DNA of 38,272 nucleotides from Nitrospirota bacterium. Lineage in GTDB: Bacteria; Nitrospirota; Thermodesulfovibrionia; Thermodesulfovibrionales; UBA1546. Below are positions 1 through 38,272 of this stretch, piece by piece. A model generated the notes under the pieces. The model was given only the letters and a program-made list of their open reading frames with translations, had not been told where the DNA came from and searched no databases. Location: the NCBI GenBank assembly GCA_009773185.1, contig WPIF01000025.1:1-38272 (forward strand), written 5' to 3'. Every line of letters starts with the position of its first letter. The stretch's first letter is position 1. The position numbers were made by a program, and so were the translations under genes.

Positions 1-58
1 CTGATAAACGGTTCTCCACAATGCATCAGTATACCAAAATATCTCCGGACATCATTCA

Positions 59-77
59 CCCACGGGCAAGCCCGTGG
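59..77. repeat. REP-like palindrome (ACGGGC family)
   Basis: A perfect inverted repeat, CCACGGGCAAGCCCGTGG, with an 8-bp stem and AA loop. The same 19 bp (with one more leading C) recurs at 38182-38200, inside the last gene of the window, so it is a dispersed repeat and not a local terminator. No T run follows on either strand. Confidence 0.75.
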
Positions 78-96
78 AACTCTGATAACGTGTTAG

Positions 97-117
97 ACCC
101 TGAAACAAGTTCAGGGT
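97..117. repeat. REP-like palindrome (CCCTGAA family)
   Basis: Inverted repeat with arms ACCCTGAA and TTCAGGGT around a 5-nt loop. It lies only 19 bp after the first palindrome. Together they occupy most of the recognisable structure in bases 1-247, which otherwise hold no gene; a TTGACA hexamer at 163-168 has no convincing -10 partner. Confidence 0.6.
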
Positions 118-247
118 GACAAAACAAAACAATAGAAAAAGAATACCATACAGAAGATTACCTTGACAACAGATTTAAAATACAAAATCCCGTTAAGACA
201 AAATCTCTCCTATTGCACCGCAGATATTTTTGTGATAGTGTTTATCT

Positions 248-997
248 ATGGAAGAAAAAAGACGCCATAAAAGGATCAGGGTAAAAGGTGTCTACGGCAA
301 GATACTCAAGACTCTTTCAGAACTGAACATATTGAACCTGAGTTTAGGCGGAGCTGCAATAGAGGTCAAGAAAAGCCTTGTTGTAGGCAAAGAATATTCT
401 ATTCTTATTGAGGATAAAGGCAAACAGATAGAGCTGAAGGGGATTGTTATATGGTCTGTTCTAAAAAAATCACAAAAAGAGACTCTTACCGATGTAACGC
501 CTGTATATAATGTCGGCATAAAATTTCATGATGTCCTTACCGATAAAGCAACTGCTCTTATTGATTTCATGGATACGCACAAAGTCGCGGCAAGCAAAGA
601 GAGGCTTATGGGCTTAAGGGTCAAGATTGCTGCGGAGAAAAATGCTGTCCTGTGCGACCCCTTCGGGTACAAGGTCAAGCTTATCAGCCCTTTCGGCATG
701 CTCATAGAGACCATGCAGCCAATGAATCCGGAAGACAGGATGCCAATGGAACTGCTTCTCAAAGACATAACGCCTTTCCGGGGCCGGCTGCAGGGAATGC
801 CTGACGAAGGAGTACCAGCAGATATATACCTTAAGGACGGCAAGGCTATAAGGTTCCTTGGAAGAATTGTCTCCTGCACAGAGATAAATGAAAGCGACCC
901 AAAGATATATGACATTGGAGTTGAATTTCTTGATATGCACGCAGAAGACTGGGCCAACCTCGCAGAATTCATCCGCTCCATCAGCACAGAAAAATAG
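248..997 (+). CDS. PilZ-domain protein, probable c-di-GMP effector
   Basis: A 249-residue soluble protein. The N-terminus carries the PilZ signature in two parts: an RxxxR arm (R5 to R9 in RRHKR) and NxSxxG (N30, S32, G35), which in this family wraps around cyclic di-GMP. The second half (about 125-245) has another PilZ-like beta-barrel ending in IYDIGVEFLDM, echoing YNVGIKFHDV in the first half, so it may be a tandem arrangement with only the first copy keeping a clear ligand motif. No signal peptide or membrane segment is visible. The ATG has no good ribosome binding site. No partner gene is adjacent, so the controlled process (motility, exopolysaccharide or other) cannot be told from context. 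Confidence 0.8.
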   Translation: MEEKRRHKRIRVKGVYGKILKTLSELNILNLSLGGAAIEVKKSLVVGKEYSILIEDKGKQIELKGIVIWSVLKKSQKETLTDVTPVYNVGIKFHDVLTDKATALIDFMDTHKVAASKERLMGLRVKIAAEKNAVLCDPFGYKVKLISPFGMLIETMQPMNPEDRMPMELLLKDITPFRGRLQGMPDEGVPADIYLKDGKAIRFLGRIVSCTEINESDPKIYDIGVEFLDMHAEDWANLAEFIRSISTEK

Positions 998-1068
998 CAG
1001 CTTTACTTGTATTTTCCTTTTCCGGCCCGGACAATCAGCCCGGCGCATCAGGCTATAAAAAATTATGG

Positions 1069-1097
1069 TTGACTTTTTATAAGGCTGCCTATATATT
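1069..1097 (+). promoter_or_regulatory. sigma70-type promoter of the cytochrome operon
   Basis: TTGACT (1069-1074) and TATATT (1092-1097) are separated by exactly 17 bp, five of six matches in each box. The predicted start near 1104 leaves a short leader with AAGGAGG at 1127-1133 before the ATG at 1142. Confidence 0.65.
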
Positions 1098-1141
1098 TTA
1101 ATTATTAGAAAACCTAAATCCAAAGAAAGGAGGTAGCAAAA

Positions 1142-2971
1142 ATGTTCAGATTTTATGGCGGACAAGTCGTAAAAAAGGGAACTTACTGGAATCTGTCCAG
1201 CGGAGAGAGCATTGAACTGGAGCATGAAAAAATTCTCCCCGGCAGCAGACAGGTAAGATACCTGAAGGTGCCGGCCACAGGCATCTTCATCCTCGGCCCC
1301 ATTTCAGGCCTGCTGTTTATATGCCTGCTCCCATTGATGTCTCTGCTCATCGTAATTACACTTCTCTCGCGCATAGCAGTAGCTTCTGATGCCCTGAAAT
1401 CCGACGAGGCTGCAATGTGCATGGGCTGCCACTCAGCACAGGGCGTTGTCAAGACATTCAAGAACAAGGAAAAAGTTTCTGTCTACATCGAAGAAAGCCA
1501 CTTCAAAAATACCGTGCACGGCTTCCTGACCTGCACCAGCTGCCACAGCACAGTCTCCATGGACAACCACCCCTCAGCCCAGTATGCAAGCAAAAAAGAG
1601 TTTGCAATTCAGATCTCAAAAGCTTGCAAGACATGCCATAGCGATGAACAGGTTCTGGCAAAGCCAATACACAAGCAAGCCATAACCCGGGCCAATGCCC
1701 CGCCGTGTTCAGATTGCCATGGTTCCCACTCCATCAGCAAAGTCTCAGGAGGTAAAGCAACAGCCAGCAACTCTCAGTACTGTCTCACCTGTCACAAAAA
1801 AGACCTGAATCTCTCAATGAAAGGGGAAACTCTTTCTCTTACAATCGATGAAACAATTCTAAGGAAATCGGTGCACGGCAACCACAACTGTTCTGATTGC
1901 CACACCCAGTTTTCCAAAAAAGAGCACCCGGTAAAGACTTTCGGAAGCAAACGCGAACTATCAATATCCGTAGCCGGGGTGTGCAAGGGGTGTCACCCTG
2001 AAAAATACAAACAGTATCAGGGAAGCATTCACTCCAATATGCTTACGCAGGGCAACCTTAAAGCCCCTGTATGCACAGACTGTCACGGCGCCCACTCTGT
2101 GGGACATAAGGCACTGGTAGAAACAATAAGCGGGGTGCCATGCAAAAAATGTCATGAGGCTACATTTGAGGCCTACAAATCAAGCGTCCATGGCCAGGCA
2201 AAAACTAACGGCAAGGGCAATGCGCCTATATGCTCTTCCTGCCATTCTGCACATGAGATGAGGCCTGCTCTTGCATCAAGGTCGCCCAGGGCAACATGCA
2301 TGGGGTGCCACAAGAACGCAGCGGCCCTCCATAAAGAGTGGCTTCCAAACTCAGATATACATCTTGAGGCTGTAGCCTGCACTGCCTGTCATGTCCCTGA
2401 TGCGGAACGCAGGGTTTACCTGCGCGTAACTGACAGCGCTTCGGGCGAGAATATCTCCAAAGCCAGGGTAAAACAATTTCTTGGAGCAAACTACGAAAGT
2501 TTAACACTGGCCAAGGCAAATGGCATTGAAGACCAGCAGCTCTGGGATATGTACCAGAAGCTCGGCGATAGCGGCACAAAAATGAACCTTACGGGAACGC
2601 TCGGGCTTAATGATTGCAACCAGTCTCATAGTCTGGCTCCCAAGGGCAAGGCGCTAAAACAGTGCGACAGATGCCATGATGCCGATTCAAAGTCCTTCAA
2701 GGCAGTCAGTATGGCAATTATCACGCCGGACGGCCATGAAGAGCGCTACAATGTAAACCCGGCGGTGTTGGGCTCCATGTTCACAATACTGCCTTTAAAC
2801 CAGTTCTATGCGCTTGGCGGCACGCGGATAAAGATACTGGATATCATTGGAATACTGATGGTCGTCGGCGGCATGTCAGTTCCGATAGTCCACATAACAT
2901 TAAGGATACTGACCTCGCCGATAAGAGAGGCCAGGAGACTTAACAAACTAAGGAAGGAGGGCAGGAGATGA
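1142..2971 (+). CDS. membrane-anchored multihaem cytochrome c (13 CxxCH)
   Basis: A 609-residue protein with 13 CxxCH haem-binding motifs between about residues 93 and 512, plus one degenerate motif CNQSH (C492 to H496) where the second cysteine is serine. A hydrophobic segment near 46-80 precedes the haem region and a second near 558-585 follows it, so the haem domain should lie outside the inner membrane, anchored at both ends. The haem spacing with extra histidines recalls the NapC/NrfH and cytochrome c3 families, but the exact family is not clear. The start is set by AAGGAGG, 8 nt upstream. The stop overlaps the start of the cytochrome b gene (ATGA), which points to one complex moving electrons between the quinone pool and the periplasm. 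Terminal partner unknown. Confidence 0.88.
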   Translation: MFRFYGGQVVKKGTYWNLSSGESIELEHEKILPGSRQVRYLKVPATGIFILGPISGLLFICLLPLMSLLIVITLLSRIAVASDALKSDEAAMCMGCHSAQGVVKTFKNKEKVSVYIEESHFKNTVHGFLTCTSCHSTVSMDNHPSAQYASKKEFAIQISKACKTCHSDEQVLAKPIHKQAITRANAPPCSDCHGSHSISKVSGGKATASNSQYCLTCHKKDLNLSMKGETLSLTIDETILRKSVHGNHNCSDCHTQFSKKEHPVKTFGSKRELSISVAGVCKGCHPEKYKQYQGSIHSNMLTQGNLKAPVCTDCHGAHSVGHKALVETISGVPCKKCHEATFEAYKSSVHGQAKTNGKGNAPICSSCHSAHEMRPALASRSPRATCMGCHKNAAALHKEWLPNSDIHLEAVACTACHVPDAERRVYLRVTDSASGENISKARVKQFLGANYESLTLAKANGIEDQQLWDMYQKLGDSGTKMNLTGTLGLNDCNQSHSLAPKGKALKQCDRCHDADSKSFKAVSMAIITPDGHEERYNVNPAVLGSMFTILPLNQFYALGGTRIKILDIIGILMVVGGMSVPIVHITLRILTSPIREARRLNKLRKEGRR

Positions 2972-3603
2972 AAAAAATATACCTCCATCCACTGCCGGTA
3001 AGGATATGGCACTGGATAAATGCATTAAGCTTTCTGCTGTTGATAGTCACAGGGCTCCAGATAAGGTACCGCGATGTTTTTAAATTAACATCGTTCAAGA
3101 CCGCTGTTGATATCCACAACATATTAGGGTTTGTTCTGCTCTTCAACTTCTTTATCTGGCTGATTTACTATCTTGTCTCGGGCAAGTTCAATATCTATAT
3201 ACCTGAATTCAGCCTCAGAAGCCTTATCGAGGGAAGCATACGGCAGGCAAGGTATTATGGATACGGAATATTTGTTGGTGAGGAGAATCCGCACCACAGC
3301 ACGCCGGATAACAAATTCAATCCCATGCAGCAGATGGCCTATCTGAACATCATGGCGCTCTTCATCCCGATGCAGATAGCAACAGGGCTTCTGATGTGGG
3401 ATGTGAAAGGCTTCTCACAGTGGATCGGCCTTGCAGGAGGGATAAAGATAGTAGACAGCGTCCATGTGCTGCTGTTCCTGTTCTTCACCTCGTTCCTGTT
3501 TGTCCACATCTATCTGGCAACGCTCGGGCATTCGACTTTTGCGCATATAAAGGCAATGTTCGTCGGGTATGAAGAAGAACCGGAGCATGGACACAGCCAC
3601 TGA
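2968..3603 (+). CDS. di-haem cytochrome b membrane subunit
   Basis: A 211-residue protein of the prokaryotic cytochrome b561/formate dehydrogenase gamma type. It begins with HPLPVRIWHW, the typical first helix with a haem-ligand histidine, and has about four membrane helices. Histidines in helix 2 (DIHN) and helix 4 (SVHVLL, FVHIYL) are in the places that bind the two b haems in hydrogenase and formate dehydrogenase cytochromes. The last residues are acidic and His-rich (EPEHGHSH). The start overlaps the stop of the multihaem cytochrome gene by 4 bp, so the two are translated together. Likely role: quinol oxidation or quinone reduction for the attached cytochrome c. No catalytic molybdenum or nickel subunit is in the window. 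Confidence 0.85.
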   Translation: MKKIYLHPLPVRIWHWINALSFLLLIVTGLQIRYRDVFKLTSFKTAVDIHNILGFVLLFNFFIWLIYYLVSGKFNIYIPEFSLRSLIEGSIRQARYYGYGIFVGEENPHHSTPDNKFNPMQQMAYLNIMALFIPMQIATGLLMWDVKGFSQWIGLAGGIKIVDSVHVLLFLFFTSFLFVHIYLATLGHSTFAHIKAMFVGYEEEPEHGHSH

Positions 3604-3845
3604 TTGAATAAGTTTTTAAGTTGTTTCCCCCAGAGGGGTGAGAGGCTTATCCTCTCATCCCTCTACCCTTTTTCCCTTCTTGCCCCTTTAATGATCCTTG
3701 ACAATTATAAAGTTGAACTTTAGATTTTACAGGACAAATTACCCATGCCATACGAACTTCGCTTTTAGTCGTATTACTTTCCCTCGCCCCCTTGTCGCCA
3801 CAGGCGACTCGCCGAGGCGAGAACCCTGTTTCTCTTGATATGGCA

Positions 3846-3920
3846 CTTTTGACTATTGAACTTTTGACTATTGAACTTTTGACTATTGAACTTTTGACTA
3901 TTGAACTTTTGACTATTGAA
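3846..3920. repeat. 15-bp tandem repeat, five exact copies
   Basis: The unit CTTTTGACTATTGAA is repeated five times without any mismatch, ending in CTTA. Exact identity suggests recent expansion by slippage or recombination. Each unit contains TTGACT, a near-perfect -35 hexamer, but no paired -10 box follows each one. Confidence 0.9.
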
Positions 3921-4071
3921 CTTACTCGCTTCTGCGCTTGCTTGCTTCCGAGCTTCCTTGTTATAATGCTGGCAGGTTTTTGGAGAGGAGACTGTTTGCG
4001 GTTAAGAAATATTAAAAATGGGGCGACCCGAATTATAAGTGAAGTGTCTTTTAAAACTTGCTCATTTTTTG

Positions 4072-4077
4072 TATAAT
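4072..4077 (+). promoter_or_regulatory. -10 box placing transcription start at the ATG
   Basis: A perfect TATAAT ends 8 nt before the ATG at 4086. Transcription would begin within about 2 nt of the start codon, so the mRNA would be nearly leaderless. No ribosome binding site is present, in agreement. The -35 region is poor. Confidence 0.45.
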
Positions 4078-4085
4078 GGTTAAAG

Positions 4086-4730
4086 ATGAGTACGTTTAAA
4101 ATCGAGGATGCGACTTTAGTAATTGTTGGCGCGTGGAATGTTGCTATCATTGAACCCCAATGGATCGTCAAAAATGCGCTACAAGTTCCATCAGGAACTA
4201 AGTCGCCGATTGAAATGGAAGTGAGTATGGGGCTAGCCACTAATTTCAGATCGAAAATTAATGATTTATATTTTATTCCCTCAAATGATAAATTTATAAT
4301 CAATCCATCAAAGGAAAATGAAGAGTTGTTTAAACTCGCTGATTTTGCGGCAATTAATTTATACCGGACTCTTTCACATACGCCCATACAAGCCATTGGA
4401 TACAATTTTACCTATGTGCTTGATGCCGATGAAAACTATACTATAGATATTGCAAATTGCGCAGGAACTAATAATTCGGAATTTTATAAGCGAATTAATG
4501 CGATAGCACGGCCTGAAACAAACATCCAACATTCTTTACTCCTCGGTGCAGATGATGCGGCTGTGCTAAATGTGCAATACAACATTACATCGAGCAATAA
4601 ATTTCTCAAAATGAATTACCATTATCAGGTCAATAAGGATGCAAAAAAAATTGAGAAAGCCTTGGGCAAATTTAATAATAACTATCAACACGCTACGTTA
4701 GTTAATTCTGCTTTAACAAAAAAAGGATAA
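4086..4730 (+). CDS. hypothetical protein, first gene of an AT-rich trio
   Basis: A 214-residue soluble protein that I do not recognise. It has no signal peptide or membrane segment. The middle (about 80-125) is a mixed alpha/beta stretch, and the C-terminus is rich in Lys and Asn. Its base composition is clearly more AT-rich than the cytochrome genes upstream or the dcw genes downstream, a sign of transfer. It starts without a ribosome binding site directly behind a TATAAT box. The next gene follows after 4 bp, so the three genes to 5670 are probably one transcript. No function is proposed. Confidence 0.65.
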   Translation: MSTFKIEDATLVIVGAWNVAIIEPQWIVKNALQVPSGTKSPIEMEVSMGLATNFRSKINDLYFIPSNDKFIINPSKENEELFKLADFAAINLYRTLSHTPIQAIGYNFTYVLDADENYTIDIANCAGTNNSEFYKRINAIARPETNIQHSLLLGADDAAVLNVQYNITSSNKFLKMNYHYQVNKDAKKIEKALGKFNNNYQHATLVNSALTKKG

Positions 4731-4734
4731 AAAT

Positions 4735-5073
4735 ATGAATATGAATCTGAATAACCAAACTATGATAGCAACATTGGCTACTACAATAGTAACATTGCAC
4801 TTGATGTCATTTGAGCCAATTAAAGATACAACATCCGAGGAAACATCTACACCAGAGACCTATGTTTTAGACGGTTTTTTCGAACCACAGTACAGAGTAA
4901 TTAATGGAAAATTTTTCCCATTAACTGAGCCTATTGTAACAAGCATAGAGGCTGCAAGTAATTTCTTGGAAATAGGCAACTTTTTATTCAAAAATTCTAG
5001 AGATATTTCCGCAGAAGAATCTGCCATGATGCACAATTTTATTCAGAAAAGATATAAAAAATTAAAGATTTAA
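4735..5073 (+). CDS. small hypothetical protein, second gene of the trio
   Basis: A 112-residue protein of unknown function. Residues about 9-26 are moderately hydrophobic and could be a weak signal anchor, followed by a Thr/Glu-rich linker (about 30-43) and a mostly helical C-terminal half ending in a basic patch (KRYKKLKI). The start has AAGGA about 7 nt upstream and lies 4 bp after the preceding stop. AT-rich like its neighbours. The size and position between two other unknown genes suggest a subunit of a shared system, but that rests on operon structure only. Confidence 0.55.
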   Translation: MNMNLNNQTMIATLATTIVTLHLMSFEPIKDTTSEETSTPETYVLDGFFEPQYRVINGKFFPLTEPIVTSIEAASNFLEIGNFLFKNSRDISAEESAMMHNFIQKRYKKLKI

Positions 5074-5076
5074 TCA

Positions 5077-5670
5077 ATGGCACTAGAAGATGCTATTAAT
5101 AGATCAAGTGTAATCCTGCCGGAACATAAGCCAGAACTTTTAAGGTGTTTAAAAACATTTCCGGTCAATCTTGAGAAATGGTTATACGGGGTAGGGATTG
5201 CTGATGCTAGCACACTTTTCCAAGGTGATATAATTTTAGATATTCCTGTATGCTTCATTGATGACTCGGGTGAAACTCTCTTGGGAAAAGATGCGGTTGC
5301 TTTGATTTCTCACACATGTGACATGCAACTAAATCGTCACGATTTCATCGTAGTTTCTCCCATCGTTTCGTTTGATGAGTATAAATTCTTAAACAATTAT
5401 GAAGAAAATAAAGAGCGAATTGACGACCTATTAACTGCTATTCGTAAAAATGACATTTTCAGATATTTTTATCTTCCTGCACAAAAAGGTTTGCCGGAAA
5501 GCTTTATTGATTTTTCAAGAATGGTGACCATTTCTAATGCTTTTTTAAATTCGATTAAAGCAATAAAGGCTAAAAATTGCATATTGTCGTTATCTCAAAT
5601 TGGCTCTTATTTATTTCTCATTAAATTAACTTATCATCTCGCTAGAATGGAAAGACCTTCGCAGAACTAG
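5077..5670 (+). CDS. hypothetical protein with an SHTCD motif, third gene of the trio
   Basis: A 197-residue protein starting 3 bp after the previous stop. The centre holds LISHTCDMQLNRHDFIVVSP (about residues 78-97); a histidine-cysteine-aspartate cluster on a beta strand like this looks like a conserved active or metal-binding site, and I have a general impression of similar (S/T)xTCD motifs in small accessory-region proteins, but I cannot name the family. N-terminal residues 1-50 are helical. No signal peptide. The gene shares the low-GC composition of the island. No strong ribosome binding site, so translation may be coupled to the preceding gene. Confidence 0.6.
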   Translation: MALEDAINRSSVILPEHKPELLRCLKTFPVNLEKWLYGVGIADASTLFQGDIILDIPVCFIDDSGETLLGKDAVALISHTCDMQLNRHDFIVVSPIVSFDEYKFLNNYEENKERIDDLLTAIRKNDIFRYFYLPAQKGLPESFIDFSRMVTISNAFLNSIKAIKAKNCILSLSQIGSYLFLIKLTYHLARMERPSQN

Positions 5671-5784
5671 CCAGAAGGGAAGAAAAAAGGCAGGTCTTGA
5701 TAGCCTGCGGGTCGTTTTAAGGGCTCGGTTTATATTTAAACTGAATTATCAGTTGCTTCCTATTGTATTTCAGTGAAAATTTGC

Positions 5785-5813
5785 TTGACAGTCCCTTATC
5801 CCCTTTATATAAT
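5785..5813 (+). promoter_or_regulatory. perfect consensus sigma70 promoter
   Basis: TTGACA (5785-5790), a 17-bp spacer and TATAAT (5808-5813): all twelve consensus bases at the ideal spacing. The predicted start near 5820 gives a leader of about 59 nt containing the AGGAG ribosome binding site of the ClpP-like gene. This promoter makes that gene a separate unit from the upstream trio. Confidence 0.8.
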
Positions 5814-5878
5814 CCATCCAAATGCATAAGCGATATAAAAATAATATTCTGTAAATAAAATAAAAAAGGAGAATTAAG

Positions 5879-6439
5879 ATGCCAGTTCCAGCCAAGACCA
5901 TTTACATTAATTTTTTTGAAGAAATTATTCCTCAGCGTGTTTTTCAATTTATTAGTTTCTGCACTCAGATTTTTCAGCAACAGCAGCCAGATATCCTTCA
6001 AATTAATATCGCCTCTCCTGGCGGTAGTGTTGCTGCAGGTATGATTCTTCATAATTATCTCAAATCACTTCCTTGTAAGCTTATCATGCATAATATTGGC
6101 TCTGTTGATTCAATTGCTACAATTATTTTTTTAGCTGGTGAAGAACGATACGCCAATCCTAATTCATCTTTCTTGTTCCATGGCATAGTAACTAATTTCC
6201 CAGCCCAAACGTCCATGACGATGTTCCAATTAAAAGAACGCCTAAGCAGTCTAGAAGTTGACCAAAATAAAATATCAAATACAATCACAGAACTTACAAA
6301 AATCTCCAAGTCTGAACTTGATAATCTGTTCTTGCAAGGGGAAGTCAAATCCCCAGACTTTGCTCTTGAAAAAGGGTTCATTCATGAAATAAAAGGAATG
6401 AAGCTTCCGAAAGATGCAATCGTTTTTAGCTTTGCTTAA
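5879..6439 (+). CDS. ClpP/crotonase-fold serine protease-like protein
   Basis: A 186-residue protein with the ClpP fold. ASPGGSVAAGMILHNYL (about 45-61) matches the glycine-rich oxyanion strand. NIGSVDSIATIIFLAG (72-87) aligns with the ClpP nucleophile region, placing the serine at S78, and NSSFLFHG places the histidine at H101. The third triad residue is uncertain: the position equivalent to ClpP Asp171 falls near G154/E155, not on an aspartate. At 186 residues it is close to a bare ClpP, without a propeptide. AGGAG lies 6-10 nt upstream of the ATG. No Clp ATPase gene is nearby, so it may act with a housekeeping ATPase, alone, or with the AT-rich trio upstream. AT-rich composition supports acquisition by transfer. 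Confidence 0.8.
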   Translation: MPVPAKTIYINFFEEIIPQRVFQFISFCTQIFQQQQPDILQINIASPGGSVAAGMILHNYLKSLPCKLIMHNIGSVDSIATIIFLAGEERYANPNSSFLFHGIVTNFPAQTSMTMFQLKERLSSLEVDQNKISNTITELTKISKSELDNLFLQGEVKSPDFALEKGFIHEIKGMKLPKDAIVFSFA

Positions 6440-6786
6440 GGTTTAATGAGATAGTCCTATTTAATTTAAATTCCTTTTTTTGCGCATTAAAAATGCGTAT
6501 TCCTACACTTAGGCTACAAACAATACGGCTTCCCATCGCTGTTGACTTGCAGGAGAAGTATGCTTAACCGCTTGAATTATGAAATTTCCAGGACACTACA
6601 CTTAATTCCTGATGCCGTAATTCAAAAAAAGGAATAGGGACAGGCAGTTATTCACCATTTTAGTTTATTAATTGGAAAGTAGCTGTGGCAGAATATGCCG
6701 ACAGAGTTCCAGCCATCTCCTATCCCCTTTCCTTTTCCCCAAAACAATTCCTTTATGCTAAAATTATATCGAAAGGAGTTAATGTC
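6440..6786. other. 347-bp intergenic stretch between the ClpP-like gene and the toxin-antitoxin pair
   Basis: No gene is supported. It holds a small perfect hairpin (CGCATT-AAA-AATGCG, 6483-6497) preceded rather than followed by a T run, so it is not a clear terminator for the upstream gene. A possible extended -10 element, TGCTAAAAT (6756-6764), lies just ahead of the AGGAG of the antitoxin gene. Confidence 0.4.
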
Positions 6787-7008
6787 ATGCTTAAAGCGGA
6801 GAAAATAAAAAAAGAGATAGATGTCCTGCCAACGGCTATGCTGGATGACGTGGAGAAGTTCATCAAGGGACTTAAGACACGCAAGAAAAATGGCAAGAGG
6901 AAATCCTTTCTTCTGTCTGGGCTGGCTGATATGGCTGCTGATATAGATTTACCAAGGGATTTCTCAAAGCACCACGACCATTATCTTTACGGCCTCCCGA
7001 AAAAATGA
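6787..7008 (+). CDS. VapB-like antitoxin of a PIN toxin pair
   Basis: A 73-residue protein. The open frame continues further upstream, but the ATG at 6787 is chosen because AGGAG (6774-6778) is 8 nt in front of it and because antitoxins of this type are 70-80 residues long. The N-terminus (KKEIDVLPTAMLDDVEKFI) resembles the DUF2281-type antitoxins, with a helix-rich N-terminal part and a flexible basic C-terminus that should wrap the toxin. Its stop overlaps the start of the PIN gene (ATGA). Expected role: neutralise the toxin and, as is usual in such pairs, repress the shared promoter. Confidence 0.75.
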   Translation: MLKAEKIKKEIDVLPTAMLDDVEKFIKGLKTRKKNGKRKSFLLSGLADMAADIDLPRDFSKHHDHYLYGLPKK

Positions 7009-7406
7009 GCGGCATCTTCCTCGACACCGGCTATTTGATAGCACTGGTCAATAAAAAAGATAACCTGCATAAAGCTGCTGTAGAGGCATCAGAAAAATAT
7101 CATGGCCCTTTTCTAACCACGCAGCTTATTCTTATTGAACTCGCAAACAGCCTTTGCCTTCCGCTTCAAAAACCGCTTGCAATAAGGATGATAGATAAAA
7201 TACAGGCCGACCCCCTAACCACGGTTATCCCTGTTACTTTTGACAGATTCGAAAAAGCCCTGTCACTCTATAAAAAGCGTAATGACAAGTCATGGGGCAT
7301 GATAGACTGCTTTTCATTCATTGCGCTGGATGAATTCGGAGTGAAACAGGCGCTTACTTTTGATGAGCATTTCAGACAGGCTGGTTATAAAGTTCCCTTG
7401 TTGTAG
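7005..7406 (+). CDS. VapC-like PIN-domain toxin
   Basis: A 133-residue PIN-domain ribonuclease. The acidic residues that bind the catalytic metal ions are all in place: D7 in the first strand (IFLDTGY), E45 (LIELAN), D101 (GMIDC) and D120 (TFDEHF). Length is typical for VapC. It overlaps the antitoxin gene by 4 bp, so the two are co-translated. PIN toxins cut tRNA or rRNA at specific sites when the antitoxin is degraded; the target cannot be predicted here. The base composition is closer to the chromosome than that of the upstream trio, so the pair may have arrived separately. Confidence 0.88.
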   Translation: MSGIFLDTGYLIALVNKKDNLHKAAVEASEKYHGPFLTTQLILIELANSLCLPLQKPLAIRMIDKIQADPLTTVIPVTFDRFEKALSLYKKRNDKSWGMIDCFSFIALDEFGVKQALTFDEHFRQAGYKVPLL

Positions 7407-7592
7407 ATTCCTGCTGGTGAATTCCGGTAACACCATACTTAACTCTTAGCACTGTAATTCATAATCCGCAGTATACCCTCAGCAAAAAATCCTATCCTGT
7501 TCAATCGCCCTCAAAAAATATCTCAGAAATTGCCACGGGCTTTGCCCTCGCAATGATATGCTTTGCAGGGCAAATATTTTTCAGGGAGGGGG

Positions 7593-7620
7593 AGGGGCTT
7601 CCAGGGGGATGGAAGCCCCT
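7593..7620 (-). terminator. strong stem-loop downstream of ftsZ
   Basis: A perfect 11-bp stem (AGGGGCTTCCA with TGGAAGCCCCT) around a 6-nt loop, 18 bp beyond the ftsZ stop and between convergent genes. It could end transcription from both sides, but it lacks a T run on either strand, so it is not a textbook intrinsic terminator and may be another dispersed palindrome. Confidence 0.4.
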
Positions 7621-7637
7621 ATTGGGGGGAAACAACT

Positions 7638-8798
7638 CTATAAGCTGTGCTGTGAAGCCTTTCTCATAAACGTCGGAATATCCAGCGGGTCTTCATACGG
7701 CATCAGGTCGCTGGCTGCTGCCGGGGCCACTGCATACTCAGGCCTGAGATTTTTCGAAAGTACCCGGTCTGAGCCTTTAAATGTTATCGGCTCTTTTACA
7801 GGCATCCACTTCTTGATCTGCGGCAGTTCGACCTTTTCTTTCTTCTCCTCAAAACCTGTTGCAATCACAGTAACCCTGACCTCGTCTTCAATATCAGGGT
7901 CAATGACTGCGCCGAAAATTATGTTTGCTTCATCATCTGCCATGTCATATATAAATGCAGCTGCATCCTGAACAGAGCTTTGTGAAAGTTCAAGGCCGCC
8001 GGTAATATTGATAACAATTCCCTTTGCGCCCTCAGTGGAGGAATTTTCAAGCAATGGATTTGAGATGGCCTTTTTGGCCGCCTCCAGAGCGCCGTTTTCT
8101 CCTCTGCCAAGGCCCACTCCCATGACAGCCCTTCCTGCATTTGCCATGATAGTTTTTATATCCGCAAAATCCAGGTTTATAAGGCCGGGGATAAGGATTA
8201 AATCCGATATGCCCTGAACAGCCTGCCTCAGCACATCGTTTGCCACGGCAAAGGACTTGAGCATCGGCGTGCCTTTTTCAACAACAAGGCCTATCCTGTC
8301 ATTGGGTATAACAATCAGGGCATCAACATAGTTCTGAAGTTCTTTCATGCCGATATCCGCATTGATGGCCCTTTTCCTTCCTTCATAGAAAAATGGTTTT
8401 GTTACAATAGCAACTGTCAGGGCGCCAAGCTCCCTTGCAATGCCTGCGACAACAGGAGATGCGCCTGTGCCGGTGCCTCCGCCCATGCCTGCTGTTATAA
8501 AGACCATATCAGAACCCCTGAGGCATTCGGCAATAGCTTCTTTGTCTTCCAGTGCCGCTTCTTTTCCGATCTCGGGGTTCGAGCCAGCTCCAAGGCCTTT
8601 TGTCAGCTCCAGCCCTATCTGCACCTTTGTCGGAGCCAGTGAAGTTTCAAGAACCTGGCTGTCTGTATTCACTGCTATGAATTCAACACCATGGAGATTA
8701 GAGGCTATCATGTTGTTAACGGCATTCCCTCCTGCGCCTCCAAGCCCTATAACCTTTATACTTGCTCCCTGCCCTCTTACTTCTTCCATTTCAAACAT
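7638..8798 (-). CDS. ftsZ: cell division protein FtsZ
   Basis: A 386-residue tubulin-like GTPase that polymerises into the Z ring at midcell. The glycine-rich GTP-binding signature GGGTGTG is at 106-112 with the nucleotide loop IGLGGAGGNAVN at 17-28. The synergy loop region and a short variable linker follow, and the conserved C-terminal tail DIPTFMRK, which binds FtsA and other membrane tethers, is present just before the end. The start has GGGGGTG upstream. It is the last gene of the dcw operon; a palindromic element of about 135 bp separates it from ftsA, and a short frame through that element overlaps the ftsZ start by 8 bp. Confidence 0.98.
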   Translation of the reverse strand: MFEMEEVRGQGASIKVIGLGGAGGNAVNNMIASNLHGVEFIAVNTDSQVLETSLAPTKVQIGLELTKGLGAGSNPEIGKEAALEDKEAIAECLRGSDMVFITAGMGGGTGTGASPVVAGIARELGALTVAIVTKPFFYEGRKRAINADIGMKELQNYVDALIVIPNDRIGLVVEKGTPMLKSFAVANDVLRQAVQGISDLILIPGLINLDFADIKTIMANAGRAVMGVGLGRGENGALEAAKKAISNPLLENSSTEGAKGIVINITGGLELSQSSVQDAAAFIYDMADDEANIIFGAVIDPDIEDEVRVTVIATGFEEKKEKVELPQIKKWMPVKEPITFKGSDRVLSKNLRPEYAVAPAAASDLMPYEDPLDIPTFMRKASQHSL

Positions 8799-9039
8799 AA
8801 AGCACCCCCTTTTTTATTTTTCTGAAATTTATATCCATAAACTTGTTCATAAGCGGAACTGTATTAAACTGTCTTAGAGATTCATGTAAAAGACACGGGA
8901 TAGTGTCCGAGCGGCTTATTTTGCCTGCCTCTATGCAAAATGCATGGACAGGCAAAATCCTCGGAGCTTGTCCGCCTCGGGCGGACGAGCGAGAATGAGA
9001 GAGGATGCTATGCCGTGTCTTTAAAAAGTTGTATATCAT
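8791..9039 (-). CDS. 82-codon open frame through the ftsA-ftsZ palindromic element
   Basis: An ATG 9 bp after the ftsA stop, with AAGGAATAAGG before it, opens a frame of 82 residues that runs through the whole palindromic element and stops 8 bp inside ftsZ. The element-encoded part (HSILSHSR, RILP, GKISRSDTIPC) matches the frames through the other two elements at 12055-12222 and 19445-19594. It resembles no protein family known to me. It may simply preserve translational coupling across the junction, or be a selfish insert that keeps an open frame. Whether a peptide is made is unknown. Confidence 0.3.
   Translation of the reverse strand: MIYNFLKTRHSILSHSRSSARGGQAPRILPVHAFCIEAGKISRSDTIPCLLHESLRQFNTVPLMNKFMDINFRKIKKGVLYV
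8888..9022 (-). repeat. palindromic junction element, copy 1 (ftsA-ftsZ)
   Basis: A 135-bp imperfect palindrome. The outer 20-nt arms (starting AAAGACACGG on both strands) pair at 17 of 20 positions. Inside, ATTTTGCC pairs with GGCAAAAT, and a small TCCGCC-TCG-GGCGGA hairpin is nested near the right end. Copies 2 and 3 share the inner sequence and the minus-strand reading frame but have different outer arms. Confidence 0.8.
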
Positions 9040-9048
9040 CCTTATTCC

Positions 9049-10338
9049 TTAAACCCTCTGCTTCATGGTTACTGTTTTCCCTCTTAAATCATGCCCGTTA
9101 ACTCCGAACAGATTCCCTACCCATTCCTTCATCCTGTCGAATATCCCGTTAAACATGTCCCCATAAAAAACCCTCTGGCTCCCGTTCATGGAGCCATGGA
9201 GAATAAGCCCTATGCCTGTTGAATACATTGGATTATTCAAATTATTCTCTATGCCTGAGGCATGCGGGATATGTTTCGTCTTTATCCCTTCCGGCATTCC
9301 TATCCTTACTGAAAGCCCCAGGTCTGCCTCCACCAGCCGGTCAAGCCCTTCAAGCAAAGAGGCGCCGCCTGTCAACACAGCCCCTGAAAGGCCAAGTTCT
9401 TTAGCTGAGACGCTTTCTATTTCCCTCTTTATAAGTTCAGTCAGTTCCTCACACCTTGGCTGTATAATTTCCGCAATATATTTTCTTGGGATCTTCCTCA
9501 CCTGTTTATCTGCTCCTGTAACGTCCATCTCCGCTGTTCCGTCAACCATGCCTGTTATTGCACACCCGTATTTTTTCTTGACCCTCTCAGCTTCCAGCAC
9601 AGGGATCCTCAGGCCGATACCAATGTCACTTGTGAAATGATTGCCGCCGAGCGCAAGGACCGCAGTATGCCTCAGGCTTCCGTCCCTGTATATGGCAATG
9701 TCTGTTGTGCCTCCTCCGATGTCAATCAGGGCGACACCAAGGTCTTTCTCATCGCCTGTAAGCACTGCCTCTGCAGACGCAATGGGCTCAAGCACAATAT
9801 CAATAACTTCAAGGCCTGCCCTTTCACAGCATTTAAGCAGGTTCTGCACAGACGATACAGCTCCTGTAACTATATGCACCTTTACCTCAAGCCTTACGCC
9901 TGACATGCCAACAGGGTCTTTTATCCCGTCCTGGCCATCGAGCATGAACTCGGTGGGGATTACATGAAGGACTTCCCTGTCTAATGGAACATATACAACG
10001 CTTGCGGAATCTATGGCACGCTCAACATCCTGGGGCCTGACCTCCTTCCCCCTGATGCCGACTGCTCCATAACTCTCAAAACCCTTTATGTGCCCCCCGG
10101 CAATCCCGACATAAACAGACCTTATCTCAACTCCTGCTGCTGTTTCAGCCATTGCCACTGCCTTTTTTATTGAATCAACAGTAGACTCTATATTTATCAC
10201 AACCCCTTTTCTCAGGCCTGTGGAAGGCGCTGAGCCCATCCCGAGTATATTAATTTTATTGTCCAGCACCTCGGCTACAAGGGCGCATATCTTTGTTGTG
10301 CCGACATCAAGCCCTGCGATAATGCTGCCCCTTCTCAT
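9049..10338 (-). CDS. ftsA: cell division protein FtsA
   Basis: A 429-residue actin-like ATPase that tethers FtsZ to the inner membrane and recruits later division proteins. The N-terminal phosphate-1 motif GLDVGTTK is at 9-16, phosphate-2 is in ALIDIGGGTTDIA, and the adenosine motif is in SGAVLTGGAS. The C-terminal end contains the hydrophobic/basic helix (MKEWVGNLFGV) that serves as membrane-targeting sequence, followed by a short extra tail. The start overlaps the ftsQ stop (ATGA), with GAGG 7 nt upstream. Length is within the family range (about 420). Confidence 0.97.
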   Translation of the reverse strand: MRRGSIIAGLDVGTTKICALVAEVLDNKINILGMGSAPSTGLRKGVVINIESTVDSIKKAVAMAETAAGVEIRSVYVGIAGGHIKGFESYGAVGIRGKEVRPQDVERAIDSASVVYVPLDREVLHVIPTEFMLDGQDGIKDPVGMSGVRLEVKVHIVTGAVSSVQNLLKCCERAGLEVIDIVLEPIASAEAVLTGDEKDLGVALIDIGGGTTDIAIYRDGSLRHTAVLALGGNHFTSDIGIGLRIPVLEAERVKKKYGCAITGMVDGTAEMDVTGADKQVRKIPRKYIAEIIQPRCEELTELIKREIESVSAKELGLSGAVLTGGASLLEGLDRLVEADLGLSVRIGMPEGIKTKHIPHASGIENNLNNPMYSTGIGLILHGSMNGSQRVFYGDMFNGIFDRMKEWVGNLFGVNGHDLRGKTVTMKQRV

Positions 10339-11111
10339 CTTATGACCTCACTTATCGGTTTAACGACAACCCTGTTGGCAAACCTGAGGTCAATATAATC
10401 AACAGGGATGCCCCTCTTTCTTATTTCATCTTCGAGTTCAATAAGCCTTCCGAGCTTTTCCTCGTATTCTCCGTACCCGACTTTTACCAGCGTGCCGTCA
10501 ACCTGCATGGAGATATCTTCAGACCCTGCGCCCTTTGGCATAATGACCTCCACACGGCCCTTCATATTGATAAAACCCTTCCCCTTCATCGCCTTTACGA
10601 GATTCAATGCCTCTGAAAAGGTCTCACTGTTTTTAAAGGGGTCTCCCGAGATTACCGGCAGGAAAGGAACTGAACCGCCTTTTATCTCCTCCAGCAGGTT
10701 GCCCCTGTCATCAACAAAGAATGTGCGGCCGTTCATTTCAAGAAGGGCATAGGGCGCAGACTCTTCTATCCTGACCAGAAGCCTGTAGGGAAAATCTTTT
10801 CTGAAGCTGACAGACCTGACCCATGCAGATTTCAAAAGTTTTGCCGAAAGGTCCCTGCTCGATATTCCTATCAGCCCCTCATTTTCTTTAAGCCCCATTA
10901 TTGCCTTTAGTTCATTGTCTGTAAGATGTTTGTTGCCTGAAAAAATAATCTCCTTCACCGGAAACATTGTATGGCTTACAACATTAAATACATATCTTCC
11001 GCCGAAATATATGCCTCCCATCAATAAAATCAGCATTCCCAGCTTCAACGGCCAGCGCCTCTTTCCTGTCTTCTGTGCCGATGATTGCTTATTTATCTTT
11101 TTTGTTCTCAT
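10335..11111 (-). CDS. ftsQ: cell division protein FtsQ
   Basis: A 258-residue bitopic inner-membrane protein of the divisome core. A basic cytoplasmic N-terminus (1-22) leads into one membrane helix (about 24-43), then a POTRA domain beginning [17 protein letters not shown], then the beta domain that binds FtsB/FtsL. It sits between ddl and ftsA as in most dcw clusters. Its start overlaps the ddl stop (ATATGA), with AAGGG about 7 nt upstream, and its stop overlaps ftsA. Confidence 0.94.
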
Positions 11112-12040
11112 ATCTTTGCCCTTCCGGCTCTGTTAATCGCATCTTTAAGCATCTCCTCTATGAGCATCGGAAAATCAAGGCCTGCCAGCCTTGCAATCTT
11201 CGGGAGAAGGCTCGTCTCGGTCATGCCCGGGATGGTATTCACCTCAAGGACATAAGGGTTCCCGCTCCTGCCTATAATCAGGTCAACCCTTGTTGCGCCG
11301 CTGCAGCCCAGAGCTTTATGAGCGTAGAGAGCAATATCTTTTGCCTTCCTGTAGGTTTTCTCGCTTATCTCGGGAGGGAGGATATATTCAGTAAGCCCCG
11401 GAGTATATTTTGCTTCATAGTTATAAAACTCAAGAGCCGGCCTGACCTCAACGCCGCCCAGGCTCTTGTCATTAAGGATTCCTATCTGGACCTCCTTGCC
11501 CCTGATATATTTCTCCACGATTATTTCCCTGCCGTATTCAAAACATTTCTCAAAGGCGTCCTTGACCTGTTTTTTGTTTTTAATAATACTCACGCCCACA
11601 CTTGAACCCTCTGATGCAGGCTTTACAACCCAGGGCAAAGAAAAGTTAAGCGTTAAGCGTTGAGCGTTGAGCGTTTTCTGAGTAACTACTGCAAAAGGAG
11701 GAACAGGGATTTTGTGATAGAGGAATATTTTTTTGGATGCCTCTTTGTTCATTGCAAGCGCAGAGGCAAGCACACCGGAGCCTGTATACGGGATGCCCAT
11801 CACATCCAGAAGCCCCTGTATTGAACCATCCTCGCCCCAGCCTCCGTGAAGGACAAGGAACGCCATATCAATGCGCTCTCTTTTTAGCTCCCCGCACACA
11901 TTTGATGAAACATCCATTGAAACAACATTGTATCCGAGATTCTTCAGGGCATTAAAAACAGCCTTCCCGCTTCTGAGAGAGACCTCCCTCTCAGCAGACA
12001 CACCGCCCATGAGAACTCCTATTTTTTTATCTGTCAGCAA
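11108..12040 (-). CDS. ddl: D-alanine--D-alanine ligase
   Basis: A 310-residue ATP-grasp enzyme joining two D-alanines for the peptidoglycan stem peptide. The N-terminus [18 protein letters not shown], the ATP-grasp segment [14 protein letters not shown] and the C-terminal [13 protein letters not shown] are all typical. The start chosen is TTG at 12040: GAGGAG (12047-12052) is 6 nt upstream and the length then matches DdlB (about 306). An ATG at 12061 is in frame but lacks a binding site and lies inside a palindromic element. Residues about 123-132 ([10 protein letters not shown]) are encoded by a heptamer tandem repeat and extend the loop before the ATP-grasp domain. The downstream stop overlaps ftsQ. 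Confidence 0.94.
11646..11676. repeat. heptamer tandem repeat GTTRAGC inside ddl
   Basis: Four full copies (GTTAAGC twice, GTTGAGC twice) plus GTT. It encodes a ten-residue loop between the N-terminal and central domains of Ddl without breaking the frame. Confidence 0.85.
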
Positions 12041-12228
12041 AATGCTCTCCTCGAAAAGCATGGCATTGTATCTGAGCGGTTTATTTTGCCGATAGTCCAA
12101 CAGTAATCTTTATAAAAATAAAGAGGCAAAATCCTCTTCGCCACAGGCGAATCCGCTGGGGCGGAGGAGTCAGTCCCGATTTTATCGGGACGAGAATGAG
12201 CGAGGATACTATGCCATGCCTTAAGCAT
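12034..12228 (-). CDS. 64-codon open frame through the murB-ddl palindromic element
   Basis: An ATG at 12228 with GGGGAG about 5 nt upstream overlaps the murB stop (ATGCTTAA) and opens a 64-residue frame that crosses the palindromic element. Its stop TGA overlaps the TTG start of ddl. The element-encoded peptide ([24 protein letters not shown]) matches copies 1 and 3. As at the ftsA-ftsZ junction, it could carry ribosomes from one gene to the next. No known protein family; expression is unproven. Confidence 0.3.
12055..12222 (-). repeat. palindromic junction element, copy 2 (murB-ddl)
   Basis: A 168-bp imperfect palindrome with 18-nt outer arms (left AAAGCATGGCATTGTATC; 16 of 18 pair). It shares GAGCGG, TATTTTGCC, GGCAAAATCCTC and CGAGAATGAGCG with copies 1 and 3. 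Three further hairpins are nested: TTCGCC-ACA-GGCGAA, TCCGC/GCGGA and GTCCCGAT/ATCGGGAC. The right arm runs into the murB stop codon; the left arm ends just before the ddl ribosome binding site. Confidence 0.8.
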
Positions 12229-13162
12229 TTTCTCTCCCCACAACCTTTATCTCAGTCTCAAGCTCCACACCAAAGGTCGCCAGCACCTTTGCCCTCACCG
12301 CATCCATAAGCTTTATAAAATCAGATGCGCTTGCATTGCCTTTATTAATTAAAAAATTGGCATGAACAGCGCTGACCTCTGCATCTCCAATCCTCATCCC
12401 CTTGCACCCTGCTTCATCTATCAATTTCCCGCCTGACGTGCCCTCAGGATTCTTGAACACGCATCCTGCCGACAGCTCGGATAAGGGCTGCCTCCCGCGT
12501 TTTTCCTTCAGGAAACCTTCGCCCCTCTTTGCAATGTCTTCTTTTATATCTTTTCTCAGCCTTATGTTAGCGCTCAGGATGATAGAGCCTGCCGGAATAT
12601 TTGCCTTCCTGTATTCAAGCCCGAGTTCTTCAGTTCCCAGCTTGGCAAGCCTGCCGTCAGCGTGCATCACTGTGGCAGAAATAACCACGTTCTTCATTGA
12701 ATAACCGTATGCCCCGGCATTGCCGGCAATTGCGCCGCCGGCAGAACCCGGTATTCCAACAAGCCCTTCAAGGCCTGAGAACCCGTTTTCTCTTGCAAAG
12801 CTCACAAGCTTCTGCAAAGGCACTCCTGATTCCACAAAAAGCGAGGCCAGGTCCTTTGTATCGTCTACGACCTCAATGCGCCTGCAATCCCTGAGAGAAA
12901 CCACCACGCCTTCTATGCCCCCATCCCTTACAAGGAGGTTAGTGCCTCCGCCAACCGGCATAAACGGAATATTTTTCTTTTTTAACGCAACAATACTATT
13001 TTTCAGGGAAATCACTTCCTGCGGAAATACAAAAATATCGGCAGGGCCTCCTATTTTAAGTGAGGTATGCCTCTTCATTATTTCCCCGAACATAACTTCT
13101 CCTGAAAAACTGTCAGGAGAGATTATCTCCTGCCATAAATGCTCGTCTGCAATGATTGACAT
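12221..13162 (-). CDS. murB: UDP-N-acetylenolpyruvoylglucosamine reductase MurB
   Basis: A 313-residue FAD enzyme that reduces UDP-GlcNAc-enolpyruvate to UDP-MurNAc with NADPH. FAD-binding motifs MPVGGGTNLLVRDGG and GIPGSAGGAIAGNAGAYG are present, and the proton-donating serine lies in SAGCVFKNP (near residue 231). The ATG at 13162 is chosen over a GTG three codons upstream because GGGTGG is 5 nt in front of it; it lies 1 nt after the murC stop (TAAAATG). The stop sits at the right edge of a palindromic element. The cluster order murC-murB-ddl-ftsQ is common in several phyla. Confidence 0.95.
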   Translation of the reverse strand: MSIIADEHLWQEIISPDSFSGEVMFGEIMKRHTSLKIGGPADIFVFPQEVISLKNSIVALKKKNIPFMPVGGGTNLLVRDGGIEGVVVSLRDCRRIEVVDDTKDLASLFVESGVPLQKLVSFARENGFSGLEGLVGIPGSAGGAIAGNAGAYGYSMKNVVISATVMHADGRLAKLGTEELGLEYRKANIPAGSIILSANIRLRKDIKEDIAKRGEGFLKEKRGRQPLSELSAGCVFKNPEGTSGGKLIDEAGCKGMRIGDAEVSAVHANFLINKGNASASDFIKLMDAVRAKVLATFGVELETEIKVVGRENA

Positions 13163-13163
13163 T

Positions 13164-14588
13164 TTATCCACCCGCCTTTAACCGCAACCTTTTCAATATC
13201 TCTTCTCCGGCCTTCCAGACATCTCCGGCTCCCAGTGTAAAGACCACATCTCCCTGCCTCAACCTCAACAAAAGATTTTCCATAAGTTTTTCTCTGTCGG
13301 AAAAATAAACAGCTCCTGTATGCCCTGTTTTTTTTATCCTGTCGAACAGGACATTGGAATTAATGCCGTCTATTGGTTTTTCGCCTGCAGGATATATGTC
13401 CATCAGATAAAGCACATCAGCATCGGCGAAACATCCGGAAAACTCGTCTATGAGGTCCCTTGTCCTTGTATACCTGTGGGGTTGAAATACGACAAACAAT
13501 CTTCCGCCATTTCTCTGCTCTCTGCTCTCCGCTCTCTGCGTTTTATCAATCAGCCCTTCCTTTGCTGCCCTGAGCGTTGCCTTTATCTCTGTTGGATGAT
13601 GCCCGTAGTCATCAAAGACCTTCACCCCTTTTTCATCTCCCTTTAATTCAAATCTCCGCTGTATTCCGCTGAACCTGTTCAGGGCCTCTTTGACCTTGCC
13701 GGTTTCCATCTTCAGTTCCATTGCAACCGCTATGCACGCAAGGCTGTTAAGGACATTGTGCAGGCCAGGCACAGGAAGACTGAAATTCCCGATATTTTTG
13801 CCCTTATGCATCACATTAAAACTCACTGACATGAAACCCTTTTTTATATCAACGGCATATATATCGGCATCAGATGAAAGCCCGTATGTTATGCACCTTC
13901 TGTGTACAGAGGGGACAAGCTTCCGGATGTCCTCATTCTCAATGCAGACTATTGATGCGCCATAAAACGGGACCTTGTTCATAAAGGACAGGAATGCCTC
14001 TCTTAATGCATCCATTGTCCTGAAAAAATCCATATGCTCCCGGTCTATATTTGTAACAACTGCAATTGTCGGGGAAAGCTTCAGGAATGAGCCGTCACTC
14101 TCATCAGCCTCCGCGATGAGGAAATCTCCCTGCCCCAGCCTTGCATTGCTCCCTGTAGCTATAAGCCTGCCGCCGATAACAACTGTGGGATCAAGGCCGC
14201 CATGGGCAAGCACTGTTGAGATTAAGGATGTGGTCGTTGTCTTGCCGTGAGCGCCTGCAATAAGCACACCGTATTTCATCCTTGCCAGTTCTGCAAGCAT
14301 CTCGGCGCGCGGGATTACAGGTATTGATTTCTCTTTTGCCGCAGCCACCTCAGGGTTGTCTTTGGAAACAGCCGAAGAAATAACAACGACATGAGCATCA
14401 TCAACATTTTCTGCCTTGTGGCCTACATATATCTTTATGCCGAGGCTGCTAAGCCTGTTAGTGGTATCGGAATCTTTGATATCTGAGCCTGTTACCTCAT
14501 AGCCGAGATTATGCAGGACCTCGGCGATGCCGCTCATCCCTATTCCTCCGATACCGACAAAATGGATTATCCTGTATTGTTCAAACAT
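13164..14588 (-). CDS. murC: UDP-N-acetylmuramate--L-alanine ligase MurC
   Basis: A 474-residue Mur ligase that adds L-alanine to UDP-MurNAc. The UDP-binding loop HFVGIGGIGMSG is at 9-20, the ATP P-loop GAHGKTTT at 112-119 and the conserved DYGHHPTEI at 327-335. Residues about 350-360 (TQRAESREQRN), just before LFVVFQPHRYTRTRDL, are encoded by a heptamer tandem repeat and form an extra charged loop. AGAGGTGA precedes the ATG. Followed directly by murB and preceded by murG after a gap of 21 bp. Confidence 0.97.
   Translation of the reverse strand: MFEQYRIIHFVGIGGIGMSGIAEVLHNLGYEVTGSDIKDSDTTNRLSSLGIKIYVGHKAENVDDAHVVVISSAVSKDNPEVAAAKEKSIPVIPRAEMLAELARMKYGVLIAGAHGKTTTTSLISTVLAHGGLDPTVVIGGRLIATGSNARLGQGDFLIAEADESDGSFLKLSPTIAVVTNIDREHMDFFRTMDALREAFLSFMNKVPFYGASIVCIENEDIRKLVPSVHRRCITYGLSSDADIYAVDIKKGFMSVSFNVMHKGKNIGNFSLPVPGLHNVLNSLACIAVAMELKMETGKVKEALNRFSGIQRRFELKGDEKGVKVFDDYGHHPTEIKATLRAAKEGLIDKTQRAESREQRNGGRLFVVFQPHRYTRTRDLIDEFSGCFADADVLYLMDIYPAGEKPIDGINSNVLFDRIKKTGHTGAVYFSDREKLMENLLLRLRQGDVVFTLGAGDVWKAGEEILKRLRLKAGG
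13512..13539. repeat. heptamer tandem repeat TCTCYGC inside murC
   Basis: Four contiguous copies (three TCTCTGC, one TCTCCGC). It encodes QRAESREQR, an insertion in a surface loop ahead of a conserved strand of the C-terminal domain. Confidence 0.85.
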
Positions 14589-14609
14589 GCCAACTCACCT
14601 CTTCTAAAA

Positions 14610-15707
14610 TCACCTGTTCTTTATAAGGCTCATTGCTATATCTACTATCCTCTGGGCAGCATCAGGCCTGCCGACAGTCCTGCTCTGCTTTTCCATCTCA
14701 GACCTCAACTCTTCATTCGCATACAGCTCCCTGATATTTTCCGCAAGTATATCTCCTCTCAGTTCATGGTCCAGTATCATCCGCGCAGCCTTCATCTCAA
14801 GAAGTTTGCCTGCATTAAGCTCCTGATGATGGCCCGCTGCATACGGATACGGGATAAGTATCGCAGGTTTTCCGATAGCAGTAAGCTCAGCAAGCGTTGT
14901 CGCGCCTGCCCTGGAAATAACGACATCCGCAACAGCATACGCCTCTGCCATCTGGTATATAAAAGGCGCTACTGTCCCCTTAAACCCCCACTTCCTGTAA
15001 GACTCCCTGACATATTCATAGTCACGCTCGCCGGTCTGGTGCAAAAACTGGACATTCTCTTTAAGGTCAGGCATATGATTAAAGGCATCCACCATTGCCC
15101 GGTTTATGCTCTTTGCTCCTGAACTGCCGCCAAAAATAAATATTGTAAATTTGTCCCTCTCAAGCGAAAAAATGTTATAGGCTGCGTCTTTACTGCCCTT
15201 AATAATCCGCATCCTTATCGGATTCCCTGTAAGAAATGTCTTTGCATTCGGAAAAAACGGTATGCTTTCCTGATATGTAACCCCAACAGCGCCTGCAAAT
15301 TTCCCGAGCACTTTATTTGCAAGTCCCGGCACAGAGTTCTGCTCTACTATCATCGTTGGCGCAGATGCAAGAAATGCCGTAAACACAGGGCCGACAGACG
15401 CATAGCCGCCGACACCTATCACAATATCAGGCCTTACAGCCCGGATAATGCTGTAAGAATCGGCTATCGAAAAAAACATCTTCAACACCGCCCTTAATTT
15501 TCTCAATATGGACACTCCTACCAGGCCTTCTGCCCTCAAAAATTTTATCGGATATCCCTCACGTGGGATAATCCGCGCCTCAATGCCATGCTCGGTGCCA
15601 ACGAATATCACTTCTGTCTTTTCATCCCTTCTTTTGAGTTCTTCTGCTATCGCAAGTCCGGGAAACAAATGCCCACCTGTTCCTCCGCCCGCAATTATCA
15701 CCCTCAT
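14610..15707 (-). CDS. murG: lipid II synthase MurG (UDP-GlcNAc transferase)
   Basis: A 365-residue GT-B glycosyltransferase that transfers GlcNAc to lipid I on the cytoplasmic face of the membrane. GGGTGGHLFPG near 7-17 is the lipid-binding glycine loop; FIFGGSSGAKSIN and SRAGATTLAELTAIGKPAILIP are the donor-binding motifs. The start ATG at 15707 follows GGGAG by 4 nt and gives the normal N-terminus MRVIIAGGGTGG. An open frame extends further upstream, but those codons are only a heptamer repeat. Placed between ftsW and murC as in the classic cluster. Confidence 0.96.
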   Translation of the reverse strand: MRVIIAGGGTGGHLFPGLAIAEELKRRDEKTEVIFVGTEHGIEARIIPREGYPIKFLRAEGLVGVSILRKLRAVLKMFFSIADSYSIIRAVRPDIVIGVGGYASVGPVFTAFLASAPTMIVEQNSVPGLANKVLGKFAGAVGVTYQESIPFFPNAKTFLTGNPIRMRIIKGSKDAAYNIFSLERDKFTIFIFGGSSGAKSINRAMVDAFNHMPDLKENVQFLHQTGERDYEYVRESYRKWGFKGTVAPFIYQMAEAYAVADVVISRAGATTLAELTAIGKPAILIPYPYAAGHHQELNAGKLLEMKAARMILDHELRGDILAENIRELYANEELRSEMEKQSRTVGRPDAAQRIVDIAMSLIKNR

Positions 15708-15715
15708 AAAACTCC

Positions 15716-15746
15716 CAGTGAACAGTGAACAGTGAACAGTGAACAG
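15716..15746. repeat. heptamer tandem repeat CAGTGAA between ftsW and murG
   Basis: Four exact copies plus CAG, in the 75-bp spacer between the ftsW stop and the murG start. It lies immediately ahead of the murG ribosome binding site and remains open in the murG frame. Confidence 0.85.
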
Positions 15747-15782
15747 CAAATACCGACACCGTCGCTGACTACTGACACTGAT

Positions 15783-16952
15783 TTAACTTCTGTTCCCATA
15801 CACCGCCCTTAGTGCCTTTTTCCTGACCACCATATCCCTGGTCCTGTCAATCACCTTTCTTTCATCTTCTCCTTTTGAAAGATTAAGCAGAATGCCCACC
15901 GCCGCCATATTCATAAGCAAGGAGGACCCCCCATAGCTTATAAAAGGCAGCGGAAGCCCTTTCGTCGGAATCATGCCTGTCACGACAAAGAAATTTATTA
16001 ATGCCTGAAGCGCTATCATTATCGAAAGGCCGAAAGACAGGTAATATACAAAACTGTCTTTGGCCTTGCTAGTGGTAGAAATCCCCTTGATAAACAGCAC
16101 AAGGAATAATGCAATGACTATTGTGGCGCCTATAAGGCCAAGTTCTTCACCAACTAATGAAAAAATAAAATCAGTATGCGTTTCCGGGAGGAACATCAAT
16201 TTTTGTTTGCTCTCGCCAAGGCCGACTCCCTTAAGCCCTCCGCTGCCCAAAGCAATAAATGACTGTATAAGCTGGAAACCGCTTCCCTGAGGGTCATCCC
16301 ATGGGTTAAGAAAAGATGTTATGCGCTTCCAGCGGTATGGTTCTTTAACAAGTTTTATTATTAAAGGAGCGGCGAACACTGTCAGGGACAACAAATACCT
16401 GAGCCTCATCCCTGAGAGAAAAAGCATTGAAAGCGTCAGGATCCCCAGGCTTACAGTTGCGCCAAAATCAGGCTGCTTAAGAAATATGACCTGAAATACG
16501 GCCATGATTCCGATAGGTTTTATAAATGATACAAAACTGTCAGTCCTGTAGTCCTGCATTGACATATACTTTGCAAGGAATATAACCATCGAAAGCTTAA
16601 CCAGTTCCGAAGGCTGAAACGTTGAAGGCCAGAGCCTTATCCACCTTCTTGCGCCGCCTGCAGATATCCCTATCCCGGGGATAAAGACGAGCACAAGGAG
16701 CAGAAAAGAGAATATGAGCAAAGGCAGTGCAAGCTTTTTTATGGCGCCGGGCTTCAGTCTATAGGCAGTAAACATAATTCCAAAACCAAGAAACATTGTA
16801 AAAAGGTGTTTCTTAAAATAAAAAAACTGGGTGATATTCTTTTTGGCCAGCGACGGGGTTACAACCGATGTCGAGCTGTATATCATGAGAGAGCCAAAGC
16901 CCACAAGTAAAACCGTTATCAGCAAAAGCCATCTGTCATATGTCTTGTGCAT
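15783..16952 (-). CDS. ftsW: septal peptidoglycan glycosyltransferase FtsW (SEDS)
   Basis: A 389-residue SEDS-family membrane protein with about ten helices. It polymerises lipid II into glycan strands at the septum together with the FtsI transpeptidase encoded in the same operon. Family motifs are clear: KQPDFGATV, the region FLPETHTDFIFSLVGEELG, and PTKGLPLPFISYGGSS near the C-terminus. The cytoplasmic tail is basic. The ATG follows the murD stop directly (TGAATG), so translation is likely coupled. Confidence 0.96.
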   Translation of the reverse strand: MHKTYDRWLLLITVLLVGFGSLMIYSSTSVVTPSLAKKNITQFFYFKKHLFTMFLGFGIMFTAYRLKPGAIKKLALPLLIFSFLLLVLVFIPGIGISAGGARRWIRLWPSTFQPSELVKLSMVIFLAKYMSMQDYRTDSFVSFIKPIGIMAVFQVIFLKQPDFGATVSLGILTLSMLFLSGMRLRYLLSLTVFAAPLIIKLVKEPYRWKRITSFLNPWDDPQGSGFQLIQSFIALGSGGLKGVGLGESKQKLMFLPETHTDFIFSLVGEELGLIGATIVIALFLVLFIKGISTTSKAKDSFVYYLSFGLSIMIALQALINFFVVTGMIPTKGLPLPFISYGGSSLLMNMAAVGILLNLSKGEDERKVIDRTRDMVVRKKALRAVYGNRS

Positions 16953-18392
16953 TCAGTTTAAATCCCCCACTATTTTTTTAAACTGCCTTCCCCTGTCCTC
17001 AAAATCCCTGAACATATCAAAGCTTGCACACGCAGGCGAAAGCAGCACCACATCCCCTCTTGATGCACACCTTCTGGAAATCATCACAGCATCTTTAAAG
17101 TTATTGGCAAATCTGGTTTCAGTCAGGTCTCCCAGGGCCTTGTTTATTTTTTCCCCTGCCTCTCCGATAAGGACAAGGGCCTTTACCCTTTCTTTTACGA
17201 GAGGCCTGAGGATAGAAAAATCGCCTGCCTTATCCCTGCCTCCTGCGATCAGGATTACAGGCGCTGAAAAACTCTCAAGTGACTTTATCACTGCCCCGAC
17301 ATTTGTGCCCTTTGAGTCATTGATATAATCCACTCCGTCAAGGTCCCTGACAAATTCAAGCCTGTGTTCAAGGCCCGGGAACTCCTTCAGGGTTTTAACA
17401 ATTGCAGCAATAGGACATTTTGCAAGGAGAGCCATGGCCGAAGCAGCCATGGCATTCTCCAGGTTGTGGACACCTTTGATTTTTATATCCGAAGCGCTTA
17501 TCAGGGGCAAGGGGTTAGGGGTTAGGGGTAAGTGAGAAAAATTACAATATAACATCCCTTTTTTGAAATAAATCCCCTCAACTTCCCTTTGACGACTAAA
17601 GTAAACAGTTTTCGGCTTTTCATTTTTCGTCTTTAACTTTTCACTTTCAACTTTCATGACTTCAGGGTCATCCGCATTAAGCACAAGGAAATCCTCTTTC
17701 TGCTGGTTCAAAAATACCCGGGCCTTTGCATCCCTGTATTCATCCATGGAATGGTGGTACCTGTCGAGATGGTCAGGCGTTATATTAAGGATAGCCGCAC
17801 CATTGGGCCTGAACTCATCTATTGACTCAAGCTGAAAACTTGATACCTCTGCAACAATGCAGTTAAGGGCTGAGAGCTGAGAGCTGAGAGCATCTTTATC
17901 CCCAACTTTTTTATATATCTCTTCTGTCAGCGCATTTCCTATATTTCCGCCAATCATAGCCTTAAACCCGCTACTTTTAACCATCTCATAAAGCAAGCTT
18001 GTAGTAGTTGATTTCCCATTCGTACCTGTTACGGCTAAAAACTCTGTGCGCTCTGCTCTCTGCCCTTTGCTCTCTCTTATTATCTGGTATGCAAGCTCGA
18101 GTTCGCCGATAATCTTTATGCCGGCATCTTTTGCCTTTTTTAAAAGCGGAATATCCAGCGGAACTCCCGGGCTTACCACTATCAAATCCGTATTCTTAAA
18201 TATCCCGTCAGGATGGCCGCCCAGTGCAAGCCCCACAGAAGGCAAAAGCCTTTCAATAAATCCTGTTAATTCCTCTTTTGATTTCTTATCAGTGACTGTC
18301 ACTTCCGCACCGCTCCTTGCAAGCAGATTGGCTGCCCCTGCACCGCTCCTTGCAAGCCCGAATATGAGTATTTTTTTGCCTTTTATTTCCAT
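16953..18392 (-). CDS. murD: UDP-N-acetylmuramoylalanine--D-glutamate ligase MurD
   Basis: A 479-residue Mur ligase adding D-glutamate to UDP-MurNAc-L-Ala. The UDP-binding loop FGLARSGAGAANLL is near 11-24, the ATP P-loop GTNGKSTT at 123-130 and TPDHLDRY at 205-212. It is about 40 residues longer than E. coli MurD (438), and four low-complexity insertions account for much of that: about 107-116, 168-175, 247-262 and 286-298. Each is encoded by a different heptamer tandem repeat and lies outside the visible catalytic motifs. The stop abuts ftsW. Frame and catalytic residues are intact, so it is probably functional. Confidence 0.96.
   Translation of the reverse strand: MEIKGKKILIFGLARSGAGAANLLARSGAEVTVTDKKSKEELTGFIERLLPSVGLALGGHPDGIFKNTDLIVVSPGVPLDIPLLKKAKDAGIKIIGELELAYQIIRESKGQRAERTEFLAVTGTNGKSTTTSLLYEMVKSSGFKAMIGGNIGNALTEEIYKKVGDKDALSSQLSALNCIVAEVSSFQLESIDEFRPNGAAILNITPDHLDRYHHSMDEYRDAKARVFLNQQKEDFLVLNADDPEVMKVESEKLKTKNEKPKTVYFSRQREVEGIYFKKGMLYCNFSHLPLTPNPLPLISASDIKIKGVHNLENAMAASAMALLAKCPIAAIVKTLKEFPGLEHRLEFVRDLDGVDYINDSKGTNVGAVIKSLESFSAPVILIAGGRDKAGDFSILRPLVKERVKALVLIGEAGEKINKALGDLTETRFANNFKDAVMISRRCASRGDVVLLSPACASFDMFRDFEDRGRQFKKIVGDLN
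17504..17531. repeat. heptamer tandem repeat GGGGYWA inside murD
   Basis: Four contiguous units: GGGGCAA, GGGGTTA twice, GGGGTAA. It encodes LPLTPNPLPL in the MurD middle domain. Confidence 0.75.
17617..17658. repeat. degenerate heptamer repeat TTTTCAY-type inside murD
   Basis: Six degenerate 7-bp units (TTTTCAT, TTTTCGT, CTTTAAC, TTTTCAC, TTTCAAC, TTTCATG). It encodes a Lys/Glu-rich stretch at about 247-262 of MurD. Confidence 0.55.
17869..17889. repeat. heptamer tandem repeat GCTGAGA inside murD
   Basis: Three exact copies followed by GC. It encodes LSSQLSAL near MurD residues 168-175. Confidence 0.75.
18042..18076. repeat. degenerate heptamer repeat CYCTYTG inside murD
   Basis: Five units (CTCTGTG, CGCTCTG, CTCTCTG, CCCTTTG, CTCTCTC). 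It encodes ESKGQRAERTE just before the strand leading to the MurD P-loop. Confidence 0.6.
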
Positions 18393-18396
18393 ATCC

Positions 18397-19629
18397 TTAA
18401 CTGAAAAGCCCGGGAGCCCTGAAGGCCTCAGCCCTTATGCTTTTCTGCTCTCCTTTTTTACCGCTCTTCTTCGCTTCAGCGCCTTTACGTTTCCGGCCTT
18501 CCGCCACTGTTGCCTGGGCCTTCTTTGATTTTTTCTTTGCTAAGGCCTTTGCATACTTTGATTTATTACCTCTGGATTTTTTTTTGCAGGCTGTCTTTCC
18601 GGCAGGCTTCGTGTAATCCGCTTTTGTAAAGTAAATAACCGGCTGCCCGTCGCTTGCTATGACATCAAAACCTTTTCCCTCCAGCTGTTCTGCTTCATCC
18701 CACAGCATCTTTCTGCTTGGCGCTCCCAGAATAGCAACGATTACTGTCTCGCCTTCTCTTTTCCCTGCATATACAAAGCAATGCCGTGCCAATCTTGTGT
18801 ATCCTGTCTTGCCGCCGACTGCTCCTTCATCAGACCACAAAAGCTTGTTCGTATTCTCAAGTGAGATTGTCCTGCCCTCAGATGTTGAAATATCTGCTTC
18901 TCTGGTGCCGATAATCTCCCTTATCACCGGATATTTGAGGGCGTGCCTGAGTATTTTCGCAAGGTCGTATGCTGTTATCTGCTGGCCTTTCCCGGGAAGC
19001 CCTGTTGCATTTATAAACTTTGTGTCAGACGCGCCAACCGCAGCAATTTTCCTGTTCATAAGTTCCACGAACTTTTCTTCCGAGCCGGCAACATGTTCTG
19101 CAAGCGCGAAGGCAGCGCCATTGGCTGACCTCAGAAGCGCAGCATAAAGCAGTGTCTCGACAGTCACGGTCTCGCCTGCCTTAAATCTGGTCCCTTTTAT
19201 CGAGGGCACTTCTGCCGCCATCCCGCTTATTGTTACAGTTTCATTCAGCCGGGCCCTGTCAAGCACGACCATTGCTGTCACAAGTTTTGTTGTGCTTGCA
19301 GGAGGCAGCTTTAGATTGGGATTTTTCGCAAAAAGGACCCTGCCGGTAGAATCCTCCATTGCCAGCGCAGCCTTTGATTTTATTTCATCTGCAGAAGAGG
19401 AGGTGACAAGTAACAAGTGACAAGTGACAAGTAAAAGAAACAATGAGAGGATATGGTATTTGAGCGGTTTTATTTTGCCGATATTCCGACAACCCCCTAA
19501 GTCCCCCTTTGTTAAGGGGGATTTAAGGGGGTTGTGAGGCAAAATACCTCGGAGGGCGATAGCCCGAGAATGAGCGAAAATGCTATATCCTCTCCTAACA
19601 ATAAGGTTTATCTGAGAGTACCTTTTCAT
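18397..19629 (-). CDS. D-alanyl-D-alanine carboxypeptidase (DacF/PBP5 type)
   Basis: A 410-residue penicillin-binding protein trimming the terminal D-Ala of peptidoglycan stems. The triad motifs are S112-T-T-K115, S168-A-N170 and K274-T-G. A hydrophobic signal region lies at about 60-80 (ending TSSSA). The ATG at 19629 has GAGG overlapping the mraY end, so it is the natural start, but codons 13-62 are a palindromic element read in frame, and the second half of the signal peptide is encoded by a heptamer repeat. The C-terminus (341-410) is extremely rich in Lys, Arg and Ala in place of the usual amphipathic anchor. It sits between mraY and murD, an unusual place for this gene. Confidence 0.88.
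   Translation of the reverse strand: MKRYSQINLIVRRGYSIFAHSRAIALRGILPHNPLKSPLTKGDLGGCRNIGKIKPLKYHILSLFLLLVTCHLLLVTSSSADEIKSKAALAMEDSTGRVLFAKNPNLKLPPASTTKLVTAMVVLDRARLNETVTISGMAAEVPSIKGTRFKAGETVTVETLLYAALLRSANGAAFALAEHVAGSEEKFVELMNRKIAAVGASDTKFINATGLPGKGQQITAYDLAKILRHALKYPVIREIIGTREADISTSEGRTISLENTNKLLWSDEGAVGGKTGYTRLARHCFVYAGKREGETVIVAILGAPSRKMLWDEAEQLEGKGFDVIASDGQPVIYFTKADYTKPAGKTACKKKSRGNKSKYAKALAKKKSKKAQATVAEGRKRKGAEAKKSGKKGEQKSIRAEAFRAPGLFS
19403..19437. repeat. heptamer tandem repeat GTGACAA in the dacF signal peptide
   Basis: Units GTGACAA, GTAACAA, GTGACAA, GTGACAA, then GTAAAAG. On the coding strand it reads LLLVTCHLLLVT, part of the hydrophobic core of the carboxypeptidase signal peptide. 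Confidence 0.85.
19445..19594 (-). repeat. palindromic junction element, copy 3 (inside the dacF 5' end)
   Basis: A 150-bp imperfect palindrome with 17-nt outer arms (GAGAGGATAT at both ends; 15 of 17 pair). It shares TGAGCGG, TATTTTGCC, GGCAAAAT and CGAGAATGAGCG with copies 1 and 2. It is read in frame as codons 13-62 of the carboxypeptidase gene. Relative to copy 2 there is one extra A near the left end, which shifts the last codons. Confidence 0.8.
19490..19534. repeat. nested CCCCC/GGGGG palindrome within copy 3
   Basis: An inverted repeat CAACCCCC...GGGGGTTG containing a second pair CCCCCTT/AAGGGGG. It replaces the short loop present in copies 1 and 2. In frame it reads NPLKSPLTKGDLGG, a peptide I recognise as a common product of this dispersed repeat type when it lies in annotated genes. 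Confidence 0.7.
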
Positions 19630-19631
19630 TA

Positions 19632-20714
19632 TTACCTCAATTTCAAGGTTGCAAGGCTCAAAAGAGCCAGCATTATCCCCACTATCCAGAACCTGACTAT
19701 AACCTTCGGCTCAGGCCATCCCTTCAGTTCAAAGTGGTGGTGTATCGGAGCCATCCTGAATATCCTTTTGCCTGTAAGTTTAAATGACGAAACCTGAAGC
19801 ACAACTGAAAGCGTCTCTATAACGAATATTCCTCCGACAACCGCAAGCACTATTTCATGTTTTGTTATTACAGCAAGCGTCCCGAGCGAACCGCCGAGCG
19901 AGAGTGAACCGACATCTCCCATGAAGACATCGGCAGGGTATGAGTTATACCAGAGAAAACCAAGGGATGCTCCGAGCATGGCGCCGCAAAGCACGGTCAA
20001 CTCTCCCGTGCCCGGAAGATACAGTACCTGCAGATACTGTGAGAACTTAAAATTACCCGAGATATAAACGAGAATGCCTGTTGCAAGCACTGCAATCCCG
20101 ACAAGCCCTATGGCAAGGCCGTCAATGCCGTCAGTGAGATTAACCGCATTAGAGGATCCTACAATAACAACAACAGAAAAAGGGATATAAAACCACCCCA
20201 AGTCAAAAAGCCATTTTTTGAAAAAAGGGACGCTCAGGACAGCGCTGAAAGGGTCCTTTGGATTCATATAAAGGAACATGCCTATCATTAAGGCAAGCAA
20301 TATCTGCGCCCCGAACTTATAGCAGGCGCGTAAACCTTTGGAATCCTTTTTTATAATCTTGAGATAATCATCAATAAACCCTATGGCGCCAAAGCCCACG
20401 ATAGAGAAGGACATTACCCATATATATGCATTCGTAAGGTCGCCCCACAATAAAATAGTGCTGAGTATGGAGATGATTATAAGCACGCCGCCCATAGTCG
20501 GCGTTCCTGTCTTTCCTAAATGTGTCTGCGGCCCGTCATCTCTTATATGCTGGGTGACGCTGAACCTCCTGAGCCTTTTTATAACACTGGGGCCGAGTAT
20601 AAATGTGATAAGCATCGCGGTAATCACCGCAAGGGCGGTCCTGAATGTTATGTACCTGAAAACATTCAGAGGAGAAAACCAGTCATGCAATTTATAAAGA
20701 AGGCTATACAGCAT
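19632..20714 (-). CDS. mraY: phospho-N-acetylmuramoyl-pentapeptide transferase MraY
   Basis: A 360-residue polytopic membrane enzyme that makes lipid I by moving phospho-MurNAc-pentapeptide to undecaprenyl phosphate. The start at 20714 is chosen because it restores the family N-terminus ([19 protein letters not shown]) and the exact E. coli length of 360; the frame continues upstream only inside murF. The catalytic aspartate pair is in FIDDYLK (115-116), with [10 protein letters not shown] and [12 protein letters not shown] further on and a C-terminal HHHFE motif. The start overlaps the murF 3' end by 11 bp. The next gene, the carboxypeptidase, begins 2 bp after the stop. Confidence 0.97.
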
Positions 20715-22092
20715 TTCCCGTTCCTTTATTTGTTTGTAAAACCTTTTCCATGCCCATTCCCCTTGAGCCCTTAACAAGCACAGTGTCATCTTCCCTGCAA
20801 ATACCTGTAAGTATTTCCCCTGCCTCCAATGCCGTAGCTGCACGGAAGGACTGCCCTCCCTTTTCAGCAAACAGGGATTCTGCTTCTGCCATCAGGGGGC
20901 CAACCGCAATAAAAATATCTATTGGAAGTTTCGACATCCATTCGCCCAGCTTTCTGTGCGCCTCTTCAGCATAGGAACCCAGTTCAAGCATATCTCCAAG
21001 AACAGCAATAGCCCTGGCTTTTCTCAGCCTTACAAGCTCCTTCACTGCCTCTTCCATGGATGCAGGGTTTGCATTATACACATCGCTTATCACTGTTGCC
21101 CCGAACAGCTCTTTAATCTCAAGCCTCATCGGAACGCCTTTAAACGATTCAATGCCGGCCTTTATGGACTGAAGGTCAATATTGAATATAGCTCCCACAG
21201 ATGCAGCGGCAAGTGTATTATAGATGTTAAATGTCCCTGGTATTTTCAGGTTTATTTCTACCTCACGCCCTGCGCCAAGGCACAGCAGAAAATCAGAGCC
21301 CCTGTCCCTGACATTAATATCCCTTGCAAATATATCAGCCTTATTTTCTATCCCGAATGTAACAACCTTCCCGTGATACATTGAAAGACCCTGCATAAGA
21401 AATGCATCGTCTGCGCTTACTGCGACCCCCTTCACAGTATCCAGAAGCTCAAGCTTTGTGTTTCTCACAGCCTCAATGCTCCCGAACCCTTCAAGATGCC
21501 CCGGGCCTATGTTTGTCACAACCCCATAATCAGGCACAGCAATCCCGCACAGCTCTTTTATGTCTCCCTGAGCGCTTGCACCCATCTCAAGAACAATCAT
21601 TTCATCCTCGTCACCGAGTTTTGTCAGGCTCAACGGAAGGCCTATATGGTTATTAAGGTTCCCTGTATTCTTAAGAACCCTGTATCTCGTGCCCAGAATA
21701 GATGCGATTAATTCCTTTGTCGTTGTCTTGCCGTTTGTGCCTGTTATGCCGATAACAGGTATGTTGCTTCTCATGCGCATATAGTGCGCAATATCCTGAA
21801 GCGCATTCAGCGTGTTTTTTACATAGATTATTATCTTTCCCCTCAGAGGTTCTGCAGGAGGAAAATTCACCAGTGCGCCGCTTCCTTTTTCAAGGGCCTT
21901 ATAAAGAAAATCGTGGCCGTCATATTTTGAGCCCCTCAGTGCAATAAACAGTTCACCCTCCCTTATCGCCCTGGAATCTATGGATACACCTGTAAAGGCA
22001 TGGAAATTACCGTTGCCGTAAACAACCTTCCCGCCTGTGGCCTTAATGATATCTTCGACTGTTAAAGTTCCCATAACCTCTATCTCAAACAT
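20704..22092 (-). CDS. murF: UDP-MurNAc-tripeptide--D-alanyl-D-alanine ligase MurF
   Basis: A 462-residue Mur ligase adding the D-Ala-D-Ala made by Ddl. The P-loop [11 protein letters not shown] starts at about 117. [16 protein letters not shown] is the MurF/MurE-type substrate-binding N-terminal domain, and [12 protein letters not shown] marks the C-terminal domain. The ATG at 22092 overlaps the murE stop (ATGTTTGA), which supports it; an in-frame ATG six codons later is the alternative. The C-terminus overlaps mraY. Confidence 0.95.
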
Positions 22093-23602
22093 TTTTAGTT
22101 CTGTCTCTTATTGTGTCCTCAAGCGCTTCCCTGTCGCTGAATTTATGCCTTATGCCCTTTATCTCCTGATAATCCTCATGTCCCTTCCCGGCAACAAGCA
22201 ATATATCCCCTGCCTCAGCGAGTTTTACGGCTTTTATTATGGCCTCTCTCCTGTCCGGTTCGATGACATAGTTCCTTCGTGAGGCCCCTGATTCTATCTC
22301 CTTTATTATCTCTCCAGGATCTTCATCTCTGGGGTTGTCAGAAGTAATAACAACATAATCGCTGAGGCTTGTTGCTATCTTCCCCATTACAGGCCTTTTC
22401 CCTTTGTCCCTGTTTCCGCCGCAACCAAAAACAGTGATAATGCGTTGTTGTCTGACTTCTGACTTCTGACTCCTGGCTTCTGAACTTTTCATGAGCTCCC
22501 TTGCCGTGTATATCAGCCTTTCGAGCGCATCTTCTGTATGCGCATAATCAACTATGCACAGGAAGTCCTGTCCTGCGTCAACCTTTTCAAATCTGCCTTT
22601 CACGGAACTCATTTTTCTTATGCCGTCAATTATCACATCCCACGGGACATTGAGGCTGACGGCAGCGCCTGCTGCGGAAAGTATGTTGTAGACATTGTGC
22701 ATTCCTGCCAGGGGAGACTTGACAGCATGAATTCTGTCTCCGAATTTAATATCTATAACAAGCCCTTCAAAGGAGTCTTTTATATTCACCGCAGCCATGT
22801 CTGCGCCGGCTTCGAGCCCGTATGTAAGTACCTTCCCGCTGATATCCCCTATTAATTTTCTTCCCCAGACATCATCATAATTTATTACAGAAGTCCCCTC
22901 TGTTAAGAGAATCTCTTTGAATAATCTTTCTTTTGCCCTGAAATAATCCTCCATTGTCGCGTGAAAATCCAGGTGGTCCCTCGTCAGATTTGTGAAAACT
23001 GCCACATCAAAATTCGTATAATCAACACGCCGTTGTGCAAGGGCATGTGATGACACCTCTGTTACAACATGACTGCACCCCGCTAAAAGCATCTCACTCA
23101 GCATAGCCTGAAATTCAGGGGCTTCGGGCGTAGTATGAGGCGCATCATAATGCCTGTCTTTCACAATGTAATTGATTGTGCCTATGAGGCCGACCTCTTT
23201 CCCCCATGCCTCCAGTATCGATTTAAGCAGATAGGTCGTAGTTGTTTTGCCATTTGTGCCTGTGACACCTGTTATTGCCAGTTCATCAGAAGGCCTTTCA
23301 TAAAAATTGTTGGAAATATATGCCAGGGCCTTTCTGCTGTCATTGACTTTAATGGCAGTCAGCTTATTGCTGTCAGTTTTCAGCTCACTGCCGGTTACCT
23401 TTTCATACACTACGGCTGCTGCACCTCGTTTAACGGCGTCATTGATAAAGCCATGGCCGTCAACCTTTTCCCCTTTCATGGCGACAAAAACATCCCCCTG
23501 TTTAACCTTCCTTGAATCATAGGCAACCCCTATGACATCAATATCAGCGCTGCCTGTTATCTCTTTTATCTCCATATCTTTTATAAGCACCTTAAATTTC
23601 AT
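22085..23602 (-). CDS. murE: UDP-MurNAc-dipeptide--meso-diaminopimelate ligase MurE
   Basis: A 505-residue Mur ligase that adds the third stem residue. The P-loop TGTNGKTT is near 114-121. The motif SDNPRDEDP contains DNPR, which in this family selects meso-diaminopimelate, so the wall is of the Gram-negative type. The start at 23602 (MKFKVLIKDM) is preferred over an ATG seven codons upstream, because those codons are A/T-rich repeat. About 13 residues before VFGCGGNRDKGKRP (SEARSQKSEVRQQ) are encoded by a heptamer repeat and are absent from E. coli MurE. The 3' end overlaps murF. Confidence 0.95.
   Translation of the reverse strand: MKFKVLIKDMEIKEITGSADIDVIGVAYDSRKVKQGDVFVAMKGEKVDGHGFINDAVKRGAAAVVYEKVTGSELKTDSNKLTAIKVNDSRKALAYISNNFYERPSDELAITGVTGTNGKTTTTYLLKSILEAWGKEVGLIGTINYIVKDRHYDAPHTTPEAPEFQAMLSEMLLAGCSHVVTEVSSHALAQRRVDYTNFDVAVFTNLTRDHLDFHATMEDYFRAKERLFKEILLTEGTSVINYDDVWGRKLIGDISGKVLTYGLEAGADMAAVNIKDSFEGLVIDIKFGDRIHAVKSPLAGMHNVYNILSAAGAAVSLNVPWDVIIDGIRKMSSVKGRFEKVDAGQDFLCIVDYAHTEDALERLIYTARELMKSSEARSQKSEVRQQRIITVFGCGGNRDKGKRPVMGKIATSLSDYVVITSDNPRDEDPGEIIKEIESGASRRNYVIEPDRREAIIKAVKLAEAGDILLVAGKGHEDYQEIKGIRHKFSDREALEDTIRDRTKNV
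22451..22485. repeat. heptamer tandem repeat TCTGACT inside murE
   Basis: Three exact units TCTGACT, then CCTGGCT and TCTGAAC. It encodes the charged loop immediately before the conserved VFGCGG strand of MurE. Confidence 0.85.
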
Positions 23603-23612
23603 CCCAATTAAA

Positions 23613-23689
23613 TCAAAAATCAAAATTCAAAGATAATTTTAAATTTTGCCCTGAAATTTCTAATTTTGAATTTTGCATTTTAAATTTTC
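23613..23689. repeat. A/T-rich degenerate heptamer repeats between ftsI and murE
   Basis: Units such as TCAAAAA, TCAAAAT, TCAAAGA and, further on, AATTTTG twice, CATTTTA, AATTTTC follow a 7-bp period. They fill nearly all of the 89-bp gap between the ftsI stop and the murE start. Confidence 0.65.
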
Positions 23690-23691
23690 CC

Positions 23692-25392
23692 CTATCTCCT
23701 CTCAACAACCAAAACATTTTTCTCATTTGTATCCTCTCTCGGCACATTAAGATAAGAGAGAGATTGTTTTGCGATTTCCTTAAAGACAGGCGCTGCAACA
23801 ACACCGCCGTAAATCTGTCCCCTCGGCTCATAAACAACCACAATCATTGCTATCATGGGATTATCCGCCGGAACAAACCCCACAAATGAACTTACATATT
23901 TTTCCCTGGAATATCTTCTTGTCTTCGGGTCTATGATCTGTGCAGTGCCTGTCTTGCCTGCAACCTGATTTCCTTCAACAGAGGCACTCCTGCCTGTTCC
24001 GCCCTCCTCTGTTACAGTCTTTAAGATGTCTTTGAATATATCCGCTGTCTGCCTGGAGATGGCCGCCTTGTTCCCTGCGGGTGTAAATGAATATATGAGA
24101 GTCCCGTCCGGTGACCTTATCTCTGACACAACATGGGGTTTGATAAGAATACCTCCATTTGCTATTGCCGAGTAGGCCCTCAGTATCTGCAATGGGGTAA
24201 CTGCAACCTCCTGCCCGATGGCTATCGTGCCAAGCGACATGCCGGACCATTTTTCAGGAGGCCTTATCCAGCCGGATACCTCGCCGGGCAGGTCTATGCC
24301 TGTCTTCTCTCCAAACCCGAAAAGCTTTGCGTACTTATAAAGCCTCTCTTTGCCAAGCTGCATCCCCAGCATCGCAGAACCGACATTTGATGATTTCTGT
24401 ATAACCTCTTTGAAGGTAAGCACGCCATGTTTGTGCTCATCGTGTATAACAGCATTCCCAACCGATATTGCCCCTTTGCTGCAGTCAAACCTGGTATCAA
24501 GATTTACCTCTTTTTCCTCAATGACAGCTGCGCCCACAATTATCTTGAAGGTAGACCCCGGCTCATAGCAATCTGTAATTGCCCTGTTCCTTTTTTCAAA
24601 GTCCTTTGCATTCATGGAACTATTTGAATCATAGGCCGGCCTGTTTGCAAGGGCCAATATCTCTCCTGTAAAAGGGTTCATCATTATTACGGTCGCAGCA
24701 GATGCCTGCCAGCGCAGCATTGCGTTATCCAGCCCTTTCTCTACGATATACTGCAGCCCCTCATCTATTGTCAGGACTATATTATTGCCCTTTGATTCCA
24801 TGTCCTCACCCTTAGAAAGCGTCCTGCCGGTTGCGTCACGCGTAACCAATATCTTGCCGCCGGGTGTTTTCAGAAATTTATCATACTTGAGTTCAACGCC
24901 CTCCAATGCCTGGTTGTCTATACCTACGGCGCCGATGATATGGGATGCCAGCCTTCCCTTCGGATAAAATCTCTTTGCGTCAGGCATGAAGCCGAGCCCT
25001 TTTATCCCCATCTTTCTTATTCTCTCTGCAGCCTCAAGATTAAGCTTCCTTTCCACCCACACAAATCTTCCTTTTGAAGAAAATTTCGCAAGTACTGCAT
25101 CTTCTCTCTTGCCGGTCACCCTTGAAATGGCATACGCTGCAGTCTCCGGGGACGCAACTGCATCAGGATTGCAATACAGCGATTCCACCTCAAGATTCAC
25201 CCCGAGTTCCCTCCCCCGCCTGTCAAATATAAAACCCCGCCTCACCTGTATGTCTTCCTGTTTGAGCTGCTGTATATTGGCCCTTTCAGAGAGCCTTCCG
25301 TGGTTGAGGACCATCAGGTCTACGAGACGTAAAAATACCGCAACAAAGCCGAAGATTATTGCGGTATTAAGAATTATCGCTCTCTTCCTCAT
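23692..25392 (-). CDS. ftsI: septal transpeptidase FtsI (PBP3, class B)
   Basis: A 566-residue class B penicillin-binding protein crosslinking septal peptidoglycan, working with FtsW. A short N-terminal cytoplasmic part and one membrane helix (about 6-30) precede the dimerisation domain (RRGFIFDRRGRELGVN). The transpeptidase motifs are STFK (near 280), SSN (near 335) and KTGT (near 480). No PASTA repeats are seen. ATG at 25392 is preferred over the adjacent TTG because AAAGG lies 5 nt upstream of it. The gene ends with a short basic tail before the A/T-rich repeat spacer. Confidence 0.96.
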   Translation of the reverse strand: MRKRAIILNTAIIFGFVAVFLRLVDLMVLNHGRLSERANIQQLKQEDIQVRRGFIFDRRGRELGVNLEVESLYCNPDAVASPETAAYAISRVTGKREDAVLAKFSSKGRFVWVERKLNLEAAERIRKMGIKGLGFMPDAKRFYPKGRLASHIIGAVGIDNQALEGVELKYDKFLKTPGGKILVTRDATGRTLSKGEDMESKGNNIVLTIDEGLQYIVEKGLDNAMLRWQASAATVIMMNPFTGEILALANRPAYDSNSSMNAKDFEKRNRAITDCYEPGSTFKIIVGAAVIEEKEVNLDTRFDCSKGAISVGNAVIHDEHKHGVLTFKEVIQKSSNVGSAMLGMQLGKERLYKYAKLFGFGEKTGIDLPGEVSGWIRPPEKWSGMSLGTIAIGQEVAVTPLQILRAYSAIANGGILIKPHVVSEIRSPDGTLIYSFTPAGNKAAISRQTADIFKDILKTVTEEGGTGRSASVEGNQVAGKTGTAQIIDPKTRRYSREKYVSSFVGFVPADNPMIAMIVVVYEPRGQIYGGVVAAPVFKEIAKQSLSYLNVPREDTNEKNVLVVERR

Positions 25393-25413
25393 CAATACCT
25401 TTTCCCGCTATTT

Positions 25414-25764
25414 TTAGGGTTCAGATAACCGCCTCCCGTCAAGAGACGCTTTATATGGTGTAACTCCCTTTTCCTTCTTTACATAAATCACTTTTACCCT
25501 GTCGGGAAAAACCAATCCGACTTTCCCATCCCCTGTATTTTTGACATTCTGGATAGACAACAGGCTTGCCTTCTCTGCCATAAGCATCTTTCTCTCTTTA
25601 AGGATTTCCATTCTCTTATTATCAAGCTGGGCAATGCTGTACTCGACGGTCCTTACGCTGGATCTGAGCCATACAATCGAGAAAATCCCGAATAAAAGAA
25701 GCACCACTGCCAAAGGGATTAAGACAAAAGAAAAAATACCCCTGTGACTATGCGGATGGGTCAT
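25414..25764 (-). CDS. ftsL: FtsL-like division protein
   Basis: A 116-residue bitopic membrane protein. A short His-containing cytoplasmic N-terminus, one strong membrane helix (about 10-33) and a periplasmic coiled-coil with regular Leu/Met spacing (about 38-70) are typical of FtsL, which joins FtsB and FtsQ and activates FtsWI. Sequence conservation in this family is very weak, so the call depends mainly on topology and on the position between rsmH and ftsI. The ATG overlaps the rsmH stop (ATGA). Confidence 0.85.
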   Translation of the reverse strand: MTHPHSHRGIFSFVLIPLAVVLLLFGIFSIVWLRSSVRTVEYSIAQLDNKRMEILKERKMLMAEKASLLSIQNVKNTGDGKVGLVFPDRVKVIYVKKEKGVTPYKASLDGRRLSEP

Positions 25765-26633
25765 TTTTTTTCTGCTCCTCTCAGTTTCGCGCTCCTTGCT
25801 GAAGGATTAAGCCTGACTTCCTCATATGCAGGGACCAGCGGTTTTTTTGTCAGTACATCAAATACTCCCAGCTTCTGATTGTCCCTGATAAAGTTCTTTA
25901 CTATCCTGTCCTCGAGGGAATGGTATGAAATGACACAGAGCCTTCCTTTGCTTTTTAGAATTCCCGCTGACGCGTCAAGCCCTTTTTTAAGTTCATTCAT
26001 CTCATCATTCACGGCAATTCTCAAGGCCTGAAACGTCTTTGTTGCAGGATGAAGCTTTCCCCTTCCTTTATAAACACTGCAAACAATATCCGACAGCTCA
26101 GCGCATGTGCCTATCTTTTTCCTGGCCCTGTAATCCACTATGGCCCTTGCTATCTTGCGGGAGAGCCGCTCTTCTCCGTATTCCCACAAAATTCTGTCTA
26201 TATCCTTTTCAGGATATTTATTGACAATGTATGCTGCCGTTAAATCCTGCGACCTGTCCATCCTCATATCCAGTGGTTCTTCAGAAAGAAAACTGAATCC
26301 CCTTTCTGCAGTTTTTAAATGGAACATGGAAGTGCCGATATCAAATAAAATACCGTCAACCTCTGTGACCCCTGTTTCTGCAACCAGCCGGCCAACATCG
26401 GAAAACCTTCCCTTCTTCAAGACAACCCTGCTGTCTGCGAGCCTGCTGCCTGCCATATTCAAGGCCTCGTCATCCCTGTCAATGCCGATAAGCATGCCGC
26501 TGCCGATATGTTTGAGTATTTCTTCTGAGTGGCCGCCAAGCCCAACTGTTGCATCAACATATATCCCCCCGGATTCTGGTTTAAGCAACACTATCACCTC
26601 CCTCAGCATAACAGGGAGATGAATCACCTTCAC
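25761..26633 (-). CDS. rsmH: 16S rRNA (cytosine-1402-N4)-methyltransferase RsmH
   Basis: A 290-residue SAM-dependent methyltransferase modifying C1402 in the ribosomal P site. The N-terminal HLPVMLREVI and the SAM-binding motif DATVGLGGHSEEIL are typical, as are DGILFDIGTSMFHL, FQALRIAVNDEM and VISYHSLEDRIVK. The start is taken as GTG at 26633, 9 nt after AGAGG, in place of the TTG three codons upstream which has no room for a binding site. The gene lies just after mraZ, as in most bacteria, and overlaps ftsL. Confidence 0.96.
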   Translation of the reverse strand: MKVIHLPVMLREVIVLLKPESGGIYVDATVGLGGHSEEILKHIGSGMLIGIDRDDEALNMAGSRLADSRVVLKKGRFSDVGRLVAETGVTEVDGILFDIGTSMFHLKTAERGFSFLSEEPLDMRMDRSQDLTAAYIVNKYPEKDIDRILWEYGEERLSRKIARAIVDYRARKKIGTCAELSDIVCSVYKGRGKLHPATKTFQALRIAVNDEMNELKKGLDASAGILKSKGRLCVISYHSLEDRIVKNFIRDNQKLGVFDVLTKKPLVPAYEEVRLNPSARSAKLRGAEKK

Positions 26634-26645
26634 AGCAAACAACCT

Positions 26646-27098
26646 CTAAAGCCCGTAACTAACGAGCCGTTCTTCAACAGCCTTTTTATCTATCCTTGCC
26701 GGGTCTATCATTGCATCCCACTCTTTCCTGTCCCACAGCTCTATCTTTTCTATCTGCCCGACAATAACAATATCCCCGTTTATTGCAGCGTCTCCTCTGT
26801 GGGCCACAGGTATGAGAACCCTGCCCTGCTTATCCAGTTCAGATTCAACAGCAGACGCAATAACCCTTCTCATAAAAAATTTCACTGCTTCATCCATCTT
26901 CGGCATAGCCCTTACCCTATCCTCAAGCTTTACCCATTCCTCCGAGGGATATATATGAAGGCACCTGTCAAATGCAGCATTGACAATGTAAAGCTTTGAA
27001 CTATAATTAGCAGAAATGATCTCCCTGAAAGGAGCAGGTATGATGATTCTGCCCTTTGGGTCTACTGTGTAGTAATATTTACCTGAAAAAGAAGGCAC
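26646..27098 (-). CDS. mraZ: transcriptional regulator MraZ
   Basis: A 150-residue protein with two AbrB-like DxxGR repeats: VDPKGRIIIPAPFR near the N-terminus and LDKQGRVLIPVAHR near the middle. MraZ forms a ring and represses its own dcw operon by binding repeated boxes near the promoter. The start is set at GTG 27098, where GGAGG is 4 nt upstream and the length fits the family. A GTG seven codons upstream is in frame, but it falls inside the operator boxes and only a few bases from the predicted transcription start. Confidence 0.95.
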   Translation of the reverse strand: MPSFSGKYYYTVDPKGRIIIPAPFREIISANYSSKLYIVNAAFDRCLHIYPSEEWVKLEDRVRAMPKMDEAVKFFMRRVIASAVESELDKQGRVLIPVAHRGDAAINGDIVIVGQIEKIELWDRKEWDAMIDPARIDKKAVEERLVSYGL

Positions 27099-27100
27099 TT

Positions 27101-27130
27101 TCCCTCCACCTTCTACCACTTTTTACCACT
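27101..27130 (-). promoter_or_regulatory. probable MraZ operator, three 10-bp-spaced GTGG boxes
   Basis: On the minus strand three consecutive 10-mers, AGTGGTAAAA, AGTGGTAGAA and GGTGGAGGGA, put a GTGG core on the same helical face at each 10 bp. This is the arrangement known for MraZ binding (short G-rich boxes separated by 5-6 bp). The boxes extend from the -10 box edge over the start of transcription. Confidence 0.7.
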
Positions 27131-27159
27131 AATATAGGGGTTAAGAGGGGTCTTGTCAA
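27131..27159 (-). promoter_or_regulatory. dcw operon promoter
   Basis: On the minus strand, TTGACA (27154-27159), a 17-bp spacer and TATATT (27131-27136), eleven of twelve consensus bases. It is directly followed by the GTGG boxes and mraZ. It is the only strong promoter found upstream of the 17-gene run. Confidence 0.8.
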
Positions 27160-27193
27160 GAAAAAAATTAATAAAATTGAAGGGTTGACTATA

Positions 27194-27209
27194 TTTTGTG
27201 GCCACAAAA
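27194..27209. promoter_or_regulatory. 16-bp perfect palindrome upstream of the dcw promoter
   Basis: TTTTGTGGCCACAAAA is perfectly self-complementary and lies about 35 bp upstream of the dcw -35 box. The size and symmetry suit a dimeric regulator, but I cannot name one. Its GTGG half-sites resemble the MraZ boxes but are inverted. Confidence 0.35.
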
Positions 27210-27239
27210 GGAGACAACCACTATATACAGGCATGGGGC

Positions 27240-27269
27240 AATAGAGGCAGGCTCAGACCTGCCTCTATT
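27240..27269. terminator. 12-bp perfect stem-loop downstream of the 27277 gene
   Basis: AATAGAGGCAGG pairs perfectly with CCTGCCTCTATT around a 6-nt loop, 7 bp beyond the stop of the minus-strand gene. There is no T run, so termination is inferred from stem strength and position only. It also separates this transcript from the dcw promoter. Confidence 0.5.
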
Positions 27270-27276
27270 ATTCATC

Positions 27277-27585
27277 TTAAGAAGGCTTGTTCATTCTACG
27301 CTCTTTCATCCCTCTGCGCTCTCTCATCTCTTCTCTCAGTTCTCTTCTTTCTTCCCTGAAATTCTTCTTGCACGCCCTAAAATCTTCTCTTGTCTTAGCG
27401 GCCTCGATACATGTCTTTGCTTCCTGAAGCATCTTTATGCGCTCGTCAATGAGAGTGATCATTTTTTCTTTTCTCTGTTCTACACTCATAGAAGACTTGG
27501 TTCCCTCCGGATTTTGTGCAAACACATACACTGATATGCCCAGCACAAAAACAACTGCCAAAAGCACTGCTGTCAATCTCTTCAT
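27277..27585 (-). CDS. small secreted, charged helical protein
   Basis: A 102-residue protein with a clear signal peptide (about 1-23, ending VFA). The mature part is almost all charged helix with two cysteines (CIEAAKTREDFRAC), 14 residues apart, and ends in an Arg/Glu-rich stretch. It has one of the best ribosome binding sites in the window, AAGGAGGTGA, so it may be strongly translated. It is somewhat like the periplasmic Spy/CpxP stress chaperones in size and charge but lacks a convincing LTxxQ motif; function unknown. Confidence 0.75.
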   Translation of the reverse strand: MKRLTAVLLAVVFVLGISVYVFAQNPEGTKSSMSVEQRKEKMITLIDERIKMLQEAKTCIEAAKTREDFRACKKNFREERRELREEMRERRGMKERRMNKPS

Positions 27586-27748
27586 CTCTTCTCACCTCCT
27601 TATTGTGTTTTTTATATTCTCCCATAGAAGCAATCCTGATACCAGAATAAAAACCCTTGAATTTCACTGTGTTCTGGAAATTAAATTCTTGTTTCAGGAA
27701 AGCGCTTTCTTGTTTGGGAATATCTCGGAGCTTAAACAGAAAAAATAG

Positions 27749-28129
27749 TCATACTCCGTATTTCCTCAACTCCTTCTCCGACAGCCCAAAATAATGTCCA
27801 ACCTCGTGGATAAGAGTTTTCTGGATTTGTTCGATAAGCTCTTTTTCAGAGGAGCATATACCCTCTATGTTCTTCTGGAAAAGAATTATCCTGTCAGGCA
27901 GGGGATAGGGGATTTCAAAAAACCCGCCCTTCCTTGGATGCGGCACGCCGCTGAAAAGCCCGAGCAGGCTTTCTCTTCCTGCATTCACCCGTCCTGTGTC
28001 TTCCGCTGACGGATAATCTTCAACAGTAATCGTAATATTAGTAAAATACTTCCTGTATTCCACAGGCAAGGTTTCCAGCGCCTTTTCAGCAAGCTTTTCA
28101 AAGTCCTCTCTGCTTATCCTGAAACTCAT
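27749..28129 (-). CDS. zincin-like metallopeptidase family protein
   Basis: A 126-residue cytoplasmic protein with the zinc motif HEVGH (108-112) followed by GLSEKEL, placing E118 as a possible third ligand. This matches the small zincin family PF06262 (metallopeptidase-like, formerly DUF1025), including the family-typical IILFQKNIE strand before the helix. The substrate is unknown for the family. Its upstream neighbour is divergent, so it is probably a single-gene unit. The 163-bp gap to the preceding small secreted protein gene contains nothing recognisable. Confidence 0.85.
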   Translation of the reverse strand: MSFRISREDFEKLAEKALETLPVEYRKYFTNITITVEDYPSAEDTGRVNAGRESLLGLFSGVPHPRKGGFFEIPYPLPDRIILFQKNIEGICSSEKELIEQIQKTLIHEVGHYFGLSEKELRKYGV

Positions 28130-28300
28130 AACCTTATTTTACAGAAAGAGCGCACGAAATTAACATGTCGGTACGACTCGCAACCGAGATTGACTGAAGT
28201 TAAAATAGGTTTAAACTTGATTTTTCACTCCTTTTGTAATAGCATACAAAAAATCTCCTGAAGAGGCGGTGTTCATGGAGTTGGAGAAATTGGCGTCTGT

Positions 28301-28990
28301 ATGAGAATTATATTGAAAGCCTGTGCATCTTTCTTAACTGTACTATTCCTTGCTGCTGTATGCTATGGCGCAGATGCAAAAACCTACTATAAACAGGCCA
28401 AAGCCAGCGCAGCCGAGGGACAATATGACGAGTCTATAACTGACTTAACCAAGGCTATTGAGCTAAAACCAAAGTATTATCATGCCTATAACAAAAGGGG
28501 AAAGGCTTATGCAGCCAAGGGACAATATGACGAGGCCATTGCTGATTTCACCAAAGCTATTGAACTGAACCCGAAATATTACTATGCCTATAACAACCGT
28601 GGGAATGCCTATTATGACAAGAAAGAATATGAACAGGCACTGGCTGACTACTCAAGGGCCATTGAGTTAAATCCAAAGAGCCACCGGGCATATACCAACA
28701 GAGGCAATGTCTATTACGACAGGAAAGAATATAAAGAAGCCTACGCTGACTATACCAAGGCAATCACCCTAAGCAAAAAAAACGATTCTGCTTATTTCAA
28801 CCGGGGACTTATCTATTATGCCCTGCAACAGTATGACCTGGCTATCGCTGATTTCACAAAGGTCATTCAACTTAACCCCAAAGACCCCGCTGCTTATATC
28901 AATCGGGGGCATGCTTACAAGGCAATAGAGCAGCATGAAAAAGCCGATGCCGATTATATAAAGGCAGAGGAATTAAATAAACCCCAATAA
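28301..28990 (+). CDS. periplasmic TPR-repeat protein
   Basis: A 229-residue protein with a signal peptide (about 1-23, ending CYGA) and six tetratricopeptide repeats of 34 residues starting near 25. The repeats are very regular, each with the AxxxxxRGxxYxxxxxYxxAxxDYxKAIxLxPK pattern shortened here. TPR arrays act as protein-binding scaffolds. No enzymatic domain is attached. The ATG has only a poor ribosome binding site, so the start could be off by a few codons. The nitroreductase gene follows after 45 bp with its own strong binding site. Confidence 0.85.
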   Translation: MRIILKACASFLTVLFLAAVCYGADAKTYYKQAKASAAEGQYDESITDLTKAIELKPKYYHAYNKRGKAYAAKGQYDEAIADFTKAIELNPKYYYAYNNRGNAYYDKKEYEQALADYSRAIELNPKSHRAYTNRGNVYYDRKEYKEAYADYTKAITLSKKNDSAYFNRGLIYYALQQYDLAIADFTKVIQLNPKDPAAYINRGHAYKAIEQHEKADADYIKAEELNKPQ

Positions 28991-29035
28991 GCTCATTTTA
29001 TAATAGATGTAAAGAGATTTTAAATAGGAGGGAAC

Positions 29036-29605
29036 ATGAACCCTGTTATTGAGGCAATAAAAAAGAGAAGGTCGGTAAGGTCTTATGATCCCAAACCAAT
29101 TCCAAAAGATATCATGAATGCAATAATAGAGGCCGGGAATCAGGCCCCCTCTGCAATGAACAGCCAGCCCTGGCGCTTTGTTGTTGTCGAGGATAAGGCG
29201 CTGAAAAAAAAGCTCCTCAATGCAGCGCTTCCAAATGCTAAAAAGATTCTTGAGCATGTAAAAGACTCTGACCCTGAGAGATATAAATCAATAATGAAAC
29301 GCTATGAGGAAATGGAAGACCCTATTTATTATTCTGCGCCGGCAATACTTTTTGTTATAGGCTACGGCAGATATGCAGACCACTCATGCCCTCTCGCCTG
29401 CGAGAATATTATGCTTTCCGCATATTCCCTGGGCATAGGAAGCTGCTGGGTTGGCTTTGGTTCAATGGTTACAGATAATGCTGATGTCATAAAGGCGCTT
29501 GAACTTAAGGACGACGAAAAGATATTTGGCCCCATATTGCTCGGCTATCCGAAGGCGCATACCGAGCCCCCGCAGAAAAGAGAGCCTGCGGTCAAGTGGA
29601 TTTAA
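29036..29605 (+). CDS. nitroreductase-family flavoprotein
   Basis: A 189-residue FMN-dependent oxidoreductase. The N-terminal KKRRSVRSYDPKPI and QAPSAMNSQPWRF are the FMN phosphate and ring contacts of the family, and the C-terminal half has the GIGSCWVGF strand-helix turn and GYPKA. Members reduce nitro compounds, quinones or flavins with NAD(P)H as homodimers; some act in cofactor or nucleotide metabolism, and the substrate cannot be told from sequence. GGAGG stands 5 nt before the ATG. No cysteine cluster or ferredoxin domain is attached. Confidence 0.9.
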   Translation: MNPVIEAIKKRRSVRSYDPKPIPKDIMNAIIEAGNQAPSAMNSQPWRFVVVEDKALKKKLLNAALPNAKKILEHVKDSDPERYKSIMKRYEEMEDPIYYSAPAILFVIGYGRYADHSCPLACENIMLSAYSLGIGSCWVGFGSMVTDNADVIKALELKDDEKIFGPILLGYPKAHTEPPQKREPAVKWI

Positions 29606-29638
29606 TTGAGTTGAGTTAAATCATCAGCAAAGCATTAT

Positions 29639-29691
29639 CCACCATGTTTCAGGTTTTACAAACCCCACGGGGCCACGGTACCATACTCCCG
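29639..29691 (-). pseudogene. decayed 5' half of the tRNA-Sec-like cysteine tRNA
   Basis: About 36 of 53 positions match the 5' half of the intact tRNA at 32731-32827 in an ungapped alignment, including GGGAGTATGG (acceptor/D arm) and AAAACCTG (anticodon arm). The anticodon position reads GTA, not GCA. There is no T arm or CCA, so it cannot form a tRNA. It lies just downstream of the NosL-barrel gene. Confidence 0.5.
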
Positions 29692-29731
29692 AGCCCCGAA
29701 AACAGACTTAATGTATGATAAATTTCCTGAC

Positions 29732-31255
29732 TTAAAACATTACCTGGATACCGGCATTGATAAACCATACAGTTTTCAACTGCAGGCCGTTCAGGTTTTG
29801 ATACATTGGTACACCGCCTTCAACTCCAACACTAAAAGGTCCCTTCTGGTAGCTTACGCCAAGCGCACCATCGAGGCGCCGGCCGCCGTAGTTATCAGGG
29901 TCAGCATCAGGCGTTGGAGCGCCCATACCTGTGACAGGATGGATGAGTTTATCTATCTCAGGGTCGTGTCCCCTGATCCGGCCTGTATCACTATAAGCCA
30001 GCCGCAGCCAGGAGGAAGCAGGGCCTAAGGCACGCTGGAACCAACTGTTCACCTTGAAGACATTGCCAAGGCGGTAACCGTTCTTGTTGTCGTCCATGCG
30101 ATACGTGTACATAGTTTGCGCTCCCCAGTTCCATTTAGCATCGTTGCTAAGTCCATTATAGGTAAGCGCAGGCTTCAGGTCATATGTGCCTGACCCGAGT
30201 TGCATATCATAGGGGGCGCGGTATTCCTTGTGCATCATCTCTACCTTCTGGTCAATGTCGCCGGTCGGAAGGCTGAGGCCAAGACTGCCGACGAGGTATT
30301 TATTAACCTTGTATATTCCTCTTAACTCCACGTCCCCGAAGCCCTGTGTGCGCATAGGGTCCTCGCGCGTAATCTTTTTCCCCGGGCCCATGTCCATCAG
30401 CATGGCCATCTCATTCTCCTGATGATTACCCATGACCATCCCGGTCAGTTGGTCGGTGAACCCGTACATGACCATCAGCATTTGCATGTCCATGCTCATA
30501 GTGGTGGGGATCATCATATAGTTATAAGGCTTGCCCCTTTTGTAGCTGACAGTATTCTGATCAACGTCCTTATTGCCTGCCCGCAGGCCGCTCATCTTCA
30601 TATGCATGTATTGGTAATTGACCATCCACATACCGGCCGGGTGGGTATGGTATATCTGGTCGCCAAAAGCAGGATTAAACACCATTTGAGCGCCGGGGCC
30701 CATGTCCATATGTTTCATATTGTGGCTCATGTGAGACTGCTGCTCGTGTTTCATCTCCGTGCTCTCGCCCACTTCCGCCCCTGCGGCTTCTGTCGCCTGG
30801 TCGAAGGGTGTTACCTTCCCGCCGTTTTCCTGAACAAATTTTTGCGCGTCCTCCTCCCTGGCAAATGCCCATTTTGCCAAAGATGTCATAACGCCCTCTT
30901 TCTTGCCCCCGACCACCCAGGTTGCAGTCTTTGCGTCTATCAGTGTTAGTGTCGTGTAATCGGCAACCATGAGCGACTTGATCTGCTTGTTTTTGTTTTG
31001 TTTCATCTCTGCTGCTGCACAGTGGAGACTACAGACTCCAACAGTGGCACCATCGGCATAGACAATGAGCATCCTGCTCCGGGCAAAAACGGCCCTGTCC
31101 ATCCCGCATTGCTTACAGGCCTTAGGGTTCTCCACCCCGTCCGCTGCACCGGCGGCGAAAGAATTCAGGGGAAGTATGATACTGAAAACTAAAAACAAAA
31201 GCGAAATAAAACCATTCCTCATCTTGATGCTGCGTCCTTTAATATTTGAAGCCAT
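29732..31255 (-). CDS. NosL domain fused to an outer-membrane beta-barrel, Met/His-rich
   Basis: A 507-residue exported protein. After a signal peptide (about 12-35), residues 40-150 form a NosL-like domain with paired cysteines CKQCGM (C47, C50) and CSLHC (C75, C79), a family that binds copper(I) for nitrous oxide reductase. A Glu/His-rich linker leads into a barrel-like half with many Met and His residues (MHMKMSG, TMSMDMQMLMVMYG, MAMLMDMGPGKK) and a C-terminal phenylalanine (VMF), the outer-membrane insertion signal. GAGGAGG is 7 nt before the ATG. It lies after tatC in the same direction. Copper or another soft-metal uptake or efflux at the outer membrane is the likely role. No nosZ is present. 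Confidence 0.8.
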   Translation of the reverse strand: MASNIKGRSIKMRNGFISLLFLVFSIILPLNSFAAGAADGVENPKACKQCGMDRAVFARSRMLIVYADGATVGVCSLHCAAAEMKQNKNKQIKSLMVADYTTLTLIDAKTATWVVGGKKEGVMTSLAKWAFAREEDAQKFVQENGGKVTPFDQATEAAGAEVGESTEMKHEQQSHMSHNMKHMDMGPGAQMVFNPAFGDQIYHTHPAGMWMVNYQYMHMKMSGLRAGNKDVDQNTVSYKRGKPYNYMMIPTTMSMDMQMLMVMYGFTDQLTGMVMGNHQENEMAMLMDMGPGKKITREDPMRTQGFGDVELRGIYKVNKYLVGSLGLSLPTGDIDQKVEMMHKEYRAPYDMQLGSGTYDLKPALTYNGLSNDAKWNWGAQTMYTYRMDDNKNGYRLGNVFKVNSWFQRALGPASSWLRLAYSDTGRIRGHDPEIDKLIHPVTGMGAPTPDADPDNYGGRRLDGALGVSYQKGPFSVGVEGGVPMYQNLNGLQLKTVWFINAGIQVMF

Positions 31256-31284
31256 TTTTCTTCCTCCTCGTTTTGTTGTATGTT

Positions 31285-31347
31285 TCAGCTATTTAGTATT
31301 TTTTTACAGCCAAACAGATACCTTCTTGACAACTTCCCATCTTCCAT
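31285..31347 (-). pseudogene. 5' remnant of a second split-Soret-type cytochrome gene
   Basis: The sequence around this ATG copies the start of the intact cytochrome gene: a GGAGGT-AGATTT leader, then MEDGKLSRR, the beginning of its Tat signal. It stops after 20 codons (SRRYLFGCKKILNS). It lies between tatC and the NosL-barrel gene and shows that the cytochrome gene was once duplicated or moved here. Confidence 0.7.
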
Positions 31348-31386
31348 AAATCTGACCTCCTTCACAGTGTTTTAAAATTAGTTCGC

Positions 31387-32160
31387 TTAAAGCAACACGG
31401 CTTTCTTTCTCTGCATAATCCGCGAAAGAAGAATGCCAATTTCATACAAAATTATTATGGGTACCGCCATTAAAGTCTGATTAAAGGCATCCGGTGTCGG
31501 CGTAAGCACTGCCCCACCAACAAATGCAAAAAGAACCGCGTATTTTCTGTTTTTTGACAACGTCTTTGGGGTAACGAATCCGAGTTTTGTGAGAAAGATT
31601 ATGACCAGAGGAAGTTCAAAAATCGCGCCGAATGCCAAAATGAACTTAAGGCAAAAATCAATATAGCTACCCACAGAAAGCATGGGAACCATATTCTCTG
31701 TTTTATACCCAAGCAAAAAAGTCATTGCGAATGGAAGGATTACCAAAAAACAGAATACTGCACCTGCCGTAAACAGAGCAGTCGCAAAAAAAACAAAGGG
31801 CAGAAAATATTTCTTTTCTCTTGCCAGTAGTCCTGGTGAAATAAACTTCCACAACTGATAAAAAATTATCGGCAAAGAGAGAATAAATGATGCGATAAAA
31901 GAAACCTTAAGGTGCATCCAGAACGCCTCTCCAGGGGCAAGAAAAACAAGAGATACAGCGGTCTTTTCTTTTGCATGTATGTACGGCGTTGTAAAATCCA
32001 GTTTGAGTTCAGATTTGAGAGGAAGGGTCAAAAGTCCGAAAATCTTTTCCGAATAATTGAAAACAAAAGCAAATAGCAGAAAAACAGAGGCAAGAGATAC
32101 CAAAATCCTTTTGCGCAATTCAACAAGATGTTCTGTCAAAGGCAATTTTGACTCTTTCAA
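31387..32160 (-). CDS. tatC: twin-arginine translocase subunit TatC
   Basis: A 257-residue inner-membrane protein with six helices, the receptor for twin-arginine signal peptides. The N-terminus LTEHLVELRKRI, the periplasmic loop with PGEAFWMHLKVS and the P-rich FVGGAVLTPTPDAFNQ of the last helices are typical. The start is TTG, directly after the tatB stop (TAGTTG), with AAGGG 4 nt upstream. Cotranscribed with two TatA/B subunits; a probable substrate, the cytochrome with an SRRGLIKG signal, is encoded just upstream. Confidence 0.96.
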   Translation of the reverse strand: MKESKLPLTEHLVELRKRILVSLASVFLLFAFVFNYSEKIFGLLTLPLKSELKLDFTTPYIHAKEKTAVSLVFLAPGEAFWMHLKVSFIASFILSLPIIFYQLWKFISPGLLAREKKYFLPFVFFATALFTAGAVFCFLVILPFAMTFLLGYKTENMVPMLSVGSYIDFCLKFILAFGAIFELPLVIIFLTKLGFVTPKTLSKNRKYAVLFAFVGGAVLTPTPDAFNQTLMAVPIIILYEIGILLSRIMQRKKAVLL

Positions 32161-32427
32161 CTAACCCTTCCCTTCCTTTGCCCCTGGATCAGAATGATTT
32201 CCGTCTGCTTTTTTTTCTTCAGCGTTAGACTTAATAATGTCTTCAGACACCGCAAGTTGCTCTTTATATTCGTCTTCCATCCCGGCTTTTGCGGCATGAA
32301 CACCTTTTTTTATCTCATAAACCCACTTGCCGAGTGTCCGGCTAAATTCAGGGAGTTTTTGAGGGCCTATGACCAAAAGTGCAACAACAAAAATTATTAT
32401 TAATTCCTGTAATCCGATATCAAACAT
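32161..32427 (-). CDS. tatB: TatB-like translocase subunit
   Basis: An 88-residue protein with an N-terminal helix (about 3-20), the conserved GPQKLPEF hinge with its glycine and proline, an amphipathic helix and a charged tail. The glutamate at position 8 and the longer amphipathic region (TLGKWVYEIKKGVHAAKAG) favour TatB over TatA, but the two are hard to separate on sequence alone. GGGAG lies 4 nt before the ATG. Middle gene of the tatABC set. Confidence 0.85.
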   Translation of the reverse strand: MFDIGLQELIIIFVVALLVIGPQKLPEFSRTLGKWVYEIKKGVHAAKAGMEDEYKEQLAVSEDIIKSNAEEKKADGNHSDPGAKEGKG

Positions 32428-32453
32428 AAAACTCCCTAAAGTTTATTTGTGCC

Positions 32454-32672
32454 CTATACACATTTACCTTTTTCCTCTACCCCGGGATTTTTGTCTTCAA
32501 CAATGCTTTTCTTGGGAGTAACATCAATCTCATCAGGCTCGGTGGAAGACTTTTTGAAATTTTTGATAGCTTTTCCCATTCCGCTTGCCAGTTCCGGCAA
32601 CCTCTTGGCTCCAAACAGTACCATGACTATTACCAATATGACCATCAACTCAGGTAATCCAAGACCAAACAT
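32454..32672 (-). CDS. tatA: TatA translocase pore subunit
   Basis: A 72-residue protein with the classic TatA start [16 protein letters not shown], the [17 protein letters not shown] hinge and amphipathic helix (FGxxxLPxLxxxxGxxxxxF) and a short acidic tail ending in GKCV. TatA oligomerises to form the translocation path. AAGGAGG is about 7 nt from the ATG. It lies 58 bp downstream of the unusual tRNA and is probably in the same transcript. Confidence 0.93.
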
Positions 32673-32705
32673 AATATGCCTCCTTCTTTTTTTGAAATAT
32701 TAGGC

Positions 32706-32725
32706 AAGGGGGCTTACGCCCCTTT
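32706..32725. repeat. small GC palindrome between the tRNA and tatA
   Basis: AAGGGG and CCCCTT arms around a GCTTACG-type loop, 5 bp beyond the tRNA CCA end. It may protect the 3' end or terminate partially, but without a T run. It resembles the other dispersed GGGGGC palindromes of the window. Confidence 0.4.
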
Positions 32726-32730
32726 CCATT

Positions 32731-32827
32731 TGGAGGGGAGTAGTGCGAATCGAACACACCACGAGCTTTTTCAGCCACCGTACCGCAGGTTTTGCAGACC
32801 TGGTGGGGCACCAACCCCATACTCCCC
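32731..32827 (-). tRNA. tRNA-Sec-like tRNA with cysteine anticodon GCA
   Basis: A 97-nt tRNA including encoded CCA. The acceptor stem GGGGAGTA pairs perfectly with TACTCCCC (8 bp). The D arm is TGGGG/CCCCA with loop TTGGTG. The anticodon arm CAGGT/ACCTG has a 7-nt loop CTGCAAA, so U33 precedes anticodon GCA (Cys). A 26-nt variable arm can fold as TACG/CGTG plus GCT/AGC. The T arm GTGTG/CGCAC (5 bp) has loop TTCGATT. The 8+5-bp acceptor branch and long variable arm are those of bacterial tRNA-Sec, but the discriminator is U (Cys identity), not G. Minor cysteine tRNAs that mimic tRNA-Sec have been reported before; charging by CysRS is inference. Confidence 0.85.
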
Positions 32828-32863
32828 GTTTCTTGCCAGCCTGGCAGTCCCCTTTACTCTATG

Positions 32864-32938
32864 TTATTTGCCCACATCCGCCATATTGTTCGGATAGCAT
32901 TCATTACAGTTGTGCTGGGCGGTAATCCCGTATGCTTT
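32864..32938 (-). pseudogene. 3' remnant of a second split-Soret-type cytochrome gene
   Basis: On the minus strand it reads AYGITAQHNCNECYPNNM and stops shortly after. YGITAQHNC is identical to the end of the intact cytochrome, whose last haem motif is CTECHG; here it is CNECY and has lost the haem histidine. It begins directly after the 32940-32958 palindrome, which probably broke the gene. Confidence 0.7.
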
Positions 32939-32939
32939 A

Positions 32940-32958
32940 GCGGGGGCTATGCCCCCGC
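32940..32958. repeat. REP-like palindrome GCGGGGGC
   Basis: A perfect 8-bp stem with TAT loop, GCGGGGGC-TAT-GCCCCCGC, between the intact cytochrome gene and the 3' remnant. Very stable, and may also end or stabilise the cytochrome mRNA. Confidence 0.7.
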
Positions 32959-32985
32959 CTTGGCAATGTATTCAGGGGTTTCCAA

Positions 32986-33771
32986 TTATTTTGCTGGATT
33001 ACCCTTTGTGTTTATTTCCGGCACTTTAGCTCCGTGACATTCAGTACAGTTGTGCTGTGCTGTTATGCCGTAGACTAAGGCAGGCAGGTCATGTGTTGGT
33101 TTAAACTTGCCGTCAGCCAATTCATTTAACAGTTGTGCTGTGCGAACTGCTATATCTGCTGAAAGCCTGGCACACCTGTCTTTTCTCTCAGGGCTCCAAA
33201 ATCCGCGGTCTGCCTTCTTCATCCATTTGCCTACCGAAATATGGCAAAGAGGAGAGTCGCTTTTGCTTTTTATAATCTCTCCGGTTGTCTTTGGATTCTT
33301 TGGCTTATAAAGTGGCAGCTCTGTTTCGGAATAGTAATGTATAACTTCGTTGGTTATACGTTCACCGGTTTTATTGACGCCGGGTCCGGCTATCAGGTTT
33401 GCAGCAACAGCAGCCCCAAGCATTGTTCCACACATTGTCCCCCAGCCTACTACTCCACCGTGTCCCCACACAAAGGAATCTATCGGGAATGAGGTATACG
33501 GCTCCCCCACCTTTTTTTGAAGGGGGGTAAGTATCCCGGTAATAACTGCGTTCATACAAAATCCCTTATACCACTGGTTATAAGTTATATCTGCAACCTC
33601 TTCAAGGTCTAACTTTTTGTACGGCCATGGCAGCGGCGTCTCTTTAGCTTCCGCCTTTGACAAGAGACTCAGCCCTCCCATTGTCAGGGCAGCGACTCCT
33701 GCTGTACACACAGCGCCTTTAATAAGGCCCCGTCTTGACAACTTTTCATCTAACAACTTTCCATCTTCCAT
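32986..33771 (-). CDS. Tat-exported split-Soret-type cytochrome c
   Basis: A 261-residue periplasmic protein. The start at 33771 is fixed by GGAGG 8 nt upstream; the frame extends further upstream without a binding site. The N-terminus has a twin-arginine signal, SRRGLIKG, then a hydrophobic stretch to about residue 42. The central part has cysteine and glycine motifs (FCMNAVITG, GTMCGTMLGAAVAANL) of the C_GCAxxG_C_C-like family, and the single CxxCH (CTECHG) lies near the C-terminus. The pattern matches split-Soret cytochrome of sulfate reducers, a dimer with bis-histidine c haems. It is followed by the tRNA and tatABC, which suggests that this Tat operon serves it. Confidence 0.8.
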   Translation of the reverse strand: MEDGKLLDEKLSRRGLIKGAVCTAGVAALTMGGLSLLSKAEAKETPLPWPYKKLDLEEVADITYNQWYKGFCMNAVITGILTPLQKKVGEPYTSFPIDSFVWGHGGVVGWGTMCGTMLGAAVAANLIAGPGVNKTGERITNEVIHYYSETELPLYKPKNPKTTGEIIKSKSDSPLCHISVGKWMKKADRGFWSPERKDRCARLSADIAVRTAQLLNELADGKFKPTHDLPALVYGITAQHNCTECHGAKVPEINTKGNPAK

Positions 33772-34020
33772 AAATCTTACCTCCATATTTTTAATTAAGG
33801 GGGAACCCCCCTTGCCAATAAAACCATAATCCTTAGTATAAAATTTCAATGCAAAAGCAACGTATAGTAAAAAAAGTGGCCCTGCTTCAGAGTTATTTTT
33901 CAATAATTTCCGAAGCAGAGCCTATTTTAACGGGGAGAAAAGTTTGAAAAAACTTTCCTCATACAGGCAGTCAGCCTGTAATCCTTAAAAAACTTTGGCT
34001 CGGAGACTTCGGAACTGGGA

Positions 34021-34308
34021 TTAGACTCTTGGAGGACGTTCTTTCTGAAAGGAAATTAAGGATGAACTAAATGCAGGATTTGAAACCCTGTGAAAACCTG
34101 AAAATCCTAAAGGGATGAATTTGCTCTGACATTCATGTATGGAAACCATATCGGCATTTGAAGATAAGGACTGGCCCGCTTTATCGCATACATCAAGTGT
34201 GAGAAGCATTGCCTTGCCTTTATCAGATTCATGGGAAACCACCGGGTGTAACGGCGATATTACAGAAACAATAAGAGCGAATACTATTAATAAGCTTCCC
34301 GTCTTCAT
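34021..34308 (-). CDS. small secreted protein with two cysteines
   Basis: A 95-residue protein with a signal peptide (about 1-25, ending VVSH or just after). The mature part has two cysteines (LDVCDKAG and HECQSK) and ends in a basic FQKERPPRV tail. I do not recognise the family. No good ribosome binding site is present, so the start is uncertain. It stands alone between the cytochrome promoter region and the divergent acyltransferase gene. Confidence 0.5.
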   Translation of the reverse strand: MKTGSLLIVFALIVSVISPLHPVVSHESDKGKAMLLTLDVCDKAGQSLSSNADMVSIHECQSKFIPLGFSGFHRVSNPAFSSSLISFQKERPPRV

Positions 34309-34465
34309 GAAAGACTTTAAATAATATGCTTTATTGCTGTCAAGTTCAAATTATAATTATCATGGCCCGATAAATCCCTGTCCGCCGGAAATTTGTAATA
34401 TTGTCCATGATTTGTTTATAATATTTACTTACTGAAAATAAATTTTTAGCAAAATGAGGCACGGA

Positions 34466-35701
34466 ATGAAGAACAAGGTATATCTGATTGACGTAACAAA
34501 CAGGGACGGTGTCCAGACATCAAGAATACTCCTCCCGAAACTTTCAAAGACCATGCTCAACCTCTATCTCGATGAAATGGGCGTATACCAGAGCGAAATC
34601 GGGTTCCCTACGCTTAAGCATGAGGTAAATTATATCAATGGCAACCTTGAACTTGTGAAGGCAGGGGCCATAAAGAGAATCCACCTTGAGGGCTGGTGCA
34701 GGGCAGTCCCCGAGGATGTGAGGCTTACCTTTAAAAACTGTCCTGATATAAAACACCTGAACATATCCATATCCACCTCAGAGATAATGATACAGGGAAA
34801 GTTCCAGGGCCGAAAGACATTTAAGGATATTGTTAAAACAGCTATGGAGGCTGTAAAAACAGCAAAGGAATCAGGCGCAGAGACTGTCGGCCTCAATGCA
34901 GAAGACGCCTCCAGGACAGAACTTGACAGGCTGATAGAATTTGTAATTGCAGGCAAAGAGGCGGGAGCAGACAGATTCAGATACTGCGACACGCTCGGGA
35001 CTGACGACCCGATAACAATTTATGAAAGGATAAAGGCGCTTGCATTTGCAACAAAGTTCCCGATAGAGATGCACTGCCACAACGACCTCGGGATGGCAGA
35101 GGCGGTATCAGTGGCCGGCGCTCAGGGCGCGCTTGAAGGCGGAGCTGATTCATACATTAACACCACTATAAACGGATACGGAGAACGCTGCGGCAACTGT
35201 GACCTTGTCTCCACAATCCTTGCCCTTAAATTCTCACATGGGTTAAGTAAAAAAGTTCACCTTGACGAACATGTAGACCTGAAAAGGGCATGGAAGATTG
35301 CAAAATATGCATCATACGCATTCAATCTTCCAATTCCAATAAACCAGCCCGGTGTAGGTTCCAATGCCTTTGCCCACGAATCAGGCATCCATGCAGACGG
35401 CGCCCTCAAGGACAGAAGAAATTATGAGCTTTACGACCCGGAGGACGTTGGAAGAGGAGAGCCGGAGCTTCTCGAAACAGGAAGGGTTATCACAACAGGC
35501 GAGTATGGAGGGCTAAAAGGCTTCAGGCATGTCTATGACAAAATGGGAATCCATTTCAATGATGACAATGAGGCAAGAAATGTACTCGAGCTTGCCCAGT
35601 ATGCCAACCTGCATACACAGAAACCCCTCACTGACGATGAGCTGAGGTTTATGGCAAGTTACCCTGACATTGCAAGAAAGATAATGACTGTAAATCCGTA
35701 A
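34466..35701 (+). CDS. HMGL-family acyltransferase (homocitrate/isopropylmalate/Re-citrate synthase type)
   Basis: A 411-residue DRE-TIM metallolyase-fold enzyme condensing acetyl-CoA with a 2-oxoacid. The N-terminal DVTNRDGVQTSR supplies the metal and catalytic residues, HCHNDLGMA the metal histidines, and NGYGERCGN and FAHESGIHADG the later motifs. The ATG at 34466 is preferred to one four codons upstream because GAGG is 6 nt in front of it. At this length it lacks the C-terminal LeuA regulatory domain of a full isopropylmalate synthase, so homocitrate synthase or the anaerobic Re-citrate synthase is more likely than LeuA. No nif or leu gene adjoins it. The choice among substrates is inference. 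Confidence 0.85.
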   Translation: MKNKVYLIDVTNRDGVQTSRILLPKLSKTMLNLYLDEMGVYQSEIGFPTLKHEVNYINGNLELVKAGAIKRIHLEGWCRAVPEDVRLTFKNCPDIKHLNISISTSEIMIQGKFQGRKTFKDIVKTAMEAVKTAKESGAETVGLNAEDASRTELDRLIEFVIAGKEAGADRFRYCDTLGTDDPITIYERIKALAFATKFPIEMHCHNDLGMAEAVSVAGAQGALEGGADSYINTTINGYGERCGNCDLVSTILALKFSHGLSKKVHLDEHVDLKRAWKIAKYASYAFNLPIPINQPGVGSNAFAHESGIHADGALKDRRNYELYDPEDVGRGEPELLETGRVITTGEYGGLKGFRHVYDKMGIHFNDDNEARNVLELAQYANLHTQKPLTDDELRFMASYPDIARKIMTVNP

Positions 35702-35723
35702 TTTTATTTTATAGGCGGAATTT

Positions 35724-36215
35724 TTATTCTCCGGCCTTTTGCAGGACTTTATTATATAGGTCAGGGCTTATTCTGAACCCATACTTAATGGCTTCATTGA
35801 GATATGGCTTGACTTTGGGAATAATATTTTTATTCTTAAGTTCCAACAAAATGCCGATAGTTCCTATAATATGGAGTTTCATAGACTGGGCAACAATCCT
35901 TGCTTTATTGTCATCAAGCAAAATGGCATCAGCAGATATTTCAGATGCAAGCACTATAGCCTCTGCTTCTCCACCTCCGAAAAACTCAGAGAGTGCAGAC
36001 ACTGCAAGGGCATTGCTAACCCGTTTCTTTTCAATAAATCCTGATTTTAAGCCGGCTGAAACTTCAGTGTCGCCGGTTCTTCCAGCGCCTTTTTCAGCTA
36101 CCTCTATAAATACTGCTTCAGGGATAACTAATTTTTCATACAAGGCCAGTAGATGATGGAAAAGTTTAAGTCTGGATATGTTTATAAGCGGACTTGCATT
36201 AGATACAACGATCAA
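35724..36215 (-). CDS. PIN-like toxin, DUF3368 type
   Basis: A 163-residue protein. MIVVSNASPLINISRL is the first strand of DUF3368, a PIN-fold group; where classical PIN toxins have Asp, this has Asn (as do some members of the group). Further acidic residues are in place: E in FIEVAEKG, E83-type in GGGEAEAIVLA and the Asp pair in ILLDDNKAR. It overlaps the upstream antitoxin gene by 4 bp. Likely an RNase toxin of a type II pair. It is convergent with the acyltransferase gene, 22 bp away. Confidence 0.85.
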   Translation of the reverse strand: MIVVSNASPLINISRLKLFHHLLALYEKLVIPEAVFIEVAEKGAGRTGDTEVSAGLKSGFIEKKRVSNALAVSALSEFFGGGEAEAIVLASEISADAILLDDNKARIVAQSMKLHIIGTIGILLELKNKNIIPKVKPYLNEAIKYGFRISPDLYNKVLQKAGE

Positions 36216-36481
36216 TTTCTGTGTTTCCCTCGTCTCAGCCTTTTTATGGTCGCCATATCAGCAGCGAGGTCATCCTCTGTGTATTCTGCCTGCGGTATTT
36301 TTAAAGACCGTAAGAGTTCCATAAACTGCGCAAGGCTCATATTTGCAAGCTCCGCAGCCTTACCTATAGATACAAGCTTTTTCTGGAAGAGAAAGAGGGC
36401 TATGGATTCCCTGACAACATTGTCCGATTCGGGAAGTCCAACAGCCTTCATGCTTTTTAAAAGAGTCGTATCAACTTTCAT
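36212..36481 (-). CDS. UPF0175-family antitoxin
   Basis: An 89-residue protein. The core VRESIALFLFQKKLVSIGKAAELANMSLAQFMELL matches UPF0175 in pieces: a short helix followed by a predicted helix-turn-helix (SIGKAAELANMS). Such proteins are the partners of DUF3368 toxins. The acidic stretch YTEDDLAADM near the C-terminus is the usual toxin-binding tail. Its last codons overlap the toxin start (ATGA). Confidence 0.85.
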   Translation of the reverse strand: MKVDTTLLKSMKAVGLPESDNVVRESIALFLFQKKLVSIGKAAELANMSLAQFMELLRSLKIPQAEYTEDDLAADMATIKRLRRGKHRN

Positions 36482-36551
36482 AGATACATTTTATGATTGC
36501 AATGACAGAACTGTCAAGCAGAATTTATAAAAAATATAGCCCGCGCAGTTT

Positions 36552-36911
36552 CTAACGGGGTAAACCCGTTAACCCCTTCAAAACATTGTAGACCACTATT
36601 AACTCGCGCACTTCCATTTCAGGCAGTTCAGAAGATATAGCGTCAATATACTCCTTCTTCTGCCTGGCGTCTTGTTTCTTGTCCCGGAACACAACAGTCC
36701 CTTTGAAATCAAAGAAATCTTTCGCATTCACATTGAGGGATTTTGCCAGCGCTTCAAGGGTTTTAAATGAGGGCTGCGATAGCCCCCGCTCTAATCTGCT
36801 TATATATTCAACGCTCAACCCTGCCTTTTCAGCAAGACTTTCCTGGGTCAGCCTCGCGGCTTTCCGAATCTGTTTTATCCTCTTGCCCACCTGTTTGCTC
36901 ATATCCGCCAT
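36552..36911 (-). CDS. XRE-family transcriptional regulator
   Basis: A 119-residue protein with an N-terminal Cro/C1-type helix-turn-helix (about 8-62: GKRIKQIRKAARLTQESLA, then SVEYISRLERGLSQPS) and a C-terminal helical part (about 70-119) likely used for dimerisation. The ATG at 36911 is chosen because AGAGG is 6 nt upstream; the frame is open further upstream but without a binding site, and the extension is hydrophobic and unlike a regulator. Divergent from the TPR/barrel gene, so it may control that promoter and its own. It is not part of the neighbouring toxin-antitoxin pair. Confidence 0.88.
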   Translation of the reverse strand: MADMSKQVGKRIKQIRKAARLTQESLAEKAGLSVEYISRLERGLSQPSFKTLEALAKSLNVNAKDFFDFKGTVVFRDKKQDARQKKEYIDAISSELPEMEVRELIVVYNVLKGLTGLPR

Positions 36912-36991
36912 GAGATACCTCTTTTGACTTGATAATATGCGAACGCAGACTATGATAATAAGGAACTGTTGATACGATTTTATTTTAAAAC

Positions 36992-37021
36992 TTGGCATAT
37001 AAGGTCTACTTATGCTATACA
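36992..37021 (+). promoter_or_regulatory. possible promoter of the TPR/barrel gene
   Basis: TTGGCA (36992-36997) and TATACA (37016-37021) with an 18-bp spacer. It lies in the 173-bp divergent region between the XRE gene and the TPR gene, ahead of AGGAGG at 37071-37076. Confidence 0.4.
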
Positions 37022-37084
37022 ATGCCCATTATTAAAAATAACGCTAAATAAAAGGTAGTCCCATATACACAGGAGGTCATGGTT

Positions 37085-38266
37085 ATGCTTATGTTTAACA
37101 AACGGCAGATTTTTTTAATTACAATTATCACCTGTATCTTCATTCAATCTGTTTCTTTTGCACAGGATGCTCAATATCAGCCGCTTGTCTCTGGAATGGA
37201 GCATTACAAAAACGGCAAATACAAAGAAGCGCTTAATGAATTTCAAAAGGCGGTTACTATCTTTCCTGACGACCCTGATATCCCATTTTACATGGGTCTT
37301 GCGTATTTGCAACTCAATGAGTCAGAAAAAGCTGTTGAGTATTTCAAGAAGGCGCTTGCAAAAGATCCGGAATATACGGATGCTCATTTTCAACTTGGCG
37401 TAATTTTGATTCAACAAAAGTCATATCAGGATTCCATAGCCCATCTGGAGAAGGTCTATAAGAAAGAGCCTGCGAGAGAAGACCTTGGGTATTTTCTCGG
37501 CTTTGCCTATTATCAGACAGGCGATTATAAAAAAACTTTAAGTTATCTTGAGAAGGCTAAGACAAAGGATAAGACCATTGCAAGCCTTATTCTTTACTAT
37601 ACAGGACTTGCCCAACAGCAGCTTGGCAACAACAAAGAGGCATCAGCAGCTTATAAACAGATTATCATTACCGACCCGACGTCGCCGTTGGCAGAACCTT
37701 CACAAAGGCTCATCGCAACTTTAATAGTGAAAGAGATACCCAAGAAAAATTTCAGCATAGATTTAACCACCAAGCTTCAATATGACGACAATATAATCCT
37801 TGTCCCGACCACCAATGTCTTTAATCTGAGAAATAAGGAAAGAAAAAGCACTATAGAACTTTTCTATCTGAGGGGCGAGTATGTCTTTATAAGAAAACCC
37901 AATTTTGACCTTGCGGCATCCTACGGCTTTTACCAGACCATTACCAATAAAATGAGAGACATGGATGTTCAGGATCATATTCTTTCTCTCGACCTTTCAA
38001 AAAGGGGCAGCATGGGCCGTATGCCATACGACTTTAGAATTAACTATGCATATGATTACCTGCTCTCAGACTATCATTATCTCCTACAGAGGCATACTAT
38101 CAGACCTGTTTTTATACTCATGGAGAACAAGATAAACCTGAGTGTTTTTCAGTATGCATTTCAGGTTAAGGAGTGTAGATACCCACGGGCAAGCCCGTGG
38201 CACTTTTTCACAGAACAAGCTTCGCTTGACCTGAATCCTGGCTTTCCTGCCATTTCACGTATTTGA
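37085..38266 (+). CDS. TPR plus outer-membrane barrel protein, 3' end disrupted by a repeat
   Basis: A 393-residue protein as read. The start at 37085 is 8 nt after AGGAGG; ATGs at 37079 and 37091 are alternatives. A signal peptide (about 1-26, ending SFA) precedes four or five TPR motifs (about 30-200), and then a beta-rich region with alternating strands (from LTTKLQYDDNIILVP) like an outer-membrane barrel. The homologous part seems to stop near FQYAFQVKE; after it, the ACGGGC palindrome and unrelated sequence give a tail CRYPRASPWHFF... with no barrel character and a stop 6 bp before the window edge. Probably a gene interrupted by a dispersed repeat; the rest may lie beyond the window. Confidence 0.7.
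   Translation: MLMFNKRQIFLITIITCIFIQSVSFAQDAQYQPLVSGMEHYKNGKYKEALNEFQKAVTIFPDDPDIPFYMGLAYLQLNESEKAVEYFKKALAKDPEYTDAHFQLGVILIQQKSYQDSIAHLEKVYKKEPAREDLGYFLGFAYYQTGDYKKTLSYLEKAKTKDKTIASLILYYTGLAQQQLGNNKEASAAYKQIIITDPTSPLAEPSQRLIATLIVKEIPKKNFSIDLTTKLQYDDNIILVPTTNVFNLRNKERKSTIELFYLRGEYVFIRKPNFDLAASYGFYQTITNKMRDMDVQDHILSLDLSKRGSMGRMPYDFRINYAYDYLLSDYHYLLQRHTIRPVFILMENKINLSVFQYAFQVKECRYPRASPWHFFTEQASLDLNPGFPAISRI
38182..38200. repeat. REP-like palindrome inside the TPR/barrel gene
   Basis: The same CCACGGGCAAGCCCGTGG as at 59-77. It lies at the point where the coding sequence loses its barrel pattern, followed by a small CAAGC-TTC-GCTTG hairpin near 38216-38228. Confidence 0.8.
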
Positions 38267-38272
38267 TTATCT

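Follow-up and report, generated by a model that had tools for sequence, protein, structure and literature searches.

A cysteine tRNA with a tRNA-Sec body, very probably a variant of selC*, recurs beside selenium-metabolism genes in Thermodesulfovibrionales

A tRNA gene with cysteine identity elements on the body of a selenocysteine tRNA raises the question of which amino acid it carries, and to which codon. Such a gene lies on the minus strand at positions 32731–32827 of the window, by which we mean the whole 38,272-nucleotide stretch of DNA analysed here. ARAGORN calls a tRNA-Cys(GCA) of 97 nt on exactly this span. The Rfam tRNA-Sec model RF01852 matches it at 51.7 bits (E 9.7e-8; gathering score 47) and no other Rfam family passes its gathering score in the list for the window, where overlapping matches of the same clan are collapsed to the best one. 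A family model, R1, built from 17 such tRNAs, gives 91.7 bits (E 2.2e-17), the window sequence being among the relatives of that model. All eight pairs of the acceptor stem and all five of the T stem are formed. The T arm (32743–32759) has no bulge, the D arm has a 4-nt loop, UGGU, and the variable region (32760–32785), recognised from the alignment, its length and a covarying helix, is 26 nt long with a short stem. The anticodon GCA (32793–32795; position 33 in the ARAGORN call) is preceded by U33 in the loop CUGCAAA, and the gene ends with U73 and an encoded CCA (32731–32734). The core of the anticodon stem-loop, GGUCUGCAAAACC, is common to this tRNA and the normal tRNA-Cys of the genome. 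A canonical tRNA-Cys has a 7-bp acceptor stem and a short variable loop, where the window tRNA has 8 bp and 26 nt; a true selC has the anticodon UCA and G73 for SerRS, where it has GCA and U73. The features on which the original prediction was built, the 8/5 stems, the 26-nt variable arm, GCA, U73 and CCA, are all found, and the tRNA-Sec covariance fold passes. The gene is a real extra tRNA, with a tRNA-Sec body and cysteine identity marks.

That the window tRNA is a second tRNA-Cys of the CysRS type is supported, and its host genome (2.79 Mb in 44 contigs, rated 100% complete; order Thermodesulfovibrionales, Nitrospirota) also carries ordinary genes of both kinds. There is one ordinary tRNA-Sec (UCA), separate from the window tRNA, one ordinary tRNA-Cys located elsewhere among the other tRNA genes examined, and, above cut-off, one SelA, one SelB and one CysRS. 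Neither the SelB nor the CysRS gene is near the window tRNA, and the genome has no selB* or cysS* copy. LysR_Sec is present, away from the tRNA locus, and a search for YedF found none. A crude script that read about 1.6 of the 2.8 Mb found no clear selenoprotein UGA there.

Related genomes gave second matches to the Rfam model, and these turned out to be tRNAs like that of the window. We label this family of tRNA-Sec-bodied tRNA-Cys(GCA), window gene included, tRNA*, and use G and L numbers for genomes and loci. Counted at R1 scores of at least 69 bits, where ordinary tRNA-Sec reaches 63 at most, tRNA* occurs in 62 of the 149 genomes of the order; in a phylum-wide sample it occurs in 63 of 396, all within the class of the host genome. 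A DNA pattern scan of a species collection returned 37 stretches, with Nitrospirota titles except one ‘Bacterium BMS3Bbin08’, a result that says nothing on absence elsewhere since the pattern was derived from the family itself. Across the 17 sequences, 98% of cells are paired, and the compensatory changes that had been anticipated among homologues are present: both sides have changed at 19 of the 30 pairs, and 0 of 500 shuffles scored as high. The CUGCAAA loop, U73 and CCA are found at all 61 loci examined. The acceptor stem is fully paired over 8 bp in 57 of these and the T stem over 5 bp in 60, and the variable region ranges from 22 to 61 nt. In a genome of the same genus the tRNA differs at one of 97 positions and the adjoining spacers diverge more.

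Variable regions are very long (48–61 nt) at L104, L123, L125, L126, L127, L130 and L131, with tRNAs of up to 132 nt; ARAGORN missed both members of this kind that were re-scanned (L199 and L214). A further member, outside the 61, carries the anticodon GUA, for Tyr codons, with U73 and the same body (L269, 4001–4096, plus strand), and YedF follows 34 nt downstream of it. GUA is not a simple read error here, since the composition and pairing of the acceptor stem differ too.

In a tree of the 61 tRNA*, 31 tRNA-Sec and the other tRNAs of the host genome, tRNA* and tRNA-Sec form a joint clade (support 0.91), within which each has its own clade (0.71 for the 61 tRNA*, 0.65 for tRNA-Sec), both far from tRNA-Cys. 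The mean distance of the window tRNA is 1.13 to tRNA-Sec and 2.64 to tRNA-Cys. The consensus T arm of tRNA*, GUGGGUUCGAUUCCCAC, is letter-identical to that of tRNA-Sec. Although tRNA trees are weak evidence in general, we read tRNA* as a selC duplicate that exchanged serine for cysteine identity, based on the sister clades and the identical T arm.

In the window, the tRNA lies in a series of genes on the minus strand, transcribed in the order small exported protein, split-Soret-like protein, tRNA, tatA, tatB, tatC. The split-Soret-like redox protein (32986–33771) has a twin-arginine motif, the Pfam domain C_GCAxxG_C_C and a C-terminal CxxCH; it scores 137.6 bits against NF047622, where the cut-off is 400, and its assignment also draws on an alignment and on its recurrence beside tRNA*. 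The small exported protein (34021–34308), with no Pfam or NCBIfam match, belongs to a protein cluster that accompanies the split-Soret gene at other tRNA* loci. On the other side, tatA (32454–32672; TIGR01411) is 58 nt downstream of the tRNA, followed by a tatB-like gene (32161–32427; TIGR01410 at 55.7 bits, cut-off 56.5) and tatC (31387–32160; TIGR00945). The stretch from the split-Soret gene to tatC showed no terminator-like site. The stretch at 32864–32940 (minus strand), between the split-Soret gene and the tRNA, codes YGITAQHNCNECYPNNMADVGK, copying the C-terminus of the split-Soret protein, YGITAQHNCTECHG; judging by this resemblance it is probably what remains of a second copy in tandem, and it is nearly unchanged in the genome of the same genus. 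Downstream of tatC, positions 29732–31255 (minus strand) encode a 507-residue protein with a NosL domain in its N-terminal part and no assigned domain in its C-terminal part.

It had been suggested that the tRNA is coexpressed with exported cysteine proteins of a Tat operon that it may help to translate. The split-Soret gene does recur as a neighbour, but the tat arrangement is confined to the window and one genome of the same genus (L113) among the 61 loci. In G074, tatA lies with a split-Soret gene about 2 kb from one tRNA copy (L116). We rejected the Tat operon as a general functional partner, tatB and tatC both occurring within 4 kb at only 2 of the 61 loci.

Comparison of gene order around the homologues, which the original prediction had called for, points instead to selenium-metabolism genes as the partners across the order. 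Over the 61 loci, tRNA* neighbours LysR_Sec at 20, YedF at 22 (within 4 kb), a double-cubane reductase at 11, its activase at 12 and a split-Soret gene at 15. Nineteen of the 20 LysR proteins match NF040786 at 1e-74 or better, and the twentieth is cut short. Within 1.5 kb, at least one of LysR_Sec, YedF, the reductase and the activase is found at 34 of the 61 tRNA* loci versus 0 of 31 tRNA-Sec loci (Fisher p 9e-9, a value that is too small because related genomes are not independent). The same test around the other tRNAs of the host genome gave 1 of 35. Beyond the 61, eight further loci were compared, most of which belong to other families of the class; four have YedF (three of these also LysR_Sec) and two a split-Soret gene, hence 6 of 8. 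G074 has two tRNA copies, each with its own YedF within 4 kb. Genome-wide, YedF is present in 26 of 32 tRNA* carriers versus 12 of 28 non-carriers. None of the tested neighbours is found at 19 of the 61 loci, and the genes downstream of tRNA* vary between lineages. YedF, LysR_Se and YedE were put forward as selenium genes by Lin et al., who name a dehydratase subunit, a transglutaminase-like protein and an activase among the associates of such genes (PMC5322559). The gene order points to selenium biology at large and does not single out UGA decoding.

At two loci of G096 and in G126, the tRNA is followed directly downstream, at a distance of no more than about 50 nt, by a second selB, full-length or, in one case, cut short. 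The encoded SelB* has ERGMT for ERGIT and is otherwise well conserved: 23 of 200 residues invariant in SelB are altered in at least one SelB*, and only the ERGIT to ERGMT change and one P to S change are common to all three. Two genomes that have tRNA* and appear to lack tRNA-Sec (G034 and G054) were set aside as cases of true absence; SelA and SelB are present, genomes of the same genera have tRNA-Sec, and an assembly gap is likely. Rfam found no tRNA-Sec in G021, G038, G047 and G106, of which G021, G047 and G106 have SelB; G106 is assembled as one contig and may thus have a divergent tRNA-Sec. CysRS-like proteins of about 405–460 residues whose match is confined to the initial part of the model occur in G013, G028, G045, G074, G089 and G140, and some have an in-frame TGA. 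They show no tie to the presence of tRNA* and may be CysRS*-like or MshC-like.

Based on analogy with published systems, we take the window tRNA for a variant of selC* that very probably works as selC* does. On balance we also think it probable that it is charged by CysRS and delivered by SelB, as a backup that lets cysteine replace selenocysteine, a trick that is already known, if rarely seen. A selC duplicate would have changed its identity from serine to cysteine, and CysRS would charge it through U73 and GCA. With its 8-bp acceptor stem it should be a poor substrate of EF-Tu and a substrate of SelB, as published work on tRNAs of the same kind suggests. SelB would then carry Cys-tRNA to UGA codons marked by a SECIS, and selenoproteins would be completed with cysteine under selenium shortage, by analogy with Desulfotomaculum nigrificans. 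The recurrent placement beside LysR_Sec, YedF and related genes suggests that tRNA* may be expressed according to selenium status. Counting against this explanation are the lack of a clear selenoprotein UGA in the 1.6 Mb read, the lack of YedF in the host genome and the 19 loci with none of the tested neighbours. The anticodon GCA also pairs only incompletely with UGA.

A bolder and, to us, doubtful proposal is a selenium-status switch in Thermodesulfovibrionia, in which LysR_Sec would control the tRNA and have it made together with YedF, the double-cubane reductase and the split-Soret protein. Cysteine might then be put in place of selenocysteine throughout the selenoproteome or, more radically, selenocysteine might be brought to chosen Cys codons of these partners.

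We consider it unlikely that CysRS charges the tRNA and EF-Tu carries it to UGC and UGU as an ordinary minor isoacceptor, perhaps to help translate the Cys-rich redox proteins of its operons. Such proteins are frequent among its neighbours, and the anticodon and stem-loop core shared with the normal tRNA-Cys would suit this role. Three observations oppose it: an 8-bp acceptor stem, of a length described as lowering EF-Tu binding about 100-fold in tRNA-Sec (PMC7609411), has been kept; many genomes of the order do without tRNA*; and the recurring neighbours are genes of selenium metabolism.

Quite unlikely, in our estimate, is a regulatory RNA of selenium status that is not mainly an elongator, whether it competes with Sec-tRNA for SelB or SelA or acts in the leader of a downstream operon. 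Its recurrent position between LysR_Sec and YedF, in several cases no more than about 200 nt before yedF, and the retention of the tRNA-Sec D loop and 13-bp branch are consistent with such a role. The invariant anticodon loop, U73 and CCA are instead what a translating tRNA needs, and the variation of the downstream genes between lineages also counts against this reading.

The original prediction had raised another option: that recognition by SelA/SelB leads to selenocysteine at some Cys codons. SelA might convert the tRNA-bound amino acid, or CysRS load Sec, and SelB might deliver it to chosen UGC or UGU codons. The body of the tRNA is of the type that SelA and SelB recognise, and a GCA tRNA-Sec of Aeromonas salmonicida is described as reading UGC as Sec (PMC11415595). 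We nevertheless find it very improbable here. U73 in place of G73 argues against charging by SerRS, and published tRNAs with GCA and Cys identity are reported to do the reverse, placing Cys at selenocysteine UGA (PMC11415595). In the neighbouring YedF, split-Soret and double-cubane genes, no consistent SECIS-like hairpin follows the conserved Cys codons, and no Sec/Cys exchange was seen in the form of an in-frame TGA at a conserved Cys. One double-cubane column with a mean z of -2.6 was rejected as a SECIS-like signal, the hairpins differing between genes and sitting in GC-rich Gly/Ala codons. In the double-cubane reductase of L118, Asp (GAT) stands where L120 and others have the conserved Cys in GVCIGLC. 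Finally, that the gene is a decaying, functionless selC copy is scarcely credible: the patchy spread over the order would fit, but covariation is strong, fold and identity elements are intact throughout, and the tRNA is 96/97 identical in the genome of the same genus while its spacers differ more.

The gene order ties a sparsely described class of recoding tRNA to named selenium genes, repeatedly and in many genomes of a class whose anaerobes are mostly uncultured, and makes the use of cysteine for selenocysteine under selenium shortage testable through regulation. The natural variants, with a clean 8/5 branch, variable regions of up to 61 nt and one GUA anticodon, should be useful for work on recognition by SelB and CysRS and for selenoprotein engineering.

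Among the closest known systems is the selC* tRNA-Cys of Mukai et al. (2017), described in a review as having a tRNA-Sec body, U73 and GCA, or UCA in some, as coming from Nitrospirae, Thermodesulfobacteria, Firmicutes and Proteobacteria, and as having a second selB downstream in some lineages (PMC7609411). The window tRNA shares with it the long acceptor stem, the long variable arm and U73 with GCA. It differs in the branch: selC* has a modified 8/4 structure with a bulged A51a, whereas the T stem here is 5 bp without a bulge, and all 5 bp are paired at 60 of the 61 loci. An 8/5 Cys tRNA from deltaproteobacteria reportedly figures in the abstract of Mukai et al. as well, and would make the structure less novel. 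The same review describes A51a as dispensable for charging by CysRS* (PMC7609411). Where selC* has GCA or UCA, tRNA* has GCA at every one of the 61 loci, plus the one GUA outside them. Some selC* sub-lineages have a linked selB* or, in Desulfobacterales, cysS*; neither is linked in the host genome, and selB* is adjacent in two related genomes. Passages on selC* in the reviews make no mention of an association with LysR_Sec or YedF. In E. coli, Cys identity depends chiefly on U73 and GCA (PMC9976931).

The tRNA-Cys(GCA) of Desulfotomaculum nigrificans, which is reported to put Cys at selenocysteine UGA after delivery by SelB, not EF-Tu (PMC11415595), resembles the window tRNA, as far as its description goes, in anticodon, tRNA-Sec-like structure and Cys identity; its function was tested, that of the window tRNA is inferred. 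Precedent for the mechanism is also found in PMC7609411 and PMC9437257. The true tRNA-Sec of Aeromonas salmonicida also joins a tRNA-Sec body to GCA, but inserts Sec at UGC, whereas the window tRNA carries Cys identity at position 73. The allo-tRNAs (8/4 and 9/3) likewise have a long acceptor stem and were found in tRNA-Sec searches; they are described as having a 12-bp branch and Ser identity, in contrast to 13 bp and Cys identity here (PMC7609411). With tRNA-Sec itself (selC, RF01852) the window tRNA shares the 8/5 branch, the D loop UGGU, a nearly identical T arm and the long variable arm, and tRNA* departs from it in having GCA for UCA, U73 for G73, and a D arm that is shorter and usually preceded by a one-nucleotide linker.
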